From: Natrinema amylolyticum
Lineage (GTDB): Archaea; Halobacteriota; Halobacteria; Halobacteriales; Natrialbaceae
Length of the DNA: 64,000 nucleotides
Reading direction: 5' to 3'
Assembly (NCBI RefSeq): GCF_020515625.1
Contig: NZ_JAIWPJ010000002.1
Coordinates: 310,001 to 374,000 of the forward strand
Part shown: positions 1 through 64,000 of the stretch, one piece after another
How the letters are laid out: each line of letters opens with the position of its first letter
How positions within the stretch are numbered: position 1 is the stretch's first letter
Notes under the pieces: generated by a model
What the model was told of the DNA's origin: nothing
The model's input: only the letters and a program-made list of their open reading frames with translations
Databases searched by the model: none
Made by a program: the position numbers and the translations under genes

Positions 1-678
1 GGCACTGCGGCGGAGATCCTCGTCGAGGAGGTCCGCGAGGTCATCTGCCCCGGCAAGATCAGTACCGACGGTTGGCTCGAGGCCATGGAGGCCGCCGCGA
101 ACGCCGGTCTCGGGATGACGGCGACGATCATGTACGGCCACGTCGAGAACGAGGCCCATCGCGCGATGCACCTGAAGCGGATTCGGGACTTGCAGGATCG
201 AACCGGCAACATCACGGAATTCGTCCCCCTCTCCTTTATCCACCAGAACACGCCGCTGTTCGAACACGACGTCGTCTCGAGCGGCCCGAGCATCGACGAG
301 GACGAACTGATGATCGCCGTCTCGAGGCTGTTCCTCGACAACATCGACCACATCCAGTCCTCGTGGGTCAAGTACGGCGACGAGCAGGGACTGAAGATGC
401 TCAACTGCGGGGCCGACGACTACATGGGGACGATCCTCTCCGAGGAGATCACGACCCGTGCCGGCGGCGAGCACGGCGAGTTCCGCTCGTTCGAGGACTA
501 CGTCGAGATGATCGCCTCGATCGGGCGGGTCCCCGTCGAGCGCTCGACCGACTACGAGAAGCGCCGCGTCATCGATCCCGACGAACCGCCCTTCGCTCCC
601 CGGCTCGGGCCGAAGGCCGACGGCACGCCGCTCCTGACTCGAGCGGAGCGCGAGGAACGCGTTCTCGCCGACGACTGA
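1..678 (+). CDS. cofH: FO synthase subunit 2 (CofH), 3' part
   Basis: The gene runs in from the left edge, open from base 1, and gives about 225 C-terminal residues. CofH is the radical-SAM half of FO synthase that supplies the tyrosine-derived part of the deazaflavin core of coenzyme F420. The visible part has the family's C-terminal barrel landmarks: VICPGKISTDGWLEAM, then MTATIMYGHVE, then FVPLSFIHQNTPLF, ending with a MLNCGADDYMGTILSEE stretch. The CxxxCxxC cluster lies outside the window. The partner genes cofG and cofC are about 8 kb downstream on the other strand, so F420 synthesis is locally grouped but not one operon. Confidence 0.93.
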   Translation, partial: GTAAEILVEEVREVICPGKISTDGWLEAMEAAANAGLGMTATIMYGHVENEAHRAMHLKRIRDLQDRTGNITEFVPLSFIHQNTPLFEHDVVSSGPSIDEDELMIAVSRLFLDNIDHIQSSWVKYGDEQGLKMLNCGADDYMGTILSEEITTRAGGEHGEFRSFEDYVEMIASIGRVPVERSTDYEKRRVIDPDEPPFAPRLGPKADGTPLLTRAEREERVLADD

Positions 679-765
679 TCGGCGAGCCGCGTCGATCAGC
701 AACGGACGATAGCCGTCGATCCAGCGCGTAACTCGCTCGAAGCGTAACGAGACCGAGCTCCGCGG

Positions 766-1320
766 TCAGTTCGCCTCGCTCACGTCGCCGGTGGAATCCG
801 GTTCTTCGTCCGTGTGACCCAGCCGGCCGGCGGCCGTCTCCCGCTGGTCGGCTGCTGGCACGATCTCAGTCCCGTCGCACGCCGCGAGTCCGTGCGGCGG
901 CATGTTGTTGTACACGGTCTCGTACTCGCCGGCCCGCACGAGATACGTTTCGTGCCAGATACCGACGGCAGCGTCCGATCCGGTTCCACTCTGGTAGTAG
1001 TCTCGCCAGGCGGGAGCGTGTAATCGGTCGCCGTCACGGGCGTACTCTCGCAGGGCGTCGAACGACTCCCAGTACTGGACGAACCCGATATGGCGGAGTC
1101 CCGGACCGACCACCGTTCGACTCTCGAGCAGTCCCGACTCCGAATCGGCGACCAGTTCTCGAACCATCCGCGGTGCGACGAGCAACAACGGGAGCCAGCG
1201 GTGAACCTTCCAGAACGCGTTGATACGGAGTCCGATCTGGAAGACGACGAACGCCTCGTCGCGGTCGGCGGTCACTCTCCTCTCGATCACTCCGTCGGCG
1301 CTGCGATGCTGTTCCGACAT
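766..1320 (-). CDS. DUF4188-type (monooxygenase-like) protein
   Basis: A soluble protein of 184 residues. The ATG at 1320 is preferred to the GTG one codon upstream. It has the DUF4188 pattern: an N-terminal strand, FVVFQIGLRINAFWKVHRWLPLL, then GPGLRHIGFVQYWESFDALREYARD and HAPAWRDYY, then GIWHETYLV. The family has a dimeric alpha-beta barrel-like fold and is often labelled monooxygenase without proven activity. The last 35 residues are polar and probably disordered. It is divergent from the Bat-like regulator at 1459 with a 138-bp gap, so regulation by that protein is plausible but inferred. Confidence 0.72.
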   Translation of the reverse strand: MSEQHRSADGVIERRVTADRDEAFVVFQIGLRINAFWKVHRWLPLLLVAPRMVRELVADSESGLLESRTVVGPGLRHIGFVQYWESFDALREYARDGDRLHAPAWRDYYQSGTGSDAAVGIWHETYLVRAGEYETVYNNMPPHGLAACDGTEIVPAADQRETAAGRLGHTDEEPDSTGDVSEAN

Positions 1321-1458
1321 CACGTTAATGATCGCGGGGATCGTCCGTGCCGATTACCCCAACATGTTGGCGTCAGACCCGATCGGCCGCTATCCGAACG
1401 GCGGAGACCGGCGCGAGTCCAGCGTCCGACGGCTCTCGGCTCTCACCGGTACCGGGCC

Positions 1459-2109
1459 ATGATTCGCGCACAGTTTCGGATCCGCCTCCCGGAGGGCATC
1501 TGGGTGAGAGAGCTCTCACAGACGTTCCCCGACGCGACGTTTACGCTCCTGACGGGATACCGAACCGGCGACCGCGCGATCGAACTCGGTGAGATCAGGG
1601 CGGAGAACCCGGACGCGAGCGTCGACGCGTTGCGTTCTCATCCTGCGACCACCCGGTTCGAACTGCTCGAGTTGGCCGACGGACGCGCGCTCGGCAAGTA
1701 CGAGACGACCGATACCGGCCTCTACGATTTCGTCGAACGGTCGTCGCTCCCCGTCGAGTTCCCAGTCACCGCTCGAGATGGCTGGTTCGAATTCGACCTG
1801 ACCGGGACGCGCGACGAACTCGACCGACTCCAGGCGACGCTCGAGGCGTCGGACGCGGCGTACGAACTGCAGTCGCTGGTGAGCACTACGGACGCCGACA
1901 CCCTGGTGACCGATCGCCAGCGTGAACTCCTCGAAATCGCGATACGGGAGGGCTATTACGAAGTCCCGCGGGAGTGTACGCTCGCGGAAGTCGCCGAGAC
2001 GGTCGGGATCGATAAGGGAACGGCGAGCACGATTCTCCGTCGCGGCGAAGCGACCCTGCTCAAGTGGCTCCTGTCCGGGCCGGAAACGAACGGCAGACGC
2101 GGTCGGTAG
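1459..2109 (+). CDS. Bat-type (HTH_10) transcriptional regulator
   Basis: 216 residues starting at ATG 1459 (MIRAQFRIRLPEGIW). The N-terminal 140 residues form the sensor-like alpha-beta region seen in bacterio-opsin-activator relatives. The C-terminus is the characteristic HTH_10 motif: VTDRQRELLEIAIREGYYEVPRECTLAEVAETVGIDKGTASTILRR, followed by a short tail. The protein should bind DNA in the cytoplasm. It is divergently oriented to the DUF4188 gene, the usual arrangement for a local regulator. The inducer is unknown. Upstream extension in the same frame is open, but it lacks coding character and runs over the neighbouring gene. Confidence 0.85.
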   Translation: MIRAQFRIRLPEGIWVRELSQTFPDATFTLLTGYRTGDRAIELGEIRAENPDASVDALRSHPATTRFELLELADGRALGKYETTDTGLYDFVERSSLPVEFPVTARDGWFEFDLTGTRDELDRLQATLEASDAAYELQSLVSTTDADTLVTDRQRELLEIAIREGYYEVPRECTLAEVAETVGIDKGTASTILRRGEATLLKWLLSGPETNGRRGR

Positions 2110-2217
2110 CCCGTTCTCGGTCGGGCGTCGCTCGCTATCCGAGCGGCGCTCCCGGCCGACGCTTTCGGGTCACTCGTTTTGAACCGAATCGAACCCACGG
2201 CTCACACAAGGTTGGCG

Positions 2218-2862
2218 TCACTCGTCCGTCCGCTCGACGCCGACGGCTCGCACCGGTGCGCCGTCGCTCGCGAGCGCGATCGGGTACGCCCGGAGTTCGA
2301 ACCGCTCCTCGACCGCCCCGAGGTTCGTCAGGTTCTCGAGGATCAGCAGATCGTCCCCCAACAGCGCGTGGTGCGCCTGGAACCCCTCGGGCTCGTCCTC
2401 GCCGGCGTCGTCCGTCGGCGTCGGGTCTGGATTGAGCGCGTCGACGGCCACGTCGAACCCCCGTTCGACGCAGGCCTCGGCCGCCGCCGGCGAGAGATAG
2501 GGATGCTCGAGGTATCGGTCGGTCCCCCAGTGAGCGTCCCAACCGGTCCGGAACGCCGCGAGGTCGGCGTCGACGTCGGGCACTCGAGCGGCGGGAATCG
2601 GCTCGCGGGCTCCGAGATCGCGGCAGTCGACCCGGACGGCGTCGAAGACGAACCGCTCCGGGGGATAGGCGTCGAGGGTCTTCCCGTCCTGGTCGACGTG
2701 TGCGGGCGCATCGACGTGAGTGCCGGTGTGGCTCCCACACTCGAGGGCGTCGACGCGGACGCCGTGGTCCTCGTGCGTCGCATGTCGCCGGACGGTGACC
2801 GCGGGGTCGTCGGGATACGTCTGCATCCCAGTCTCGATCGGGTGAGTCAGATCGACGTGCAT
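2218..2862 (-). CDS. Cyclase family protein (kynurenine formamidase-like metal hydrolase)
   Basis: 214 residues from ATG 2862, chosen because the family begins directly with the strand MHVDLTHPIETGMQTYP. An in-frame ATG nine codons upstream is less likely. The signature SHTGTHVDAPAHV (about 45-56) gives the His/Asp metal ligands. Further family segments are AVRVDC and DALNPDPTPTDD, with GDDLLILENLTNLG near the end. Members hydrolyse cyclic or formyl amides such as N-formylkynurenine, but specificity cannot be read from sequence. The gene stands alone, back to back with an agmatinase remnant, so no pathway context survives. Confidence 0.82.
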   Translation of the reverse strand: MHVDLTHPIETGMQTYPDDPAVTVRRHATHEDHGVRVDALECGSHTGTHVDAPAHVDQDGKTLDAYPPERFVFDAVRVDCRDLGAREPIPAARVPDVDADLAAFRTGWDAHWGTDRYLEHPYLSPAAAEACVERGFDVAVDALNPDPTPTDDAGEDEPEGFQAHHALLGDDLLILENLTNLGAVEERFELRAYPIALASDGAPVRAVGVERTDE

Positions 2863-2941
2863 ACGGGGTACCCGGCAGTTGAGCAGCATAATAGTGTGTG
2901 GTGTTCTCTATACAACAGTACACCGCGCGCACTGTCGAGAA

Positions 2942-3205
2942 TTGTCCCATCGTGCGCGACGTCATCGCAGACGCCGCGGCCAGGACCGATATCGGTTCCG
3001 TCACCTTCGACATCGACTCGTTCGATCCCCAGTCGTTCTCGGCATGCCGGAACCCAGTGGCCTCTCGGTCTCACAGGCGCTGGCCGTCGTCGAAATCCTC
3101 GGGGGAACTCTCCGCCAACGATACTGCCGACCCGATGGAGGTCGCGCCGCCGTACGACGCGGCGCGATCAGCCGCGTATTTGTTGACGACGCTGCTTGAG
3201 CAGCA
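2942..3205 (+). pseudogene. Agmatinase/arginase-family remnant (3' end, frameshifted)
   Basis: Two reading frames together give the end of a ureohydrolase. Frame 3 reads IVRDVIADAAARTDIG then VTFDIDSFDPQSFS, matching the metal-binding DxDxxDP strand. The next frame reads GMPEPSGLSVSQALAVVEIL. Frame 3 then resumes with PMEVAPPYDAARSAAYLLTTLLEQ, the VEVAPPYD motif of agmatinases. At least two small deletions are needed to explain this (around 3042, where the APGTG segment is missing, and around 3115), and the first two thirds of the gene are gone. It is therefore non-functional. It lies just upstream of the divergently transcribed cyclase. Confidence 0.75.
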
Positions 3206-3367
3206 GTTCACTGCGTATGGACAGTCCCTCTCACAGTGTTACGAGGGATGACGAGTCATACTCAACGATTACAGGTAACTAATATAGATGAGAGAATTGG
3301 CACCGGAAGTATTCCTCTCTTAGAAATTTACTTCCGGTGGGAAGCTCCGCCAAGTCGAGACCGCTGG

Positions 3368-3805
3368 TCAGTTGCCTGTTTGACCAGTCTGTTGAACGTC
3401 TATCGTGTCGGTCCCAGTAACAGTCTGTTCCGCCCCTTGTACCGTTTCTCCGAGGACGGTAACAGCTACTTGCACTTGGTTTCCTTCGATGTCAACTGCG
3501 TCAGAAACATTGATGTTAACTACGTTATCAGACAGAATGTTAACGTTCTGGATGTTGACTGCAATACCGGCAATGGTCACCTCGAGAACGTCTTGAATCG
3601 CCAGATTCTGAACTTGGACGTTGATCAGGCCAGCGGCTCGCTGTTGTCCTCGCTGAGGGGTGATCTGGAGGTCACTCGCGTCTACGGTAATATCTGCGTC
3701 CTGCTGTGCGGCTGCCTGTCCGCCGATTGCACCGATACCTGTCGCTACCGCACCTGTTGCTACTGCACTTTTCAATACCGTCCGTCGGCTTGGATTCTCT
3801 CTCAT
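3368..3805 (-). CDS. Tat-exported small protein of unknown function
   Basis: 145 residues from ATG 3805. The start gives a twin-arginine signal (MRENPSRRTVLKSAVATGAVATG) with a small-residue cleavage region GGQAAAQQ. The mature part is about 110 residues, rich in Val, Gln, Asn and Ile, with alternating beta-strand patterns such as INVQVQNLAIQDVLEVTI and VVNINVSDAVDI, and a Q/T-rich tail (TGTDTIDVQQTGQTGN). It is low in Cys and aromatic residues. It probably forms a beta structure outside the membrane. I do not recognise the family. Flanking genes are unrelated and it appears monocistronic. Confidence 0.72.
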   Translation of the reverse strand: MRENPSRRTVLKSAVATGAVATGIGAIGGQAAAQQDADITVDASDLQITPQRGQQRAAGLINVQVQNLAIQDVLEVTIAGIAVNIQNVNILSDNVVNINVSDAVDIEGNQVQVAVTVLGETVQGAEQTVTGTDTIDVQQTGQTGN

Positions 3806-4370
3806 GACGATCCAAGTGAAACGGGGCCCCGAACTCGCAAAAACGGCTCCGAACGTTCCGGACGCTTCCCTTCGAGAACGTGATAGTCGGACGTTCGCGG
3901 TAGTGAAATTGCCGTAGTCAGGTACGTTACTCGCTCTTCTTAGCGGTATCACAGATTCCTTCATCAATGATTAGTAGATCGATGACCGATAATCGGGGGA
4001 TGAATCGCCGATATAGCGACTGATAAGGTTCGTCTTTCGAAATCGTCCGCCGAGACCGTCCCGCTTCCGTCGTTCGTTACAACGGTCATGAAAGCCCGCT
4101 CGAGCGTTTCGCTACGGAAACGAAACGTAGAATGATGGATGTTCGTGATCTTCACCGACTTCTATTTGAAATCGGACTATCATTATCTACCTCCGAGTGA
4201 ATGACCGGAAGATGGTTCCGCCTGACGCTGAAGGTGGAAACGACAAAACCGTGGTCGTATATCTGTTTTATTATTGTCAATACCGCCGGAGCGAACCGAT
4301 GGCGTCGATCGTTCCTGAATCGTCGTCCTGACGCGTCGGTCCGATAATTTATGTGGTTACTCGAGAAGGC
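3806..4370. other. Long intergenic region (about 560 bp)
   Basis: AT content is higher than in neighbouring genes. The part near 4255-4280 is A/T-rich (gtatatctgttttatta) and could hold promoter elements for the SDR gene, whose start lies about 100 bp further on. The only protein-like stretch is the possible enolase-superfamily remnant on the minus strand at 3964-4155, listed separately. No RNA gene or repeat was seen. Confidence 0.5.
3964..4155 (-). pseudogene. Possible N-terminal fragment of a mandelate racemase/MLE-type gene
   Basis: A 63-codon frame begins MKITNIHHSTFRFRSET and continues with AFMTVVTNDGSGTV. This resembles the first two beta strands of the enolase-superfamily capping domain, where members begin with M-K/E-I-T-x-I and have a T-x-D-G-x-x-G turn. 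The rest (SADDFERRTLSV onwards) has no family resemblance and the frame then stops, so if the match is real only the first 35 codons remain. It could also be chance. The nearest gene is an SDR, a common partner of sugar-acid dehydratases of this superfamily, which gives weak contextual support. Confidence 0.28.
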
Positions 4371-5135
4371 ATGAGTATGCGACTCGAAGGCAAGACAGCG
4401 TTTATCACGGGTGCAGGATCCGGACTCGGCCGGGAAGCGGCCGAACTGTTCGCCGAGGAGGGCGCGACGATCGTCGCGGCCGACATCGACCTCGAGGGAG
4501 CCGAGGAGACGATCGATCGCGTCGAGAGCGCGGGTCAGGCGGGGACTGCTCTCGAGTTGGACGTCCGCGACGCTGACGCGGTCCACGCGGCCGTCGACGA
4601 GGCGGTCTCGGAGTTCGGCCTCGATATCATGCTCAACAATGCGGGGGTCAGCCACCAGCGCTCGAAGATCGAGGAGATCGACGAGGGCGAGCGCGATCGG
4701 GTCATCGACGTGAACGTCAAGGGCGTCTGGAACGGCTGCCACGCCGTGATTCCGCATTTCAAGGAGCAGGGATCGGGTGCGATCGTCAACACCGCGTCGC
4801 TGGCCGGCGTCATCGGCGCGCCGGAACTCGGCGCGTACTCGCTGTCGAAGGGCGCGGTCGTCAACTTCACGCGGACCGTCGCGGCGGAGGTCGGCCCAGC
4901 CGGCGTCCGGGCGAACGCGGTCTGTCCGGGCGTCACGGACACGGCGATGCCTCGAGAGAACCGGACCGAAGAGGAGTGGCAACAGGCCAAGGAGGACCTG
5001 GCGCGGTACTATCCGCTCAAGCGACTCGGGGAGCCCGAGGACATCGCCAACGCGATGCTGTTCCTGGCCAGCGACGAAGCGGACTGGGTCACCGGACACG
5101 CGCTGGTCGTCGACGGCGGCTTCTCCTGTTCGTAG
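4371..5135 (+). CDS. SDR-family oxidoreductase
   Basis: 254 residues from ATG 4371 (MSMRLEGKTAFITG). A GTG at 4353 is also in frame, but the family starts just before the first strand. This is a classical short-chain dehydrogenase: cofactor motif TGAGSGLG near residues 13-20, the acidic residue of AADID after beta2 favouring NAD(H), NNAGV, catalytic Ser in NTASLAG, and the YSLSK active-site motif. A C-terminal GHALVVDGGF completes the fold. The substrate is unknown. Relatives act on sugars or 3-hydroxyacyl groups. It is followed 88 bp later by a deaminase on the same strand, with no clear functional link. Confidence 0.9.
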   Translation: MSMRLEGKTAFITGAGSGLGREAAELFAEEGATIVAADIDLEGAEETIDRVESAGQAGTALELDVRDADAVHAAVDEAVSEFGLDIMLNNAGVSHQRSKIEEIDEGERDRVIDVNVKGVWNGCHAVIPHFKEQGSGAIVNTASLAGVIGAPELGAYSLSKGAVVNFTRTVAAEVGPAGVRANAVCPGVTDTAMPRENRTEEEWQQAKEDLARYYPLKRLGEPEDIANAMLFLASDEADWVTGHALVVDGGFSCS

Positions 5136-5223
5136 TCAGCAGGCCGGGCGAGCGCGATCGGCGACCGCCGCCGCCGCTCGAGCGAGGGGAAGCGTTTCGG
5201 TTGCGGCGACGGAAGCGGCCGGT

Positions 5224-5682
5224 ATGGCGACCGACGAATCTCACGTTCGACGCGCGATCGAACTCGCCGAATCGGCGGTCGAGGGCGGCAACACCCCCTT
5301 CGGTTCCTTACTCGTCCTCGACGACGATATCGTCCGGACGGCAGAGAACACCACGCTCACCGACGACGACATCTCGGCGCATCCGGAGTTCAAACTGGCC
5401 CGGTGGGCCGCGAGCGAACTCGAGCCGAGCGATCGCGCAGCGTGTACGATGTACACCAGCACTGAGCCATGTCCTATGTGCGCGAGCGCGATCGTCTACG
5501 CGGGGCTCGGTCGGGTCGTCTACAGCGTCCCCGTCGACTCGCTGGCGGAACTGCGGGACGACGGCGTGATCGAAATTCCCTGCGAGGAGGTCGTCGACCG
5601 GGCCGGCGGATCGACGACCGTCGAGGGTCCGGTGCTCGAGGACGAGGGGCTGGCGGTTCACGAGGCGTACTTTTCGCCGTAA
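5224..5682 (+). CDS. Nucleoside/base deaminase (CDA superfamily)
   Basis: 152 residues, soluble. Zinc-site motifs are HPE (His53, Glu55, where most relatives have HAE) and EPCPMC (Cys83, Cys86). N-terminal ALAESAVEGG-like helices and TPFGSLLVLDDD match guanine/cytosine deaminase and tRNA adenosine deaminase-type folds. HPE with FKLARWA is typical of the small haloarchaeal nucleoside deaminase group rather than TadA, which Archaea generally lack. It probably works in purine or pyrimidine salvage. The start ATG 5224 gives MATDESHVRRAIELAE, consistent with the first helix. Confidence 0.87.
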   Translation: MATDESHVRRAIELAESAVEGGNTPFGSLLVLDDDIVRTAENTTLTDDDISAHPEFKLARWAASELEPSDRAACTMYTSTEPCPMCASAIVYAGLGRVVYSVPVDSLAELRDDGVIEIPCEEVVDRAGGSTTVEGPVLEDEGLAVHEAYFSP

Positions 5683-5689
5683 CCTCGAG

Positions 5690-6060
5690 ACGGATCGAGT
5701 CGTCGGCTCTTCCACAGCCCCTGCCCTCTACCGTGCGGTGGCGCGTGCTGTGTCGCGGTGAGTGCGAGGTGCGACGGGCGGAGCGCCTCGAGAGACGAAC
5801 CGCGACACGACCTCGCGCGAGGGATGAACGAGTGACCAGCGGGAACGAGTGAATCGGCTGGGGAGGGCGTGGCGACTCCCTCTTGCCAGCATGAGCAAGA
5901 CGCCCGTCGCTGTCAGTCTCACTCTCGACCGAACCGCTTCATTCGAGAATTCCAGCGAAGAAACCACCTCTATTCGAGCCGCATCGGATAATTCTCATAG
6001 TACTATCCAGTAGTTATAAGTCATGCCGTACGAACATTCAAGCGGAAGCCGGTCTCCGAG
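5690..6060. other. Non-coding stretch, possible dispersed haloarchaeal intergenic element
   Basis: About 370 bp without a convincing gene on either strand. The first 150 bp are unusually rich in GTGCG/CGCG and gagtga/gcgag runs, and the last 80 bp turn A/T-rich (cgcatcggataattctcatag, gtagttataagtc). The GC-rich half has the look of the interspersed intergenic sequences common in haloarchaea, but this is an impression. A promoter could lie at about 6010-6020 (gttataag). Confidence 0.3.
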
Positions 6061-6093
6061 CGCACACACAATGGGGCACGCATCGAAATGTCC

Positions 6094-6147
6094 CGGGTGC
6101 TAGAGCCACCCGAGACCTGGCTTCCAAGCCGGAAGGCTTCGAAAGCC
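6094..6147. repeat. Cluster of inverted repeats (three hairpins, two mutually exclusive)
   Basis: Positions 6094-6112 form a perfect 6-bp stem (CGGGTG/CACCCG) with a 7-nt loop. Positions 6119-6130 are GGCTT-cc-AAGCC and 6135-6147 are GGCTT-cga-AAGCC. The middle arms can instead pair as AAGCC-ggaa-GGCTT, a GNRA-type tetraloop, giving an alternative fold. The run lies 135 bp upstream of the zinc micro-protein at 6282. On the minus strand a TATA-like TTTATATC at about 6167-6174 would place a transcription start just before the hairpins. It could be a small RNA or an operator array. Confidence 0.45.
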
Positions 6148-6281
6148 ATGAACGCGTACATTCTACCGGGATATAAACGTCCCGAACGACGGTGGAATCA
6201 ACTCCAACGACCAGCGACAGCGCCCGATTCCCGGGACCGTTCGCACTGCCCTCGGCGGTCGCGCCGTCCCGGAGGGTCGCG

Positions 6282-6440
6282 ATGACCGACGACGAATCGT
6301 TCGAGGCGGTCGAATCGTCGCTCCCCGACTGCCCCACCTGCGGTCGCTCCGTCTGGGTCGTGACCGTAAGCGGGCCGCTCGAGGCGACCGCCTCCCCCTG
6401 TGGCTGTGCCGTCGCACCGGGTCGCCTCGAGCGCGAGTAA
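6282..6440 (+). CDS. Zinc-finger micro-protein (CPxCG-like)
   Basis: 52 residues: an acidic N-terminus of 15 residues, then LPDCPTCGRSVWVVTVSG, a spacer, and SPCGCAVAPG. The two Cys pairs (CPTC and CGC) make a single zinc-ribbon knuckle typical of the many tiny CPxCG-related proteins of haloarchaea, several of which affect growth, biofilm or stress in known species. The role here is unknown. ATG 6282 is chosen because it starts the acidic leader, and the longer in-frame extension is basic and unlike coding sequence. It is transcribed alone. Confidence 0.72.
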   Translation: MTDDESFEAVESSLPDCPTCGRSVWVVTVSGPLEATASPCGCAVAPGRLERE

Positions 6441-6480
6441 CCGACTCGGTCGCACCCGAGTATTTTTATATCAAAAATCA

Positions 6481-6672
6481 GAATTTGGTACAAGGACAGA
6501 AAAAGAAGTAATATTTCGTCTCAACATCATTATCGTGCTACTGGTTTGACTACTGCTCGTATCCGTTCTCCCGGTCGTGGCGGCATTCACTTCGCTCGCC
6601 GCAATCGTGTCCATCGGCATCATCATGATCCCACCGGTGATTCTTTTCGCAGTCATGCGATTCTACAACTGA
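6481..6672 (+). pseudogene. Remnant of a small two-helix membrane protein (in-frame stop, no start)
   Basis: One uninterrupted frame from 6481 reads TEKEVIFRLNIIIVLLV, then TGA at 6547, then LLLVSVLPVVAAFTSLAAIVSIG and IPPVILFAVMRFYN before a final TGA. Both halves are strongly hydrophobic, and the charged flank and sharp C-terminus look like a real small membrane protein in which a Trp codon (TGG) mutated to TGA. A TATA-like tatttttatatc (6461-6472) sits where a leaderless start at about 6490 would be expected, but no ATG, GTG or TTG is in frame there. Suppression of the TGA is not expected in haloarchaea. Confidence 0.55.
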
Positions 6673-6934
6673 GCGCCGCAGCGACGTGCAGGATGGGTCG
6701 TCGGGGACTCACCTACCAGTAGATAGTAGCACGATTTCTCTATCGGGATTCCACTTGAAAACGGGTCGGGCGATTCGATAGCTGCGTGTGCTTATTGAAC
6801 AGGGTTTTTATCAGGACTGAGAGGCATTCAGACTCTCGTGCTGAATACAGAGCGCGAATGTGGCACAGACTATGAGTCAATTTGTGAAGGGGAGTGATCA
6901 GACAGTACAGAGAATGTAGTCAGTAAGCTTCAAC

Positions 6935-8437
6935 TCACTCGGTGTCTATCTCCAGCGTGACGCCGAATGGATGTGCCGTCATATCATAATGAGGGCCGTT
7001 CAGCCCTACCTCGAGCGATGCCCACCCACGGTAGGTCCCATCGGATACAGACTCAGGTAACGTGTACGCTCGAGTGATAGACTGGCCCGCAACCAGGGTG
7101 TCACGCTGGCGGTTGACGATCACTCGGTCAGGGGTAGCATATTCGGCATCTTTTCTGTCAGCCTCGTCCTGATCCACCTCCTGCCACTCGATGCGGTCAT
7201 CGACAGGCGTCTCCAGTCGGTGACGTTCGTCCCCATCGCCGGCCCACAGTACACTCGGGAGATGACGTTCGTCCCCATCGCCGACCCACAGTACACTCGG
7301 GAGAAGTCCGTGGCTTTGCAATATTACCTCGTCGTCCTCCTCGACGGTCTCGTCGGGCGAGATCGTGATCTCGAAAGTCGGACGCTCTACGTCGGAGACC
7401 GGAGTAACTGTGAGGTTGATGGGGTGATCGCGGTCGGGTTCCTCGACGCGGACCTCGTACACCTCGCCCTCGTGCCGGACGTACGGATCCATGACGTCCC
7501 TGCGAGAGGAGGTGACGTATTCCCAGTACAGGTCGGGAATCTCATCCGTCCGATACTCCCGCTGGTCGGTCGAGATGGTCTCAGCACGATGTGGCGAGGC
7601 AATCGCAGTCCCGAGAAATGAGCGAAGTTCGGGATCGAACTCGTCAATATCGAGGATTTCCTGCCCCCTCAGATCCCTCTCAGTGAGTTCCTCGACCCTG
7701 ATCGTGTACGGGACGCCGGGGTCCTCAACGTCGGCCTCGATGGGAGCAACTATCTGTGGCGTCTCGAGGTAATCGTATGTCTCGACGAAAGACGCAACCT
7801 CCTCGGGAACGATCGATCTACGATACGAGTCACGTGGCGAGCCCGGCGTCAGGGCGGCGAGCGTGTCGACAAACGCCTCGACGAGTTCGGAGTCAACATC
7901 GTCCTCAAAGTGGGCGATGCGGTCGGGGTCGACATCGATGTCGTCGGGATCGCCAGCGTCGGAATGGTTTCTGTCTAATCGGTAGACGTACTCCGGAACC
8001 GCGGCAGCGAACTTGTACTCCTGGCCATCGAGTTCGACATACGGGAGGTACCGATAGCCGATCCCGAACCGCCGGAACTCGTCGATCGACTGTAGCAGCC
8101 CCTCGGAGGGATCCACTGTCTGGAACTCGCCGTCGTCTCGAGCTTCCCGTATCGCCGTCTCGAAGTCCGGATGCCGATCCTCAGCAGAGAGGATGTTTCT
8201 TTGATTAATCCCTTGATTAATTCCTGTCGGGTGGCTCACCTCGTCGACGTGGACGCGGTACTGTGCCGTCGTTAGGTCGACATCGATGCGGGGATCTTCC
8301 GACGGGACCCCGGTAGGGGTGTCATCAGGTATGTCGTTCGACTGTGGACTGGTTGTCTGCTCGTCGGCGACATCGCTACACCCTGCTACGGCGGTGAGAC
8401 TCCCGCCGACGAGTGTGAGGAGGGCACGGCGGTACAT
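6935..8437 (-). CDS. Predicted lipoprotein, unknown function, with internal 14-residue tandem repeat
   Basis: 500 residues from ATG 8437 (MYRRALLTLVGGSLTAVAGCSD), which gives a lipoprotein signal with lipobox TAVAGC. An acidic Thr/Ser/Pro-rich linker follows. The remainder is a large extracytoplasmic acidic domain with several YRV, YKFAAAVPEYVYRLDRN and YTIRVEEL beta segments. A tandem duplication near residues 379-406 repeats LPSVLWxGDGDERH. The last 90 residues (DRVIVNRQRDTLVAGQSITRAYTLPE and FGVTLEID) look like an immunoglobulin-like beta domain. I do not recognise the family. It is an accessory gene, isolated on both sides. Confidence 0.75.
   Translation of the reverse strand: MYRRALLTLVGGSLTAVAGCSDVADEQTTSPQSNDIPDDTPTGVPSEDPRIDVDLTTAQYRVHVDEVSHPTGINQGINQRNILSAEDRHPDFETAIREARDDGEFQTVDPSEGLLQSIDEFRRFGIGYRYLPYVELDGQEYKFAAAVPEYVYRLDRNHSDAGDPDDIDVDPDRIAHFEDDVDSELVEAFVDTLAALTPGSPRDSYRRSIVPEEVASFVETYDYLETPQIVAPIEADVEDPGVPYTIRVEELTERDLRGQEILDIDEFDPELRSFLGTAIASPHRAETISTDQREYRTDEIPDLYWEYVTSSRRDVMDPYVRHEGEVYEVRVEEPDRDHPINLTVTPVSDVERPTFEITISPDETVEEDDEVILQSHGLLPSVLWVGDGDERHLPSVLWAGDGDERHRLETPVDDRIEWQEVDQDEADRKDAEYATPDRVIVNRQRDTLVAGQSITRAYTLPESVSDGTYRGWASLEVGLNGPHYDMTAHPFGVTLEIDTE
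7220..7303. repeat. 42-bp tandem duplication inside the lipoprotein gene
   Basis: Two adjacent 42-bp copies (7220-7261 and 7262-7303) differ at two positions only. The length keeps the reading frame and gives LPSVLWVGDGDERH followed by LPSVLWAGDGDERH in the protein. The near identity suggests a recent slippage or unequal exchange event. Confidence 0.9.
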
Positions 8438-8616
8438 ACCTTCGAGGTGCAAACGTCAACATGATAAAATTTTTGCAGTCAGTACGGCACAATTCGATCG
8501 GATCGACGAGAATAGGCCCCATACTATCGTAGACCTCCTCTGACTTCAGCGTCCGACCACAATATCTCTATTAACCAGTTACTTCAGCACAGTTGGTTGG
8601 GATAAATAGAGTCGGT

Positions 8617-8727
8617 TTACTGCATCCATTCTCTATATTCAGCAGGCAACTTTTGGCATCCTTCGGATAAATCAATAGCTGCCTCGGTAACTGCTTGTCC
8701 TGTACGTATCGTGAATTCCGTGGCCAA
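8617..8727 (-). pseudogene. Short protein-like remnant of unknown origin
   Basis: A stop-free minus-strand stretch reads SELATEFTIRTGQAVTEA, continuing AIDLSEGCQKLPAEYREWMQ and a stop. Its composition (amphipathic, helix-forming, PAEYREWM end) looks like true protein, unlike the surrounding frames. A TTG at 8727 could start it, giving 36 residues; in-frame stops lie just upstream. It may be the decayed C-terminus of a lost gene or a very small protein. The rest of the 8438-8823 gap shows nothing else. Confidence 0.3.
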
Positions 8728-8823
8728 CTCTGAATACCGAAACTATAGTACAAACTACTGGTAGTGTCGGCTCTCCGGAGCAGTCCGATCGACATTCGTC
8801 CGGTAGCGTACCGGTAGCCGCGC

Positions 8824-10002
8824 TCAGTTCGAGGCCGTCGCCGTCTCGTCCCGAAGCACTGCGCGATAGCGCTCGCCCGCCGAATCGTCGGCCGCGAGCG
8901 CGTCCCGGATCGTCGGCGAGATCCAGTCGCGATTTCCGTCCGACCCGCCGCTCCCTGCACCGTCGGCGACCCGCCCGTCGAACCCGTCCGTTCGCAGGGC
9001 CGGCGGCAGGAACCGCTCGTAGACCGGGAGCCGTTCCCCGAGCGGGAGGGCCGCCGACGCGGCGATCTCCTCGAGTTCCCTGAGCGCGGGCCACGTGTAG
9101 TCGGGGTTGATGTGGTCGTCGGTGACCGGCGAGACGCCCCCCAGATCGTCGACGCCGCAATCGATCAGTTCCTTCGCGGGGGCGAGGTTCGGCGGCACCT
9201 GCACCGAGACCTCCTCGGGTAGGGCGACGCGAGCCATCGCCGTCACCTGCCGCATCGTCGCGAGATCGGGCGAGCCGTCCGACCAGCGTTCGTTGTCCAC
9301 GACGGGCTGGACGATCACCTCCTGGATGTGATCGTAGCGCTCGTGGAGTTCGCGGATGGCCAGCAGGCTCTCCGCGCGGTCGCGCCAGTTCTCGCCGATC
9401 CCGACGAGAATCCCGGTCGTGAAGGCGACGTCGAGTCCGCCCGCGTTTTTGAGGGTGCGCAGCCGCTGGCCCGGCACCTTGCGCCGCGGCCCGGCGTGGG
9501 CTCCGACCTCGGCGGTCGTCTCGAGCATCACGCCCATGCTGGCGTTGACGTCCGCGACGGTCGCCAGCTGCTCGCGGGTCTGGTCGCCCGGGTTCGCGTG
9601 GGGGAGCAGCCCCTCCTCGAGTGCCACTTCACAGGCCTCGCGCAGGTAGCTGTGGATCGAGTCGTGGCCCCACTCTGCGAGTTGGGCGTGAATCTCGGTG
9701 TAGCGCTCGTCGGGGTCGTCGCCGAACGTGAACAGCGCCTCCGTACAGCCCGCGTCGGCCCCGCGCTGACAGATCTCGCGGATCTCCTCGAGCGAGAGCA
9801 GGGAGGCCTGGCCCGGCGGGTCGAAGTAGGTACAGTAGGTACACGTGTAGCGACAGGCCGTCGTGAGCGGAACGAACACGTTCCGCGAAAACGTCAGCGC
9901 CGACGGTGCCTCGACGTCGCTCGGACTGACCTGCAGGAGGTCTTCGACGGCCGCATCGTCGACCGCGATATCGACGCCGTACTCGCTCGCCCCGGGAAAC
10001 AT
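8824..10002 (-). CDS. cofG: FO synthase subunit 1 (CofG)
   Basis: 392 residues. A radical-SAM enzyme that, with CofH, makes the 7,8-didemethyl-8-hydroxy-5-deazariboflavin chromophore of F420. The cluster motif CRYTCTYC is at Cys50, Cys54 and Cys57. Other family marks are EALFTFGDDPDERY, GLLPHANPGDQTREQL, TGILVGIGENWRDRAESL and DDLGGVSPVTDDHINP. It begins 68 bp downstream of cofC and is almost certainly cotranscribed with it. The C-terminal 40 residues (GAGSGGSDGNRDW region) are low-complexity before a last helix. Confidence 0.95.
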   Translation of the reverse strand: MFPGASEYGVDIAVDDAAVEDLLQVSPSDVEAPSALTFSRNVFVPLTTACRYTCTYCTYFDPPGQASLLSLEEIREICQRGADAGCTEALFTFGDDPDERYTEIHAQLAEWGHDSIHSYLREACEVALEEGLLPHANPGDQTREQLATVADVNASMGVMLETTAEVGAHAGPRRKVPGQRLRTLKNAGGLDVAFTTGILVGIGENWRDRAESLLAIRELHERYDHIQEVIVQPVVDNERWSDGSPDLATMRQVTAMARVALPEEVSVQVPPNLAPAKELIDCGVDDLGGVSPVTDDHINPDYTWPALRELEEIAASAALPLGERLPVYERFLPPALRTDGFDGRVADGAGSGGSDGNRDWISPTIRDALAADDSAGERYRAVLRDETATASN

Positions 10003-10070
10003 TACCTCTCAGTGTCGTCGCTCGGCACATAAGGGCTTCACTTCGCGGTGATATTCATGACAAGAAGACA

Positions 10071-10793
10071 TCACTCCGGCGGACGATCGTCCTCGCGAGC
10101 GACGTCGACCCGCCCGTCCCGATCGTCGAGGACGAACCCGAACTCGCGGAGGCGGGCGGGCGCACGGTGGCTCTCGCGCCCATGGACGAGTACTTCGACC
10201 AGGTCCGCCGGCTCGTCGATGTCGGTCCCCAGCCGGAACGAGTCGACCGTCTCGAGGTCGGCCTCGACCTCGCGGGCGATCTCGCGGTGGTCGAGATAGG
10301 AGGTCCCGTGGTAGTCCACGCGGAACGCGGGGTGGCGGACGACGAGCGCGTTCGTCCCGCCGCCCCGCCCCGGTGCGATCGCGACGTCGGCCGACGTCGT
10401 CAGCAGCGTCTCGAGCGCGTCGGGAGTCGCCAGCGCGAGGTCCGCCATGACGATGGCGACGGGGTCGCGGTTGGGATCGGAATCGGAACCACTGTCCACG
10501 CCGTCTCCCTCGTTCCCGCCGTCGCTGCCGGGCAGCCGCGCGTTGACCGCCTCGGTCAGTGGCCGCTCGTCAACTGTGACCGAGGTGGCCGCAGTGACCT
10601 CGCCCGGAAGCTCGAGGTCGTCGACCGCGAGCGGGGCGGTCGAGACGACCGTCGGCTCGTGGCCCGCTGCGACGATCGCACGCAGTACATCGGCGAGCAT
10701 CGCGCGGGCGAACCGCGAGCGCTCGCCCGGAGAGAGCACGGACTCGAGGCGAGTCTTCGGCGTCTCGGCGGCGAACGGGACCACGACGCGCAT
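10071..10793 (-). CDS. cofC: 2-phospho-L-lactate guanylyltransferase (CofC)
   Basis: 240 residues. CofC activates 2-phospho-L-lactate with GTP for transfer to FO in F420 synthesis. The N-terminus MRVVVPFAAETPKTRLESVLSPGERSRFARAML matches the nucleotidyltransferase start of the family. IVMADLALATPDALETLL and DVAIAPGRGGGTNALVVR carry the nucleotide- and substrate-binding segments, and DYHGTSYLDHREIAREVE and DIDEPADLVEVL the C-terminal ones. An Asp/Gly-rich insertion near residues 95-118 (GSDGGNEGDGVDSGSDSDPN) is a typical halophilic loop. It is the first gene of cofC-cofG. Confidence 0.94.
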   Translation of the reverse strand: MRVVVPFAAETPKTRLESVLSPGERSRFARAMLADVLRAIVAAGHEPTVVSTAPLAVDDLELPGEVTAATSVTVDERPLTEAVNARLPGSDGGNEGDGVDSGSDSDPNRDPVAIVMADLALATPDALETLLTTSADVAIAPGRGGGTNALVVRHPAFRVDYHGTSYLDHREIAREVEADLETVDSFRLGTDIDEPADLVEVLVHGRESHRAPARLREFGFVLDDRDGRVDVAREDDRPPE

Positions 10794-10969
10794 CTGAATC
10801 TGATTGTGGTACTCCGAGCGCGCTCAAAAGCGCGTCGGAGTGTGACCGGCCGTCGGCGGTGACCGCCGTCGCGAGCGGATCACTCGCCGCTATCGAACGG
10901 TGGTATCGATCGCCGCGCCCCCTGACACGAGTCCGGCCCTCGCGCCGTCGAATACGAAAGAACGGCGGC

Positions 10970-12154
10970 CTAGAACAGCGGCTCGAGCTCGTCTTCGTCG
11001 TCCTCGACGAGTTCCTCGAGGTTCTCCTCGCTCTCCTGTTGGATGTCGTCGATGTTGTCCTGTGCCTCGATAGCGACCTGCTGGAGGCGCTTGATCCGCG
11101 GGACGTTCGTCACGCCCGAGAGCAAGATCGCCGCGGCCACCTCGGGCTCTTCTCGGGGGAAGTCGCCACCGCGAACTTCCATGCTGCCCGTTTCCTCCTC
11201 GAGCCACTTGCGGCCGCGTTCGATGCCTTTCCGGTTCAGGTACTCCGGCGGACCGGAGAGCACGAGCAGGGCGCGCTCCGTGCCTTCGATCTCGCAGGGG
11301 AGCGTGAGTCGGCCGAGTGCGGCCTTGCGGACGAGGCTCGTGATGCGGTTGGTCGTGTTCGCGGCGTCGAGATCGTCGTCCGTCCCGCCGCCACCGTCGC
11401 CGGTGAACCGCGAGAGCAGCCCGCCGCCGGAGTTGAGTTCGACTTCCTCGGAGGCGAATCCGACGGTGGAGACGCCGCCGCCGGAGAGCGTGTTGATGAT
11501 CTCCGAGGAGTCGACGACGCTCTCGGCTACTTCCTGGCCGTCGCCGACTTCGCCAGCTCCGAAGAGGATGCCGAACCGGCGGACGATCTCCTCGTTGATC
11601 TGGTCGTAGCCGCCCTCAACGGACTCGCCGGTCTGTCGCCAGGAGTCGTTGTCGAAGACGAGCAGGTTGTCGACTTCGCGAACGAACGTCTGGAAGGACC
11701 GCGCCGCGTTGAGCGTATAGATTCCGCCTTCGTCCGTGCCCGGCAGGACGCCGAGCCCGTAGACGGGGATCGTGTAGATTCGCTTGAGGTGTTTGGCGAG
11801 GACCGGCGCGCCGCCCGATCCGGTACCGCCGCCCATCCCGGAAACGATCAGGAAGGCGTCGACCTCGTGAGTCGGGATCTGGTCGATGGCGTTTTGGACC
11901 TCGTCGATGTCCTCCTCGGCGACTTCCGCGCCGAGCTCGTTGTCAGCACCCACGCCGTGGCCCTTCACCCGGGCCTGGCCGATGAGTACGCGATTCTCCT
12001 GTGGAATATTATCCAGACCCATGAGGTCCGCTTTCGCGGAGTTGACAGCGATCGCTGCCCGGACGATTCCGCTACCCGTCCGATCGTCGTAATCGAGGAA
12101 CCGATCGACGATTTTGCCACCGGCCTGTCCGAATCCGATCATCGCCAGCTTCAT
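10970..12154 (-). CDS. cetZ1: Tubulin-like protein CetZ (CetZ1 type)
   Basis: 394 residues. CetZ is the archaeal tubulin/FtsZ-superfamily GTPase that polymerises beneath the membrane and controls cell shape and rod development in haloarchaea. The N-terminus MKLAMIGFGQAGGKIVDRF, the tubulin signature GMGGGTGSGGAP (about 107-117) and the T-loop region VLPGTDEGGIYTLNAA are clear. A very acidic tail (SEENLEELVEDDEDELEPLF) is typical of CetZ1. The sequence is close to what I remember of the conserved CetZ1 group. It appears monocistronic, with a TATA element about 50 bp upstream. Confidence 0.95.
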   Translation of the reverse strand: MKLAMIGFGQAGGKIVDRFLDYDDRTGSGIVRAAIAVNSAKADLMGLDNIPQENRVLIGQARVKGHGVGADNELGAEVAEEDIDEVQNAIDQIPTHEVDAFLIVSGMGGGTGSGGAPVLAKHLKRIYTIPVYGLGVLPGTDEGGIYTLNAARSFQTFVREVDNLLVFDNDSWRQTGESVEGGYDQINEEIVRRFGILFGAGEVGDGQEVAESVVDSSEIINTLSGGGVSTVGFASEEVELNSGGGLLSRFTGDGGGGTDDDLDAANTTNRITSLVRKAALGRLTLPCEIEGTERALLVLSGPPEYLNRKGIERGRKWLEEETGSMEVRGGDFPREEPEVAAAILLSGVTNVPRIKRLQQVAIEAQDNIDDIQQESEENLEELVEDDEDELEPLF

Positions 12155-12197
12155 TGTTTGTCAGGGGGCTCCGTTGGATTGGTACCAGTGCAATGGA

Positions 12198-12208
12198 GGA
12201 TATAAATC
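12198..12208 (-). promoter_or_regulatory. TATA-type promoter of cetZ
   Basis: On the minus strand the sequence reads GATTTATATCC, a good haloarchaeal TATA element. A start site about 26 bp downstream would fall near 12177, leaving a leader of about 23 nt before the ATG at 12154. Confidence 0.5.
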
Positions 12209-12370
12209 TTGTGCAAATCTGACTTTCTCGATTGAGTTACTATTGAAGCTAATCGACGGAACGAGACGGTATTCGGGCCGATTCTGTGTCCGAAAAAACG
12301 GTGTCACTCGACCCATAGATATTTTTACATCAGAGGCGGCGAGTGAAATCCGAACGACCGGGCGGCGACG

Positions 12371-13291
12371 TCAAACCGTTTCCGGACGTTTCTCCCGGGT
12401 ACCGGTTCGCTCGAGGCCGAGATACGAACCGAGCGTCCGCAGGTCCGCGGGATCGCGGCCGAACGCGGTCACGTCGTTGTCGTCGACCGTGTTGTCGAAC
12501 TCGAGCGATCGGGCCTGATCGGGGCCGAAGGGGACGAACGGGAGCGAGTCGACCGCGGAGAGGCCCAGTTTCGCCAGCCCCATCGGGATCGAGACGATCG
12601 TGACGTCTTTTCCCTCGGCCGCGTAGACCAGCTCCGTGATGTCTGCGAGCGTAGCGATCTGTGGCCCGGCGAGCTCGTAGGTTTCGCCGACGTGGGCGTC
12701 GTCCTCGAGCGTCTCGGCCAGCATCGGGACGAGGTCGCCGATCCAGATAGGCTGGAACCGCGTCTTTCCACCGCCCGGCAATCCCGTCACGTACGGCGTC
12801 GTCAGGGTCTTCGTGAACTCGATGAACTCGCTGCCGTCGCCGAAGACGACCGACGGGCGAACGATCGTCCACTCGAGCGAGGACTCCGTGACAACTGCCT
12901 CGGCCTTCCCCTTGGCGCGGATATAGGCCGTCGCACCGTTCGGATCGGCACCGAGCGCGCTTATCTGAAGGAATCGAGTGGCGTCGCCGGCTTCGGCGGC
13001 CCGGACGAGGTTCTCGGTGCCCCCGAGGTGGACTTCCTCGTGACCCGGCCCGCCGCGGGGCTTGTAGAGCGGCGAGAGCGAGACGAGGTTGACGACGGCG
13101 TCGTGGTCCGCCACCGTATTGGCGATCGAATCGTAGGCGCTGACGTCGCCCATCGCAGACTCCACGCCGTCGGGGAGCCCCTCATCGTCCGGGGATCGAG
13201 AGAGTGCCGTCACCTCGTGGCCGCGCTCGACCAGTTCCGCACACAGGTTCGTGCCGATGAAGCCGGTGCCACCGGCGACGAGGACGTTCAT
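12371..13291 (-). CDS. NAD(P)-binding epimerase-like protein (complex I NDUFA9-like)
   Basis: 306 residues from ATG 13291 (MNVLVAGGTGFIGTNLCAELV). This is an atypical extended SDR: glycine motif GGTGFIG at 7-13, GDVSAYDSI, then FLQISALGADPNGATAYIRAKGKAE, where the usual YxxxK becomes a YIRAKGKAE arrangement typical of the NDUFA9/UDP-sugar-like group. WTIVRPSVVFGDGSEF and FQPIWIGDLV follow. Relatives bind NADPH and may act as a structural subunit or in quinone or glycan metabolism. The role is not assignable here. It is divergent from tmk with 100 bp between. Confidence 0.85.
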   Translation of the reverse strand: MNVLVAGGTGFIGTNLCAELVERGHEVTALSRSPDDEGLPDGVESAMGDVSAYDSIANTVADHDAVVNLVSLSPLYKPRGGPGHEEVHLGGTENLVRAAEAGDATRFLQISALGADPNGATAYIRAKGKAEAVVTESSLEWTIVRPSVVFGDGSEFIEFTKTLTTPYVTGLPGGGKTRFQPIWIGDLVPMLAETLEDDAHVGETYELAGPQIATLADITELVYAAEGKDVTIVSIPMGLAKLGLSAVDSLPFVPFGPDQARSLEFDNTVDDNDVTAFGRDPADLRTLGSYLGLERTGTREKRPETV

Positions 13292-13391
13292 GGACGGAAT
13301 ATGACTCCGCAGCGATAAATAGTGGGCGGCTACGTGAGAAGGCGACTCGAGGCTCGACAGATTGTAGTAGCCGTCACGACGAGAGGCGACC

Positions 13392-13994
13392 ATGCTCGTC
13401 ACGCTCGAGGGACTGGACGGCAGCGGCAAGACGACGGTCCGGGAGGCGCTCGAGGAGCGCTATCCCGACGCCGTGTTCACGCGCGAACCGACGGACGACT
13501 CCTGGTACGGCGACGCCGTCTATCGCTCGATCGAGGACGACGACGCCGACCCGCTGGCGGAACTCTTCCTCTACACCGCCGATCACGCCGACCACCTCTC
13601 GCGGGTGATCGACCCCGCCCTCGAGCGCGGCGACCTCGTGATCTCCGACCGGTACTCGGACTCGCGGTTCGCCTATCAGGGTGCGACGCTCGCCGCAGCC
13701 GACGGCCACGACCTCGACGATCCGCTCGAGTACGTCATCGACATCCACCGGCCGTTCTCGACCGAGCCGGACCTGACAGTCTACCTCGATCTCGATCCCG
13801 AGGCCGCCGCGACCCGCGCGGGAACGACGAACAAGTTCGAACGAGCCGAGTACCTCGAGGCGGTCCGCGAGAACTACGAGCGGCTGATCGAGCGCGACCC
13901 CGACCGGTTCGTCCGCGTCGACGCGACGCAGTCGCCCGATGCGGTGCTCGAGGCGGTGACGGACGCGATCGCGACGGCGGCGGACTCCGAGTAG
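13392..13994 (+). CDS. tmk: Thymidylate kinase (dTMP kinase)
   Basis: 200 residues. Phosphorylates dTMP to dTDP for DNA synthesis. Walker A is [11 protein letters not shown] (5-15). The dTMP-binding DR motif appears as [15 protein letters not shown]. The [11 protein letters not shown] segment corresponds to the TREPGG region. [15 protein letters not shown] and [16 protein letters not shown] form the lid and base regions. Length and domain order are normal. It is monocistronic, with the leaderless-type start at 13392 about 100 bp from the divergent epimerase start. Confidence 0.94.
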
Positions 13995-14100
13995 TCGCTC
14001 TCTCGGCTCTCATCGCTTCGACTGTCCGCGTTCGGCGGAGAAATCTCGACGCCGGATTCGGGCAAAGCCTTTAGTCGTGCCAGAGTGTACCACACCTTCG

Positions 14101-14331
14101 ATGGTCCACGCGTTCATCATGGTGAAGACGGCCGCCGGAAAGTCCGAGGGGCTGCTCGCAGAGATCGACGGCCTCGAGTCGGTCGCCGACGCGCATATCG
14201 TCGCGGGCAACTACGATATCATCGCGGAGGTCGACGCAGCGGAAGTCTACGACGTGCTCCAGACCGTCTCCTCGAGCATTCAGGGGCTGGACGGCGTCAC
14301 CGACACGAAGACGTACATTGCGATGGGATAA
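14101..14331 (+). CDS. Stand-alone Lrp/AsnC ligand-binding (RAM) protein
   Basis: 76 residues from ATG 14101 (MVHAFIMVKTAAGKSEGLL). It consists only of the alpha-beta RAM fold (beta1 VHAFIMVKT, helix SEGLLAEI, SVADAHIVAGNYDIIAEVD, helix VYDVLQTVSSSIQGL, TDTKTYIAMG) and lacks the helix-turn-helix of Lrp. Such proteins bind amino acids or modulate partners by oligomerising. It lies upstream of a TrkA-type gene that is followed by a second RAM gene, suggesting a regulatory module for K+ transport. The preceding in-frame codons MPECTTPS are probably untranslated. Confidence 0.88.
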   Translation: MVHAFIMVKTAAGKSEGLLAEIDGLESVADAHIVAGNYDIIAEVDAAEVYDVLQTVSSSIQGLDGVTDTKTYIAMG

Positions 14332-14494
14332 CGGCTCGGTCACTCGTTCTCGCGAGACGGTCGTCGCGGCCGTCGACGCTCGTTCGATCTTCCTTTCTCC
14401 GTCGGAATCGATCGTCGAGTCGAACGACCCGTTCGACGGTATCCCATGGTAGTCGGGGGCAAACTTATTCACCGGGGCCGGTGTACTCCCGTCC

Positions 14495-15268
14495 ATGCGG
14501 TTCGTGATTATCGGGGCCGGACGGGTCGGTCTGCGCACAGCACGCGTCTTGCGTGACGAGGACCACGAGGTGACGATGGTCGAACGCGACGAACCGACGC
14601 TCAGACGCGCCCGTGACCAGGGCTTTCCCGTCGTCGAGGGCGACGGGTCCCGCGAAGACGTTCTGGAGGAGGCCGGCATCACGGAGGCCGACGCCGTCGG
14701 CGCGCTGACCGGCGACCTCAACGTCAACTTCACCGCCTGCATGATCGGCGACCACTACGGCTGTCGAACCGTCATGCGGATCGACGAGGCCTACCGCGAG
14801 GGGATTTATCGCAAGTACGCCGAGCAGGTCGACGAGATCATCTATCCCGAACGCCTCGGCGCGATCGGCGCGAAAAACGCCCTGCTCGGCGGGACGATCC
14901 GCGCCATCGCCGACATCGCCCCGCATCTGCAGGTCGTCGAACTCACGATCACCAGCGAGGCCCCAGTCAACGGCTACACGATCAGCGAACTGCAACTGCC
15001 CGCCGATGCGACCCTCCTCGCCTTCGGGAAGGGCGAGGCCCCGCTCGAGATTCCCACCGAAGACCTCTCGATCGAGGACGACGACCGACTCGTCGTCCTG
15101 GCTGACTTCGCCGTCCTGAGCGAGGTCCGCCAGCTCCTGGTCGGCGAGACGGCGAAGCGTGCGGCCGCGAACGCGGGCGCGGGCTCGAGTTCAGCGGCGA
15201 CGGAACTGCTGGAGACCGAGACGGACTCGGAGCCGGAGACCGAGTCCGATTCCGGAGGTGTCAACTGA
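14495..15268 (+). CDS. TrkA-type potassium uptake regulatory protein (RCK N + C domains)
   Basis: 257 residues. The RCK_N Rossmann domain starts MRFVIIGAGRVGLRTARVL and continues with HEVTMVERDEP and GDGSREDVLEEAGITEADAV, binding NAD(H) or ATP. The RCK_C domain (about 145-225) contains VVELTITSEAPVNGYTISELQLP and IEDDDRLVVLADFAVLSEVRQLL. A Ser/Glu-rich disordered tail ends the protein. It probably gates a Trk/Ktr potassium transporter encoded elsewhere, since no TrkH/KtrB is in the window. Its stop overlaps the ATG of the next RAM gene by one base, indicating coupling. Confidence 0.9.
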   Translation: MRFVIIGAGRVGLRTARVLRDEDHEVTMVERDEPTLRRARDQGFPVVEGDGSREDVLEEAGITEADAVGALTGDLNVNFTACMIGDHYGCRTVMRIDEAYREGIYRKYAEQVDEIIYPERLGAIGAKNALLGGTIRAIADIAPHLQVVELTITSEAPVNGYTISELQLPADATLLAFGKGEAPLEIPTEDLSIEDDDRLVVLADFAVLSEVRQLLVGETAKRAAANAGAGSSSAATELLETETDSEPETESDSGGVN

Positions 15269-15498
15269 TGGTTACCGCGTTCATCATGATCAAGGCGAAC
15301 ACGGGCGAGGCGGATCGACTCAGAGACAGTATCGAATCCATCGACGGCGTTCAATCGGCTCACATCGTCGCCGGTGACGTCGATCTCATCGCGAAAGCGG
15401 TGGTCGAGACGCCCGCTGAAGTCAAAGCAATCGCGGCCACCCACATCCAGGCCATCGAGGGCGTCGAAGACACACAGACGTACATCGCGATGGACTAA
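15268..15498 (+). CDS. Stand-alone Lrp/AsnC ligand-binding (RAM) protein, second copy
   Basis: 76 residues, a paralogue of the protein at 14101 with the same MVxAFIMxK start and TQTYIAMD end. No DNA-binding domain is present. The ATG overlaps the TrkA stop (tgatg), so translation is probably coupled and the two products may interact or be made in fixed ratio. By analogy with Lrp RAM domains it may bind a small effector at the dimer interface and convey nutrient or osmotic status to K+ uptake. That last step is inference. Confidence 0.88.
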   Translation: MVTAFIMIKANTGEADRLRDSIESIDGVQSAHIVAGDVDLIAKAVVETPAEVKAIAATHIQAIEGVEDTQTYIAMD

Positions 15499-15505
15499 AG
15501 ACGAA

Positions 15506-15534
15506 TTTTTGCCGAGGGCGCGGCGAAGCCGCGC
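15506..15534 (+). terminator. T-tract plus hairpin behind the trkA-RAM operon
   Basis: Seven bases past the stop there is TTTTT (15506-15510), followed by a perfect 7-bp stem GCGCGGC-gaa-GCCGCGC (15518-15534). Archaeal termination uses T-tracts, so the T-run is the likely end point. The hairpin may stabilise or serve another function. Confidence 0.5.
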
Positions 15535-15701
15535 TCTCGTTCCGGGTCAGTCGTCGGCCCGCTCGCTCAGCCTGCGGCTTCGCTCGCGGTGAATTTCGGG
15601 TAACCGCCTGCTCTCCCCCGAGTCGTGAGGATCTCGCGTCTGCTCGAGCCCCATTCTCGGCCACAGAACAAAACCTTGAGTGGGAAACGCTCGTCGGCGG
15701 G

Positions 15702-16232
15702 CTATAGCGGCATACCGCCGCTGCTTCCGTCCCCGTCCGCGGCTTGTTGCCCTCTGCTCTGGGCGTTTTCGAGCAGCGTCGCCGCCTCGCCCTGATACTC
15801 GTAGCCGGGGATGATTCCCTGTGCGAAGGTGCCCTCGACGAACTCGATCAGGGCCTTGGCATCGTCGACGCCCTCGCCGGCGTCCCAGGCGGTGTACTCG
15901 AGGCGGACGCGGACTTCGTCGGCGTCGCGTTCGACGACCGGCTCGTCGTGGGTGCTCGTGTGGGCGACGGTGAAGACGTCCTGCAGGCGTCGCTCGAGGG
16001 TCTCGAACCAGCCGTCCTCGACGGGATCCGCGACGACCTCGTCGGCGACGGCGGCGTCGAGGCTGGGGAGGAAGACGGTGACGCGGAATCGGCCGTCGCG
16101 TTTCCCGTCGGCGTCGTCGGCCGTGATCGTCGTCTCGAAGACGGTCGTCGCGAGATCGTAGCCGTCGCCGGTCCGGTCGAACGCGTCGTGGGACTCGAGT
16201 TCGCTGGCGACGGGGTCTGGAAGATCGGTCAT
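15702..16232 (-). CDS. Haloarchaeal conserved protein (DUF5813-like)
   Basis: 176 residues from ATG 16232 (MTDLPDPVASELESHDAF). An ATG three codons upstream is also possible. It is a soluble acidic protein with alternating beta strands (YDLATTVFETTITADD, RFRVTVFLPSLDAAV, VRVRLEYTAWDAGEGVDDAKALIEFVEGTF) and IIPGYEYQGEAATLLENAQSRGQ at the C-terminus. The pattern matches a family I recall as DUF5813, restricted to haloarchaea and without known function. It is convergent with the trkA-RAM operon. Confidence 0.75.
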   Translation of the reverse strand: MTDLPDPVASELESHDAFDRTGDGYDLATTVFETTITADDADGKRDGRFRVTVFLPSLDAAVADEVVADPVEDGWFETLERRLQDVFTVAHTSTHDEPVVERDADEVRVRLEYTAWDAGEGVDDAKALIEFVEGTFAQGIIPGYEYQGEAATLLENAQSRGQQAADGDGSSGGMPL

Positions 16233-16420
16233 TAGAGACATCCACGGGCGTGGCGGAAAAGGGTGTTACGCTGTGCCGACGTTGCGCGGTCCACCTCGTA
16301 GGAAACTGTTACGCAGCGGAAATCGCGGGGCGGCGACGGGACCGTTTCGCGAGGGAAGTACCGAATTTCTCCCGGAAACGGCCCGCATTACTACAAGGGA
16401 AACGATCCTCTAGCGGCGGC

Positions 16421-16612
16421 ATGAGTCTCGACAGACACGCCGCGGAACGTCGTCGCTTCGCTCGCCTCCTCGGAACGGACGGCGACCACGGGTCCGGCCT
16501 GCCGATCGGCGGGCGGGACGCCGACGACGAGGCGGACGATCGGACGGAGTCCGATGACGACGACCGCTCGAGTGCGGGCGACGACTCCGTTACGAAATCT
16601 CGTGACTGCTGA
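16421..16612 (+). CDS. Small acidic haloarchaeal protein
   Basis: 63 residues from ATG 16421: MSLDRHAAERRRFARLLGTD, a short basic helix, followed by an Asp/Glu/Ser-rich disordered tail (ADDEADDRTESDDDDRSS) and a C-terminal Cys. There is no catalytic motif. The basic-helix plus acidic-tail design suggests binding to a partner protein or nucleic acid. It overlaps the 3' end of the convergent gene at 16590 by 23 bp, which is acceptable for compact haloarchaeal DNA. It might be spurious. Confidence 0.5.
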   Translation: MSLDRHAAERRRFARLLGTDGDHGSGLPIGGRDADDEADDRTESDDDDRSSAGDDSVTKSRDC

Positions 16613-16979
16613 GGAACGAGTCGAGCGCCGTCGCGACTTCTTCGAAGTCCTTGACCGTCAGGCCGTCGGTGGTGACGAAGACGCCCTCGCTGTCGTTGGT
16701 CACGCGGATCAGGAAGCCGTTCTCGAAGACCCGAATCGTGTAGTCGTACGCGCCGAGTTCGGACCCCTCGTAGGCGGTCTGGGTCGTCTTGAACCCGCGC
16801 CACTCGTGGCCGATGAACGTCGAGAGGTCGGCGTCGCGCTCTAAGTCCTCCCGGAGGTAGAGCTGCTCGTAGTCGTCCCGCGTGAAGTAGGTGACCGAAC
16901 GGAGGCTGTCGCCGATGGCCGTTCGACAGGTCGCAACGATCTGTTCCGACGCGTCTGACGTGAGTAGCCCGGTCGGCAT
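16590..16979 (-). CDS. Haloarchaeal conserved hypothetical protein
   Basis: 129 residues with good coding character: MPTGLLTSDASEQIVATCRTAIGDSLRSVTYFTRDDYEQLYLRED, then GHEWRGFKTTQTAYEGSELGAYDYTIRVFENGFLIRVTNDSEGVFVTTDGL and a final helix. The beta-strand spacing suggests a Roadblock-like or PAS-like small sensor fold, but I cannot name one with confidence. It belongs to a set of conserved haloarchaeal proteins of unknown role. The following 145 bp hold three short direct copies of GCAGTCAC (from about 17057) and no gene. Confidence 0.72.
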   Translation of the reverse strand: MPTGLLTSDASEQIVATCRTAIGDSLRSVTYFTRDDYEQLYLREDLERDADLSTFIGHEWRGFKTTQTAYEGSELGAYDYTIRVFENGFLIRVTNDSEGVFVTTDGLTVKDFEEVATALDSFLSSHEIS

Positions 16980-17124
16980 AGTCGATCAGTCGGACCCCGA
17001 GAACTTAACGACGAGGGCTAGTCACAGTGCACTGGAATCGTCGCCCGACCGCGGTCGCAGTCACTCCGAGCCGCGGTCGATCCGGGCCGCAGTCACCGCC
17101 GAGCGAGCCGCAGTCACGGCCGAA

Positions 17125-18417
17125 TTACGCCTGCTCGATCGCTTGGTCGAGGTCCGCGATCACGTCGTCGACGTCCTCGATCCCCACGGAAATCCGAATG
17201 AGGTCGTCGGTGACGCCGCTGGCCAGTTTCTCCTCCTCGGAGAGTTGCTGGTGGGTCGTGCTCGCGGGGTGGATGATCAGCGTCTTCGCGTCGCCGACGT
17301 TGGCCAGTAGGCTCGTCAGGTCGACCTCGTTACAGACCGTCTCCGCGGCGTCGTACCCTCCTTCGAGGCCGAACGTGATCATGCCGCCGTAGCCGCCCTC
17401 GAGGTACCTCTGGGCGTTCTCGTGGGTCTCGTGGCTCTCGAGGCCGGGGTAGTTGACCCACGATACCTTCGAGTGGTCCTCGAGATACTCCGCGACGGCC
17501 ATCGCGTTCTCGCAGTGTTTCTCCATGCGAAGGGGGAGCGACTCGAGTTTCTGGAGCGTGACCCAGGCGTCGAAGGGAGCCTGCTGGTTGCCCAGATCGC
17601 GCAGGCCGCGAGTGCGGGCGACGACCGAGAACGCTGCCTCGCCGAACGTCTCGTAGAAGTTCACGCCGTGATAGGCCGGGTTCGGCTCGGTGATCTCGGG
17701 ATAGTCGCCCTCCTCCCAGGGGAAGGAGCCGCCGTCGACGAGGATTCCGCCGACCGTCGACCCCGCGCCGTGGATCCACTTAGTCGTCGAGTTCCAGACC
17801 AGATCGGCTCCGTGCTCTAAGGGTCGGCAGAGATACGGCGTCGCGAAGGTGTTGTCGACGAACAGCGGCACGTCGTGGTCGTGGGCGATGTCGGCGATCC
17901 GTTCGATGTCCGGCGTCACCAGCGCGGGGTTACCGATGGTCTCGAGGTGAACGAACGCGGTGTCATCGTCGATGGCGTCCGCGTAAGCCTCGTAGTCGAG
18001 CGTATCGACGAACTTCGTCTCGATTCCCCGTTTCGAGACGGTATGCGTGAGATAGGTGTAGGTTCCCCCGTAGAGCGATGACGAGGAGACGATGTTGTCG
18101 CCGACGTCCGCGAGGATGAACGTCGCCAGATCGAAGGCGGCCATCCCCGAGGCGGTCGCGAGCGCACCGACGCCGCCCTCCAGCGTCGCGATGCGCTCCT
18201 CTAACATCGCGTTCGTCGGGTTCATGATCCGCGAGTAGATGTTGCCCGTCTCCTCTAACCCGAACAGCGCGGCGGCGTGCTCGGTGTCCTCGAACTGGTA
18301 GGAAGTGGTCTGGTACAGCGGCGGCGCGCGAGCCCCCGTCGTCGGATCGGGCTCCTGGCCGGCGTGGACGCTGTTCGTGGCGAATCGGTGCTCGTCGGAA
18401 TCGGGATCGTCGCTCAT
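17125..18417 (-). CDS. metY: O-acetylhomoserine sulfhydrylase / aminocarboxypropyltransferase
   Basis: 430 residues. A PLP enzyme of the Cys/Met metabolism (gamma) family that makes homocysteine from O-acetylhomoserine and sulfide. Motifs are TNSVHAGQEPDPTTGARAPPLYQTTSYQF at the N-terminus, SSSLYGGTYTYLTHT, FVDNTFATPYLCRP, the Schiff-base lysine in STTKWIHGAGSTVGG (Lys213), and IHPASTTHQQLSEEE near the end, which marks the MetY rather than the MetB/MetC subgroup. Length is normal. No metX is next to it in this window, and the flanking genes are unrelated. Confidence 0.92.
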   Translation of the reverse strand: MSDDPDSDEHRFATNSVHAGQEPDPTTGARAPPLYQTTSYQFEDTEHAAALFGLEETGNIYSRIMNPTNAMLEERIATLEGGVGALATASGMAAFDLATFILADVGDNIVSSSSLYGGTYTYLTHTVSKRGIETKFVDTLDYEAYADAIDDDTAFVHLETIGNPALVTPDIERIADIAHDHDVPLFVDNTFATPYLCRPLEHGADLVWNSTTKWIHGAGSTVGGILVDGGSFPWEEGDYPEITEPNPAYHGVNFYETFGEAAFSVVARTRGLRDLGNQQAPFDAWVTLQKLESLPLRMEKHCENAMAVAEYLEDHSKVSWVNYPGLESHETHENAQRYLEGGYGGMITFGLEGGYDAAETVCNEVDLTSLLANVGDAKTLIIHPASTTHQQLSEEEKLASGVTDDLIRISVGIEDVDDVIADLDQAIEQA

Positions 18418-18525
18418 ACACGGATATCAAACGGGAGACGGTAAAATCATTAGACGAACATATTCGTGATATTTACTGTATGCGATGTATATCATTCTCG
18501 AGCGAGTACACGACCCGTTATTCCG

Positions 18526-19539
18526 TCAGAATTGGAGTACGCTAACGACCCGAAGGCTCTCGAGCAGGAGCCAGCAGACGAACGCCGCGTACAACCCCAG
18601 GAGGACCCACGCTTCCCGTCGAGAGAGTTCCATGCCGGTCCGGGAGATCGCAAAGAACACGATCGTCGCCAGGACGAGAAACCCCATCATCGGCACGATG
18701 TGGGCGAAGTTCACCGTCAGCGACCCTGCGACGAGGACGCCGACCGGGACGGCGACGAGCAGGTCGAAGGTGTTGCTCCCGAGGACGTTCGCCAGCGTGA
18801 CCGTCGGCCGATCGGCCCGCGCGGCCGTGAGACTGACGAACGCGTCGGGCAGGCTCGAGCCGGCGGCCACGACGGTCATCCCCCAGAGGAACGACGGCGT
18901 TCCGAACGCGTCTCCGAGGCCGATCGCCGACCGAACAAGCGCTTCGACGCCGACGACGATGAGTACCAGCCCGACGACGAACCGGGCCCACGTCCGTGCG
19001 AGCGCGATCGACGCGTCCGTCGTGTCGTCTGATTCGGTGGCGTCGAGGTACTGCGTGAACAGGTAGAGCCCGTACAGCGCGACCGGAAACAGGGCGAGCG
19101 GCCGCGAGACGGTTCCCCCGATCCGGACGCCGGCCGCGTCGGCGGGATTGTAGATCACCGCGAGCGAGAACGTCAACAGCAACGATGCAACCGCGAGCAT
19201 GTAGAACAGCGATTCCTTGTAGACCAGTTCGCGGGTCGTATCGATGTCGCCGCCGACGAGCACCGCGAGTCCCGGGATCACGAGGAGGTTGAACGTCGCC
19301 GAACCGACAATCGAACCCACGCCGAGCTCGAATTCGCCGTGCAACAGCGTCGCGAGCAGGACGCTCGCCAGTTCCGGCGTACTCGAGCCCACGGCGGCGA
19401 TTACGGCCCCCTGAACGACCGCCGGCAGCCCGTACGCGACCGCGAGGTCGTTCGCCGCGTCCTCGAGCCAGGCGCTCCCTTTCCAGACGACCGCCGTCCC
19501 GACGGCCGCCATGAGGAGCAGCGTGACGATCTCGAACAC
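18526..19539 (-). CDS. Calcium/sodium antiporter (CaCA family)
   Basis: 337 residues, about ten membrane helices. The two alpha repeats are visible: GSSTPELASVLLATLLHGEFELGVGSIVGSATFNLLVIPGLAVL, where E and S/T residues bind cation, and AAGSSLPDAFVSLTAARADRPTVTLANVLGSNTFDLLVAVP, in which the usual Glu is replaced by Asp. It is inserted in the cytoplasmic membrane and exchanges Ca2+ (or K+) for Na+. The YrbG-type antiparallel architecture fits. A short acidic loop at TESDDTTDASIALARTWARF separates the halves. Confidence 0.9.
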   Translation of the reverse strand: MFEIVTLLLMAAVGTAVVWKGSAWLEDAANDLAVAYGLPAVVQGAVIAAVGSSTPELASVLLATLLHGEFELGVGSIVGSATFNLLVIPGLAVLVGGDIDTTRELVYKESLFYMLAVASLLLTFSLAVIYNPADAAGVRIGGTVSRPLALFPVALYGLYLFTQYLDATESDDTTDASIALARTWARFVVGLVLIVVGVEALVRSAIGLGDAFGTPSFLWGMTVVAAGSSLPDAFVSLTAARADRPTVTLANVLGSNTFDLLVAVPVGVLVAGSLTVNFAHIVPMMGFLVLATIVFFAISRTGMELSRREAWVLLGLYAAFVCWLLLESLRVVSVLQF

Positions 19540-19637
19540 GTCTACTCGTTCTCGCGATGTTCGAATAAAACGACCGTCAGAAACTGCGAGTCGCGCCTCA
19601 GTCGTCGATCCGCGTTCGCTGTCGCCGGTCGCCGTCG

Positions 19638-21287
19638 TTACGCCGCGACGGTCGTTCGGTCCGTGACGGTGGTTCCGGTTTCGTCGGTAACCGCGAGGGT
19701 CACGCCGTAGTCGTCGCCGGCACCGTGTTTCACCGTCTCGGCGAGCGATCCGCCGGCGGTCTCGCCCTCGACGGACGCCTCGTCGGTGACGACGACTCGG
19801 TCGTTCCCATCTCGGATCGTTACCGTGACTGACGAGAGATCACCGTCCACATCGCTGACGCGCCAGTCGGCGGCGAGTTCGGCGTGCGGGTTCGGCGGGC
19901 TGTCGTCGCTCCCCGAGAGCGCGTCGACGGTCGGCTCGTGGGTCGCGATGTCGGTGGTCAGCGTCGCCGTCGCTCCCGATTCGGTGACGCTATCGGCGCG
20001 GACGACGGCGCGGTACTCGTACTCGGTTCCGGACTCGAGTCCCGTAAGCGAGGTCTCGACTGCCCCGGGAGCGGTCAGCGTCTCATCGTCGGTCTCGTGC
20101 CACGTATTCGCGCCCGGCTCGCGGTACTGGATGGCGACGGTCGCCGCGTCGGCACCGCCGAGATCGATCAGTTCGCCGGAGACCGTCGCCGACTCGTCGT
20201 CGCTGACTGCGCCCCCGGTCTCGACGTCGGGATCGATGACCGTCTCGAACGTCTCGACCGCGCCGACGGCCGAATCGCCGTCGGCCGCCTCGCCGACAAC
20301 GCGGAACTCGTAGCTCGTTCCGGGCTCGAGGTCGCGAACGGTCGTACTGACCTGCCCCGCGGAGCCGGATTCGACCGCCTCGGTCGTCGTCCACTCGGAA
20401 GCCCCAAGCCGTCGGTACTCGAACCGGGCGGTCGCCGCGGTCGCGTCGCCGAAGTCCGCGATATCGCCGGACAGGGTCGCGTTCGTTGCCGTCACGCCCG
20501 TCGCTGACCCGGTCTCGACGGCGAAGCGAGTCTCCGTCGCGAACTGCTCGTACCCCGTGGACAGCCCGTGTTCCCGTTCGGTGCGGATGTGCGACGTGAA
20601 CTCGTACTCGGTTCCGGGCTCGAGACCGGTCACCTGCTGGGTCGCCACGCCGGTCGAATTGACCGTCCGGGTCGGCGTCTCGGTCCACTCCGAGTTCGGC
20701 TCGTACTCGTCGGTCGGGCTATACGAGAACCACACCTCGGCCGACGACTCGCCGCCGAGATCGGTCACGTTCGCGCCGAGCGTCGCCTCGGTTTCACCGA
20801 CGGCCGTCGCGCCCGTCGTCGTCGCTTCCGGTCGATCGGCCGGTGTCTCGATCGTTCGGATCTCGCCGCGGTCGACGCCGACCGTCGTCTCCGCAACGGC
20901 ACGATACTCGTAGACCGTCCCGGGCTCGAGACCGGTCAAATCGTCCCTGAACGCGCCCGTCTCGGCCCTCGGTTCGGCCGCCGCGGTCGACCACGCGTCG
21001 CTCGAGCCGTTCTCGCGGTACTCGAACCGGACGGTCGCGTTCTCCGCGTCGCCGAGATCGGTGAGGTTCCCAGCGACGATGACAGCGGAGTCGTTGAGCA
21101 CGTCGGCCCAGGTGGTGTCGACCGACGGCGATTCCTCGGTCGTCACATCGGTCGTCGTTGAACCGGTCGCTATTACAGTCGTCGCAGCCCCTGTCGCGGG
21201 CGCGAACGCAACGCCCAGTACGAGAATGGCGACGAGACACGTCCACAATCCTCCTCGAAACTCATCTGAATGAATACTGGTTCGCAT
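19638..21287 (-). CDS. Secreted protein with four fibronectin-III-like repeats
   Basis: 549 residues from ATG 21287 (MRTSIHSDEFRGGLWTCLVAILVLGVAFAPATGA), a Sec-type signal. The mature part contains four repeats of about 90 residues, each with a TLGxxVTDLGG-like start, an ARFEYRxxGxxxWT strand and a xLEPGTxYEFRxV strand near its end, the haloarchaeal fibronectin-type layout. The fifth C-terminal domain (DWRVSDVDGDLSSVTVTIRDGNDRVVVTDEASVEG) is a different Ig-like domain. No C-terminal anchor is seen. It lies just downstream of the cohesin-like PGF-CTERM gene with a separate A/T-rich promoter region. Confidence 0.82.
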   Translation of the reverse strand: MRTSIHSDEFRGGLWTCLVAILVLGVAFAPATGAATTVIATGSTTTDVTTEESPSVDTTWADVLNDSAVIVAGNLTDLGDAENATVRFEYRENGSSDAWSTAAAEPRAETGAFRDDLTGLEPGTVYEYRAVAETTVGVDRGEIRTIETPADRPEATTTGATAVGETEATLGANVTDLGGESSAEVWFSYSPTDEYEPNSEWTETPTRTVNSTGVATQQVTGLEPGTEYEFTSHIRTEREHGLSTGYEQFATETRFAVETGSATGVTATNATLSGDIADFGDATAATARFEYRRLGASEWTTTEAVESGSAGQVSTTVRDLEPGTSYEFRVVGEAADGDSAVGAVETFETVIDPDVETGGAVSDDESATVSGELIDLGGADAATVAIQYREPGANTWHETDDETLTAPGAVETSLTGLESGTEYEYRAVVRADSVTESGATATLTTDIATHEPTVDALSGSDDSPPNPHAELAADWRVSDVDGDLSSVTVTIRDGNDRVVVTDEASVEGETAGGSLAETVKHGAGDDYGVTLAVTDETGTTVTDRTTVAA

Positions 21288-21396
21288 GTGTATTTTCGTT
21301 CGAAATAACGTATTAATAACTTTTCTATGAACTGAGAGGAGAGCGAGTGAGACGGCAGCAGGGCGGGAGGCGCGTCGAAAAGAATGAGCAGACGGG

Positions 21397-22152
21397 TTAC
21401 CGGGACCGCGCGAGCAGGGCCGCCGCGAGAGCGGCGATCGCGACGAGTGCGGCTCCGCCCGCGAAGCCGGGGACCGAGTCCGAACTCGAACTCCGATTCG
21501 AGTCATCGGAGTCCATCCCGTCACTGGAGTCCGTCCCGTCACCGGAATCAGTGCCGCCGTCACCGTCGCCGTCCGCGGTTTGTGCCGAGGAGACGGCCGT
21601 CCCGTCGTCGACGGTGAGCGTCCCCGCCTCGAGCACCGGCTCAATGCGGGAGCCGCCGTCCGCGTCGGCCTGGACGTCCGTTATCTCGAGCGTCGTCGAA
21701 CCGGTGTCGGGCCCGGTAACCGCGACCGTCGCGAGCGTGACGTCGGTCGCGCCGGGCGCCACCTCGTCGGTGAGATCGGCGGCCTCGACGGTCACCGACT
21801 GCCCGTCGTCGCTCACGATCGGGTCAGACGTCTTCCCGTACGTGTCGGGATAGCTGGCGTTCGAGACCGTCGCGGCCTCGGTCGACAGCTCGAGGGTGAT
21901 CTTGAAGCCGGCGAGGCCGTCCGGGGCGTCGGTGAGCGCGATCCGATGGGTCGCGGTCCCTCCGGGCTCGACGGTCGCGTCGGCGACGACGAGACTGCTC
22001 TCGGTCGTCGAGCCGTTCGCCTCGGTCGCGCCGATTCCGGGGGTCGAGCCGCCGCTCGCGGCCGTGACCGCGACCGGAAGCCCGACCGTCAGTCCGACCG
22101 CGAGGGCGACGACGAGCGCGCCGATTCGACGCCGCGGCGATGTCTCGCTCAC
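21397..22152 (-). CDS. Cohesin-like surface protein with PGF-CTERM anchor
   Basis: 251 residues starting at GTG 22152, whose first bases overlap the TGA of the upstream PhoX-like gene (GTGA). The layout is: signal peptide (IGALVVALAVGLTVGLPVAVTA), a cohesin-like beta domain of about 130 residues with VEPGGTATHRIALTDAPDGLAGFKITLEL, SDDGQSVTVEAADLTDEVAPGATDVTLATVAVTG, a Ser/Gly/Asp-rich spacer, then PGFAGGAALVAIAALAAALLARSR, the PGF-CTERM signal processed by archaeosortase A for lipid attachment. Its cohesin-like domain clearly resembles residues 684-815 of the PhoX protein. The coupling implies a joint function. Confidence 0.85.
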   Translation of the reverse strand: MSETSPRRRIGALVVALAVGLTVGLPVAVTAASGGSTPGIGATEANGSTTESSLVVADATVEPGGTATHRIALTDAPDGLAGFKITLELSTEAATVSNASYPDTYGKTSDPIVSDDGQSVTVEAADLTDEVAPGATDVTLATVAVTGPDTGSTTLEITDVQADADGGSRIEPVLEAGTLTVDDGTAVSSAQTADGDGDGGTDSGDGTDSSDGMDSDDSNRSSSSDSVPGFAGGAALVAIAALAAALLARSR

Positions 22153-24836
22153 AGCTCGTCGTACAGTTCGTCGATGTCGTCGTAGTCGATGCGGCCGTTG
22201 TCGTTGAAGTCGTAGGCGTCGACGTTGAGACGGACCGAGTCGTCCTCGATGTGCTCGAAGAGGAGGGTCACGTCGTCGTAGTCCAGCCGTCCGTTCCCGT
22301 TGACGTCCTCGAACGTTCCGTCGCCGTCGGGGTCGGTCGGAGCCCGTCCGCCCGAGCCGCCGGAGCCGCCGCCGACCGGCGGCGGCCCAGTAACGACCAC
22401 GCCGGGCCGTGGCTGGGCGTCGATCACAGCCCCATCGTCGTCGTCCAGGGACTGCACGTCGGCCGTGATATCGGTCGTCCCGCCACCGACGCCCTCGATC
22501 TCGACGGTCGCCAGCGTGACGTCCGTCGCGCCGGATTCGATCTCGTCTTCGATGTCGGCGAACCGGAACTCGACCGTCGAGCCGTCGTCGCTGATCGTCG
22601 GCCCGGCGGTGAGTTCGAGCGCGTCGTGATAGCTCGCGCCGGCGATTTCGGCGACGTCGGTGTGCTCGAGGGAGACGGTGACGCGGCCGCCGGCGAGGCC
22701 GTTCGGGATCGACGAGAGCGTCAGATCGGCTTCGCCGGTCGTCTCCTGGCTGATCGCGACGGAGTCGATCTCCAGCGTCGCCGGCGGCTCGTAGACCCAC
22801 ATCGCGTCGTTGGGGTACGAGCGGCCGAAGCTTCCCTTGTCCTCACAGAGGAGGACGCGGCCGTCGTCGAGCACCATGACGTTGTCGACGTTGATCAGCG
22901 ACGCGTCCTGAAGCGACTCGGGAGCGCTGCCGTTCGGTCCGACGACGACCGGCTCGAGTCGGGAGACGTCGTACCCCGCCTCGAGCTCGGCCCGATAGAG
23001 GACCCCAGTCTCGACCTCGTCGAACCGGAGGTCGCCCCGTTCGTCGGTCATGTAGCCGCCGAGCGAGGAGATACCGAAGTAGATGAAGTCGCCGGGCTCG
23101 GCCTCGTCGTGAGCGTCGATCCCCTCGGCCTTGTTGAACTCGATACTGGCACCGATCTCCTTGGCGGCCGCGCGGGTCTCGAGGAAGGGGACGCGGCGCA
23201 GGTCCTCGTCGACGCCGTCGGGGCCGCGTTCCTCGTACTGTTCGGCCCACTCGACGATCTCCTCGTCGGTGATGAAGTCCTGATTGCCGTTGATGGCGAC
23301 CTCCTCGTCGGCTTCGGCGAGAGCGGTCTCGAGGTCGTCTTCCCAGTCGGTCTCGGCGTGAGTCTCGAGGTAGTCGACCTGCGTGACGTCGTCGTAGTCG
23401 GCGATCCAGGACTCGACCTCGCCGTTGCTGGCGGTACCCAGTTCGAGCCACTCGATCTCGAGGTCCGTCTCGGCGACCGGCCCCTCGCCGATCTCTGCCG
23501 CCTTCATGGCGTACAGCGTACCGCGGACGTCCATCCGGTCGTCGTGCTCCGGAATGGGCTCGTCTGCGACGAACTTGTAGATACCCTTCGCACCGCCGTC
23601 GGAGGCGAGATAGACGGTGCGTTCGTCGGGCAGGACTTCGGGACACTCCCACGCGGCGCGGCCGAAGACGTGGTGTTTGACCGGGATCGGCTCCTCGGCG
23701 GTCGGCTCGGTGATCTCGACGATGTGCCCGTAGCGGTAGCGATTCGGGAACGCCTCGTCCCCGATGGGTCGGGGCGTGTTCACGGTCTTGGTGCCGTCCC
23801 CGTCCCTGTCCTCGTCCTCGTTATCGATCTCGGCCTCGGTCTGATCGATCGGCTCGACGCCGAGGTGATAGGCCATCTTCTCGGTACCCCGGCTGTTGTT
23901 CAGCCCCATCGGATACGCGTGCTCGTCGCCGAAGATCTCTCCGAGCGAGCCGTGGACTTCTAGAATGTTGGGGCGGTTCCAGAACTCGTTGCCGCCGCGA
24001 AGGCCGACGCCGCTGCCCTGTTCGACGATATCACTGACCGTCGCGAGCCCGTTGACGCGCGGGTGACCGTACTCCTCTTCGGCCGACAGCGGCGTCCCCC
24101 ACGGGCTGAGGTCGCCGTAACAGTTGACCCTCGTCCCGCCGATCTCGCGGAACGCCTCGGTGTTCTCGAGTTCCATCGCGTTCTCGAGGTCGGCCTGCCA
24201 GTAGCCGTCCTCGTCGCGGTAGAGCGGTGTTCGCGAGATCGCGCCGGGTCGCGTCTCGTTGTTAGTAAAGAGGTAGCCCTCCGTGCCCTCGTCGTTCGTC
24301 GCGACGAAGAAGTTCATGTCGGCCTGTTCGCCGACCCCCTCGTAGGTCTCCTCGGCGATTTCTTCGAGGTCCGTGCCGTCCGGCGTCTGCGGGTGACCGA
24401 ACCGTTCGTCTCCGCCGTTGATCTCCTCGCCGGTCTGGACGAGGAGTCGGTACTGGCCGGCCGCCGAGAGGACCTGGCGCTCCTCTCGGTCGGTTCGCGG
24501 CGCCTCGAGCTCCTTGAACTCGTCGTTCTTCCCGTTGAAGGTGAACTGGAAATCGTCGAAGACGCCGACCCCGCCCGTGTCGAAGGGAGCGATGTTCTCC
24601 GGGCTGGGTCCCTGCAGACTGTAGAGGAGCTCTCCCGTCTCGAAGACGAACGGTCCCGTTACTTCGGCTCCCTTCGCAGTCGTCGAAAACCGATCGATGT
24701 TCCCCTCGACGTACGGCGCTGCCAGCGTTTCGTGTTCGTCCCTTCCGTCCTGCGCACCGACGACGCCGACCGCCCCGGTGCTGATCGCTGCCGCGACCGA
24801 TGATGCCATCAAGTTCCGTCTGGTGAATTCGACCAT
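22149..24836 (-). CDS. PhoX-family (DUF839) exported enzyme with cohesin-like and dockerin modules
   Basis: 895 residues from ATG 24836. The Tat signal is EFTRRNLMASSVAAAISTGAVGVVGAQ. Residues about 40-680 are a DUF839/PhoX-like region: FLFTNNETRPGAISRTPLYRD, CYGDLSPWGTPLSAEEEYGHPRVNG, EWLELGTASNGE, FGISSLGGYMTDERGDLRFDE, LINVDNVMVLDDGRVLLCEDKG. PhoX enzymes are Ca2+/Fe-dependent phosphatases, so activity on phosphoesters is plausible. After it come a cohesin-like domain (about 684-815), a Gly/Pro-rich linker and a dockerin-like pair of Ca2+ loops, DVNGNGRLDYDD and DFNDNGRIDYDD. The enzyme is therefore probably displayed by interaction with a cohesin-like partner. Confidence 0.85.
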   Translation of the reverse strand: MVEFTRRNLMASSVAAAISTGAVGVVGAQDGRDEHETLAAPYVEGNIDRFSTTAKGAEVTGPFVFETGELLYSLQGPSPENIAPFDTGGVGVFDDFQFTFNGKNDEFKELEAPRTDREERQVLSAAGQYRLLVQTGEEINGGDERFGHPQTPDGTDLEEIAEETYEGVGEQADMNFFVATNDEGTEGYLFTNNETRPGAISRTPLYRDEDGYWQADLENAMELENTEAFREIGGTRVNCYGDLSPWGTPLSAEEEYGHPRVNGLATVSDIVEQGSGVGLRGGNEFWNRPNILEVHGSLGEIFGDEHAYPMGLNNSRGTEKMAYHLGVEPIDQTEAEIDNEDEDRDGDGTKTVNTPRPIGDEAFPNRYRYGHIVEITEPTAEEPIPVKHHVFGRAAWECPEVLPDERTVYLASDGGAKGIYKFVADEPIPEHDDRMDVRGTLYAMKAAEIGEGPVAETDLEIEWLELGTASNGEVESWIADYDDVTQVDYLETHAETDWEDDLETALAEADEEVAINGNQDFITDEEIVEWAEQYEERGPDGVDEDLRRVPFLETRAAAKEIGASIEFNKAEGIDAHDEAEPGDFIYFGISSLGGYMTDERGDLRFDEVETGVLYRAELEAGYDVSRLEPVVVGPNGSAPESLQDASLINVDNVMVLDDGRVLLCEDKGSFGRSYPNDAMWVYEPPATLEIDSVAISQETTGEADLTLSSIPNGLAGGRVTVSLEHTDVAEIAGASYHDALELTAGPTISDDGSTVEFRFADIEDEIESGATDVTLATVEIEGVGGGTTDITADVQSLDDDDGAVIDAQPRPGVVVTGPPPVGGGSGGSGGRAPTDPDGDGTFEDVNGNGRLDYDDVTLLFEHIEDDSVRLNVDAYDFNDNGRIDYDDIDELYDEL

Positions 24837-24925
24837 GCGAGCGGAGCCACTCACAATTAACTCATTAGATTTTATAATAAATAAAATACTATTATATAGG
24901 TAATATAGTGTGGTATAGCCAGCAG
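24837..24925 (-). promoter_or_regulatory. A/T-rich promoter region of the PhoX-dockerin gene
   Basis: A stretch of about 60 bp is nearly pure A/T (attttataataaataaaata, ctattatataggtaatatag), in strong contrast to the GC-rich flanks. Several TATA-like hexamers occur on the minus strand, about 25-60 bp upstream of the ATG at 24836. Exact start site unknown. Confidence 0.5.
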
Positions 24926-25023
24926 TAACGGATTGAAACCTCACAGAACGAGCGACCGAGAGAGATCGAACAGTACGTTCCGGACTACCGGCAGTTGCTG
25001 CTCGCTTCGTCGACTGCGTCGAC

Positions 25024-25151
25024 GGCCGACTCCGCCTCCGACAGTGCGGAGAGAGAGAGAGAACGGCGCCCGAGCGGAGTCCGAAACGGCCGACTCCGCC
25101 TCCGACAGTGCGGAGAGAGAGAGAGAACGGCGCCCGAGCGGAGTCCGAAAC
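25024..25151. repeat. Perfect 64-bp tandem duplication
   Basis: Two identical 64-bp units (25024-25087 and 25088-25151), each containing a short GA-repeat, abut directly. A third, 9-base imperfect start of the unit (GGCCTACTC) follows and contains the stop codon of the minus-strand gene at 25155. The repeat lies in the 3' non-coding DNA between that gene and the PhoX promoter. Exact identity suggests a recent event. Confidence 0.95.
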
Positions 25152-25154
25152 GGC

Positions 25155-25577
25155 CTACTCGAGGCCTCGCTCGGCCGCTTCGGAGCGGATTTCGGCCGCA
25201 CGCTCGCGAACCCAGGAGAGATAGCGTTCGATTTCGGGCGGCATGACGCCGTAAAACGAGGCGACCCATTCGATGTCCGCCCAGGGACACGTGACGAGAT
25301 ACGCGGCCAGCGTATCCTTCCCGGCCTGAACGATTTCGGGCGGAACGCCGCGGTCGCCCGTGTTCTCCTCGACGAAGCCGTTGACGGCGAAGTAGACGTC
25401 GGCGTAGAGGCGAGCGTCCTCGAGGTCGTCGAACGCGATTTCGGTGTGGTTCGGTGCCTCGAATCGGTAGCACGAGTCGTCGCCGTCGGTCGCGTCGATC
25501 TCGACGATCCGAACGCCGAGCACGTACGCGTCGACGACGGATTCGTCCGTATCGGGGGTGGGTGTGGACTGTGACAT
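25155..25577 (-). CDS. Conserved haloarchaeal protein of unknown function
   Basis: 140 residues from ATG 25577 (MSQSTPTPDTDESVVDAYVLGVRIVEID). Segments VVDAYVLGVRIVEIDATDGDDSCYRFEAPNHTEIAFDDLEDARLYADVYFAVNGF, DRGVPPEIVQAGKDTLAAYLVT and WVASFYGVMPPEIERYLSWVRERAAEIR show an N-terminal beta sheet, followed by helices. It is soluble and acidic with no recognisable catalytic motif. The helical WVASFYGVMPPEIERYLSWV end resembles the toxin/antitoxin-like or HTH termini of some haloarchaeal regulators, but I cannot assign it. The 25578-25848 stretch upstream shows no gene. Confidence 0.68.
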   Translation of the reverse strand: MSQSTPTPDTDESVVDAYVLGVRIVEIDATDGDDSCYRFEAPNHTEIAFDDLEDARLYADVYFAVNGFVEENTGDRGVPPEIVQAGKDTLAAYLVTCPWADIEWVASFYGVMPPEIERYLSWVRERAAEIRSEAAERGLE

Positions 25578-25848
25578 GTCGAAGCGATGTCGCCTAAACC
25601 CAGTCGTATCGGTCTCTTGAACCTTCGTATGTGACGTATATAGCGCTCCGGAACCGATCAGTCCGGTATCGAGACGGTCGGTGACGGCCGTCATCGGGTC
25701 ACCGCGGTAGCGTAGACACTGCTGGTCGACTCGCTTCGTCGGTCGATTCGAACCCGACGATACGGGGCAGACGAACGGTACCGCTCGTCCCGCCGTCATC
25801 CGTCTCGAGCGCACGGTCGCCGCCGAGCGCCGCGACCGACCCGGGCCG

Positions 25849-27369
25849 TCACTCGAGCAGCGATTCGCCGGTCATTTCGGGGGGCTGATCGAGGTCGATC
25901 GCCTCGAGGATCGTCGGCGCGATGTCCGCGAGCGTGCCGCCCTCGCGGATCGTCCGCCCGCCGCTGGTCCCGTCGGGCGCGAGATACACGATCGGGACCT
26001 CGTTGTACGTGTGCGCGGTGTGGGGATCCTCTTCGGTTCCCATATCGTCGGCGTTGCCGTGGTCCGCGGTGATGAGGACGTGCGCGCCGGCGTCCTCGAG
26101 CGCCTCGACTAGCCGGCCGAGTTGCGCGTCGACGGCTTCGACGGCCTCGATCGCGGCCTCGTAGTCGCCGGTGTGACCGACCATGTCCGGGTTGGCGTAG
26201 TTGAGCACGAGCACGTCCGGGTCGTCCGATTCAATGGTGTCGACGGCGGTGTCCGTCACCGCGGGCGCGCTCATCTCGGGTTGCAGGTCGTAGGTCGGCA
26301 CGTCCGGACTCTCGACGATCTTCCGAATCTCGCCGTCGAACTCGACCTCGCGGCCGCCGTTCAAGAAGTAGGTGACGTGGGCGTACTTCTCGGACTCGGC
26401 GATCCGGAGCTGCGTCCGGCCGGCGTCGGCCAGCACCTCGCCGAGCACCTGTTCGGGCTGGTTCGGTGGGTAGGCCACGGGGAGATCGAACGTCTTGTCG
26501 TACTGGGTCAGCATCACGACCTCGGCGTCCGGCGGGCTGGTCTCGAACTCGTCGGCCCAGTCCTCGGGTCGAATGTCGGCGAGCATCCGAGTCAGTTGGC
26601 GGGCGCGGTCAGAGCGGAAGTTAAACCAGACGACCGAATCGCCATTCTCGAGCGCCGGCTGATCCGCAATCAGGGTCGGTTCGACGAACTCGTCGGTGAC
26701 GTCGCGGTCGTATGACTGCTCGACCGCGTCGACCGCGGAGTCGGCGGTCCACTCGGCCTCGCGGTTCGCGATGGCGTCGTAGGCCCGCTTCGTCCGGTCC
26801 CAGTTCTGGTCGCGATCCATCGCGTAGTACCGGCCCGAGACCGTCGCCACGTCGCCGGTGCCATGGTCGGCGACGACCTCCTCGAGCGTCGAGAGATACT
26901 CCCGGCCGCCCGTCGGCGAGGTGTCCCGGCCGTCCGTGATCGCGTGGGTGACGGCCTCGACGTCGCGGTCGCCCGCGAGTTCGATCAGGGCGTGCAGGTG
27001 CTCCTGGTCCGAGTGCACCCCGCCGTCGCTGACGAGGCCGACGAAGTGCACCTTCCCGTCGTTTGCGCGGGCGTTGTCGAACGCGGTGTTGATCGCGTCG
27101 TTCTCCCGGAAGGAGCCGTCCGCAATCGAGTCCGAGATGCGCGTGTACTCCTGGTAGACGACTCGGCCGGCACCGATGTTGAGGTGGCCGACCTCGCTGT
27201 TGCCCATCTGGCCGTCCGGCAGGCCGACGCGCCGGCCCGCGACCTCGAGGCGTCCGTCCGATCCGGACTCCGCGAGTCGATCGAAGACCGGCGTTTCGGC
27301 CGCCTGGACCGCGTCTCTACCGCCGTCACCGAGTCCCCAGCCGTCGAGGACGATCAGCGCAGCTTCCAT
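25849..27369 (-). CDS. gpmI: 2,3-bisphosphoglycerate-independent phosphoglycerate mutase
   Basis: 506 residues. Interconverts 3- and 2-phosphoglycerate in glycolysis and gluconeogenesis. Member of the alkaline-phosphatase superfamily with two Mn2+ ions. The phospho-acceptor serine is in PDGQMGNSEVGHLNIGAG (Ser58). FRSDRARQLTRML, MVGHTGDYEAAIEAVEAVD and ITADHGNADDM give the metal-binding residues. The start MEAALIVLDGWGL aligns with the family and the length (about 510) is normal. No other glycolytic gene lies close by. Confidence 0.94.
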   Translation of the reverse strand: MEAALIVLDGWGLGDGGRDAVQAAETPVFDRLAESGSDGRLEVAGRRVGLPDGQMGNSEVGHLNIGAGRVVYQEYTRISDSIADGSFRENDAINTAFDNARANDGKVHFVGLVSDGGVHSDQEHLHALIELAGDRDVEAVTHAITDGRDTSPTGGREYLSTLEEVVADHGTGDVATVSGRYYAMDRDQNWDRTKRAYDAIANREAEWTADSAVDAVEQSYDRDVTDEFVEPTLIADQPALENGDSVVWFNFRSDRARQLTRMLADIRPEDWADEFETSPPDAEVVMLTQYDKTFDLPVAYPPNQPEQVLGEVLADAGRTQLRIAESEKYAHVTYFLNGGREVEFDGEIRKIVESPDVPTYDLQPEMSAPAVTDTAVDTIESDDPDVLVLNYANPDMVGHTGDYEAAIEAVEAVDAQLGRLVEALEDAGAHVLITADHGNADDMGTEEDPHTAHTYNEVPIVYLAPDGTSGGRTIREGGTLADIAPTILEAIDLDQPPEMTGESLLE

Positions 27370-27493
27370 ATAGCTCCGGTTTCCAGCGCGGCCTAATTAG
27401 CTGTCGTTGTCGGAGAGAATAGGGAATCGGTCGCGGTCCGTGTCGCGCTCGTTCGGGCGGGTCCAATTCGGGATCGTCGAGCGTCGTCGATCC

Positions 27494-29047
27494 TCAGTCG
27501 TTCTGGACGAACTCGCCCGAACAGTCGTACTCGATCAGGTGGTACTCGGCGATATCCGGCTCCTCGTACGGGGCGGCCCGATCGGACAGCCCGTAGACGG
27601 TGACCCGCTCGACGCCCGTCTCGTGGGTGGCGTTCCAGCGTCCGCACAGGTAGTTCGCGAAGTACGAGCGGTGGTTCTCGTTGTCGACGAACCGCATGTT
27701 CCGAACGTACTTTCGCCAGCGGGAACTCTCGTAAGTCTCGTCGACGGACGGCGGTCTGTCCCAGTCGACGGCCGAGTCGCGATAGATGTCGGTCTCCGTG
27801 CCGTCCTCGAGTTCGCCCGGCACGACGAGCCACTTGGCCCGCCAGATCGGGTCCGGAGCGAACATCTGCCAGCTCTGTTGGGCCTTCGCCTTCTCGAGCA
27901 CCTCCTCGCCGCGGTCGGGCATTTCGTCGTACCCGACCGCGCCGGCGCTCGAGAGCAAGACGAGAACCAGAAAGAGCCCCGGGAGGACCGTCGAGACCAG
28001 CACTCGTCCGCGGTCCGTGACCGCGGCCAGGGAGGGCACGGCCGTCCGAAGCGACGGGAGCAGTGGCACGGAGAGCGTCGGGACGGCCCGTTGCAGCCGC
28101 GTTAGCCCGCCGCGAAGTCGCGGTGCGATCCCGGCTCGAGTCGCGAGCCGGCCCAGCGCGTCCCAGACGACCGGGGGATAGAACGGGAGGAGTCCGGCGA
28201 CGGCGACCAGCGGGAAGAGACCGACCTGAATCGTGACGACCATGCCGAGGTGCATGCCAACGAAGAGCGAGGCGAATATCGCCCGCCGATACCCGGTCAG
28301 GAGGACGAGCAAGGGCGAGAGCACGAGCAGAGTCACCCAGACGTAGGTGAACGCGCGCAACAGGAGTATCTGGTCCGCGATGACGTTGCCGAGCAGAATC
28401 GTGAACTGATCTGCTCGAAAGGCCTCGACGACCGCATCGCCGGCCATCCACGTGTCGCCTCTGTGTTTGTAGATGGCGTTGCTCGCGTACATGAGCAGCG
28501 GCTGCAGGAGGACGGCTATCGTTCCGGCGGAGAACGCTGTCGATCGGTCCCGATCGGTCCGGCGGGCGTCGATCGCCCAGCGCTCTCCGAGAGGGAGAAA
28601 GATCGCCCAGAGGAGCAACATTCGAAACAGGGCGTCGCCCCCGTTGAGTACCATCGGATTCCGGGCGTGTAACGAGAGCAACAGCAGCCACGAGACGATC
28701 GCCGCGAGACGGGTTCGGTAGCCGACGATCATCGCGAGGGCGAAGAGTCCGGCGACGCAAAACAGGAGCGCCTGGACCCACGCCTCGCCGGAGATAGCGT
28801 GGAGAGAGTAGACGGATGAGTAGTCCGAAAACAGCGCCTCGAGCGGGAGGACCCCGTCGTCGGTGTAAAACGCCGTGAGGTGTCGCGACCGGAGCAGGAG
28901 GTCGACGATCACCAGCGTTCCGATCGCGATACGGAACGCGGCGAGCGCTCGCAGGTCGACCTCGAACCGTCGGACGAACGACGCCGAGGCGGCATCCAGT
29001 GCGGTCTGTACCCGATTTCGGCCTTTCGTGAGGAGGGCTCGATCCAT
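27494..29047 (-). CDS. HTTM-domain membrane protein (vitamin K carboxylase-like)
   Basis: 517 residues. The N-terminal HTTM domain has a VDLRALAAFRIAIGTLVIVDLLLRSRHLTAFYTDDGVLP start, an ERWAIDA motif and several helices, giving seven to nine membrane segments over the first 350 residues (for example ALLFCVAGLFALAMIVGY, LVAVAGLLPFYPP). The C-terminus (about 360-517) is a soluble domain with QQSWQMFAPDPIWRAKWLVVPGELEDG and a Cys/Trp-rich end. HTTM proteins relate to gamma-glutamyl carboxylase, but the archaeal role is unknown. It sits alone, 124 bp downstream of the gpmI start. Confidence 0.82.
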   Translation of the reverse strand: MDRALLTKGRNRVQTALDAASASFVRRFEVDLRALAAFRIAIGTLVIVDLLLRSRHLTAFYTDDGVLPLEALFSDYSSVYSLHAISGEAWVQALLFCVAGLFALAMIVGYRTRLAAIVSWLLLLSLHARNPMVLNGGDALFRMLLLWAIFLPLGERWAIDARRTDRDRSTAFSAGTIAVLLQPLLMYASNAIYKHRGDTWMAGDAVVEAFRADQFTILLGNVIADQILLLRAFTYVWVTLLVLSPLLVLLTGYRRAIFASLFVGMHLGMVVTIQVGLFPLVAVAGLLPFYPPVVWDALGRLATRAGIAPRLRGGLTRLQRAVPTLSVPLLPSLRTAVPSLAAVTDRGRVLVSTVLPGLFLVLVLLSSAGAVGYDEMPDRGEEVLEKAKAQQSWQMFAPDPIWRAKWLVVPGELEDGTETDIYRDSAVDWDRPPSVDETYESSRWRKYVRNMRFVDNENHRSYFANYLCGRWNATHETGVERVTVYGLSDRAAPYEEPDIAEYHLIEYDCSGEFVQND

Positions 29048-29180
29048 CGTTCGGTCTTGATTCGTCCCTCCGCTTTCGTATCAACTGGTATAAGCTTGTT
29101 GTAAGCTGAAAAGACCCCTTTCCGCATGGCTCGATCGTTCGTTCGGAGCGGGCGTCGAAAAACGAACGGTCGTCGATCGT

Positions 29181-29459
29181 TCAGTGCGACGGTCGGGTCG
29201 CGTCCTCGTCGTGTTCGAAGGTCGCACCGCAGTCCCCACAGACGGTTTCCTTGCCGGGCTTGACTCGCTGTGCGAACACGGCACCACAGTCCTCACAAAT
29301 CATGAAGAGCCGGTCTTCCGGCGCGACGCCGGCCTCGAACTCGGCGTGGATCCAGGCGTCGGGCGCCCCCTCCTCATAGAGGGTGACTCCGGAACTGGTC
29401 TGTCGCCAATTGATCGCGCGGTCGTCGCGGACGGTCGCGGCCGTTTCTCGCTCGGACAT
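29181..29459 (-). CDS. Zinc-ribbon small protein
   Basis: 92 residues. The last half carries a treble-clef/zinc ribbon: MICEDCGAVFAQRVKPGKETVCGDCGATFEHDED, with two CxxC pairs and the acidic tail typical of halophiles. The N-terminal half (MSERETAATVRDDRAINWRQTSSGVTLYEEGAPDAWIHAEFE) is a short beta meander. It probably binds DNA, RNA or protein. It is common in haloarchaea as an uncharacterised zinc protein and lies between HTTM and the divergent nurA gene. Confidence 0.8.
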   Translation of the reverse strand: MSERETAATVRDDRAINWRQTSSGVTLYEEGAPDAWIHAEFEAGVAPEDRLFMICEDCGAVFAQRVKPGKETVCGDCGATFEHDEDATRPSH

Positions 29460-29584
29460 CGAGATATCTCGACTCTCGACGCGCCCATATATACGTTTTC
29501 TGATAGTTATTTACCCGGCCTCGAGTTAATCACCTGTTTCCGGCGACCACTGGATTTTTGCGGATCGGGTGGGTGCCCCCAGTC

Positions 29585-30862
29585 ATGACGCTCGATCCGG
29601 TCCACTTCGACGGTATCGCGCGGCTCGCGAGGCGGATCGACCACGGGACCGACGAGCGGGACCGTCGCGCGTTCGCCGAAACCGTCTGGGCGGAGTTTCT
29701 CGATCCCCTGCTTCACGACGGACGACCGATCCTGGAGCCGGTCGGCGATCAGGCGCGACGGGTCGTCGACTGCGAGGGAGTCGCCCTTCGCGACCGCGAG
29801 TTCCCGACCGAACACGGGCTCGACGCGGGGACGATCAATCCGACGACGTTCACGAACGGACTGGTCATCGACATCGCGCAGGCGGCGATGAGCGCGACCC
29901 CGAGCGACCTCGACCTCCACCGATCGCGGACGACCGTGATGACGGTCCACTCGAACGACGAGACGATGATGGTCGACGAGACGTGGGGCAAGTTCGACGA
30001 GGGCTACAGCAAGAGCCGGGCGGTCAAGATCCCGCCGCTGCCACGCTTCGCCGAGGGCGTCGTCCACGCGCTCGCGCTCTACCTCGCCGAGAGCAAACAC
30101 GCCCGCGACCACGCCGCCGACGTCTCGGACCTGCTCGTCCTCGACGGGCCGCTCTATCCGCGGGGCCTGCTGCGCTGGGCCGACCAGCACCCTGACCTCG
30201 CGGACTTCCTGCTCGAGGACCCCCGCCCCACGACGGTGCTGGAGAACTACGTCCGGCTGGTCGAGGACTTCGTCGACCGGGACGTCCCCCTCGTCGGCTT
30301 CGTCAAGAATCCCGCGACGCGCGTGCTCACCCGGACGCTGAAATCGAACCGAGACGTCGACGTCAGCGTGCCCTGGAGCGACGATTCGGCGCTGTTCACC
30401 CGCCTGCTCGAGCGCGGTGAGTACGTCGACGACGTCGACGGCGAGCGCTGGGAACGGGACGCGTCCGCGCTGACCTATACGAACTGGTTCCGATCGCGGG
30501 GCGGCGTCGACCGACCGCTCTCGGTCGAGGGCGACGCGCTCGGCGTCGAGCGTCGCCTCGAGCGCGAGGCCTACGAAGTCACCTTCTTCGTAATCTACGA
30601 TCCCCGCGACGACCTGCTCTACCGGATCGAAGCCCCCTACGCGTTCACGAAGGATCCCGACATCCGGGAGCGGCTCGCGATGCAACTCCTCCAGGACGTC
30701 GCCGTCGCTCACGGTCCGCCGACGATCGTCGCGAAAGCCGACGAACTCGCTCGGATCAGTAACTCGGAGAAGGCGTCGCTCCGCGAGACGCTCGAGGAGC
30801 GGTTCGACGCGGCTCAGGATCGGACCTACGACGACCACCGGTGGGACGAACAGCCCTATTGA
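29585..30862 (+). CDS. nurA: DNA double-strand-break repair nuclease NurA
   Basis: 425 residues from ATG 29585 (MTLDPVHFDGIARLARRI). NurA has an RNase H-like 5'-3' exonuclease fold and works with the hexameric HerA translocase in DNA end resection with Mre11-Rad50. The catalytic strand RRVVDCEGVAL (Asp at about 62), DLLVLDGPLYPRGLL, FVKNPATRVLTRTLK and FVIYDPRDDLLYRIEAPYAF are in place. PPTIVAKADELARISNSEKASLRE forms the C-terminal acidic-site segment. HerA is 4.5 kb downstream on the same strand with minus-strand genes in between, so it is not a simple operon. Confidence 0.9.
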   Translation: MTLDPVHFDGIARLARRIDHGTDERDRRAFAETVWAEFLDPLLHDGRPILEPVGDQARRVVDCEGVALRDREFPTEHGLDAGTINPTTFTNGLVIDIAQAAMSATPSDLDLHRSRTTVMTVHSNDETMMVDETWGKFDEGYSKSRAVKIPPLPRFAEGVVHALALYLAESKHARDHAADVSDLLVLDGPLYPRGLLRWADQHPDLADFLLEDPRPTTVLENYVRLVEDFVDRDVPLVGFVKNPATRVLTRTLKSNRDVDVSVPWSDDSALFTRLLERGEYVDDVDGERWERDASALTYTNWFRSRGGVDRPLSVEGDALGVERRLEREAYEVTFFVIYDPRDDLLYRIEAPYAFTKDPDIRERLAMQLLQDVAVAHGPPTIVAKADELARISNSEKASLRETLEERFDAAQDRTYDDHRWDEQPY

Positions 30863-30914
30863 CCGCTGCTGATCCCGGTCGTTCTTCATACGGCCGACTA
30901 CCGAAACGGAGCCT

Positions 30915-31454
30915 CTAAGCCTCGGTGTTCGTACCGGCCTCGGCCGTCTGGGGTCCGGATTGGATTCCTCGGTAGGCGAGTACGGCACCCACTACGAACA
31001 CGATCGTCGCGAGGTAGATGGGGCCGAGGTGTGTCACCCAGTCGTGGGCGAAGAGATCGGCGTAGTGCATCGGAAGCGCGATGGCCAGTCCGATCACGGC
31101 GGCGACGACTGCCGTCGCCCACGCCCACAGTTGCCCGCTTCGGACACCGTACCAGGCGAGCGTCGCGATAGCGATCCCGGTGGCGATGATAAACGCCGCC
31201 GTCGCGACGTGGAGATGGTTGATGTAGTGCATGACGGCCGGATCGAGCGCGTCGAGGTCCGCCGGCGTGACTCCGTTCAAGGTCGCGACGCCGAGTTCGA
31301 AGCCGGTCCCGAAGAACGTTCTGGCGAGGAAGACGATCCCGTACCCGACGAAGGCGACGCCCGAGAGCGCCATCAGGAGCGAGCCGATCCGTACGCCTCG
31401 TCCGAGTTCGTAATCAGTCCGGTGTCGGTCGGCCGTCGCCCGGTTCATACTCAT
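30915..31454 (-). CDS. Four- or five-helix membrane protein
   Basis: 179 residues with hydrophobic segments RIGSLLMALSGVAFVGYGIVFLA, LHVATAAFIIATGIAIATLAWYG, LWAWATAVVAAVIGLAIALPM and PIYLATIVFVVGAVLAY, and a Ser/Thr-rich tail. Conserved-looking residues are His in HYINHLHVATAA and HYADLFAHDWVTHLGP. This resembles haloarchaeal proteins described only as conserved membrane proteins. The histidines between helices 2 and 4 could bind metal or heme. It begins within the last base of the upstream DUF1059-like gene, so the two are cotranscribed and coupled. Confidence 0.75.
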   Translation of the reverse strand: MSMNRATADRHRTDYELGRGVRIGSLLMALSGVAFVGYGIVFLARTFFGTGFELGVATLNGVTPADLDALDPAVMHYINHLHVATAAFIIATGIAIATLAWYGVRSGQLWAWATAVVAAVIGLAIALPMHYADLFAHDWVTHLGPIYLATIVFVVGAVLAYRGIQSGPQTAEAGTNTEA

Positions 31455-31684
31455 CAGTCCGCCTCCTCGAGTTCGACCTCGACCGTTTCCACGTGGCGGG
31501 CGTCGATCTCGTCGAGGCTGACGTCTTTCCCGTGTCGTTCTCTGACGTGCTCACGAGTCGTCTCCAGCAGTCGTTCCTTGTCGTCCGCCTCGGTACGCAT
31601 GCGGAAGACACACCCTGAAACCGCTGTATCGCACGCCACTTGAAGGCCCGTCGCGCTGTCTTTCGATCGTGTATTCGTAGTCAT
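31454..31684 (-). CDS. DUF1059-like small protein
   Basis: 76 residues from ATG 31684 (MTTNTRSKDSATGLQVACDTAVSGCVFRMRTEADDKERLLETTREHVRERHGKDVS). The Cys-x(6)-Cys-x(n)-helix with a conserved H (EHVRERHG) matches the DUF1059 pattern. The stop and the next gene's ATG share one base, implying translational coupling to the four-helix membrane protein. Many haloarchaea have several copies of this family and no function is known. It is a soluble cytoplasmic protein. Confidence 0.72.
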   Translation of the reverse strand: MTTNTRSKDSATGLQVACDTAVSGCVFRMRTEADDKERLLETTREHVRERHGKDVSLDEIDARHVETVEVELEEAD

Positions 31685-31948
31685 GAGTTCGCCTCTCGGC
31701 AAGCGAGACTACGAGACGGAGGGTCGTGTAGGCATCTAGTGGTTTCCGTGCAGTCGGTGACAGTCGTGCAGCCGCTGCACGGCGGTCATCGGTTGGAACC
31801 GCGTGACGTCTCTCTTCGCGAATCGCCGCTCCGGTCGAGGGTGTCACAGCCCCGATCACTGACCGTCGATCCGGTTTCGATACTATAGTCGGCCGCGTCT
31901 TCAGTGGGCCGCATCAAGCAGCCTCATTGCCACACCGCGTACGCGTCG

Positions 31949-32773
31949 TCATTCGGCGATCAGTTCGGAAGCGAGCGGTCGAGAGTCGCGTCTGAAGGAC
32001 GCGTACGTCGACTCCGCCCAGTCACGCGCCTCCGGTGTGTCGGTATCGAGTAACACCCGAACCGTCCCGCTCTCGGGACAGTGTCCGCTGATCCCGACTC
32101 GATGATCGAGGATAGCGACCCCGTACGGCGGCAAGTCGTCGTGGAGTCGGACCGCGAGACGACCGCTCTCATGAGGCCCGGAACAGTGCTCCGGGTAGGT
32201 CGAGAGGATGTGTCTGGCGACGGACGGTGGATCGATGATTTCCGTGTCCATCCCGTCGCCGATCCGTCGAGCGAGTTCGTCCTTACACGGTTCGAGTAAG
32301 GCCAGATCGAACCCGACGAACCGAAACCGGTCCGTTTCTCGGAGCAGCGACGCGAACCGGTTCACCGGACGGTACGGATCGTCGGATCGGGCGACCGTCA
32401 CGACCGCATCGGCCCCCATCTCGATCGAGAAACCGCTCGCTTCGTTCGGGAGCCACTGCCAGACGTCGCGGAGTTTCTGCTCGGTTTCGAACCGGCCGAT
32501 TAATTCCCCCATCCCCGACGCGACGAACGTACCCAGCTGTGTCGCCTCGTACCGGTGTCCGTTCCGCTCGATCCAGTGTCGGGCCTCGAACTCGCGGAGC
32601 GTCCGTCGGATCGTGGACTTCGAAGTCCCGGTTATCTCCCGGAGATCGTCCCCGCTCTGTGGCCGTCTGACCAGTGCCTCGAGCGCGGTCACGCGATGTT
32701 CCGACCGCGCGAGGAATTCGATATCGTCGAGCGGCGAATCTGCGACAGTAGATATCATGGTAGAAGTACGCAT
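31949..32773 (-). CDS. Helix-turn-helix transcriptional regulator (haloarchaeal two-domain type)
   Basis: 274 residues from ATG 32773; a second ATG at 32758 gives 269 residues and is equally possible. The winged-HTH at the N-terminus has a typical STIRRTLREFEARHWIERNGHRYEATQLG sequence; the helix that reads DDLREITGTSKSTIRR is the recognition region. The rest is an acidic regulatory domain with HHEIIDPPSVARHILSTYPEH-like segments and a DHRVGISGHCPESGTVRVLLDTD region. Its family is widespread in haloarchaea and usually regulates transport or stress genes, with no known effector. The gap to 31684 contains a possible promoter region. Confidence 0.82.
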   Translation of the reverse strand: MRTSTMISTVADSPLDDIEFLARSEHRVTALEALVRRPQSGDDLREITGTSKSTIRRTLREFEARHWIERNGHRYEATQLGTFVASGMGELIGRFETEQKLRDVWQWLPNEASGFSIEMGADAVVTVARSDDPYRPVNRFASLLRETDRFRFVGFDLALLEPCKDELARRIGDGMDTEIIDPPSVARHILSTYPEHCSGPHESGRLAVRLHDDLPPYGVAILDHRVGISGHCPESGTVRVLLDTDTPEARDWAESTYASFRRDSRPLASELIAE

Positions 32774-32985
32774 GCTAACGGTATAGCTGTGGTCCTTCGT
32801 CACTGCTCGCAGTATCCGGACGGGTACGTCGGTGAGAGGAGGACACCGTGAGTCCGCGGACGGATTCCGCCGCATCGACGACCAGTTCTCTATGCCGATC
32901 ACGTCTCTCAGAGACAGAGTCGAATACGTGACTGCTCGAGGACCGCCGAATCAGGTGACGGTTCTCGGGGCACCCGCTGCGAGCC

Positions 32986-33312
32986 CTAGCCGTCGTTTTT
33001 TTCGACCTCGAGTTCGACGTCGTCGGGGTCGACCCCGATCCGCGCGAACTGCGTTCGGACGTGTTCCTTGGCTCCCTCGAGGGCCTGATCGCGGGTATCG
33101 AAGCCGCGCGGCATGGGCGACTCGAAGGCGAGGTTGACCTCGCGACCGTCGACGAGTTGCGTCGTCCCGCCGCTATCGACTTCGTAGAACTCGTCGCAGA
33201 CCCAGACGTACGCGGCGTCTTCGTCGGGTGCGCCGCTGAACGTGGGTGCTCGCTCACCCCGTTCGTACAGCGTCCCAGTGAGTTCGGTCCCGCCCGCCCG
33301 ACCGCGTACCAT
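32986..33312 (-). CDS. Haloarchaeal conserved small protein
   Basis: 108 residues from ATG 33312 (MVRGRAGGTELTGTLYERGERAPTF), with an alternative ATG two codons upstream. The N-terminal beta hairpin region (TFSGAPDEDAAYVWVCDEFYEVDSGGTTQLVDGREVNLAFESP) and the C-terminal helix with KEHVRTQFARIGVDPDDVELEVEKND are regularly spaced. It is acidic and soluble with no catalytic motif. This pattern is conserved among haloarchaea as an unnamed family. It appears monocistronic. Confidence 0.72.
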   Translation of the reverse strand: MVRGRAGGTELTGTLYERGERAPTFSGAPDEDAAYVWVCDEFYEVDSGGTTQLVDGREVNLAFESPMPRGFDTRDQALEGAKEHVRTQFARIGVDPDDVELEVEKNDG

Positions 33313-33666
33313 GAGCATGCGCTATCGTACGCTTCGCGGACGCAAAAATGCCGTGGCATCGGCCAGCGCGCGGACACACCGCGCTCGGCTGGGTCAGTTC
33401 ATCGGTCGAACCGTCGCCGAATTGATTATTTCACTAACTGGAATCGAAGGACGATATCACGAACACCCTCTTTCGTCTCATCCGATATGTATCGAATCTG
33501 TGTCATTCTCGTGTTCTGGGGTGACGTTTCCAACGGAAATTTCCTCTATCGCCCGTTCACGAGGACTTCAGCGCGTTATGGCGAAGTTACGGGAGTAACA
33601 GCGGGATTTCCGGCCCAAATCGTTTTGGAAACGATCTTATCCCCCTTGCAGAGGTTGGTACGTGTA
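33313..33666. other. Intergenic region upstream of the HTH gene at 33667 (about 350 bp)
   Basis: No gene was recognised on either strand, although the middle (33420-33560) has moderate A/T content and short inverted arms (TTTCC-aac-GGAAA at about 33527-33540). The useful element is the operator-like palindrome close to the start of the regulator, listed next. Confidence 0.4.
33619..33641 (+). promoter_or_regulatory. Palindrome plus TATA element before the DUF7344-like gene
   Basis: Positions 33619-33635 form a perfect inverted repeat (ATCGTTT-tgg-AAACGAT), immediately followed by CTTATC (33636-33641), a TATA-like element about 27 bp upstream of the ATG at 33667. A regulator binding here would block TBP/TFB. 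Autoregulation by the downstream HTH protein is the simplest explanation. Confidence 0.5.
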
Positions 33667-34287
33667 ATGAGTTCGGACGCTCACCTCGGCGGCAGCATGC
33701 CCGACCCCCTCGCAACCGTTCCGACAGAGTGTTACGAGATCCTCCGTCACCCTCGCCGGCTTCGCCTGCTCGAGGTGCTCGGTTGCCGACAGACGCGACT
33801 CTCCCTGTCGGAACTGACGACGGCCCTGATCGACGAGACGACGGGATCGAACGGGCAGACCCGACACGAGGTGCGCATCAGCCTCGTTCACAACCACCTC
33901 CCGAGACTCGAGGACTACGAGATCATCGACTGGACCGACGACGGCGTCGCGCTCGTTGACGAACCGCCGGTTCACCCCGCCGATCTCTCCGTCTTGCTCG
34001 ATCTCTGTGAGGACGAGAACGCGCGAACCCTGCTCGAGACGCTCGTCGATCCCGTCCGGATGCGGCTGCTCGCTGTCCTCGAGGAAGCCGACCAGCCGCT
34101 CTCGCTCGAGCAGCTCGCCAGCCGACTCAGCGCCCACGACGGTGGGCCGTTCGCCGACGCCGAGCGCGCGACGATCGCACTCCACCACTCTCACCTGCCT
34201 GCGATGGCCGAGATCGGCGTCATCGGTTACGATCACGACTCTCGCCTCGTCACGCGATACGATCAGGTCGTCTCGATCGTCGAGTAA
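33667..34287 (+). CDS. Transcriptional regulator with two DUF7344-type winged-HTH repeats
   Basis: 206 residues from ATG 33667 (MSSDAHLGGSMPDPLATVPTECYEILRHPRRLRLLEVLG). Two homologous winged-helix halves: residues about 20-100 (ILRHPRRLRLLEVLGCRQTRLSLSELTTAL ... RHEVRISLVHNHLPRLEDYEIIDW) and 115-200 (LVDPVRMRLLAVLEEADQPLSLEQLASRL ... ERATIALHHSHLPAMAEIGVIGYD). The HNHLP/HSHLP motifs with the conserved HLP are typical of the DUF7344 family. It is a DNA-binding regulator of unknown target. The truncated protein at 63343 has one similar domain with HLPKMDGIGIL. Confidence 0.85.
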   Translation: MSSDAHLGGSMPDPLATVPTECYEILRHPRRLRLLEVLGCRQTRLSLSELTTALIDETTGSNGQTRHEVRISLVHNHLPRLEDYEIIDWTDDGVALVDEPPVHPADLSVLLDLCEDENARTLLETLVDPVRMRLLAVLEEADQPLSLEQLASRLSAHDGGPFADAERATIALHHSHLPAMAEIGVIGYDHDSRLVTRYDQVVSIVE

Positions 34288-34442
34288 CCGTCGACCGCGT
34301 CCGGGATCGCCTGCCGCCAGCCGTCTCGACGCACGCTCGCTTTCCTGCACGGTTCGTTCGCGTTCGACTGCCCCACCGACAGTGGCGTCCGCCGTGATCG
34401 ACAAACGGTAAGACCGTCCCGTCCGTAGGGAGAGCCGTCGCG

Positions 34443-35258
34443 ATGGACGCAAGTGATGATGGATCCCGCTCGCTCGACGAGGCGGTAGCCGCCGGTCTCC
34501 GCCTCGTCAGCGGCACTGGTCTCGCCGTCCTGCTCGCTCTCACCCTCTCGATCGCGCCCATCGCGGGGACGGCCGCCGCGATCGATCAGGTCGCGATCGT
34601 CTCGCCCGATCGATCACAGGTCGAGGCCGCGCCCGGCGAGACGGTCGAAATCGACGTGACCCTCCGGAGTCAGGGCGGTCACGGCGGGGAGGGTATCGAC
34701 GCGGTGACGCTGATCGCCCGGTACCACCCCGAGTACCTCGAGATCGAGGGCATCGACCGGGGCCCGTGGCTCGAGGGGGGCGACACCGAGATTCAGACGA
34801 CGGAGACACTCGCCCACGAGCGGGGGACGGCGATCATCGAGCAGCGCCGCGAGCCGGCCGCCGGCGGTGCGACCGGCGTGGGGACGATCGCGACGCTGAC
34901 CGTCCGGGTCGCCGAGGACGCGCCGGCCGGTGCGACGACGATTTCGTTCGACGAGAGCGACGTCAACACCACCGGAGACTGGCCGGTCGCCGTCGTCGAC
35001 GAGTCCGCGACGGTCGCGATCGACGGCGGCACCGAGTCGCTCGACCCGCTCGAGTCGTTCGACCATCCCGATCCCAACAAACTGGCGCGGGACTCGGACG
35101 GCGAGAACGGGGGAAACGGCTCGAGCGATGCCGAGAACGAATCGGCGGCGACCGACGACAGTGAGCCGGTTCCGGGGTTCACGGCTGAGATCGGGCTCGC
35201 GGCCGTTACGATGGGATTACTGCTTTTCGCAGTCGCTCGTGACCGTCGCCGGGGATAA
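34443..35258 (+). CDS. Cohesin-like surface protein with PGF-CTERM anchor (second)
   Basis: 271 residues. A signal peptide (GTGLAVLLALTLSIAPIAGTAAA) is followed by a cohesin-like beta domain: QVAIVSPDRSQVEAAPGETVEIDVTLRS, YHPEYLEIEGIDRGPWLEGGDTEIQTTETLAHERGTAIIEQRRE, ATLTVRVAEDAPAGATTISFDESDVNTTGDW. It ends with a Ser/Asn/Glu-rich spacer and VPGFTAEIGLAAVTMGLLLFAVARDRRRG, a PGF-CTERM signal. It could present a docking face on the cell surface, like the cohesin-like protein at 21397. It is unrelated to its HTH and herA neighbours in function. Confidence 0.82.
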   Translation: MDASDDGSRSLDEAVAAGLRLVSGTGLAVLLALTLSIAPIAGTAAAIDQVAIVSPDRSQVEAAPGETVEIDVTLRSQGGHGGEGIDAVTLIARYHPEYLEIEGIDRGPWLEGGDTEIQTTETLAHERGTAIIEQRREPAAGGATGVGTIATLTVRVAEDAPAGATTISFDESDVNTTGDWPVAVVDESATVAIDGGTESLDPLESFDHPDPNKLARDSDGENGGNGSSDAENESAATDDSEPVPGFTAEIGLAAVTMGLLLFAVARDRRRG

Positions 35259-35314
35259 ACAGTCCATCCGACTGGAGGGAAACGCGTTTGTGGGACGGGC
35301 CGGATGGGGTTGGT

Positions 35315-37159
35315 ATGAGCGATCTGGGAGACTTCGGCGATTTCGACGCCGACGCCGGTACCGAAGACGGCTCGGCGGCCGACGAGACGGGCTCGCCGTC
35401 GTCTTCGGGTTCTGAGGGCGCGGCGAGTTCCACGAGCGACGAGGTAACGAACGATTTCGAGGCGACGACGGTCGAGCCCAGCGGCGAGGACGTCGGTATC
35501 GGGACGATCTGCGTCTCCCAGGGCCTGCGAATCGCCGAGGACGCGGACGATACGACGCTGCGAGCGTACGTCACCCGCGGCAACCGGTCGTCGATCCGCA
35601 TCGGGAGCTACCTGCTCGCGCCCTATCCCGACGGCGAGACGCTGTTCTGCCGGATTACGGGACTCGAGTACGCCCAGCAGTATCACGCCGACGACGCGAC
35701 GGAGATCCACGCGCGGCGGGCGATGCGGACCGACGAGATCGACGAGGCCGACTACAAGTTCGTCGCGAATCTCGAGCCCGTCGCGGTGCTGTACGACGAC
35801 GACGGCGAACTCAAACGGCGGATGACCGACCGCGTGCCGAAACCCCAGACGGTGATCCGGCAGGCCGACGACACCGAGGAGATCAAAACGGGGCTGAAGA
35901 TGCCCGACGACGGCGTCTTCCTGGGTCACCTCTCGGTCGGCGGCGAGAAGGTGCGGACCGCTGCGTCGCCGCCAACTATCGATTACCGGCTGAAAGACGA
36001 CTACGACGCCGGCGATCCGCTCGTCTTCCGCCACTCGCTGATCGCCGGCGGAACGGGGTCGGGGAAGACCCACGGCGCAAAGAACATTCTCCGGCAGTAC
36101 CTCGCCGACGACCGGACCTACCCCATGGACGACGGCCGCGAGGTCAGCCCCGCCGTCGTCCAGTTCGATCCCCAGGACGAGTACGCCCAGATGCACGACG
36201 ACAACCCCGATCTGGACGACGAGTTCGCGCGTCGCCTCGAGCGCGAGGGAATCGCCTACGGCGGCCACGACGATACGACCGCCTTCATTCCGAAGGTCGG
36301 GTCAGCGTCGTACGCGGCGGGCCACCACCGCGCGGAACAGGTCGAGTTCACGATTCCGTTCTCGATGGTCCACGACAACCCGTGGCTGGTCGCGGGCAGC
36401 GGGCTGAACGACAACCAGTACGGCGCGCTCACCAGCGTGCTCCTCCCGCGGTTCCGCAAGCAGTACAGGAGCGGGGGGACCTACGAGGAGTTCACGACGT
36501 TCCTCGACGACCCCGCGCTGCGTGAGGAACTCGACGAGTCGGGTCGCGTCCACGAGGCGACCTTCGACGCCGTCCGGCGGCGGGTGCTCGGCTTCGGGCA
36601 CGTCTTCGATCAGGACGCGCGTCCGATCACCGAGCTCGTCCACGACTTCGTCCGCCCCGGCGGGCTGACCGTGGTGCCGACCTACCACATCAACGACAGC
36701 CGGGCCACCGAGGCTATCGTCCTCGCGGTCTCCTCGCTCATCATCGACCAGAAGCTCTCGAACGATCCGGACTACGACCGGGTCAAGGAGACCCCGCTCG
36801 TGCTGGGTATGGACGAGGCCCACAACTTCCTGACCGACGCCGACTCGGTTCAGGCCGGAAAGGTCATCACGAAGTTCACCGAGGCCGCCAAGCAGGGCCG
36901 AAAGGAGCGCCTCGGTCTCTTCCTCATCACGCAGGATCCCCAGGACATCCACGACGCCGTGTTCAAGCAGATCAACACCACCGTCGTGCTCAACCTCGGC
37001 GACGAGGACGCCATCAAGAGCGTGAACATTCCCAGCAACCTCGAGTCCAAAGTGCCCTACATGGAGAAGGGCCAGATGGTCGTCTACTCGCCGGATAATT
37101 CGGAGCCCGTCGAACTCATCGGGCTGCCGAAATGTCTGACTCGGCACGGACGGGACTGA
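35315..37159 (+). CDS. herA: HerA-like ATP-binding translocase
   Basis: 614 residues from ATG 35315 (MSDLGDFGDFDADAG). HerA is a hexameric FtsK/VirB4-type dsDNA pump that feeds NurA during end resection. A long Asp/Ser/Thr/Glu-rich N-terminal leader of about 55 residues precedes the HAS barrel (VGIGTICVSQGLRIAEDADDTTLRAYV). Walker A is GGTGSGKTHG (about 244-253), and Walker B is LVLGMDEAHNF (about 495-505). LFLITQDPQDIHDAVFKQINTTVVLNLGDEDAIK contains the sensor and arginine finger region. The extended acidic leader is a halophilic peculiarity. It is same-strand with nurA 4.5 kb upstream. Confidence 0.9.
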   Translation: MSDLGDFGDFDADAGTEDGSAADETGSPSSSGSEGAASSTSDEVTNDFEATTVEPSGEDVGIGTICVSQGLRIAEDADDTTLRAYVTRGNRSSIRIGSYLLAPYPDGETLFCRITGLEYAQQYHADDATEIHARRAMRTDEIDEADYKFVANLEPVAVLYDDDGELKRRMTDRVPKPQTVIRQADDTEEIKTGLKMPDDGVFLGHLSVGGEKVRTAASPPTIDYRLKDDYDAGDPLVFRHSLIAGGTGSGKTHGAKNILRQYLADDRTYPMDDGREVSPAVVQFDPQDEYAQMHDDNPDLDDEFARRLEREGIAYGGHDDTTAFIPKVGSASYAAGHHRAEQVEFTIPFSMVHDNPWLVAGSGLNDNQYGALTSVLLPRFRKQYRSGGTYEEFTTFLDDPALREELDESGRVHEATFDAVRRRVLGFGHVFDQDARPITELVHDFVRPGGLTVVPTYHINDSRATEAIVLAVSSLIIDQKLSNDPDYDRVKETPLVLGMDEAHNFLTDADSVQAGKVITKFTEAAKQGRKERLGLFLITQDPQDIHDAVFKQINTTVVLNLGDEDAIKSVNIPSNLESKVPYMEKGQMVVYSPDNSEPVELIGLPKCLTRHGRD

Positions 37160-37279
37160 GCGTCTCTTCGCTATCGGAACCTCGAGTCACACGACTGGCT
37201 CTCGAACCGGCCGCTCAGTAGACGTAGATATTGAACGGTGGTCGGTACACGAGCATCCGCGAGCAACGCGAGCAGTTCA

Positions 37280-37444
37280 CCGCCGGAGCGGGGTGAAACC
37301 CCGCGACGGCGGCCTTTTGGCATCATCAGAACCGCTTTGCGGTTCTGATTAGCAGTCAGAACGCAACGCGTTCTGACAGCATCAACGGGTTTTGCCGGGG
37401 TTCGACCGAGTGAGCGAAGCGAACGAGGAAGGACCCCGGTAAAA
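37280..37444. repeat. Array of four stable stem-loops between convergent genes
   Basis: (1) 37280-37312: CCGCCG-ga-GCGGGGT-gaa-ACCCCGC-ga-CGGCGG, a 13-bp stem with a symmetric GA/GA internal loop. (2) 37325-37349: an 11-bp stem ATCAGAACCGC-ttt. (3) 37355-37377: a 10-bp stem GTCAGAACGC-aac, with the core CAGAAC shared with (2). (4) 37390-37401 paired with 37433-37444: a 12-bp stem with one G-U pair, closing a 31-nt loop. They occupy about 165 bp of the 386-bp gap between herA (+) and the histidine kinase (-), which end towards each other. A bidirectional terminator, a small RNA or the remnant of a mobile palindromic element are all possible. Confidence 0.6.
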
Positions 37445-37545
37445 GAGGTTGAGTGGAGGGTCATCGAATCATGCCGAATCCGAGCGCATATTCGGCACGC
37501 ACTGCTCTCGGTCAGAGCAGCGCGTGACTGATCAGGACGAGAGTT

Positions 37546-38640
37546 TCAATTATCCCGACCGCGTGCCGCGGGTATCGTAAACGAGAACGTCGCTCCGTCT
37601 TTCGAGTCGGACGTGATCCAGATATCTCCGTCGTGCCGTTCGACGATACGTTTACAGAGCGCGAGCCCGATTCCCGTTCCGGCGTGCTCCTCGTAGCTGT
37701 GGAGACGCTGGAACATCTCGAAAACCCGGTCTGCGTCCGCCGAGTCGATGCCGATTCCCTCGTCACTGACCGAAATGATCCACTCGTCCTCGTCGAGCGT
37801 CGCGGAAATCCGCACCCGCGCCGCCTGCTCGCCGCTGTACTCGATTGCGTTGTCCAGCAGATTCTGAAAGACGTGACGGAGCTGGCTGGCGTCACCCGTG
37901 ACGGTCGGCAACGATTCGCTGGTGATTTCGGCGTCGGCGTCCTCGATCCGCATGTCGAGATCCAGTAGTACGTCGTCCAGCACTGTCTCGAGATCGACCG
38001 AATCGTTGGGATCATCCTGTGTCTCGACTCGCGAGTATTTGAGCAGTCCTTCGATCATCTCGCGCATCCGCTCGGCACCGTCGACGGCGAACTCGATGAA
38101 CTCGCTCGCGTCCTCGTCGAGTTCGTCCCCATACTGGCTCTCGAGCAGTTGCAGATAGCGCGTCACCATCCGTAACGGCTCCCGAAGATCGTGAGAAACC
38201 GCGTAGGCGAACTGCTTGAAGTGCTCGTTCGACGTCTCCAGCCGTCGCTGGTACTCGCGGCGCTCGGTGATATCGAAATGTGCGACGGCGACGTATCTCC
38301 GATCGCCGTCGGTGAACGATGCCGCCCGCATGAGGAACCAGCGTTGCTCATTCGGAGAGTGACACGGATATTCGAATTCGAATTGTTCCCGGTCGCCCGC
38401 GAGCACCTCGGATAACCCAACGGCGGCAGTCTGCCCAGTTTCCGACTCCGCTCGGTTGGTAATTTCGAGATAGTTGGTTCCGATCAGATCCGGCCGGGAA
38501 TCGACACCATTCGATTTACCGAACTCCTGCCATGCGTGGTTCGTATGCAGTATCGTGCCGTCATCATCGAGGATAGCGAAGTTGATCGGGAGCGTATCGA
38601 GTGCCGCTGGAACGAGAGCCTCAAGCTCCTGAGCGTTCAT
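37546..38640 (-). CDS. PAS-domain sensor histidine kinase
   Basis: 364 residues from ATG 38640 (MNAQELEALVPAALDTLPINF). The PAS/PAC region is residues 10-125 (FAILDDDGTILHTNHAWQEFG, YVAVAHFDITERR). HisKA has the phosphorylated His in FAYAVSHDLREPLRMV, and HATPase_c has N-box HVFQNLLDNAIEYS, G1 DEGIGID, G2 GTGIGLALCKRIV. It lacks membrane helices, so it is soluble. The response regulator is not adjacent. Its ATG overlaps the stop of a 29-codon ORF by four bases (ATGA), a sign of translational coupling. Confidence 0.92.
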   Translation of the reverse strand: MNAQELEALVPAALDTLPINFAILDDDGTILHTNHAWQEFGKSNGVDSRPDLIGTNYLEITNRAESETGQTAAVGLSEVLAGDREQFEFEYPCHSPNEQRWFLMRAASFTDGDRRYVAVAHFDITERREYQRRLETSNEHFKQFAYAVSHDLREPLRMVTRYLQLLESQYGDELDEDASEFIEFAVDGAERMREMIEGLLKYSRVETQDDPNDSVDLETVLDDVLLDLDMRIEDADAEITSESLPTVTGDASQLRHVFQNLLDNAIEYSGEQAARVRISATLDEDEWIISVSDEGIGIDSADADRVFEMFQRLHSYEEHAGTGIGLALCKRIVERHDGDIWITSDSKDGATFSFTIPAARGRDN

Positions 38641-38726
38641 AACTGCTCCATATCGCCGGAATTGTCTTCGGCACGGAAGATGCCGTTTGCGTCTTCGGGA
38701 TTCTCTCGGGGAGTACGGTCTGACAT
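38637..38726 (-). CDS. Possible 29-residue leader ORF coupled to the kinase
   Basis: ATG 38726 starts MSDRTPRENPEDANGIFRA, continuing EDNSGDMEQL, and its TGA overlaps the kinase ATG (ATGA). The composition (polar, acidic) is normal haloarchaeal. The overlap is the arrangement used for coupled genes. It could be a regulatory leader, a micro-protein, or the shortened remainder of a bigger upstream gene. No known family. Confidence 0.4.
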   Translation of the reverse strand: MSDRTPRENPEDANGIFRAEDNSGDMEQL

Positions 38727-39178
38727 GGTGTGTTGCTTGAGTGGCGGTTCTGTGACACTCCTGTGGCCGGCCCACGGCCGTTCCGCCTCTTGACTTTCTC
38801 TCTGCGGGGCGACTACAGGGAAAATATCTCCATCTAAACAGACGGAACTGCATGCGTATAAGATGCGCATTCACCCAGATGATCAAACAAACCAGTCGCG
38901 ATCGATTTCCACAGTACTGCCACAGTTGGTCCAATCGCAGTTGAATCACTGAAAAAGCGCTGGCTGAACCGGGTCCGTTCTTCGAACACGTCGTCAGACT
39001 CAGCGGGAGGCCCACCACTGCGTCTCTCCGCGCGCTAAACGGGTAGAGTATACAGTCCCCCGAATCAGCTCTATAGTATATCGGGATAACAAGTCTCCCA
39101 CCTGTACTGATCACTGAGGGGGTGACCGAATAACGGGGTTTCCTATAGAACTCACTTCTCGGCTCGTGTCCGTTCCCG
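38727..39178. other. Intergenic region (about 450 bp), no gene seen
   Basis: Lies between the FRG-domain gene and the kinase leader, both on the minus strand. A minus-strand CTTATACGC near 38855-38863 could be a TATA element for the leader/kinase transcript, though this leaves a leader of about 100 nt. A second A/T-rich spot is tatagtatatcgggataac at about 39071-39090. No recognisable gene, repeat or RNA. Confidence 0.4.
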
Positions 39179-40078
39179 TTACTCCTGGGACTGCGGCTGA
39201 TAGTACTGCTTGAGCCAGGTCGCCAGCCCCTCGAGGTCGGGGAACAGCGTCCGGTGATTGACGTTCATCTGGTCGAGTTTGTCGCGGAACTCGAGCTTGC
39301 GCTCGCCCGGAATGACGATCTTGCGGTAGCAGTCGGGACGGTCCGCGAGCCACTGATCGAGGATCAACCGCGGGTCGGACTGGAACGAGAAGACGGCCGA
39401 CTGGTTGACGATGCGGTCGTCGATCGCGGGCGGGCGGAAGAACATGACGTACTCGTCGTCCCGCTCGGTTTCGGGCGCCCACAGCTCCTGCCAGAGTTCG
39501 TTCACGCGGGAGACGTCGTTGAGGTTTCGGGCCGGGGCGCGTCTGTCGCCGGTGTCCTCGCGCAGTCCGTACTCGAGGGTCGCGTTCGAGAGGAGGTGGG
39601 TGTCGAGCATGTGCGTCTCCGTCATCTCGAGGACCGCCTGATAGTAGTCGGGCAGGTCGGCGTGCAGTTGCCGGTAGTCGACGGCCCAGATCGCGCCGTC
39701 GTGTGCGGTGTCGCCGGTGTACGTCGCAAAGTACGCCGCCACCAGCGGCGAGAACGACCAGTCGAGCAGCCTGGTCGGCAGCCCGTAGTGCTGGGCGATC
39801 GAGAGCAGGTGCCAGACCGATCGGGGCTCCTCGATCTCGTCCGCCGCGTACTGGGCGAAGTTCCGGAGCAGGAGGGGCTCGAGGTTCCACTTGCCTGAGT
39901 CGCCGACGAAGCGACTGATCGAAGTCTCGAGGCTGAACGATTCGTCCGGAACGCCGCGGAACACGTACGGCGAGCGGTGGCGGCCGATGTCGCCCATCCA
40001 CATCTCCTGGGAGATCAGTTGCTGAAGTTCGGTCCACGTCTCGGCCCGCTGGATCGATTCGGGACGGGCTGCGGTCAT
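39179..40078 (-). CDS. FRG-domain protein
   Basis: 299 residues. The domain is named for the (F/Y)RG motif, here HRSPYVFRGVPDESFSLETSISRF (about 35-58). The typical downstream element is WHLLSIAQHYGLPTRLLDWSFSPLVAAYFATY, followed by AIWAVDY, and the end segment FSFQSDPRLILDQWLADRPDCYRKIVIPGERKLEFRDKLDQMNVN. FRG proteins often sit in mobile or defence-type neighbourhoods in bacteria and archaea, and the catalytic role is unproven. Here no obvious toxin or restriction gene is adjacent. A cytoplasmic protein, apparently monocistronic. Confidence 0.85.
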   Translation of the reverse strand: MTAARPESIQRAETWTELQQLISQEMWMGDIGRHRSPYVFRGVPDESFSLETSISRFVGDSGKWNLEPLLLRNFAQYAADEIEEPRSVWHLLSIAQHYGLPTRLLDWSFSPLVAAYFATYTGDTAHDGAIWAVDYRQLHADLPDYYQAVLEMTETHMLDTHLLSNATLEYGLREDTGDRRAPARNLNDVSRVNELWQELWAPETERDDEYVMFFRPPAIDDRIVNQSAVFSFQSDPRLILDQWLADRPDCYRKIVIPGERKLEFRDKLDQMNVNHRTLFPDLEGLATWLKQYYQPQSQE

Positions 40079-40226
40079 CGGTTCGCACGGCCGCTCCGGG
40101 CTCGGTCCTGAATCGGTGCCACAGTGGCCGACTTACTCGCGGCGCGAGCAAAAGCGATTTTCACGGATGGCGGTGACTGACCGCCGCTCGAGAGCGTTCG
40201 CGATTCCGACCGGTCGTCCCGTTCCG

Positions 40227-40850
40227 TCACGCGGCCTCGAGCAGCGTCCGCTCGAAGAACGACCGTACCGTCGCCGCGATCTCGTCGTGTTTTCCGAGGA
40301 AAAAGTGGTCGCCCGCCAGCGCGGTGGTCTCGTCGCCGCGCTCCCGAGCGCGCTCGACGACCGGCTCCCAGTCGACGGTCGTGTCACGTTCGCCGTAGCA
40401 AACGTGGACGGGGGCTTCGATCGCATCCAGCGCTGCCAGCGCATCGAGATCCTCGGCGAGCCGTGCCGTGGGAGCGAGAACGGCGACGGCGTCGGGGTCG
40501 GTATCGGCGGCCGCGAGCAGGGCCAGCGACGCGCCGAAACTATAGCCGAAGACGCCGACCGGGAGCCCGTCGCCGTCTGCGCCGTCGTACTCGTCGCGAG
40601 CCCACCGGACGGCGTTGCGGACGTCTTCGCGCTCGCCACGGCCCTCGTCCCACGGCCCGTACTCGAAGCGCAGGCAGGCGATCCCGACCTCGGTCAGGGC
40701 GTCGCCGAGGGCGACGAGGCGGGGATCGCTCCGCGAGCCGCCCTGCTGTGGGTGGGGCGGGCAGGCGACGACGACGGCCCGCGGTTCGTCGGTCGGTTCC
40801 TCGAGCGTCCCCCGGACATCGCGGCCACCGGGGATGAGGACGTCGCTCAT
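40227..40850 (-). CDS. Alpha/beta hydrolase (dienelactone hydrolase-like)
   Basis: 207 residues from ATG 40850 (MSDVLIPGGRDVRGTLEEP). The alpha/beta hydrolase core is clear: VVVACPPHPQQGGSRSDPRLVALGDAL (HPxxGG-like oxyanion loop), nucleophile elbow GVFGYSFGASLALLAA (Ser), PVHVCYGERDTTVDWEP (Asp of the triad) and DHFFLGKHDEIA (His). This is the small KANL3/Tex30-like hydrolase group. The substrate is unknown. It follows the FRG gene on the same strand with 148 bp between. Confidence 0.88.
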   Translation of the reverse strand: MSDVLIPGGRDVRGTLEEPTDEPRAVVVACPPHPQQGGSRSDPRLVALGDALTEVGIACLRFEYGPWDEGRGEREDVRNAVRWARDEYDGADGDGLPVGVFGYSFGASLALLAAADTDPDAVAVLAPTARLAEDLDALAALDAIEAPVHVCYGERDTTVDWEPVVERARERGDETTALAGDHFFLGKHDEIAATVRSFFERTLLEAA

Positions 40851-40943
40851 GGCCCGTCGTTGTGGACGCCCGCTAATCAAGCCACGTTACCGCGAGTCTC
40901 GCCGCTGCGGACCGGTGCTCGAGGCGGTCGGACCGAGCGCCGC

Positions 40944-42554
40944 TCAGAGCGAGCGCACGCCGCCGCGGTCCGGGAACGATTCGCCGAGTCGCAGCCGCTC
41001 GTACTCGCCGAGGGCGACGTAGCAGACGAATCCGGCCAGGAAGGCCAGCGCGCCGAGGGACTGCAGTCCGACGGCCGGGTCGGTTCGCCCGTACCAGGCG
41101 ACGGCGGCGGCGACGGCTCCGACGCCGACGACGGTCCCTCTCGAACCGGGGCGTCGTCCGTCACCGTCTCCGCCCGGGACCGCGAGGCCGACTCGAGCGG
41201 CCGCGCCGATCGCCGCCCCACCGCCCAGCAGAAGCGCAACGGGGAGCCAGGAGACGACTATCGACGCGAAGAACGTGGCGACGCCGCCGACGCACGCCCC
41301 GAACCCGATCCGTTGGAGCGTAGCGACTCCCAGGCGTCGCTGGCCCGTCGACTGCGTTCCCGTCGAGTCGTCAGCCCTGGGCGTGACGTCGCCGGCGTGC
41401 GCGACGTCGTCGTGTCTCCGCCTCGAATCGGTCCCGTCTCGGCCGACGTGTGCGACTCGCTGTCCGGCGGTGATGTACGAGCGGGCGCGATACGTTCCGT
41501 CCTCGAGCGGGCGGTTGCTCGCGTCAGCCTCGAGTTCGCGGTCACTCGCGGTCTCGCTCGGGTCCGACCGAAGATCGCTGACCGGTGCTTTGGCACCCGG
41601 CCATTCGATGGCGACGTCGTCGAAGGCGATCGGGAGCCCCGCAGCGATCGCGAAGTCGGGGTGGTCCTGTAACTGGAAGTGCAGATGGGGTTCCGAGGAG
41701 TTCCCGGAGTGACCGCAGCGGCCGATCTCCCGTCCGCGATCCACGCGGTCCCCGAGTTCGACGGTCACGCTGCCGGGGACGAGGTGGGCGAGACAGCTGT
41801 ACTCGTCGGCGGCGTGCTGGATCACCACGTAACTCCCGCGGAGATCACGTTTCAGGGGATGGGAGAGACCGCCGCCGCGCGACGCCTCGAGGGCGCCGTC
41901 GAAGACGTCGACCACGACGCCCTCGGCCGGAGCGAGGATCGGTTCGTCGTAGCAGTAGTAGCTGTCGACGGCCGAGCCGGCGTCCTCGGGGGCAGTTCGG
42001 CCGTCGGCGTCGGTGATGACGAAGTCGTACGCGTACCGCTGGGTCACCGGGAACCACGAGTGAGAGTAGTCCTGTCGGTAGCTACCGTTCACGACGGTCC
42101 AGGGGCCGTCGAACGGGAGCCGATAGGAGACGTGCTGGTCGTAGCCGTCGGCGTCGGGGAACGAGCCGTGGTGACGGGCGAACGCGACGGGAACGCCGAG
42201 CCACTGGAGCGCGTCCTGTGCCATCACGATGGGGTTCAGAAACGTTGCCGGTACCATGAGCAGCCACGCCGCATACTCCCGCCAGTTCCCCATCCGAATC
42301 CAGTCCGTCGGGTCCTCGCTCTTCTCGTCGGTGCTACGTCGCACTACCCAGTCGACCAGCGGCGCGACGAACGGCCAGAGGAACACGAGGAAGAACACCT
42401 CGAAGAACTGCAGGAATGCGAGCGATTCGAAGACGTAGCCGGGTATCGCCAGCAGCGCCAGGAACGCGAGGTGCATCGGCTCGAACGACCGGAGGCGGCT
42501 CCGAATGCGTTCGGCGAGCGTCGTCGACTCGCCGGCAGTCGTGCGTTCGGTCAT
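40944..42554 (-). CDS. M23 (LytM-like) domain membrane protein
   Basis: 536 residues from ATG 42554 (MTERTTAGESTTLAERI). The N-terminal helices (MHLAFLALLAIPGYVFESLAF, FEVFFLVFLWPFVAPLVDWVV, AWLLMVPATFLNPIVMAQDAL) precede an extracytoplasmic M23-like domain: RYAYDFVITDADGRTAPE, ILAPAEGVVVDVFDG, YSCLAHLVPGSVTV and GHSGNSSEPHLHFQLQ. The C-terminal 130 residues have four more helices. The HLH metal motif and LAHL are present, but the first His of the HxxxD ligand pair appears to be replaced (VTQRYAYDF). Archaea have no murein, so the substrate, if any, is unknown. Confidence 0.78.
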   Translation of the reverse strand: MTERTTAGESTTLAERIRSRLRSFEPMHLAFLALLAIPGYVFESLAFLQFFEVFFLVFLWPFVAPLVDWVVRRSTDEKSEDPTDWIRMGNWREYAAWLLMVPATFLNPIVMAQDALQWLGVPVAFARHHGSFPDADGYDQHVSYRLPFDGPWTVVNGSYRQDYSHSWFPVTQRYAYDFVITDADGRTAPEDAGSAVDSYYCYDEPILAPAEGVVVDVFDGALEASRGGGLSHPLKRDLRGSYVVIQHAADEYSCLAHLVPGSVTVELGDRVDRGREIGRCGHSGNSSEPHLHFQLQDHPDFAIAAGLPIAFDDVAIEWPGAKAPVSDLRSDPSETASDRELEADASNRPLEDGTYRARSYITAGQRVAHVGRDGTDSRRRHDDVAHAGDVTPRADDSTGTQSTGQRRLGVATLQRIGFGACVGGVATFFASIVVSWLPVALLLGGGAAIGAAARVGLAVPGGDGDGRRPGSRGTVVGVGAVAAAVAWYGRTDPAVGLQSLGALAFLAGFVCYVALGEYERLRLGESFPDRGGVRSL

Positions 42555-42590
42555 CAGTACGGTAGTTGTTGCCACGGAACTGTAATCGCT

Positions 42591-42610
42591 TTGTGAAGTA
42601 CGTTTCACAA
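42591..42610. promoter_or_regulatory. Palindrome between divergent M23-like and wHTH genes
   Basis: A perfect inverted repeat, TTGTGAA (42591-42597) and TTCACAA (42604-42610) with a 6-bp spacer, lies 37 bp upstream of the M23-like start and 73 bp upstream of the wHTH start. A dimeric regulator, possibly the wHTH protein itself, could bind here and control both genes. Confidence 0.45.
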
Positions 42611-42683
42611 CGCGGGTTCACACAATTCGTCGACCGCTCGCACGTTCGGAACGGTCAATACGCTGTCGAGAGAACGGAGTCGC

Positions 42684-43559
42684 ATGACGACGGACGACGA
42701 GGCGGGGGACTCCGTCCGAGCAGCGTTCTCGCTGCTCGACCACGATATCCGACTCGAGATCCTGCTGGCGTTGCTCGAGGACTGGCACGCCGTCTACACC
42801 GAACCGAAGTCGTACACGGAATTGATGGACGCGGTCGGCATGCGCGACAGCGGGCAGTTCAATTACCACCTCGACAAACTCCGCGGCGTCTACGTTCGGG
42901 AGGTCGAGGACGGCTACGTTCCCGCGGCGAGCGTGACGGCCCTGTATCGGACCGTCGTGGCGCATCGGCCGACCGACCGCCTCGAGTACGACCCGACGGC
43001 GATCGACTCGGCGTGTCCGCGGTGTGATGCGGCGCCGATCCTTCGGTACGAACGAGGGTTCGTCACCGTCGAGTGTTCGGCGTGTGACGATTGGATCGGC
43101 TTTACCTATCCGTTCCCGAAAAACGGGTTCGCGGGGCGAAGCGCGGACGCGGTCGCTCGGGCGACGACTCGCCGCGCCAGACACCACATGGCGATGGCCC
43201 GGGACGGACAATGTCCGTTCTGTGCGGGCGCGACGACCGTCGATCTCCGTCTCGATGACGGGAGGGACGGCCACTCGGTCGAACTCGAGGACGACCACGT
43301 GATCGAGATCGCGTGTGACACCTGTACGTTTCTCGTCGGCGCGGATCCGCTCTCCCCGCTGTTGTTCGACGATCGCGTCGCCGGTGCGCTCGCCGACGTC
43401 GGCATCGATCGCGACCGATACGACTGGGAGCTGCCGACGCCGACGATGCGGGTCGAATCCCGGGAACCCGTCCGGGTCGCGCTCGACGTCGCAGGGGAAG
43501 GGGGCGCGGTCACGATCACCGTGGACGAGGGATTCGCCGTCCGGTCCGTCGATCGATAG
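42684..43559 (+). CDS. ArsR-like winged-HTH regulator with zinc-binding C-terminal half
   Basis: 291 residues from ATG 42684 (MTTDDEAGDSVRAAFSLLDHDIRLEILLALLED). The wHTH is residues 12-90 (DHDIRLEILLALLEDW, YTELMDAVGMRDSGQFNYHLDKLRG). The C-terminal half has two zinc knuckles: CPRCDAAPILRYERGFVTVECSACDD and CPFCAGATTVDLRLDD ... VIEIACDTCTFLVG. The layout matches the large family of haloarchaeal wHTH/zinc proteins annotated only as DUFs. It probably senses a ligand or metal and represses nearby genes. It is divergent from the M23-like gene with a palindrome between. Confidence 0.85.
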   Translation: MTTDDEAGDSVRAAFSLLDHDIRLEILLALLEDWHAVYTEPKSYTELMDAVGMRDSGQFNYHLDKLRGVYVREVEDGYVPAASVTALYRTVVAHRPTDRLEYDPTAIDSACPRCDAAPILRYERGFVTVECSACDDWIGFTYPFPKNGFAGRSADAVARATTRRARHHMAMARDGQCPFCAGATTVDLRLDDGRDGHSVELEDDHVIEIACDTCTFLVGADPLSPLLFDDRVAGALADVGIDRDRYDWELPTPTMRVESREPVRVALDVAGEGGAVTITVDEGFAVRSVDR

Positions 43560-43673
43560 CACACGCTCGAGCGCGCCGAGAACCGATATCGTCACGGGTC
43601 TCCCTCGAGGACGGATCGCATCGCGACCGCGTCGCGGTGGGGTTCGTTCGATGCCGGACATCTCTGAAGTGAC

Positions 43674-43683
43674 ATTTTTAAGG
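43674..43683 (+). promoter_or_regulatory. TATA element of the PspA gene
   Basis: ATTTTTAAGG is positioned about 27 bp upstream of the ATG at 43707, so the transcript would be leaderless or have a 1-3 nt leader, the usual haloarchaeal arrangement. Confidence 0.55.
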
Positions 43684-43706
43684 CCAGGGAGCGATACGTA
43701 GCGAAT

Positions 43707-44552
43707 ATGGGCATCCTCTCTCGGGCTTCCTACGTTATCCGGTCGAAACTCAACTCGGTGCTCAACCGGGCCGAGGATCCGACCGAAACGCTGGACTACT
43801 CTTACGAGCAGATGCGCGACCAGCTCCAGCAGGTCAAGCGGGGTATCGCCGATCTCACCACGCAGAAAAAGCGCCTCGAGATGCAGAAACGTCGCCTCGA
43901 GGAGAACGTCGAGAAACACAACGATCAGGCCCGTACCGCCGTCCAACAGGATCGCGAGGATCTGGCGCGACGCGCCCTCGAGAAGAAGAAGACGAAGATG
44001 AACCAGATCGAGGATCTCGAGCGCCAGATTTCGGACCTCCAGAATCAGCAGGACCGGCTGATCGAACAGAAGAACGAGCTCCAGAGCCGCATCGAGGAGT
44101 TCCGGACCAAAAAGGAGACGATGAAGGCCCGCCACGAGGCCGCGAAGGCCAGCTCCACGGTGTCGGAAGCGATGACGGCCACCGGCGAGGAGTTCGAGGA
44201 CGTCGGCCGCGCCATCGAGCGGGCGGAAGAACAGACGGAGGACATGGAGGCCCGCGCCGCCGCGATGGACGAACTCCACCAGTCCGGCGCGTTCGACGAC
44301 GTGCTCTCGGACAAGGACAACATCGACCGCGAACTCGAGCAGCTGTCGACCGACAGCGGCGTCGAGGCCGAACTCGAGACGCTCAAGTCCGACGTCGGGG
44401 CCGACACCGATGCGGAGACGGCGTCCGGTGGGGACGTCGAGGCCGACGCAGCAGCCGAGGTCGACGAGGAAGAGCTCACCGAACTCGAGAACGGCGAGCA
44501 GGACGAGGTCGAGGCCGAACTGGCGGAGTTACAGGACGAAGAGAACGCGTAA
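43707..44552 (+). CDS. pspA: PspA/IM30 (Vipp1-like) membrane-stress protein
   Basis: 281 residues, almost entirely coiled-coil. The start MGILSRASYVIRSKLNSVLNRAEDPTETLDYSYEQMRDQL is the amphipathic membrane-binding helix alpha0 plus helix alpha1 of PspA. The long DQLQQVKRGIADLTTQKKRLEMQKRRLEENVEKHNDQA coiled coil follows, then ARRALEKKKTKMNQIEDLERQISDLQNQQDRLIEQKNELQSRIEEFRTKKETMKARHEAAKA. The acidic C-terminal tail (60 residues of Glu/Ala/Asp) is a halophilic extension. It should form ESCRT-III-like rods or rings at the inner membrane face in salt or membrane stress. Confidence 0.93.
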   Translation: MGILSRASYVIRSKLNSVLNRAEDPTETLDYSYEQMRDQLQQVKRGIADLTTQKKRLEMQKRRLEENVEKHNDQARTAVQQDREDLARRALEKKKTKMNQIEDLERQISDLQNQQDRLIEQKNELQSRIEEFRTKKETMKARHEAAKASSTVSEAMTATGEEFEDVGRAIERAEEQTEDMEARAAAMDELHQSGAFDDVLSDKDNIDRELEQLSTDSGVEAELETLKSDVGADTDAETASGGDVEADAAAEVDEEELTELENGEQDEVEAELAELQDEENA

Positions 44553-44789
44553 CGCCGATTTCGTCCGGATTACGTACGGTATCGAAGTGCTAATTCGGGT
44601 CCCCGTCGGTCAGCGATGGACGAGAGGACGACGGGCGGCCGACGCACGGCGAACGGTATCTTGTCACCGGAGAGTTACGTTTCCCGCAACTGGAGAGCGG
44701 GCCCGGCGCGGGTTCCCGCGAGCCGACTGCTGGTTCCTGTACCGAGAGGAGGAGAAACGGTTACCATCGTTCACGATCAACTATCCGCT

Positions 44790-45137
44790 ATGAGTGACGA
44801 GTCACCGTTCGAATCCATCTCGTTGACCAATCAGGTCGTTCTGCTCGGTGTCGCGCAACTCACCCGCGAGGGCGAGACGCCGGTCCAGACGCACGAACTT
44901 CGGCGACACTGCCAGCGGCACCTGTCAGAAGTCGACACGGAAGTGGTCGGGACGATCACCGAGGCCGACGTCATCCGATCGCTGTACCGCCTCGAGGACG
45001 AGGAGTTCGTCGACGAGGTCGATCCCGCGGAGACGTCGCCGACCGGGAAAGGGCGGCCGGCGTACACGCTCGCCGTGAGCGCCGAGACCGTCTTCGACGG
45101 GGTCGCGGACGAACTCCGCGACGAGACGGGCGACTGA
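44790..45137 (+). CDS. Winged-helix-like DNA-binding protein
   Basis: 115 residues from ATG 44790 (MSDESPFESISLTNQVVLLGVAQLTREGETPVQTHELRRHCQRHL). The sequence has Orc1/Cdc6- or PadR-like winged-helix spacing: VVLLGVAQLTREGETPVQTHELRRHC, TITEADVIRSLYRLEDEEFVDEVDPAETSPTGKGRPAYTLAVSAETVFDGVADELRDE. The last YTLAVSAETVFDGV fits a regulator wing. It probably represses transcription. It follows pspA on the same strand after 237 bp; a link to the membrane stress response is speculative. Confidence 0.78.
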   Translation: MSDESPFESISLTNQVVLLGVAQLTREGETPVQTHELRRHCQRHLSEVDTEVVGTITEADVIRSLYRLEDEEFVDEVDPAETSPTGKGRPAYTLAVSAETVFDGVADELRDETGD

Positions 45138-45209
45138 TCGGGATCGACGGTCACACCGATCGCAGTGGGCCGGACCTCGTACCGATTCGATGGGCGGATT
45201 CCGCGCCGA

Positions 45210-45719
45210 TTACGAGGGGGTTCCCAGAACGGTGATGTCGTAGCTGGCGACGTCCGACGGCGACTCGAGGACGATGACCTGGAACTCCCACGTCGAGCCG
45301 CCGCTGAGGTCGCCGGTACTGGCGAGATAGCGGCCGAGCAGATTTCCGGCACCGTTGTAGACGCGCGTTCGCACTTCGACGATCTGGATTCGATCGGACC
45401 CCGTGTTCGCGACGCTTCCCTGGATCGTCGACCCCAGATAGCCGTCCTCGACGACGAACTCGTGGTCGATTAACTCGAGCGGATCGAGCGGCGTTACCGA
45501 GTTGCTGGGTTGCTGTTGGGCGAGTGCCGCCGCCGTGGACATCTGGGATGCATTTCTACTGGAGACGTTGCTGGCATTGACGCTCCCGACGTTTCCCTCC
45601 TCGTAGTTCGGCTGGCCGCCGAGGCCGTCGCCGCCGAGACAGCCGGCGGCCGCGGTGGCGATCCCGGCTCCGAGCGATGCGAGTACTCGCCGTCGGCTCG
45701 TCGATTCCGATCGGGTCAT
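45210..45719 (-). CDS. FxLYD-domain lipoprotein
   Basis: 169 residues from ATG 45719. The signal ends in a lipobox AAAGC (RRRVLASLGAGIATAAAGCLGG). After an Asn/Ser/Gln-rich linker, the FxLYD domain reads VTPLDPLELIDHEFVVEDGYLGSTIQGSVANTGSDRIQIVEVRTRVYNGAGNLLGRYLASTGDLSGGSTWEFQVIVLE, with the characteristic GxVxNTG and VYNxxGNLLG strands. It is anchored to the outer face of the membrane. The domain binds or stabilises partners in other surface proteins. Function here is unknown. Confidence 0.85.
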   Translation of the reverse strand: MTRSESTSRRRVLASLGAGIATAAAGCLGGDGLGGQPNYEEGNVGSVNASNVSSRNASQMSTAAALAQQQPSNSVTPLDPLELIDHEFVVEDGYLGSTIQGSVANTGSDRIQIVEVRTRVYNGAGNLLGRYLASTGDLSGGSTWEFQVIVLESPSDVASYDITVLGTPS

Positions 45720-45946
45720 CGCCGTCGAACGGTCGTCCGCACGTCGGTTCCCAGACTGAGCATGTACCGGATGACACCGCGGACGCATTTCAGTGTAGGC
45801 CTTGAAGCGGCCGTTCTCTCGCACTCCACGGACCGGGTTCGACCGCGCAGGGAGCGCTCGCCGAGGGACGCGTCGATCACGAGCTCCCGCTGCCGACGGT
45901 GTGTGCAACGCAGGCCCTTATTGTCGGGTCGGTGGAACGTGTCGGC

Positions 45947-46996
45947 ATGGGATCCGCTGAGACCGACGAGACGCTCGAGTCCTACGGGGCCGACGTGGGC
46001 AGGGAAGCGGGGCCGTTGACGCGGTTCCACGAATGGTTCTTGATCCAGGGAAACCGGTTGGCCGTCGCGGCGCTGCTCTCGGTCGTCATCTTCGCGCTGG
46101 TCGTCGGACTGTACGAGCTCGGCGTCATCAACTTCGCCAATCCGAACTCCGTCACGCGCGTGGCGAGCGGCATGATCGCGGGCACGTTCTCGCTCGTGAC
46201 GCTGGTCGTCTCGGTCAATCAGCTCATCCTCTCCCAGGAGTTCGGTGCGGCGGGCAAAGCGCGCGACCGATTCGAGGGCGTCGTGGCGTTCCGCGAGGAC
46301 GTCGCGGAGGAGGCGACCGTTCCCGCGACCCCGACCGCGCCCACGAGGGTGCTCGAGTTAATCATCGAATCGATCCGACACGAGGCCACCGAACTCGCCG
46401 AGCTCGTCGCCGATCACGACGACGAGGTCCGCGAGACCGTCGTCCGGTACACGAACAGCGTCCAGCAGCGCGCCGACCGAGTGAGTGACACGCTCGATCA
46501 GTCGGATATCGGCACGTTCTCGGCCGTGTCGGCGGCGATCGACTACGACGAGGCCTGGCAGCTGTACGTCGCGACCCATCTGCGCAACGACTACGACGAC
46601 TCGCTGTCGCCGGCCGCGACGGACCAACTCGACGAGCTGATCGGGTCCCTGAAACTGTTCAACGTGGCCCGGGAGCAGTTCAAGACGACGTACCTGCAGC
46701 GGGAACTCACTCGGTTCTCGCAGCTCACGATCTACTGCGGGGTCCCATCGATCCTGTCGGCGATCCTCGTCGGGCTCCTCTACGCCGACTTCACCGGGCC
46801 GAGCGTGAGCGTCGCAGTGCTCCCCTATGTCGTGAGCGCGCTGATCGTCGTCGTCCTCTCGCCGCTGGCGCTGCTCGTCTCCTACATCCTCCGGACCGCG
46901 ACCGTCACGCGCCGCACCGCGTCGGTCGGCCCGATGATCCCACAGAAAGACCCTGACGAAGGGCCGTTCGACGTGACATACGGGGAGGATCGGTAG
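45947..46996 (+). CDS. Membrane protein of a tandem paralogue set, copy 1
   Basis: 349 residues from ATG 45947. Two N-terminal helices (NRLAVAALLSVVIFALVVGLYELG and RVASGMIAGTFSLVTLVVSVNQLIL), a soluble helical core of about 190 residues, and two C-terminal helices (CGVPSILSAILVGLLYADF and LPYVVSALIVVVLSPLALLVSYIL). Common marks in all three copies are QLxLSQExGA after helix 2, a DIGTFSAVSAAIDY segment, and AREQFKTTYLQRELxxxS before helix 3. I do not recognise the family. Copy 1 is the most divergent of the three. It begins a three-gene same-strand run. Confidence 0.82.
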   Translation: MGSAETDETLESYGADVGREAGPLTRFHEWFLIQGNRLAVAALLSVVIFALVVGLYELGVINFANPNSVTRVASGMIAGTFSLVTLVVSVNQLILSQEFGAAGKARDRFEGVVAFREDVAEEATVPATPTAPTRVLELIIESIRHEATELAELVADHDDEVRETVVRYTNSVQQRADRVSDTLDQSDIGTFSAVSAAIDYDEAWQLYVATHLRNDYDDSLSPAATDQLDELIGSLKLFNVAREQFKTTYLQRELTRFSQLTIYCGVPSILSAILVGLLYADFTGPSVSVAVLPYVVSALIVVVLSPLALLVSYILRTATVTRRTASVGPMIPQKDPDEGPFDVTYGEDR

Positions 46997-47089
46997 CCGA
47001 TCCCGTTCGACGACCTCCACCTCCCGGTCGGGGCTGCTCACTCCCGCATGGGTATTTTATCCGTCCTTGTCATCCGTTTTTCACACTCA

Positions 47090-48118
47090 ATGAGCGATTC
47101 GGACTCGAGCGGCGTGTTGAGTCAACGGGCCGGTGTCGGCGGCCTGCGACTGTGGGTCTTGCTCCGGATGGGGCGCTGGCTCTTCACGGCGGCCGTCTTG
47201 ATGATCGTGTTTGTCGTCCTGGTCGCCGCCAGTCGGCTCGGATTGACGCCCCTGCGCCTCATCGTCGCCCAGCACAACGGCACCTTCTGGATCTTCTCGG
47301 CGTTCATCGGTGCGATCATCACGGGGACGTCGATCGTCGTCACGATCAACCAGCTGGTGTTGTCCCAGGAACTCGGCGCGGTCGGCGACCAGCGAGAGCG
47401 GATGCAGAACGCGATGGACTTTCGAAAAGACATCGAGGACTCGCTCGAGTACGAGGACGTGACGCCGCCCGAACCCGCGGCGTTCCTCTACGAGCTCGTC
47501 GACGGCGTCGAAGAGGAAGCGGAGCAACTCGAGGAGACGGTAGCGGACAACCACGGCGACGAGATCCAGGAGAAGGTCGCCGACTACGTCGACGACATCG
47601 TCGAAAACGCACAGGTCGTCAAGGAGGACCTCAAGGACGCCCAGTTCGGCACCTTCGACGTGATCTGGAACGCGCTGAACTTCAATTACTCCCGGAAGAT
47701 CTACGACGCGCGCAAGATCCGGGCCGACCACGGCGACGACCTGTCCGACGACGCGGACGACGAACTCCACGAGATGATCGAGATCCTGAAGTTCTTCGGG
47801 CCGGCCCGCGAGCACTTCAAGACGCTGTACTTCCAGTGGGAACTGATCAACCTCTCGCGGGCGCTACTGTACATCTCGGTGCCCGCGCTGGCGGTCATGG
47901 GGCTCCTGATGATGTACATCGACGGCAACGCGCTCCCCGGGACGACGCTGGGTATCGGCAATCTCGTCTGGCTGACCAGTGCGGGCTTCGTCGTCGGGCT
48001 CGCACCGTTCGTCATCTTCATCGCCTACATCCTCCGGATCGCGACCGTCGCGAAGCGGACCCTCGCCATGGGGCCGTTCATCCTCCGGGAGTCCGAACGC
48101 GACGAAGATCTGGGCTGA
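47090..48118 (+). CDS. Membrane protein of a tandem paralogue set, copy 2
   Basis: 342 residues from ATG 47090 (MSDSDSSGVLSQRAGVGGLRL). The fold is the same as copy 1: helices WLFTAAVLMIVFVVLVAASRLG and WIFSAFIGAIITGTSIVVTINQLVLSQELGA, a Glu/Asp-rich helical core with YEDVTPPEPAAFLYELVDGVEEEAEQLEETV, AQFGTFDVIWNALNFNYSRKIYDARKI, AREHFKTLYFQWELINLSRALLYISVPALAV, and ending AYILRIATVAKRTLAMGPFILRESERDED. Very close to copy 3, particularly in the last 110 residues. A 93-bp gap separates it from copy 1. Confidence 0.82.
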   Translation: MSDSDSSGVLSQRAGVGGLRLWVLLRMGRWLFTAAVLMIVFVVLVAASRLGLTPLRLIVAQHNGTFWIFSAFIGAIITGTSIVVTINQLVLSQELGAVGDQRERMQNAMDFRKDIEDSLEYEDVTPPEPAAFLYELVDGVEEEAEQLEETVADNHGDEIQEKVADYVDDIVENAQVVKEDLKDAQFGTFDVIWNALNFNYSRKIYDARKIRADHGDDLSDDADDELHEMIEILKFFGPAREHFKTLYFQWELINLSRALLYISVPALAVMGLLMMYIDGNALPGTTLGIGNLVWLTSAGFVVGLAPFVIFIAYILRIATVAKRTLAMGPFILRESERDEDLG

Positions 48119-48209
48119 GTCGATCGAGACTCCGCGAACGCGGCGGTTCGACGCCCCGACTCCTGCCGTAGCTATTTCCGAGGCGGTGTGGTATCGTCCG
48201 AGCCGAACC

Positions 48210-49253
48210 ATGAGCGGTGACGGGTCCCAGCCCGGCGACACGATGGTCGAACGCGGGACGGATCCGACGTGGAAACACTGGCTGTTGTTGAACGCGAACC
48301 GGTGGCTCGTCACCGCCCTCCTGATGCTGATCGTCTTCGCGGGCCTGCTCGTCGCCGCTCGCCTCAGCCCCGTCTCGCTGCAGTCGCTCATCGGGACGCG
48401 GGATCCGATCGAGACGGTCTTTCAGGCGCTCGTGACCGCACTGATCACGGGCGTCACGCTCGTGATCGCGATCAACTCGCTGGTGCTCTCTCAGGAACTG
48501 GGGGCCGTCGAGGACCAGCGCAGGCGGTTCTCCGGCGCGATGAAGTTTCGGAAGGACGTCGAGGAGTCGATCGACGCACCGATCAGTCCGCCGGAACCGT
48601 CCTCGTTTATCGAGGCGATCGTCACCACGTCTCAGGACCGAGCGACCGACTTCCGCGACGCCGTCGCCGAGAGCCGCGACGAGGACCTCGTCGAGCGGGT
48701 CGACGACTTCGTCGACAACCTCACGACCCACGCCGACGCCGTCCGCGACCAACTCGAGGACGCACAGTTCGGGACGTACGAGGTGCTCAAGGCGGCGCTG
48801 GACTACAACTATTCGTGGAAAATCTTTCGGCTGCGACGGATCGAGAACGTCCACGGGGAGTCGTTTTCCGACGAGACTCGCGAGGCCGCCGCCGACTTAC
48901 TCGAGTCACTGGAGCTGTTCGGCCTCGCCCGCGAGCACTTCAAGACGATGTACTTCCAGTGGGAACTGATCAACCTCTCGCGGGCGATGATGTACGTCGC
49001 CGTTCCCGCGCTGGTCGTGACGCTGTCGATGATCCTCTTTTTCAATGCGAGCGCGGTCGCGGGATCGGTGCTCGGTATCGACACCGTCGTCTGGATCGTC
49101 GCGCTGGCGTCGACCGTCGCCGTCGCCCCGTTTCTCCTGTTGATCTCCTTCATCCTGCGGATCGCGACCGTCGCGAAGCGGACGCTCGCGATCGGGCCGT
49201 TCATCCTCCGGGAGTCGAGCCGCGGCGAGGCCATCGAGTGGGAAAACGAGTGA
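48210..49253 (+). CDS. Membrane protein of a tandem paralogue set, copy 3
   Basis: 347 residues from ATG 48210 (MSGDGSQPGDTMVERG), with another Met 11 residues on. Helix 1 is WLVTALLMLIVFAGLLVAARLS, helix 2 VFQALVTALITGVTLVIAINSLVLSQELGA. The core shows RRFSGAMKFRKDVEESIDAPISPPEPSSFIEAIV, AQFGTYEVLKAALDYNYSWKIFRLRRI, AREHFKTMYFQWELINLSRAMMYVAVPALVV. The end LRIATVAKRTLAIGPFILRESS is nearly the same as copy 2. The shared FGTYEV and FQWELINLSR motifs suggest a common oligomerisation surface. A 91-bp gap follows copy 2. Confidence 0.82.
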   Translation: MSGDGSQPGDTMVERGTDPTWKHWLLLNANRWLVTALLMLIVFAGLLVAARLSPVSLQSLIGTRDPIETVFQALVTALITGVTLVIAINSLVLSQELGAVEDQRRRFSGAMKFRKDVEESIDAPISPPEPSSFIEAIVTTSQDRATDFRDAVAESRDEDLVERVDDFVDNLTTHADAVRDQLEDAQFGTYEVLKAALDYNYSWKIFRLRRIENVHGESFSDETREAAADLLESLELFGLAREHFKTMYFQWELINLSRAMMYVAVPALVVTLSMILFFNASAVAGSVLGIDTVVWIVALASTVAVAPFLLLISFILRIATVAKRTLAIGPFILRESSRGEAIEWENE

Positions 49254-49336
49254 GAGCGCCGCTCTCGCGAGACCGACGCCGGCGGCTTGCAGACGTGGGC
49301 CTCGTGACTATCCATCCCTGTTCCTAACCGCGACTC

Positions 49337-49468
49337 ATGTCGACTACATCCGAGACGACGCGACAGCAGTGTCCCGTCTGCCGGACTGAGAACGACTTCT
49401 TCTACACCTACTGTCGACAGTGTCTCGCGGAACTCCCCACGAGAACGGCGCGGTCGACGTCGATCTGA
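49337..49468 (+). CDS. Zinc-ribbon micro-protein
   Basis: 43 residues: MSTTSETTRQQCPVCRTEND then FFYTYCRQCLAELPTRTARSTSI. The CPVC-x(12)-CRQC arrangement is a small zinc ribbon of the DUF7577-like type common in haloarchaea. A short Thr/Gln-rich start and Arg/Thr-rich tail flank the motif. It begins 83 bp after the third membrane paralogue on the same strand and may be transcribed with it. Too short for ordinary gene callers, but the spacing and codon use look real. Confidence 0.7.
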   Translation: MSTTSETTRQQCPVCRTENDFFYTYCRQCLAELPTRTARSTSI

Positions 49469-49538
49469 ACGCGCGAGCGGCCTCGGTCGACGATCGACAT
49501 CCCCGCCTTTGGTATGCCCGCGGCGGCTACCGACGGCC

Positions 49539-49985
49539 GTGATCGCCGTCATCTGCGGGCCGCCGGGCGCGGGCAAGACTACGATCGCGGCCCGCGTCCG
49601 CGGTCGGCTCGCGGCGCGGGACGTGCCGGTTCGGTCGGTCCACTCCGACGACTTCTCGAGTCGAACCTACGAGCAACTGGCCGAGCGGGTCGCCGACGCG
49701 CCCGACGCAGGGATCACGCTCGTCGACGGCACGTTCTATCAGCGAGCGTGGCAGACGCGATTTCGGACGCTGGGCGACGTTCGGTTCGTCCTCGTGACCG
49801 CGAGCCTCGAGACCTGCCTCGAGCGCAATCGCCGTCGGGCGGAGCCGATCGACGAGCAGGGCGTTCACGTGGTCTATCGGGAGTTCGACGAACCCGACAC
49901 TGACCTTGAGGTCGACACCGACGAGTACGGGCCAGACGAGGCGGCCGATCGGATCACGGCCGCGATCAGGGACTGGCTCGAGTGA
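49539..49985 (+). CDS. P-loop kinase-like protein (AAA/adenylylsulfate-kinase-like)
   Basis: 148 residues, start GTG 49539 (VIAVICGPPGAGKTTIAARVRGRL), because the P-loop begins two residues later; a longer form would add only ten non-typical residues. Walker A is GPPGAGKTT. HSDDFSSRTYEQLAERV, LVDGTFYQRAWQTRFRTLGDVRFVLVTASLETCLERNRRR is the lid/LID-like pattern of small kinases such as PSTK or gluconate kinase relatives, and VVYREFDEPDTDLEVDTDEYGPDEAADRI ends the fold. The substrate is unknown. The gene ends about 150 bp before arsR. Confidence 0.78.
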   Translation: MIAVICGPPGAGKTTIAARVRGRLAARDVPVRSVHSDDFSSRTYEQLAERVADAPDAGITLVDGTFYQRAWQTRFRTLGDVRFVLVTASLETCLERNRRRAEPIDEQGVHVVYREFDEPDTDLEVDTDEYGPDEAADRITAAIRDWLE

Positions 49986-50100
49986 GGTCCGCGTTCTGAC
50001 TCGCGGAGACCGGCTGTCGAATTGCTGCGGGGATTCTCGTCTGCATAGCGAGCCGTCGATGTACTCTTTCTGGACAGTCACCGCAGCGTCCGTAACGACT

Positions 50101-50133
50101 ATATTAGTGGACACTAATATTAGCTATTGCTAA
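50101..50133 (+). promoter_or_regulatory. ArsR operator and promoter
   Basis: Positions 50101-50120 are a perfect palindrome: 9-bp arms ATATTAGTG and CACTAATAT around a 2-bp centre. It overlaps a TATA-like ctatatta at 50098-50105. A second, smaller inverted repeat (TTAGC-tatt-GCTAA, 50120-50133) touches the ATG at 50135. Binding of ArsR would block TBP and start-site access, the standard derepression design for arsenite or antimonite. Confidence 0.75.
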
Positions 50134-50134
50134 G

Positions 50135-50509
50135 ATGGAGGGGCGAGAGACCGATACCAAATCGACTGAGGCGAAAGGGCCGCAGACGGCGGACTGTTGC
50201 TCGGTCGAGCATTCACTGACGGACCGAGCGGTCGCTGCCGACGTTCAGACGCTCGCGGCCCTCGGTAACGACACCCGCTACGAAGCGCTCCGACTCATCG
50301 CCGCGGGCGACGACGCCGTGTGCGTCTGCGAGTTGGAGCCAGCGCTCGGCGTGAGCCAGGGAGCCGTCAGTCAAGCGCTCTCGAAGCTCTTCAGCGCCGG
50401 ACTGGTCGAGCGGCGAAAAGAGGGGCGATGGCGGTATTACACCGCGACGCCGCGCGCGGAACGGCTGCTCCGCGTCCTCGACGACACGAGATCACCCGAC
50501 GATGACTGA
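50135..50509 (+). CDS. arsR: ArsR-family arsenic-responsive repressor
   Basis: 124 residues. A winged-HTH: LTDRAVAADVQTLAALGNDTRYEALRLIAAGDDAVCVCELEPALGVSQGAVSQALSKLFSAGLVERRKEGRWRYYTATPRAERLLRVL. The CVCEL motif (Cys63, Cys65) is the As(III)-sensing pair on helix alpha3, and two extra Cys (CC at 21-22) in the N-terminal arm could be the third ligand. It represses the ars operon until As(III)/Sb(III) binds. It overlaps arsM by 8 bp and is preceded by the operator palindrome. Confidence 0.92.
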   Translation: MEGRETDTKSTEAKGPQTADCCSVEHSLTDRAVAADVQTLAALGNDTRYEALRLIAAGDDAVCVCELEPALGVSQGAVSQALSKLFSAGLVERRKEGRWRYYTATPRAERLLRVLDDTRSPDDD

Positions 50510-51323
50510 GGACGACCCTACAACTGAGACGGACGGCGACCCGCTCGATGCCGGAGAACGGCGCACCGCCGTGCGGGACCGATACGCACGTATTGCGACG
50601 GAATCGTCGTCGTGCTGTGGCGACGCTGGGTCCGGTAGCGATACGGCCATCGAACGGGCGTCCGAGGTCGGCTACTCGGACGACGACCTCCGAGACATCG
50701 CTCCGGGCGCGAATCTGGGCCTCGGATGCGGTAATCCGACCGCGATCGCCGGTCTCGAGGAGGGGGACACCGTCCTCGACCTTGGCTCCGGCGGCGGATT
50801 CGATTGCTTCCTCGCGGCGCGGGAGGTCGGCGCGGCCGGTCGCGTCATCGGCGTGGACATGACGCCAGAGATGATCGAGACGGCCCGCGAGAACATCGAC
50901 CCGAACGACACGACGAACGTGGAGTTCCGTCTCGGTGAAATCGAACACCTACCGGTCGCTGACGAGTCCGTCGACGTGATCGTCTCGAACTGCGTCATCA
51001 ACCTCTCGGCGGACAAGTCGCAGGTGTTCCGCGAGGCGTATCGCGTCCTGCGACCGGGCGGTCGCCTCGCCGTCTCGGACGTCGTGTTGACCGCCGAGCT
51101 ACCCGCCGATGTCCGGACTGATCCGGCCTCGGTGGCCGCGTGCGTCGGCGGTGCGTCGTCGATTCCCGCGCTCGAGGCGATGCTGACCGACGCCGGATTC
51201 ACCGACGTCGCGATCGAGCCGAAAGCGGACAGTGAGTCGTTCATCCGCGACTGGGACGACGAGCGCGACGTGAGCGACTACGTCGTCGCGGCGACGATCG
51301 AGGGTGAGAAGCCGGCACCGTAA
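50502..51323 (+). CDS. arsM: Arsenite S-adenosylmethionine methyltransferase
   Basis: 273 residues. Converts As(III) to methylated, partly volatile species using SAM. The N-terminal arm has the conserved Cys region (ATESSSCCGDAG), GYSDDDLRDIAPGANLGLGCGNPTAIAGLEEGDTVLDLGSGGGFDCFLAAREVG is motif I with the GLGCGNP cysteine, VIGVDMTPEMIETAREN motif, and the third cysteine in VDVIVSNCVINLSADK. FREAYRVLRPGGRLAVSDVVLTAELP closes the methyltransferase domain. Length is close to short archaeal ArsM. The start overlaps arsR by 8 bp, suggesting coupling. Confidence 0.93.
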   Translation: MTEDDPTTETDGDPLDAGERRTAVRDRYARIATESSSCCGDAGSGSDTAIERASEVGYSDDDLRDIAPGANLGLGCGNPTAIAGLEEGDTVLDLGSGGGFDCFLAAREVGAAGRVIGVDMTPEMIETARENIDPNDTTNVEFRLGEIEHLPVADESVDVIVSNCVINLSADKSQVFREAYRVLRPGGRLAVSDVVLTAELPADVRTDPASVAACVGGASSIPALEAMLTDAGFTDVAIEPKADSESFIRDWDDERDVSDYVVAATIEGEKPAP

Positions 51324-51432
51324 CGGCACGCGCACATCGATTCGGACGACCGCGGTCGCCGAGAGCGAGACCCGTCGCGGAACGTACCGTTGGCTTCGCC
51401 ACGACTATCACGAATACCCCACACACTGCTCG

Positions 51433-51723
51433 ATGTCCAGACCACCGTTCGACCCACGAAATCGCCCAGTCTTTGATCGACCCAGTTTGGAGAGCATACT
51501 CGCGGGCTACGCTCTCGTCCCCGCGTTTCTCCTGTTCCTCTGGGCCGTGAGCCGGCCGCTGACCGCCGCCGTCACCCTCACGATCGCCGCCGGTCTCGTC
51601 TTCGGTGTGCGACGAGCCTGGAGACTCGCCCGCTGCGTCTCCGACTGCGGCGGCTTCTCGTTTGAGCTGGGCGGAAGGGTCAGGATTACGATCGCTCAGA
51701 CACAGATCGATGACTCGAGTTAA
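51433..51723 (+). CDS. Small two-helix membrane protein in the arsenic cluster
   Basis: 96 residues from ATG 51433. An N-terminal hydrophilic part (MSRPPFDPRNRPVFDRPS) is followed by two helices (LAGYALVPAFLLFLWAVS and LTAAVTLTIAAGLVFGVR), then a soluble C-terminus with RLARCVSDCGGFSFELGGRVRI. A Cys pair (CVSDC) after the second helix could bind As(III) or be oxidised. No known arsenic-cluster family (not Acr3, ArsB, ArsP or ArsJ) matches. It lies between arsM and arsN2, all on the same strand. Confidence 0.65.
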   Translation: MSRPPFDPRNRPVFDRPSLESILAGYALVPAFLLFLWAVSRPLTAAVTLTIAAGLVFGVRRAWRLARCVSDCGGFSFELGGRVRITIAQTQIDDSS

Positions 51724-51807
51724 CCGTCGTTCCCCGTCGCCGAACCGACCGCGGCTCGTTCGGCAGCGTCGAAACCGATCACTGCTCTCGGCGTTCGAGG
51801 AGACCGT

Positions 51808-52257
51808 ATGACCGACACTTCGATAACCGTTCGGAAGGCGGAGCCGGAGGATCTCGGCCGCATCGAAGCACTATTAGACGCCAATTCCCTCCCGTATCGG
51901 GACGTGCGATCGAAGCCGGAGTGTTTCTTCGCTGCGTTCTCTGAGGGTGCGTTTGTCGGCATCGGTGGCCTCGAAACACGCGGGTCGAACGCACTGCTCC
52001 GGTCGGTGGTGATCACGGAACCGAACCGCGGGCAGGGGTACGGAACGGCGCTGTGCGACGCGCTCGAGGACCGAGCGCGATCGAACGGCGTCGAGACGCT
52101 GTACCTGTTGACGACGACCGCATCGGCGTTCTTTCGACGACGCGGGTACGAAGCGATCGATCGGGAGACCGTTCCCGCGAGTATTCGGCGAACGACCGAG
52201 TTCGCGGATCTCTGTCCGGCTTCGGCGACCTGTCTCGAGAAGGCCCTCGAGAGATAG
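51808..52257 (+). CDS. arsN2: Arsenic-resistance N-acetyltransferase ArsN2
   Basis: 149 residues, GNAT fold. ArsN2-type signatures are LRSVVITEPNRGQGYGTALCDALEDRARSNGVETLYLLTTTASAFFRRRGYEAIDRETVPASIRRTTEFADLCPASATCLEKAL: the acetyl-CoA P-loop RGQGYG, the TTTA and FFRRRGY motifs and the LCPASAxC ending. Members are encoded in ars operons and acetylate arsenic-containing metabolites. The location next to arsR-arsM supports the name. Substrate is not proven for ArsN2. Confidence 0.88.
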   Translation: MTDTSITVRKAEPEDLGRIEALLDANSLPYRDVRSKPECFFAAFSEGAFVGIGGLETRGSNALLRSVVITEPNRGQGYGTALCDALEDRARSNGVETLYLLTTTASAFFRRRGYEAIDRETVPASIRRTTEFADLCPASATCLEKALER

Positions 52258-52291
52258 CTCTTCTGCAGTGATCGGATGCCGAACCCGGTCG

Positions 52292-53173
52292 CTACCAGAG
52301 GTCCAGATCGGTACCGACGGGAGCCGGAAGCGAGAAATCGTCGGGCGTCCGCTGGGGGACGACGTCCTCCGGCAGTGCGCCCCAGTCGAGTTCGTCCTCG
52401 CCGGGGACCGCGTCGGTGTCGAAATCGGGGTCGTCAGCGGGCGGCAGGTCGCGGTTCTCCTGGGGCGGCGCGTCGTGTGCATAGACGCTCTCGGGATGGT
52501 CGACGGTCCAGACGTGGAGCATACAGGGCGTTCGACAGGGGAACTCGAGGTCGCCGTCGGCGAAATCGCGCTCGTAGGTCTGCTGATAGAACCACCACGC
52601 GAACCGGCCGGGGAGTCCGGTGTGGGCGTGCCACGGCGAACACAGTTGCTCGGCGTCGTCCGCGCCGTACACCGCCGGCGGCTCGACCGGCTCCCCCTCG
52701 CTCGTCGCGATGAACATGACGCCGATCGACCGCCACGACTGGTTGTCGACGAGGACCGATTCCGGCCGTTCGGGGGTCAGGAGCTCGTCGTCGCCGATGA
52801 ATTCCGGGCTGAGCCAGTGCGACCAGCTGTCGTCGCCCGTCTCGAGCGTGTCGAAGTACGGTTTGTATCCCGCGTCAATCAGCGCGTCTACGTCGGGATA
52901 CCGCGTCTCGAGGGCGTCGGCGACCGCCGATCGGAGCTCGATCGTCGCCGGGTGATCGTCAGCACAGCCCTCCGCACTCGCCCCCTCGCAGTGGGTCATC
53001 CCGGGCTCGAGGGTAGCCTCCGGACAGTCTTCGTCGAACCGGGGGACGACCGCGGCGTCTCCCGTCTCCCCGGTGGCTCGCGCACTGCCGATGCCCGAAA
53101 GCGCGACCGTCCCGGCCGACGCCTGCAGCAGCGCCCGTCGGGACACGTTTCGGTCGCCGTCACTGTCGTACAT
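52292..53173 (-). CDS. Tat-exported protein of unknown function
   Basis: 293 residues from ATG 53173 (MYDSDGDRNVSRRALLQASAGTVALSG). The twin-arginine signal has SRRALL, with the cleavage near SARATGE. The mature part is a single domain with conserved-looking Cys and His: FDEDCPEATLEPGMTHCEGASAEGC near the start, LCSPWHAHTGLPGRFAWWFYQQTY, FPCRTPCMLHVWTVDHPESVYAHDAPP. The number of Cys/His/Trp residues suggests a metal or cofactor site. I know related haloarchaeal proteins only as hypothetical. It is convergent with arsN2 and shows no operon partner. Confidence 0.72.
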   Translation of the reverse strand: MYDSDGDRNVSRRALLQASAGTVALSGIGSARATGETGDAAVVPRFDEDCPEATLEPGMTHCEGASAEGCADDHPATIELRSAVADALETRYPDVDALIDAGYKPYFDTLETGDDSWSHWLSPEFIGDDELLTPERPESVLVDNQSWRSIGVMFIATSEGEPVEPPAVYGADDAEQLCSPWHAHTGLPGRFAWWFYQQTYERDFADGDLEFPCRTPCMLHVWTVDHPESVYAHDAPPQENRDLPPADDPDFDTDAVPGEDELDWGALPEDVVPQRTPDDFSLPAPVGTDLDLW

Positions 53174-53291
53174 ACCAGCACGATCCACACCGACCGCTGG
53201 TATGAAACCCCGTTGCCGGCCGGACTGACAGTCTCTCGGAGTGATAGCCGCCGGAATCGGCCCACCGCTCGGTCGACGTGGAGACGCCCCC

Positions 53292-54200
53292 TCAGTCGAA
53301 CGCCGACTCGAGGACGCTCGTCAGTTCGCGACCGGTCGTGCCGGCCGGCGGTCCGCCGTCGTCGGTGACGTACCGTTCGGGCGTCTCGCAGGTGAAACCG
53401 TAGATCGCGATCGCGCCGTCGTCGGACTCGATCGGACCGGTACCGTTGGCCCGAATCCAGGCGAAGCCGTCGCCCGACGGCAGCAGTTCGCCGACCGGCT
53501 CGATCTCTCCCGCCTCGAGCAGCGGGTCGACGGCCGCTGCGAGCGTTCCGGCGATCGAGACGTGGACCTCGCGATCGTCGTCGCCCGCCCGCCGACCGCC
53601 AGTATACAGTTCGTAGACGACCGGGCGGCCGTCGACGACCGCGATCTCGAGGCGGTCGTAGGACCACCTGGCCGCGAAGCGCCGGAACAGCGGGTTCTCC
53701 TTCGGCGCGTCGAGGTGGAACTCGAGCAGGCTGGCCTTCCGGGAGTCGGTGTAGGGCTCCAAGGCGTTGGCCGCGTCGAGTTTCTCGAGCAGGGAGAGTT
53801 TCGTCACGAGCGTTTCCTCGTCGATCGGTTTGACGAGGTAGTCGTCGATCGGGATATCGATGATGTCGCTTTCCGGCGAGACCGCGGTGATCATCAGCGT
53901 GATCGCGTCGAACCGGTTCGTTATCGAATCGAGGAGGTCGCGCCCCGCACCGTCGGGCAATCGTCGATCGAGGAGTACCACGTCGAGCGTCCCCTGAGCG
54001 TCCAGTTGCGCCCGGCCGTCGGCGACCGAATGCGCGACGCGGATCCGTGCGTCTCGGCCGAAGCACGCTCGCGTCCAGACGGACAGGAGTTCCGCGAGGT
54101 CCTCGTCGTCTTCGACGATCAGCACGTGACGAGGCGTCGTCTCGGGAACCGTCGTCTCGGCCTCGTCCGTCCGGGCACCGTGGGATGAGTCGAGTGGCAT
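53292..54200 (-). CDS. Response regulator with receiver and HalX domain plus unique C-terminus
   Basis: 302 residues. The receiver starts PRHVLIVEDDEDLAELLSVW, with the phospho-acceptor Asp78 in LDVVLLDRRLPDG and the conserved Lys in DDYLVKPID (Lys124). The HalX domain follows (LLEKLDAANALEPYTDSRKASLLEFHL). The C-terminal 125 residues (YELYTGGRRAGDDDREVHVSIAGTLAAAVDP ... DGFAWIRANGTGPIESDDGAIAIYGFT) form an extra alpha-beta domain not usually seen in HalX proteins. A soluble signalling protein. The kinase partner is not adjacent. Confidence 0.85.
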   Translation of the reverse strand: MPLDSSHGARTDEAETTVPETTPRHVLIVEDDEDLAELLSVWTRACFGRDARIRVAHSVADGRAQLDAQGTLDVVLLDRRLPDGAGRDLLDSITNRFDAITLMITAVSPESDIIDIPIDDYLVKPIDEETLVTKLSLLEKLDAANALEPYTDSRKASLLEFHLDAPKENPLFRRFAARWSYDRLEIAVVDGRPVVYELYTGGRRAGDDDREVHVSIAGTLAAAVDPLLEAGEIEPVGELLPSGDGFAWIRANGTGPIESDDGAIAIYGFTCETPERYVTDDGGPPAGTTGRELTSVLESAFD

Positions 54201-54343
54201 GTGTGGAGTTCGCTCGCTGTGGACCGCGACTGCCGACCCGTTTCCGCTGGAACCTCAAATAACTCTAGATATAATAATATGAATGCGACAATACAGCAAC
54301 CGAAAGAAACGACGTGCGATTCGCGAGCGAACTGATCCGCCCC

Positions 54344-55387
54344 TCACGACTCGAGGACGGCGCCCGTTCCCAGGCGCTCGAGGCCGTCGAGATCGATCCG
54401 GCCGTCGGGCATCGGAACTCCGTCAGCGGGATCGTCGGCCAGGAGCAGTGAGCCGTCGAGATCGGCGTAGTCCAGCAGCGGCGCGAGGTGACAGGCCGCC
54501 GCGATCGAGGCGTTGGATTCGGTCATACAGCCGCACATCACCTCGAGGCCGTGGGCGCGAGCGGCGCCGATCATTCGTTTGGCTTCCCGCAGGCCGCCAC
54601 ACTTCATCAGTTTCAGGTTCGCGATGTCACAGCGGTCGGCGATCCGCGGAACGTCCGCGAGCGTGATGCACGACTCGTCGGCGGCGATCGGGAGCGTCGA
54701 GCGCTCGTAGACGAACCGGAGTCCCTCGGGATCGTCGGCCGGGACCGGCTGTTCGACGAACGCGAGATCGAACTCGGCGAGCCGATCGATCTTCCGAACC
54801 GCCTCGCGGGGCGTCCAGGCCTCGTTTGCGTCGACGAACAGGTCGACGTCGGGCGCGACCGACCGGATCGTCCGAACGATCTCGCGGTCGCGGTCGGTCC
54901 CGAGCTTGACCTTCAGCTGCCCGTAGCCTCGGTCGACGGCCGTCTCCGTCTTCTCCCGCATCGTCTCGAGGTCGTCGAGACCGATGGTGTAGGAGGTCTC
55001 GAGCGTTTCCGCGGGATCGAGTCCCCAGTACCGATAGAGCGGGACGTCGAACCGTTTCGCGACGAGGTCGTGGAGGGCGATGCTCACTGCCGCGCGGGCC
55101 GACGGATTTCGCCGGACCGTCTCGCGCATGCGACGCTCGATCCGCTCGAGCTGATGGGGGTCCCCGACCTCCTCGACGACCGCCAGAAGCTCGGGCAGGA
55201 CGGCTCCGACGGTCGCCGCCGTCTCGCCGTAGTGCGACGACGGCGCGGCAGCGCCGATACCGGTCGTCCCGTCGTCGGCCTCGATCCGGACGAACGCGAC
55301 CTCGGTCTCGGTCGTCGTCCCGCGGGCGATCCCGAAGGGGTACTCGAGGGGGAGCGAGCGCCGTTCGAATGCGGTCTCGAGGGCCAT
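54344..55387 (-). CDS. dgcA: Enolase-superfamily dipeptide epimerase / N-acetyl-D-Glu racemase-like (DgcA-like)
   Basis: 347 residues. N-terminal capping strand (LPLEYPFGIARGTTTETEVAFVRIEADDG), then the TIM barrel with the KxK base KVKLG (Lys159 and Lys161), metal ligands DLFVDANEAW (Asp186), FVEQPV (Glu212) and AADESC (Asp237), and KLMKCGGL as the other-face lysine (about 262). This pattern belongs to the Ala-Glu epimerase/mandelate racemase-like group. Ending at 55387 and starting one base from the DUF1611 gene, it forms a tight pair, which elsewhere matches the DgcA/DgcN D-glutamate route. Confidence 0.78.
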   Translation of the reverse strand: MALETAFERRSLPLEYPFGIARGTTTETEVAFVRIEADDGTTGIGAAAPSSHYGETAATVGAVLPELLAVVEEVGDPHQLERIERRMRETVRRNPSARAAVSIALHDLVAKRFDVPLYRYWGLDPAETLETSYTIGLDDLETMREKTETAVDRGYGQLKVKLGTDRDREIVRTIRSVAPDVDLFVDANEAWTPREAVRKIDRLAEFDLAFVEQPVPADDPEGLRFVYERSTLPIAADESCITLADVPRIADRCDIANLKLMKCGGLREAKRMIGAARAHGLEVMCGCMTESNASIAAACHLAPLLDYADLDGSLLLADDPADGVPMPDGRIDLDGLERLGTGAVLES

Positions 55388-55388
55388 C

Positions 55389-56408
55389 TCAGAGTAGCGC
55401 TTCGAGCAACTCGTCCGTCTCGAAGCGGATCACGTCGGTCGCGGGCGCGCCGATCGCGTCGGCGTACTCCGCGACGGCCTCGCGGGCTTCGGCGTCGTCC
55501 TCGAGGCCGGCGGTATTGAGCGCGCCGGCGACGACCTGACTCTCCGCGACCGGTTCGGCGACGTCTTCGTAGAGATCGATGTACATCGGGAGCGACGGCA
55601 GCGAGAAGGACTCGTAGCCGTGGATCTCCTCGCGGCCGGCCTCGTGACAGAGCACGAGCGCGTCGGCCATCGAGCCGTGGAGGATTCCCAGCGTGACCGG
55701 CGAGTACGCCGGATGAACGATGCTGCCCTGTCCCTCGACGAACAGGTAGTCGTGTTCGTCGCCCTTCTCTACGATCATCTCCTCGACCGCGCCCGCGGTG
55801 AAGTCGCTGACGACGCGATCGATCGGATTGCCCCAGCCCTCGATCATGATCCCGGTCTGGCCGGTCGGGATTACGGCGGCGTCGTGACCGGCAGCGCGAG
55901 CGTCGCGGGCGAGCTCCATCGTCGTCGTCATCTTGCCGACCGAGCAGTCGGTGCCGACGGTGAGGATCACCTCGGCGTCGACCTCGCCGGCGACGCCGTC
56001 GGCGACCGTGAGATCGGCCGGCGGGTTCCGGACGTCGCGGATCTCGCAGTCGTTTTCGGCCGCCAGCCGGGCGAACTCCTCGTCGTCCGCGAGGAAGTAG
56101 TGTAAGCCAGATACCACGTCACAGCCGTACTCCAGGGCCGTCCGCACGTCCGCCCGCCAGCTCTCGTCGAACTCCCCGCCGATCGGAGAGATGCCGATCA
56201 GCAGGGTATCGATGGCGTCCGACTCGAGGGCCGCCGTTCCGGAGACGATCGGTGCGTCCTGAACGTCGGGGACGAAGTCGGCGACGCGCCGTCCCTCGTT
56301 CGCTCGGTCGAGTACGGCGACGACGTCGTGGTCGGCGTACCGGAGGACGCCGAGGGCGGTCTTGGCTCGGTCGGGAAACTTCTCGTGAGCGAGAATCGCG
56401 ACACGCAT
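55389..56408 (-). CDS. dgcN: DUF1611 P-loop protein (DgcN-like, D-glutamate N-acetyltransferase candidate)
   Basis: 339 residues. DUF1611 layout: an N-terminal Rossmann-like domain (MRVAILAHEKFPDRAKTALGVLRYADHDVVAVLD), then the P-loop-type segment VGTDCSVGKMTTTMELARDA (about 151-170), DYLFVEGQGSIVHPAYSPVTLGILHGSMADALVLCHE, and ALNTAGLEDDAEAREAVAEYADAIGAPATDVIRF. The family has been linked to N-acetylation of D-glutamate before racemisation and entry into L-Glu metabolism in marine bacteria and haloarchaea. The pairing with the enolase-superfamily gene, with a 1-bp gap, supports this. Confidence 0.78.
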   Translation of the reverse strand: MRVAILAHEKFPDRAKTALGVLRYADHDVVAVLDRANEGRRVADFVPDVQDAPIVSGTAALESDAIDTLLIGISPIGGEFDESWRADVRTALEYGCDVVSGLHYFLADDEEFARLAAENDCEIRDVRNPPADLTVADGVAGEVDAEVILTVGTDCSVGKMTTTMELARDARAAGHDAAVIPTGQTGIMIEGWGNPIDRVVSDFTAGAVEEMIVEKGDEHDYLFVEGQGSIVHPAYSPVTLGILHGSMADALVLCHEAGREEIHGYESFSLPSLPMYIDLYEDVAEPVAESQVVAGALNTAGLEDDAEAREAVAEYADAIGAPATDVIRFETDELLEALL

Positions 56409-56816
56409 ATCGGGACATAGACGAGGGATGACTTATACTGTCGGTCCTGCGTCCGGCGAATTCGCCCGACGGGCTCGGTACGCCTTGCGAATAGCGTCCT
56501 CGTGTGATCGGCTCGACCGATTCGCGAAGCGTCGTTAGCAAATAAATACTGTTAGAGGTGGTATGAATTTACCTATATGATATTATATTAACGTGTACTG
56601 AACGTATTCGAGGCGGCGTCATATCAACACACTTCTACCATTTCGACAATACCGAAACCCTCATTTCGATAACTAACCGATTCGACCACAACTTCGTGTT
56701 CTACCAGTCCGTACGGGTCGGCGTAGGGCCGACGCTCGGCGCTCCGCTCGGCGTCGCTCGGTGGAACCGAATCGGGACGCCGAACCGACGGTATCCGGCA
56801 GGAGAACTGGACAAGA
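56409..56816. other. Intergenic region upstream of the sulfatase gene (about 400 bp)
   Basis: Divergent promoter region for dgcN (-) and the sulfatase (+). It contains an A/T-rich central zone (gcaaataaatactgttag, tatatgatattatattaac at 56540-56590) that is probably shared promoter DNA. A small minus-strand frame with repetitive coding-poor sequence was judged spurious. Nothing else was recognised. Confidence 0.45.
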
Positions 56817-58250
56817 ATGGGAACTGACACATCGGTTTCGAACGTTGTACTCGTCACGGTCGACTCGCTGCGGGCGGACGCGATCAGCCCGTACGATGCC
56901 GACCGTCACACGCCGGTACTGGACTCTCTCGCCGACCGGGGGACCGTCTTCGACCGGGCCTTCGCGACCGGCAACTGGACGCCGTTCTCGTTTCCGTCGA
57001 TCCTGTCCTCCCGCCCCGTGTTCGCGGATAATGGACGGATCGGCGTCGAGGAATCCCCGACGCTCGCGGAGGTCGTCTCGGAGGCGGACGTCGCGACCGG
57101 CGGCTTCAACGCCGCGAACGGATTTCTCACGACCCACTGGGGGTACGACGACGGGTTCGACGAGTTCGAATCGTTCGTCGCGAACGTGGGCTCGAGCGTC
57201 TACAGTCGCTACCTCGCGACGCATCCGACCGTCGAGGCCTGGCTCCAGTTGGCCGCCTCGCCCGTCCGCCGCGCCGGGTCGTGGCTCCGCGGCGAGACGG
57301 ACGACCGGCCGTTTCTGGACACGTCGCGGATGTTCGACGTCGAGCACGCCGCGAGCGAGTTCGTCGAGGAGACGTCGTCGCCGTTCTTCCTCTGGGTCCA
57401 CTACATGGACGCTCACACGCCGTACGTCCCCGCACCTCGTTACATCCGCGAGGTCTCGGACAACCGGGTCGGCACGCACAGAATGTTGCTCGCCCACACC
57501 CGGACCGGACTGGGGTTGGGCGTCAGCGATCGAACCCTCTCGGACCTTCGAACGCTCTATCAGGCGGCGGTCCGACAGGTCGACGCGAGCATCGGACGGC
57601 TCCTCGAGACGCTCTCGGCGAACGACCACGACGACGACACCGCGGTCATTCTGGCGGGCGACCACGGCGAGGAGTTCCAGGAACACGGCCACCTCGCCCA
57701 CTATCCGAAGCTGTACGACGAACTGATTCAGGTCCCGCTCATCGTCGACGTTCCCGGCTCCGACGGGGGCCGAGTCGAGGGACAGGTCGGGCTCGATTCG
57801 GTCTCCCCGACGGTGACCGACTTACTGGACGTCGAGGCGCCGGCGTCGTGGACCGGCGATACGCTCGTTCCCAGCATCGTCGGCGACGAGTCGCCCGTCG
57901 ACGATCCGGTCGTCTCGGTCACCGTCCGGGACGAATCGGTGACGAAACAACCGATTCCGCGATCGCTCGCGGACGGCGAACTCCTCGTCAGCGCCCGCGA
58001 CCGGGACTGGACCTACATCGAAAACGTCGAGGCCGAGGAGACCGAACTGTACTATCGACCCGACGATCCGCTGCAGCAAACGAACCTCGCGACCGATCCG
58101 ACGCCCGAACAACGGGACGTGATCGACTCGCTCGCACCGATCGTGACGGCCCACGCGAACGCAATACGGGATCACGACTCCGAGGCAGCCGACGACGAGG
58201 ACGTCGACGAGGACCTCGAGGCGCGGTTGTCGGCACTGGGCTACCGATAG
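56817..58250 (+). CDS. Sulfatase-family (alkaline phosphatase superfamily) protein
   Basis: 477 residues. Metal site 1 in VVLVTVDSLRADAISPYD. The nucleophile region is NWTPFSFPSILSS, where the formylglycine motif CxPxR of true sulfatases is replaced by SFPSI, so it is a serine-type relative, like many haloarchaeal and phosphoglycerol or ethanolamine-type phosphotransferases. LWVHYMDAHTPYVP and AVILAGDHGEEFQEHGHLAHYPKLYDELIQVPLIV complete the metal ligands. It is cytoplasmic, or possibly moved by an unidentified route, since no signal is seen. It abuts a GtrA gene, suggesting a polysaccharide role. Confidence 0.84.
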   Translation: MGTDTSVSNVVLVTVDSLRADAISPYDADRHTPVLDSLADRGTVFDRAFATGNWTPFSFPSILSSRPVFADNGRIGVEESPTLAEVVSEADVATGGFNAANGFLTTHWGYDDGFDEFESFVANVGSSVYSRYLATHPTVEAWLQLAASPVRRAGSWLRGETDDRPFLDTSRMFDVEHAASEFVEETSSPFFLWVHYMDAHTPYVPAPRYIREVSDNRVGTHRMLLAHTRTGLGLGVSDRTLSDLRTLYQAAVRQVDASIGRLLETLSANDHDDDTAVILAGDHGEEFQEHGHLAHYPKLYDELIQVPLIVDVPGSDGGRVEGQVGLDSVSPTVTDLLDVEAPASWTGDTLVPSIVGDESPVDDPVVSVTVRDESVTKQPIPRSLADGELLVSARDRDWTYIENVEAEETELYYRPDDPLQQTNLATDPTPEQRDVIDSLAPIVTAHANAIRDHDSEAADDEDVDEDLEARLSALGYR

Positions 58251-58676
58251 ATGATCCGATCGTTCCTCCGCAGTCTCGTCGACGGACCGTTCGCGCGCCA
58301 ACTCCGACGGTTCGCCATCGTCGGGACCGTCGCTGCGGGGGTCCAGATCGTGCTGCTGTGGGCGTTCGTCGACAGCGTCGGATTACACTATCTGGTCGGT
58401 GCAGTGATCGCCATCGAGATTACGATCGTTCTCTCGTACGTGCTCAACAACGCGTGGACGTTTCGGGCGACACAGAACACCGGTACCGGCGAGTATCTCG
58501 TCGGATTACTCAAGACGAACGTCGTCCGGGGGACGGCGATACCGATCCAGATCGGCGTCCTCTTCGGCTTCGTCGAGTGGGTTCACCTGCCGTATCTGGT
58601 CGCCAACGGGATCGCGATCGCTCTCAGCGGCGTGTATCGATACGTACTCGACGCGCGGTGGACGTGGGGGTCGTGA
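58251..58676 (+). CDS. GtrA-like membrane protein
   Basis: 141 residues, four helices: QLRRFAIVGTVAAGVQIVLLWAFVD, YLVGAVIAIEITIVLSYVLNNAWTF, a loop LLKTNVVRGTAIPIQIGVLFGFVEWVHLPYLVANGIAIALSGVYRYVL and an ending RWTWGS. The conserved FLNxxWxF-type motif appears as YVLNNAWTF. GtrA proteins help move undecaprenyl- or dolichyl-linked sugars across the membrane. Its ATG immediately follows the stop of the sulfatase gene, so they are cotranscribed. This points to surface glycan modification. Confidence 0.86.
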   Translation: MIRSFLRSLVDGPFARQLRRFAIVGTVAAGVQIVLLWAFVDSVGLHYLVGAVIAIEITIVLSYVLNNAWTFRATQNTGTGEYLVGLLKTNVVRGTAIPIQIGVLFGFVEWVHLPYLVANGIAIALSGVYRYVLDARWTWGS

Positions 58677-58770
58677 TGATCGGCCTTGTCTCGACCGGAC
58701 GTACTTCCCTGCAACTGACGGCCGGACGAACGTCCGAACGAACGTGGAACACTCGATTATCTGACCCGCA

Positions 58771-59340
58771 ATGAACGGCATCCTTTCTCCGGCAGCGCTG
58801 CTCGTGCTCGAGCCGGTAATCGGTCTCCTCGTCGGGAGCGGCGAGGCGCTCGTCGAGTCGGCCACCGGCTGGGCCGGCATGGGAATCGTCTTCGTCTACT
58901 CGTTTCTGATCGCGTTCGTCCTGCCCGGCCCCAGCGAGGTCGTCCTCCTCGCACCGCTGGATCTGGGGTTCCCCCAGTGGCTGCGGCTCTCGAGTATCAT
59001 GCTCGTGAGCGCGACCGGCAAGGCCGCCGGCAGCGTGTTCGCGTTCCATATTGGACAGGAAGTCAAACGTTCGGGGCCGATAACCCGGTGGTTGCGCCAG
59101 TCCAGATGGGACGTGCTGGCGTGGTCGGAGAAACGCTCCGTCCAGCTGGCGCGGCGATACGGCTACGGCGGACTCGCGATCGCCCTCTCCGTCCCCTTCT
59201 TTCCCGACACCATCTCGATCTACGCCTTCGCCGTCCTCGAGAAGGATTACCCGAAATTCGCGCTGGCGACGTTCCTCGGGAGTCTCGGCCGACTCCTCGT
59301 TACGCTCGGCCTCTTCGGTGGCTTCGTAGCGGTGTTCTGA
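58771..59340 (+). CDS. VTT/DedA-like (YqaA-type) membrane protein
   Basis: 189 residues with about four to five helices: GIVFVYSFLIAFVLPGPSEVVLLAPLDLGFPQWL, IMLVSATGKAAGSVFAFHIGQEV, GYGGLAIALSVPFFPDTISIYAFAVLEKDYPKFALATFLGSLGRLL. The GxxxG and PDTxxxYAxxxL motifs fit the SNARE-associated/VTT family, thought to be lipid scramblases or transporters. It follows the GtrA gene with a 94-bp gap on the same strand. A role in lipid or glycan precursor flipping is inferred from neighbours. Confidence 0.82.
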   Translation: MNGILSPAALLVLEPVIGLLVGSGEALVESATGWAGMGIVFVYSFLIAFVLPGPSEVVLLAPLDLGFPQWLRLSSIMLVSATGKAAGSVFAFHIGQEVKRSGPITRWLRQSRWDVLAWSEKRSVQLARRYGYGGLAIALSVPFFPDTISIYAFAVLEKDYPKFALATFLGSLGRLLVTLGLFGGFVAVF

Positions 59341-59455
59341 CACCGGCGGCGATCCCGCCGCCGGTTCGAGTCGGCCATCCGATTCGATTGCGGGTCTCGG
59401 TGGCTCGGTCACGAATATCACCACGGTTTACCCGTTCGCGGCCGACGAGACGGTA

Positions 59456-60781
59456 ATGACGGACCGCTGGCTCGCCGCCTGGGGACTCGGCTCGATCGCC
59501 TTCGGCGGCGCATCGCTGTTAGTCCCGCTCTATATCGTCTCGCTCGGTGCAGCACCGGTAGAGCTCGGAATCCTGGCGGCGACGGCGGCCGTCGTCGGCG
59601 CGCCCGGTGCGATCGCGTTCGGGCGCGTGGCGAATCGGGTCGACAGTCGCCGGCCGCTAGTGCTCGGGACCCTGATCGGCGTCGCCGGGTCGCTCGCTGC
59701 GATTCCCTTTCTGACGTCGATTACGGCCGTTATCGTCGCGAACGCAGTCCTCTGGCTGTTCGTCTCGTCGGTCGGGCCGGTTCTGACGATGCTCGTCGTC
59801 GACGACACGCCGGAGTCCGCGTGGAGCGAGCGGATCGGACTAGTGAACAAGTATCAGGGGTACGGCTGGGCAGGCGGCCTCGTCCTCGGGACGGTCTGGC
59901 CGTTCGTCGGCGGCCGGCTGCTCGCGCCCGGCGCGGTGACGCGGACGCTGTTCTGGGTCCTCGCGGCCTGTGCCGGCGTGAGCGCGGTCCTCGCGGCGCG
60001 GACCCTTCCGCGGCCCGCACCGTCGGCCCACGTCACCGACGAGCGCGCCGTCCGACGAGTCGGGCGCCTCCTCGCGAATTCGGGTCGCGGCGTCAAGGGC
60101 GCGACCTTCGTGTTCTCGCCGAACCGCCTCTATTGGACGACGCGCGGCATCGATCCACGACGGCTCGCCGACCGCTTCGATCCGGCGCTGACGACGTACT
60201 TCGTCGCCGGCCTCTTCTTCTTTACCGGTTCCGCGGCCTTCTGGGCACCCCTCCCGCTGTTCCTGACCGACGCCGGCTTCGACTCGAGTCAGGTCTTCGC
60301 GCTCTATCTCGCCTCGAGCCTCGGGTCGGCGGCCTGTTACGAGGCCGCCGGGCGGCTCTCGGCGCGATACGACGTCCGTCGACTGCAGTCTGGCGCGCTC
60401 GCTGCCAGAGGGGTGTTGTTCCCGTCAATACTCGTCATTTCGGGGTTGGGCGTCTCCGTCGCGTTCGGCGTTGCCGGCCTGGTGCTGGCCCTCCTCGGGG
60501 TCACCTGGGCGGGGATCGCAGTCATCGGGACGGCGATCGTTACCCGCCTCGCGCCGGCTAACGCCCGCGGCGAGATCCTCGGGGCCTACGTCGCCCTGGG
60601 CGCGATCGGCGGCGGTCTCGGCGGCATTCTCGGCGGCTGGGCCGCGAGCGTCGGCTACCTCGTCGCCTTCGCCGTTTCCGGCGGGCTCGTCCTCGTCGGC
60701 GCGGGGCTCGTCGTCTCGCTCGAGGCGCTCGCGGACCCGCGCGAAGAAAGTCGGGTGTCGCCCTCAGACGTGCTGGATTAG
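59456..60781 (+). CDS. Major facilitator superfamily transporter
   Basis: 441 residues, about 12 helices. The first six include RWLAAWGLGSIAFGGASLLVPLYIVSLGAAPVELGILAATAAVVGAPGAIAFGRVANRVDSRRPLVLGTLIGVAG with the typical MFS loop 2-3 (GRVANRVDSRRPLV). The second half starts around DPALTTYFVAGLFFFTGSAAFWAPLPLFLTDAGFDSSQVFALYLASSL. The end GAIGGGLGGILGGWAASVGYLVAFAVSGGLVLVGAGLVVSL is well conserved. The substrate is unknown. Its 3' end overlaps the convergent pilin gene by four bases. Confidence 0.9.
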   Translation: MTDRWLAAWGLGSIAFGGASLLVPLYIVSLGAAPVELGILAATAAVVGAPGAIAFGRVANRVDSRRPLVLGTLIGVAGSLAAIPFLTSITAVIVANAVLWLFVSSVGPVLTMLVVDDTPESAWSERIGLVNKYQGYGWAGGLVLGTVWPFVGGRLLAPGAVTRTLFWVLAACAGVSAVLAARTLPRPAPSAHVTDERAVRRVGRLLANSGRGVKGATFVFSPNRLYWTTRGIDPRRLADRFDPALTTYFVAGLFFFTGSAAFWAPLPLFLTDAGFDSSQVFALYLASSLGSAACYEAAGRLSARYDVRRLQSGALAARGVLFPSILVISGLGVSVAFGVAGLVLALLGVTWAGIAVIGTAIVTRLAPANARGEILGAYVALGAIGGGLGGILGGWAASVGYLVAFAVSGGLVLVGAGLVVSLEALADPREESRVSPSDVLD

Positions 60782-61863
60782 CTCGCGTAGTCGTCGCAAT
60801 CTTCACCGTCGATCGTCGCACCGGAACTGCACGTGATCGAGTCCGCGGTGACGTCTCCCGTGACAGTCGCGTCCTCCTCCAGAGTCACGTCGTTGCCGGC
60901 CGTGTCGATGCTATCGTCCACGAAACCGTTTTGCTCTACGGTCACGTCGTCGTCGGCGTCGATGGGGCCGCCGACGTAGCTGTTCGATTTGAGCGTTACC
61001 TGCCGTCCGGCGTCGATCGAGCCGCCGATCTCGCCCCCGTCTTTGATCTCGACGTTTCTATCGACCGTTACGGAGCCTTCGACGACGTTGTCGTCTTTGA
61101 TTATCGCGTCCCGGCCTCCCTCGATGTCCCCGGTAATCGTACTCGTCTCACCCGTTTCGACTTCGAGGATAACGTCTTTCGATGGACCGCTTCGAACCGA
61201 GCCGTCGATATCCGAGCCGTCTCGCAGCGTGAGCAGGTCGTCGGTGTCGATGTCGCCGACGATGTCTCCGTCTTTGAGATCGACGCTCTGAGTCACGTTC
61301 ACGTCACCGATCAATTTCGTCTCGTTGTTGATCTCCAGTTGGTTATCCAACCGACCGCCGTCGGTATCGACGAAATCACACGAGACCGGTTCGCCTCGGT
61401 CGACCGTGATCTCGCTCCCGTCATTGAACGCGCCGGTGAACGCGTCGCAGTTGTATGCCCTGCCGCGTAGCTCGTACGTCCCGAGCAACAGGTTGGAGCC
61501 GATCACCTGTAACACGTCGTTTTCCTCGAGCGGTTCCGAACAGTCGACCCCGTCGACGACTGTGACATCTCCTCGCTCGAGGTCGCCGCTCCCGTCCCAA
61601 TTGCCACAGCTCCCTTCGCCCTCGAGTCGGATTTCGGTATTGTCCGCGGTCAGCCCTCGAACGTCGATGAGGCCGATCGCGACGGTTCCGTCCTCGTCTT
61701 CCTGATAAACCAACTCCGCGTCCGGCGGTTGTTCGAAGAGTCCGACACCGAGAATCGCCGCCGCGAGGATCGCCATCGTGATCGTCGCAATCCCGACGAG
61801 TAATACCGTTCCGATCACTGCCGAGACCGCAGTCTCGTCCGATTGGAGCCGACGAAATCGCAT
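60778..61863 (-). CDS. Type IV pilin N-domain protein with bactofilin-like beta-repeats
   Basis: 361 residues from ATG 61863 (MRFRRLQSDETAVSAVIGTVLLVGIATITMAILAAAILGVGLF), a haloarchaeal pilin signal/helix (the DUF1628/Pilin_N type). After an Ig-like stretch with Cys (SCGNWDGSG, CSEPLEENDVLQVIG), residues about 190-345 are repeated beta-strand turns such as LIGDVNVTQSVDLKDGDIVGDIDTDDLLTLRDGSDIDGSV, DNVVEGSVTVDRNVEIKDGGEIGGSIDAGRQVTLKSNSYVGGPIDA. These look like bactofilin/beta-helix coils. A fusion of pilin anchor and polymer-forming beta-helix is unusual. Overlaps the MFS end by four bases. Confidence 0.78.
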   Translation of the reverse strand: MRFRRLQSDETAVSAVIGTVLLVGIATITMAILAAAILGVGLFEQPPDAELVYQEDEDGTVAIGLIDVRGLTADNTEIRLEGEGSCGNWDGSGDLERGDVTVVDGVDCSEPLEENDVLQVIGSNLLLGTYELRGRAYNCDAFTGAFNDGSEITVDRGEPVSCDFVDTDGGRLDNQLEINNETKLIGDVNVTQSVDLKDGDIVGDIDTDDLLTLRDGSDIDGSVRSGPSKDVILEVETGETSTITGDIEGGRDAIIKDDNVVEGSVTVDRNVEIKDGGEIGGSIDAGRQVTLKSNSYVGGPIDADDDVTVEQNGFVDDSIDTAGNDVTLEEDATVTGDVTADSITCSSGATIDGEDCDDYAS

Positions 61864-62054
61864 TAGCCGTATTTTCGACTGCGACGAATAATCGCTTTGG
61901 GTGACTTTCATCTTTCACAACCGATAATTAAGAAGTCCGAGCGACGAACAGTCCGGTCTCGCCGCGGCTCGAGCCGTCGTTCGGTCCGCGCTGTGGGAGA
62001 CGGAACCCCCAGTGGCAGTAACCCTAAAGGCACCCCATCCGAAGTGACACTCAC

Positions 62055-63227
62055 ATGCTCGAGGGAGTCAACGTCGCGCTCGGGATCACGGGGTCGATCG
62101 CGGCGGTCAAGACGGTCGAACTGGCCCACGAACTGCGGCGGCAGGGGGCCGCGGTTCGCGGGGTGATGACCGACAGCGCAGGCGGGATTATTCACCCCTG
62201 GGCCGTCGAGTTCGCGACCGAGAACGAGGTCGTTACGGAGATCACCGGACGCGTCGAACATGTCGATCTCTGCGGGTACGACGGCTGGGCGGACGTGCTC
62301 CTGATCGCACCGGCGACGGCCAACACCGTCGGCAAGATCGCCGGTGCCGTCGACGACACGCCCGTGACGACGTGCGCGACGACCGCGCTCGGTGCCGACA
62401 CGCCGATCGTCATCGCGCCCGCGATGCACGAACCGATGTACGACCACCCCGGCGTGCTCGAGGCCATCGACACCGTCACGGCGTGGGGCGTCGACTTCGT
62501 CGATCCCCGGATCGAGGAGGGGAAGGCCAAGATCGCCAGCGAGGAGGCGATCGTCTGTGATACGGCCCGCGCGGCCGGCGATCGGCCGCTCGAGGGCGAG
62601 CACGTGGTGGTCACCAGCGGGGCGACCAGCGAGTCGATCGATCCCGTCCGGGTCATCACGAACCGCTCGTCGGGGAAGATGGGACGAGCCGTCGCGAAAG
62701 CCTGCTACGTCCGCGGGGCGGACGTGACGCTCGTCCACGACGGTCCCGAGGTGCCCTACGCCGACGTCCGCGACGTCGAGAGCGCGAGCGAGATGCTCGC
62801 GGCCACGCGCGAGGCCTGCGAAGACGCCGACGCGCTCGTCTCGGCGGCGGCGATCGGCGACTACACCGTCGACACGAGCGAGGCAAAGATCCGTTCGGGC
62901 CAGGATCTCACGCTCGAACTCGAGCCGACGCCGAAGCTCATCGACGAGATTCGCTCGGCCCATCCCGACCTCCCGATCGTCGGTTTCAAGACCGAGACCT
63001 CCGGCGACGAGGACGCGATGATCGAGCAGGCCAGGAACACGCTCGAGCGAGCCGACCTCGCATTCGTCGTCGCGAACGACGCGAGCGTGATGGGCGCAGA
63101 GCGGACGACGGCCCTGCTGGTCCACGCGACCGACGCCGCCAGGTACGAGGGGTCGAAAGCGGGACTGGGCGGCGAAATCGCCGACTCGATCGCGGCGGTC
63201 CTGACCGCGGACGTGACAGATAGTTAA
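62055..63227 (+). CDS. coaBC: Bifunctional phosphopantothenoylcysteine decarboxylase / phosphopantothenate-cysteine ligase
   Basis: 390 residues. Two steps of CoA biosynthesis. The N-terminal flavodoxin-like CoaC half begins MLEGVNVALGITGSIAAVKTVELAHELRRQGA, with APATANTVGKIAGAVDDT and IAPAMHEPMYDHP. The C-terminal CoaB half starts at EHVVVTSGATSESIDPVRVITNRSSGKMGRAVAKACYVRGADVT, with ADALVSAAAIGDYTVDTSEAKI and LELEPTPKLIDEIRSAHPDLPIVGFKTET. Both motif sets are intact. The 190-bp gap to the pilin gene contains no clear RNA. It is probably monocistronic. Confidence 0.94.
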   Translation: MLEGVNVALGITGSIAAVKTVELAHELRRQGAAVRGVMTDSAGGIIHPWAVEFATENEVVTEITGRVEHVDLCGYDGWADVLLIAPATANTVGKIAGAVDDTPVTTCATTALGADTPIVIAPAMHEPMYDHPGVLEAIDTVTAWGVDFVDPRIEEGKAKIASEEAIVCDTARAAGDRPLEGEHVVVTSGATSESIDPVRVITNRSSGKMGRAVAKACYVRGADVTLVHDGPEVPYADVRDVESASEMLAATREACEDADALVSAAAIGDYTVDTSEAKIRSGQDLTLELEPTPKLIDEIRSAHPDLPIVGFKTETSGDEDAMIEQARNTLERADLAFVVANDASVMGAERTTALLVHATDAARYEGSKAGLGGEIADSIAAVLTADVTDS

Positions 63228-63342
63228 TTGTATCCCGAGTGCGTCAGGAGAATTATATGGGTGGGGTTCGTCCGACCGGGATAATGGATAGACGATCGGA
63301 ATTATCAGTTCCCGGGATAGCGGCGTCGGCCGGCACTTCGAG

Positions 63343-64000
63343 GTGATCGAGGTGGCGCAACGACACCGAACCGCCGACGATGCCGAGGACGCTGCTACCG
63401 GCGACGACGGTGCCGATACCGTCGACGACAGTGCCGATACCGGCGACGGTGCCGAGGACGCCGATACCGACGAACAGCTCTCCAAAGGTGAAATATTCGA
63501 GGTGTTGCGGAACCAGCGACGTCGCTACGTCCTGCAGTATCTCAAGCAGGACGATCGCCCGGTCGAACTCGGCGACCTGGCCCAACAGGTCGCCGCCTGG
63601 GAGTACGAGACGACGCTCGAGGGAGTCACGCCCGAACAGCGAAAGCGGGTCTACACGACGCTCCAGCAGACGCACCTCCCGAAGATGGACGGGATCGGTA
63701 TCCTCCGATTCGACTCCGATCAGGGCGTCATCCAGGCGACCGAGCGAACCCGGGACATCAGCGTCTACCTCGAGATCGTTCCCGGTCGGGAGTTCGCGTG
63801 GCGGGAGCTGTACCTCTCGCTGGGCGCGATCAGTTGTGCGCTCGTCGCCGCTCTCTGGCTGGAAATCTATCCGTTGATCGCCCTGTCGAGCCTGACCTGG
63901 ACGGCCGTCATCGCGGTCACGTTTACGCTGACCGCGGTCGCACACATCTACCACGAGCGGAACATGCGCCTCGGCCACGGCGACCAGCCGCCCGAGCTCA
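63343..64000 (+). CDS. HTH (DUF7344-type) membrane-anchored regulator, truncated at window end
   Basis: At least 219 residues; starts at GTG 63343 or GTG 63352. An Asp/Gly/Thr-rich repeat leader (DDGADTVDDSADTGDGAEDADTDE) precedes a winged-HTH (IFEVLRNQRRRYVLQYLKQDDRPVELGDLAQQVAAWEYETTLEGVTPEQRKRVYTTLQQTHLPKMDGIGILRFDSDQGVIQATERTRDISVYLEIV). Two membrane helices follow (LYLSLGAISCALVAALWLEIYPL and LSSLTWTAVIAVTFTLTAVAHIY), and the gene leaves the window. A membrane-tethered regulator. The initiation region is ambiguous, because an ATG at 63284 opens a 20-codon ORF. Confidence 0.8.
   Translation, partial: MIEVAQRHRTADDAEDAATGDDGADTVDDSADTGDGAEDADTDEQLSKGEIFEVLRNQRRRYVLQYLKQDDRPVELGDLAQQVAAWEYETTLEGVTPEQRKRVYTTLQQTHLPKMDGIGILRFDSDQGVIQATERTRDISVYLEIVPGREFAWRELYLSLGAISCALVAALWLEIYPLIALSSLTWTAVIAVTFTLTAVAHIYHERNMRLGHGDQPPEL

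Follow-up and report, generated by a model that had tools for sequence, protein, structure and literature searches.

A PhoX-type enzyme with a cohesin–dockerin tail and its cohesin-bearing neighbour as a putative surface-display unit of haloarchaea

Described cohesin–dockerin systems and the Natrinema locus

Adjacent genes for a cohesin–dockerin protein and a cohesin protein are already known from Archaeoglobus fulgidus, in which ORF2375 (cohesin plus dockerin) lies next to ORF2376 (cohesin) and strong, specific binding has been reported between Doc2375 and Coh2376 (PMC9705933; see also PMC9012536). This pair is the nearest known system to the locus described here, which it resembles in gene adjacency, in the C-terminal position of the dockerin and in predicted fold, as both cohesins of our unit model as cohesins with the A. 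fulgidus structure 2xdh among the top matches. The two systems differ in that the first protein here is a PhoX-type enzyme and the second bears a PGF-CTERM anchor, and in that our unit is spread class-wide and its tail is common to several enzymes. With bacterial cellulosomes that use an anchoring scaffoldin, the unit shares the principle of an enzyme-borne dockerin and a surface-anchored cohesin, whereas the PhoX anchor has only one cohesin and the enzyme itself carries another. For ANME and other non-cellulolytic archaea, dockerin and cohesin proteins are thought to fix proteins to the outer cell layer; the relevant section of PMC9012536 names mainly ABC-transporter binding proteins and S-layer proteins as dockerin-bearing cargo and describes no coupled phosphatase/anchor unit. 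A 2026 paper on Haloferax polyphosphate likewise contained nothing on such a unit.

The window, that is, the whole stretch of 64,000 nucleotides that was analysed, corresponds to positions 310001–374000 of contig 2 in the 4.7-Mb genome of the haloarchaeon Natrinema amylolyticum. The interval of interest is filled by three minus-strand genes at 24836–22149 (gene 1, 895 aa), 22152–21397 (gene 2, 251 aa) and 21287–19638 (549 aa), and open reading frames and translations confirmed all three at the coordinates and on the strand given in a previous sequence-only reading. Genes 1 and 2 overlap by 4 nt (22149–22152), the GTG start of gene 2 lying over the TGA stop of gene 1, which bears out the coupling of the PhoX and anchor genes that the reading had claimed. 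The third gene (19638–21287, minus strand) encodes a secreted protein with FN3-type repeats and is separated from the pair by a 109-nt gap with an A+T-rich 3′ part. Because this gene adjoins the pair in only three species (the window and loci L011 and L013, all Natrinema-type genomes), we regard it as a neighbour and not as a component, and the suggestion that the FN3 protein is a third member of the assembly was not upheld. Its repeats also match the phosphatase N-terminal domains PhoD_N and Pur_ac_phosph_N.

The same reading had called the locus cellulosome-like and judged a coupled enzyme/anchor unit not to be a standard system. The first description is only partly apt, since the principle of an enzyme dockerin and an anchored cohesin holds but the locus contains no multi-cohesin scaffoldin (anchor and enzyme have one cohesin each); Pfam scans of the PhoX locus also found neither a glycoside hydrolase nor any dockerin-bearing plant-polysaccharide hydrolase. 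Lacking both scaffoldin and glycoside hydrolase, the PhoX/anchor locus does not encode a cellulosome. The second description was overstated in view of the A. fulgidus pair, and the unit is a variant of known noncellulosomal cohesin–dockerin pairs. What is new, within the literature searched, is the predicted phosphatase cargo, the PGF-CTERM anchor, the class-wide spread, the shared tail and the paired absences of tail and anchor described below.

Domains of the enzyme and the anchor

The product of gene 1 (22149..24836, minus strand) has the architecture PhoX–cohesin–dockerin, as delineated from its open reading frame, the Pfam family PF05787 and a 22-row alignment. Its N-terminus carries a Tat-type signal (MVEFTRRNLMASS..., residues 1–28, 24753..24836, minus strand), typed by its motif, in which the twin arginines R6 and R7 are invariant across the 22 aligned orthologues. 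The PhoX-type enzyme domain follows at about residues 40–681 (22794..24719, minus strand) and scores 82.5 bits against PF05787 (E 4.8e-23; Pfam cut-off 24). Like the PhoX alkaline phosphatase family (PF05787; solved structure 3zwu), the protein combines this enzyme domain and a Tat-type signal with an NC..(S/T)PWGT..EE motif, but it is remote from the solved PhoX and has an added cohesin–dockerin tail. The profile match to 3zwu (E 2e-11) covers the motif; mapping of the Fe/Ca active-site ligands extended to its Cys and Glu, which align with those of 3zwu and are invariant in the orthologues. The earlier assignment of a Tat-type PhoX-like enzyme was thus supported by PF05787 and by the invariant twin arginine, and the protein is probably exported by Tat and probably a phosphatase.

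Pfam and PDB sequence profiles gave no cohesin match in the product of either gene, and the identity of the cohesin-like domains therefore needed a structural test. In the anchor, the domain at residues 50–185 (21598..22005, minus strand) was modelled mostly at pLDDT > 90; Foldseek returned cohesins from rank 1 onward (3ul4, E 4.5e-9; A. fulgidus 2xdh, E 8e-9), and structural realignment gave Z up to 16.1 at 2.1 Å over 131 residues. The full-length model of the PhoX protein was poor (mean pLDDT 50), although residues 684–819 (22380..22787, minus strand) were good enough for cohesin matching and reached Z up to 15.7 against solved cohesins. Overall, the two models matched solved cohesins with Z of about 15–16 and rmsd of 2.1–2.5 Å over about 130 residues, so that structure prediction assigns the cohesin jelly-roll fold to both domains, in line with what had been proposed for both proteins.

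The predicted dockerin occupies residues 835–895 (22152..22334, minus strand) and was assigned from a near-threshold Dockerin_1 match and from its two Ca-loops, DVNGNGRLDYDD (residues 844–855, 22272..22307, minus strand) and DFNDNGRIDYDD (residues 876–887, 22176..22211, minus strand), both of which were present as previously read. Nearly every copy has DYD or something close to it at positions 9–11 of the first loop, and DYD is conserved in the second. Against a Pfam cut-off of 22.9 bits, the window copy fell slightly short, with Dockerin_1 scores of 17.4 and, when the genome was searched, 22.7; the dockerin of an orthologue (L129) passed it at 26.9 bits, as did those of a GH5 cluster in the same genome, which align with the PhoX dockerin. 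In the full-length PhoX model the dockerin segment was unreliable.

Gene 2 (21397..22152, minus strand, 251 aa) starts with GTG and encodes a cohesin followed by a PGF-CTERM sorting tail (PGFAGGAALVAIAALAAALLARSR, residues 228–251, 21400..21471, minus strand), which comprises the PGF motif, a hydrophobic stretch and a basic end and partially matches a PGF-CTERM-bearing model. Archaeosortase A is encoded in the same genome (TIGR04125, 313 bits). The anchor noted earlier on the second cohesin protein was accordingly recovered, and this motif together with the sortase suggests that the gene 2 product is held at the cell surface. The window encodes another secreted cohesin protein with a PGF-CTERM tail at 34443–35258 (plus strand), the only protein of the host genome that exceeds the Pfam cohesin cut-off.

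The cohesins of enzyme and anchor differ in charge at two positions that our own sequence alignment places on the docking face. Position 123 (anchor numbering) is Glu in all anchors and Arg or Lys in the enzyme in 33 of 41 pairs, and position 84 often opposes Glu to Arg. This opposition may mean that the two domains have different partners, in which case the dockerin may prefer one of them, or that the cohesins pair with each other. Under the latter arrangement, the enzyme cohesin would bind the anchor cohesin and so fix the enzyme, while the dockerin would bind enzyme cohesins to form chains or oligomers. Cohesin oligomers have been reported for A. fulgidus, and the Arg/Glu pattern recurs in other families (L125–L127). 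We nevertheless find direct pairing unlikely: the polarity is not kept in units built on a staphylococcal-nuclease (SNase) and GIFT-type protein, the docking-face placement comes from our alignment, and we know of no established mechanism for a specific cohesin–cohesin heterodimer. On account of the SNase/GIFT units, we also rejected the charge swap as a rule for all such pairs and retain it only for the rival reading of the PhoX unit.

Co-occurrence of the tail and the anchor

The conservation of the pair was examined in 125 genomes of the window's family. A tailed PhoX was present in 44, and in 43 of these the anchor gene lay directly downstream, the sole exception being G023 (L077), in which it is missing; among the 16 genomes that have only a tail-less PhoX, none had such an anchor. 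The association of tail and anchor gave a Fisher p of 1e-13, uncorrected for kinship. A tree of the catalytic domain shows five changes in the state of the tail, and the anchor followed the tail in all four independent contrasts on well-supported branches, which are too few for a p below 0.05. The clearest contrast is that of Natronococcus jeotgali and a relative (L014/L076 and L075), where PhoX occupies the same locus beside the same cystathionine-synthase-type gene and its catalytic part is 76–77% identical, with tail and anchor both absent. The two genes are mostly closely spaced: among 40 distinct anchors, 18 have a 4-nt overlap with the PhoX stop and a further 15 begin 3–4 nt past it, which places 33/40 starts within 4 nt. 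Several genomes have one anchor behind tandem PhoX copies (L006, L078, L079). Four loci looked like exceptions and on checking proved not to be: at L030, L032 and L037 the flank was too short, and L080 has a frameshift. Apparent frameshifts, due to sequencing error or decay, were seen in PhoX at L080, L086 and L090 and in the anchor gene at L079. The open frame of 1191 aa in G023 suggested that enzyme and anchor might be naturally fused there; this was dismissed, the extra length being upstream and the anchor missing. The sequence-only reading had staked its proposal in part on the two genes being kept side by side in related genomes, and they are; as the pairing is kept in many related species, phosphate-scavenging enzymes are probably fixed to the cell surface.

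We consider it reasonably probable that the pair constitutes a two-gene cohesin–dockerin surface-display unit for phosphorus scavenging. The PhoX-type enzyme would leave the cell via Tat, and archaeosortase A would fix the gene 2 cohesin to the surface through its PGF-CTERM tail; the C-terminal dockerin of the enzyme would then bind the anchored cohesin in a Ca-dependent manner and hold the enzyme at the surface, so that phosphate-releasing enzymes would be kept on the cell. The enzyme's own cohesin may in turn receive other dockerin-bearing enzymes, either additional PhoX or, where a relative encodes them, PhoD and 5′-nucleotidase; a single-cohesin anchor could in this way hold a short chain of enzymes. 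Each of the two A. fulgidus cohesins binds the single dockerin, a behaviour that would permit such chains. The display reading is favoured by the cohesin folds, by dockerin loops whose siblings exceed the Pfam cut-off and by the presence of the sortase; by the distribution of the anchor (43/44 versus 0/16), its paired absence with the tail and its closeness to the PhoX stop; and by the recurrence of the layout with Pfam-grade domains, together with the binding observed in the similarly arranged A. fulgidus pair (PMC9705933).

Some of our observations count against display. Pfam cohesins occur in 111/125 genomes of the host family, also where no dockerin was found, and lone cohesin-anchor proteins such as that at 34443–35258 of the window are present in most of its genomes. 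The tail also matches EF-hand profiles, and it could accordingly be an ordinary Ca-binding, Ig-like stabilising module that does no docking, the neighbouring cohesin protein having a separate structural role. The co-occurrence, coupling and paired absence of tail and anchor, as well as the occurrence of this layout on subtilases, where both cohesin and dockerin are Pfam-grade, make this very improbable in our estimation. Tailed enzymes also occur without such an anchor, namely in G023 and in G087, which has a tailed PhoD and no PhoX-type anchor. Cohesin and dockerin lying in one chain in these enzymes, the dockerin might fold back on its own cohesin as an internal clamp or stabiliser, leaving the anchor with another partner. 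Such a clamp would leave unexplained why the anchor stands beside nearly every tailed PhoX and is absent with tail-less PhoX, and we hold it to be quite unlikely.

Surface display, the reading that we prefer, may extend beyond PhoX, and the earlier reading understated this spread. A search with the tail alone found it in 121/391 genomes of the class, in 41/86 genera. By Pfam, its carriers include PhoX, PhoD, a 5′-nucleotidase, choice-of-anchor I proteins and the SNase/GIFT-type protein of about 1150 aa, so that several are phosphohydrolases or nuclease-like. A cohesin anchor of its own overlaps or adjoins the SNase/GIFT gene (L059, L120, L121); the tailed PhoD, 5′-nucleotidase and choice-of-anchor I genes stand alone without an adjoining anchor. 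Ten genomes with such stand-alone genes were compared, and in each the best match to the PhoX-type anchor lay beside PhoX; G228, G334 and G163 had one further, weaker candidate each. In G304, PhoX, PhoD, 5′-nucleotidase and choice-of-anchor I proteins all bear the tail and there is one such anchor, a gene content that would fit an anchor shared in trans. G202 and G240 also combine PhoX and PhoD with one anchor of this type. We tentatively raise the possibility, which we think has rather less than an even chance of being correct, that one interchangeable tail serves PhoX, PhoD, 5′-nucleotidase, choice-of-anchor I and nuclease-like proteins, that the PhoX-side anchor also serves the anchorless enzymes, and that enzymes chain without a scaffoldin, as a haloarchaeal phosphatase counterpart of the cellulosome for phosphorus scavenging.

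Related layouts with other cargo and biological meaning

The layout was also found with proteases and PKD proteins, a further respect in which its spread had been understated. At six loci (L101–L105 and L108), a gene encoding subtilase–cohesin–type I dockerin is followed by a cohesin anchor, with both cohesin and dockerin above the Pfam cut-offs in the copies scanned; relatives of these subtilases occur in 48/125 family genomes, not all of them with the tail. At L136, L139, L141 and L142, the gene for a PKD-domain protein ending in cohesin and dockerin precedes one for a cohesin protein whose C-terminus is a hydrophobic tail. With subtilases and PKD proteins showing it as well, the layout is a design used repeatedly rather than a chance feature of a single locus.

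Large multi-cohesin proteins were observed elsewhere in these genomes. In the Halovivax-type genome G032, subtilase genes ending in dockerin or cohesin–dockerin surround the gene for a PGF-CTERM protein of 2087 aa in which Pfam finds 14 cohesin stretches (L105, 5162–11425; also L109 and L110; genomes G032 and G030). By its domain content, this archaeal locus appears to be a protease counterpart of the cellulosome that includes a true scaffoldin with many cohesins. Halovivax sp. KZCA124 (G008; L092, 5180–11470) encodes a 2096-aa protein with 10 cohesin repeats and a GH5 domain, and G007 (L094, 5075–10381) a 1768-aa protein with 8 cohesin repeats; a cohesin PGF-CTERM anchor adjoins each, and many dockerin-bearing secreted proteins lie nearby. 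These two loci likely represent a haloarchaeal cellulosome. The host itself has, on contig 3 at about 70.8–82.6 kb (L057 4839–15945, L091 614–2635), a cluster of dockerin-bearing Tat-type proteins, of which 4/4 scanned were GH5 cellulase-type, grouped around a protein of 751 aa that combines two cohesin-like domains with FN3 and PKD. Loop positions 10–11 distinguish the dockerins of this GH5 cluster from that of PhoX.

In PMC9012536, archaea are described as having no large scaffoldins (citing Peer et al. 2009), and up to 5 cohesins are reported in ANME. The main text of a 2023 study of haloarchaeal cellulose metabolism mentions neither dockerin nor cohesin, and a 2024 paper notes dockerins on haloarchaeal mannanases and no cohesins. 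Our searches for an archaeal or haloarchaeal cellulosome, scaffoldin, cohesin or dockerin found no paper under such phrases, in literature whose coverage takes in few subscription journals.

Cohesins and dockerins of archaea with a non-cellulolytic way of life are able to bind, and the question is what this binding is used for. The PhoX/anchor pair is a small, widely conserved unit, and its definable cargo, explicit anchor and natural absences make this question directly testable. Such clip pairs could also provide salt-tolerant tools for protein engineering. For the haloarchaea themselves, the unit suggests that phosphate-releasing enzymes are held at the cell surface in a modular way.
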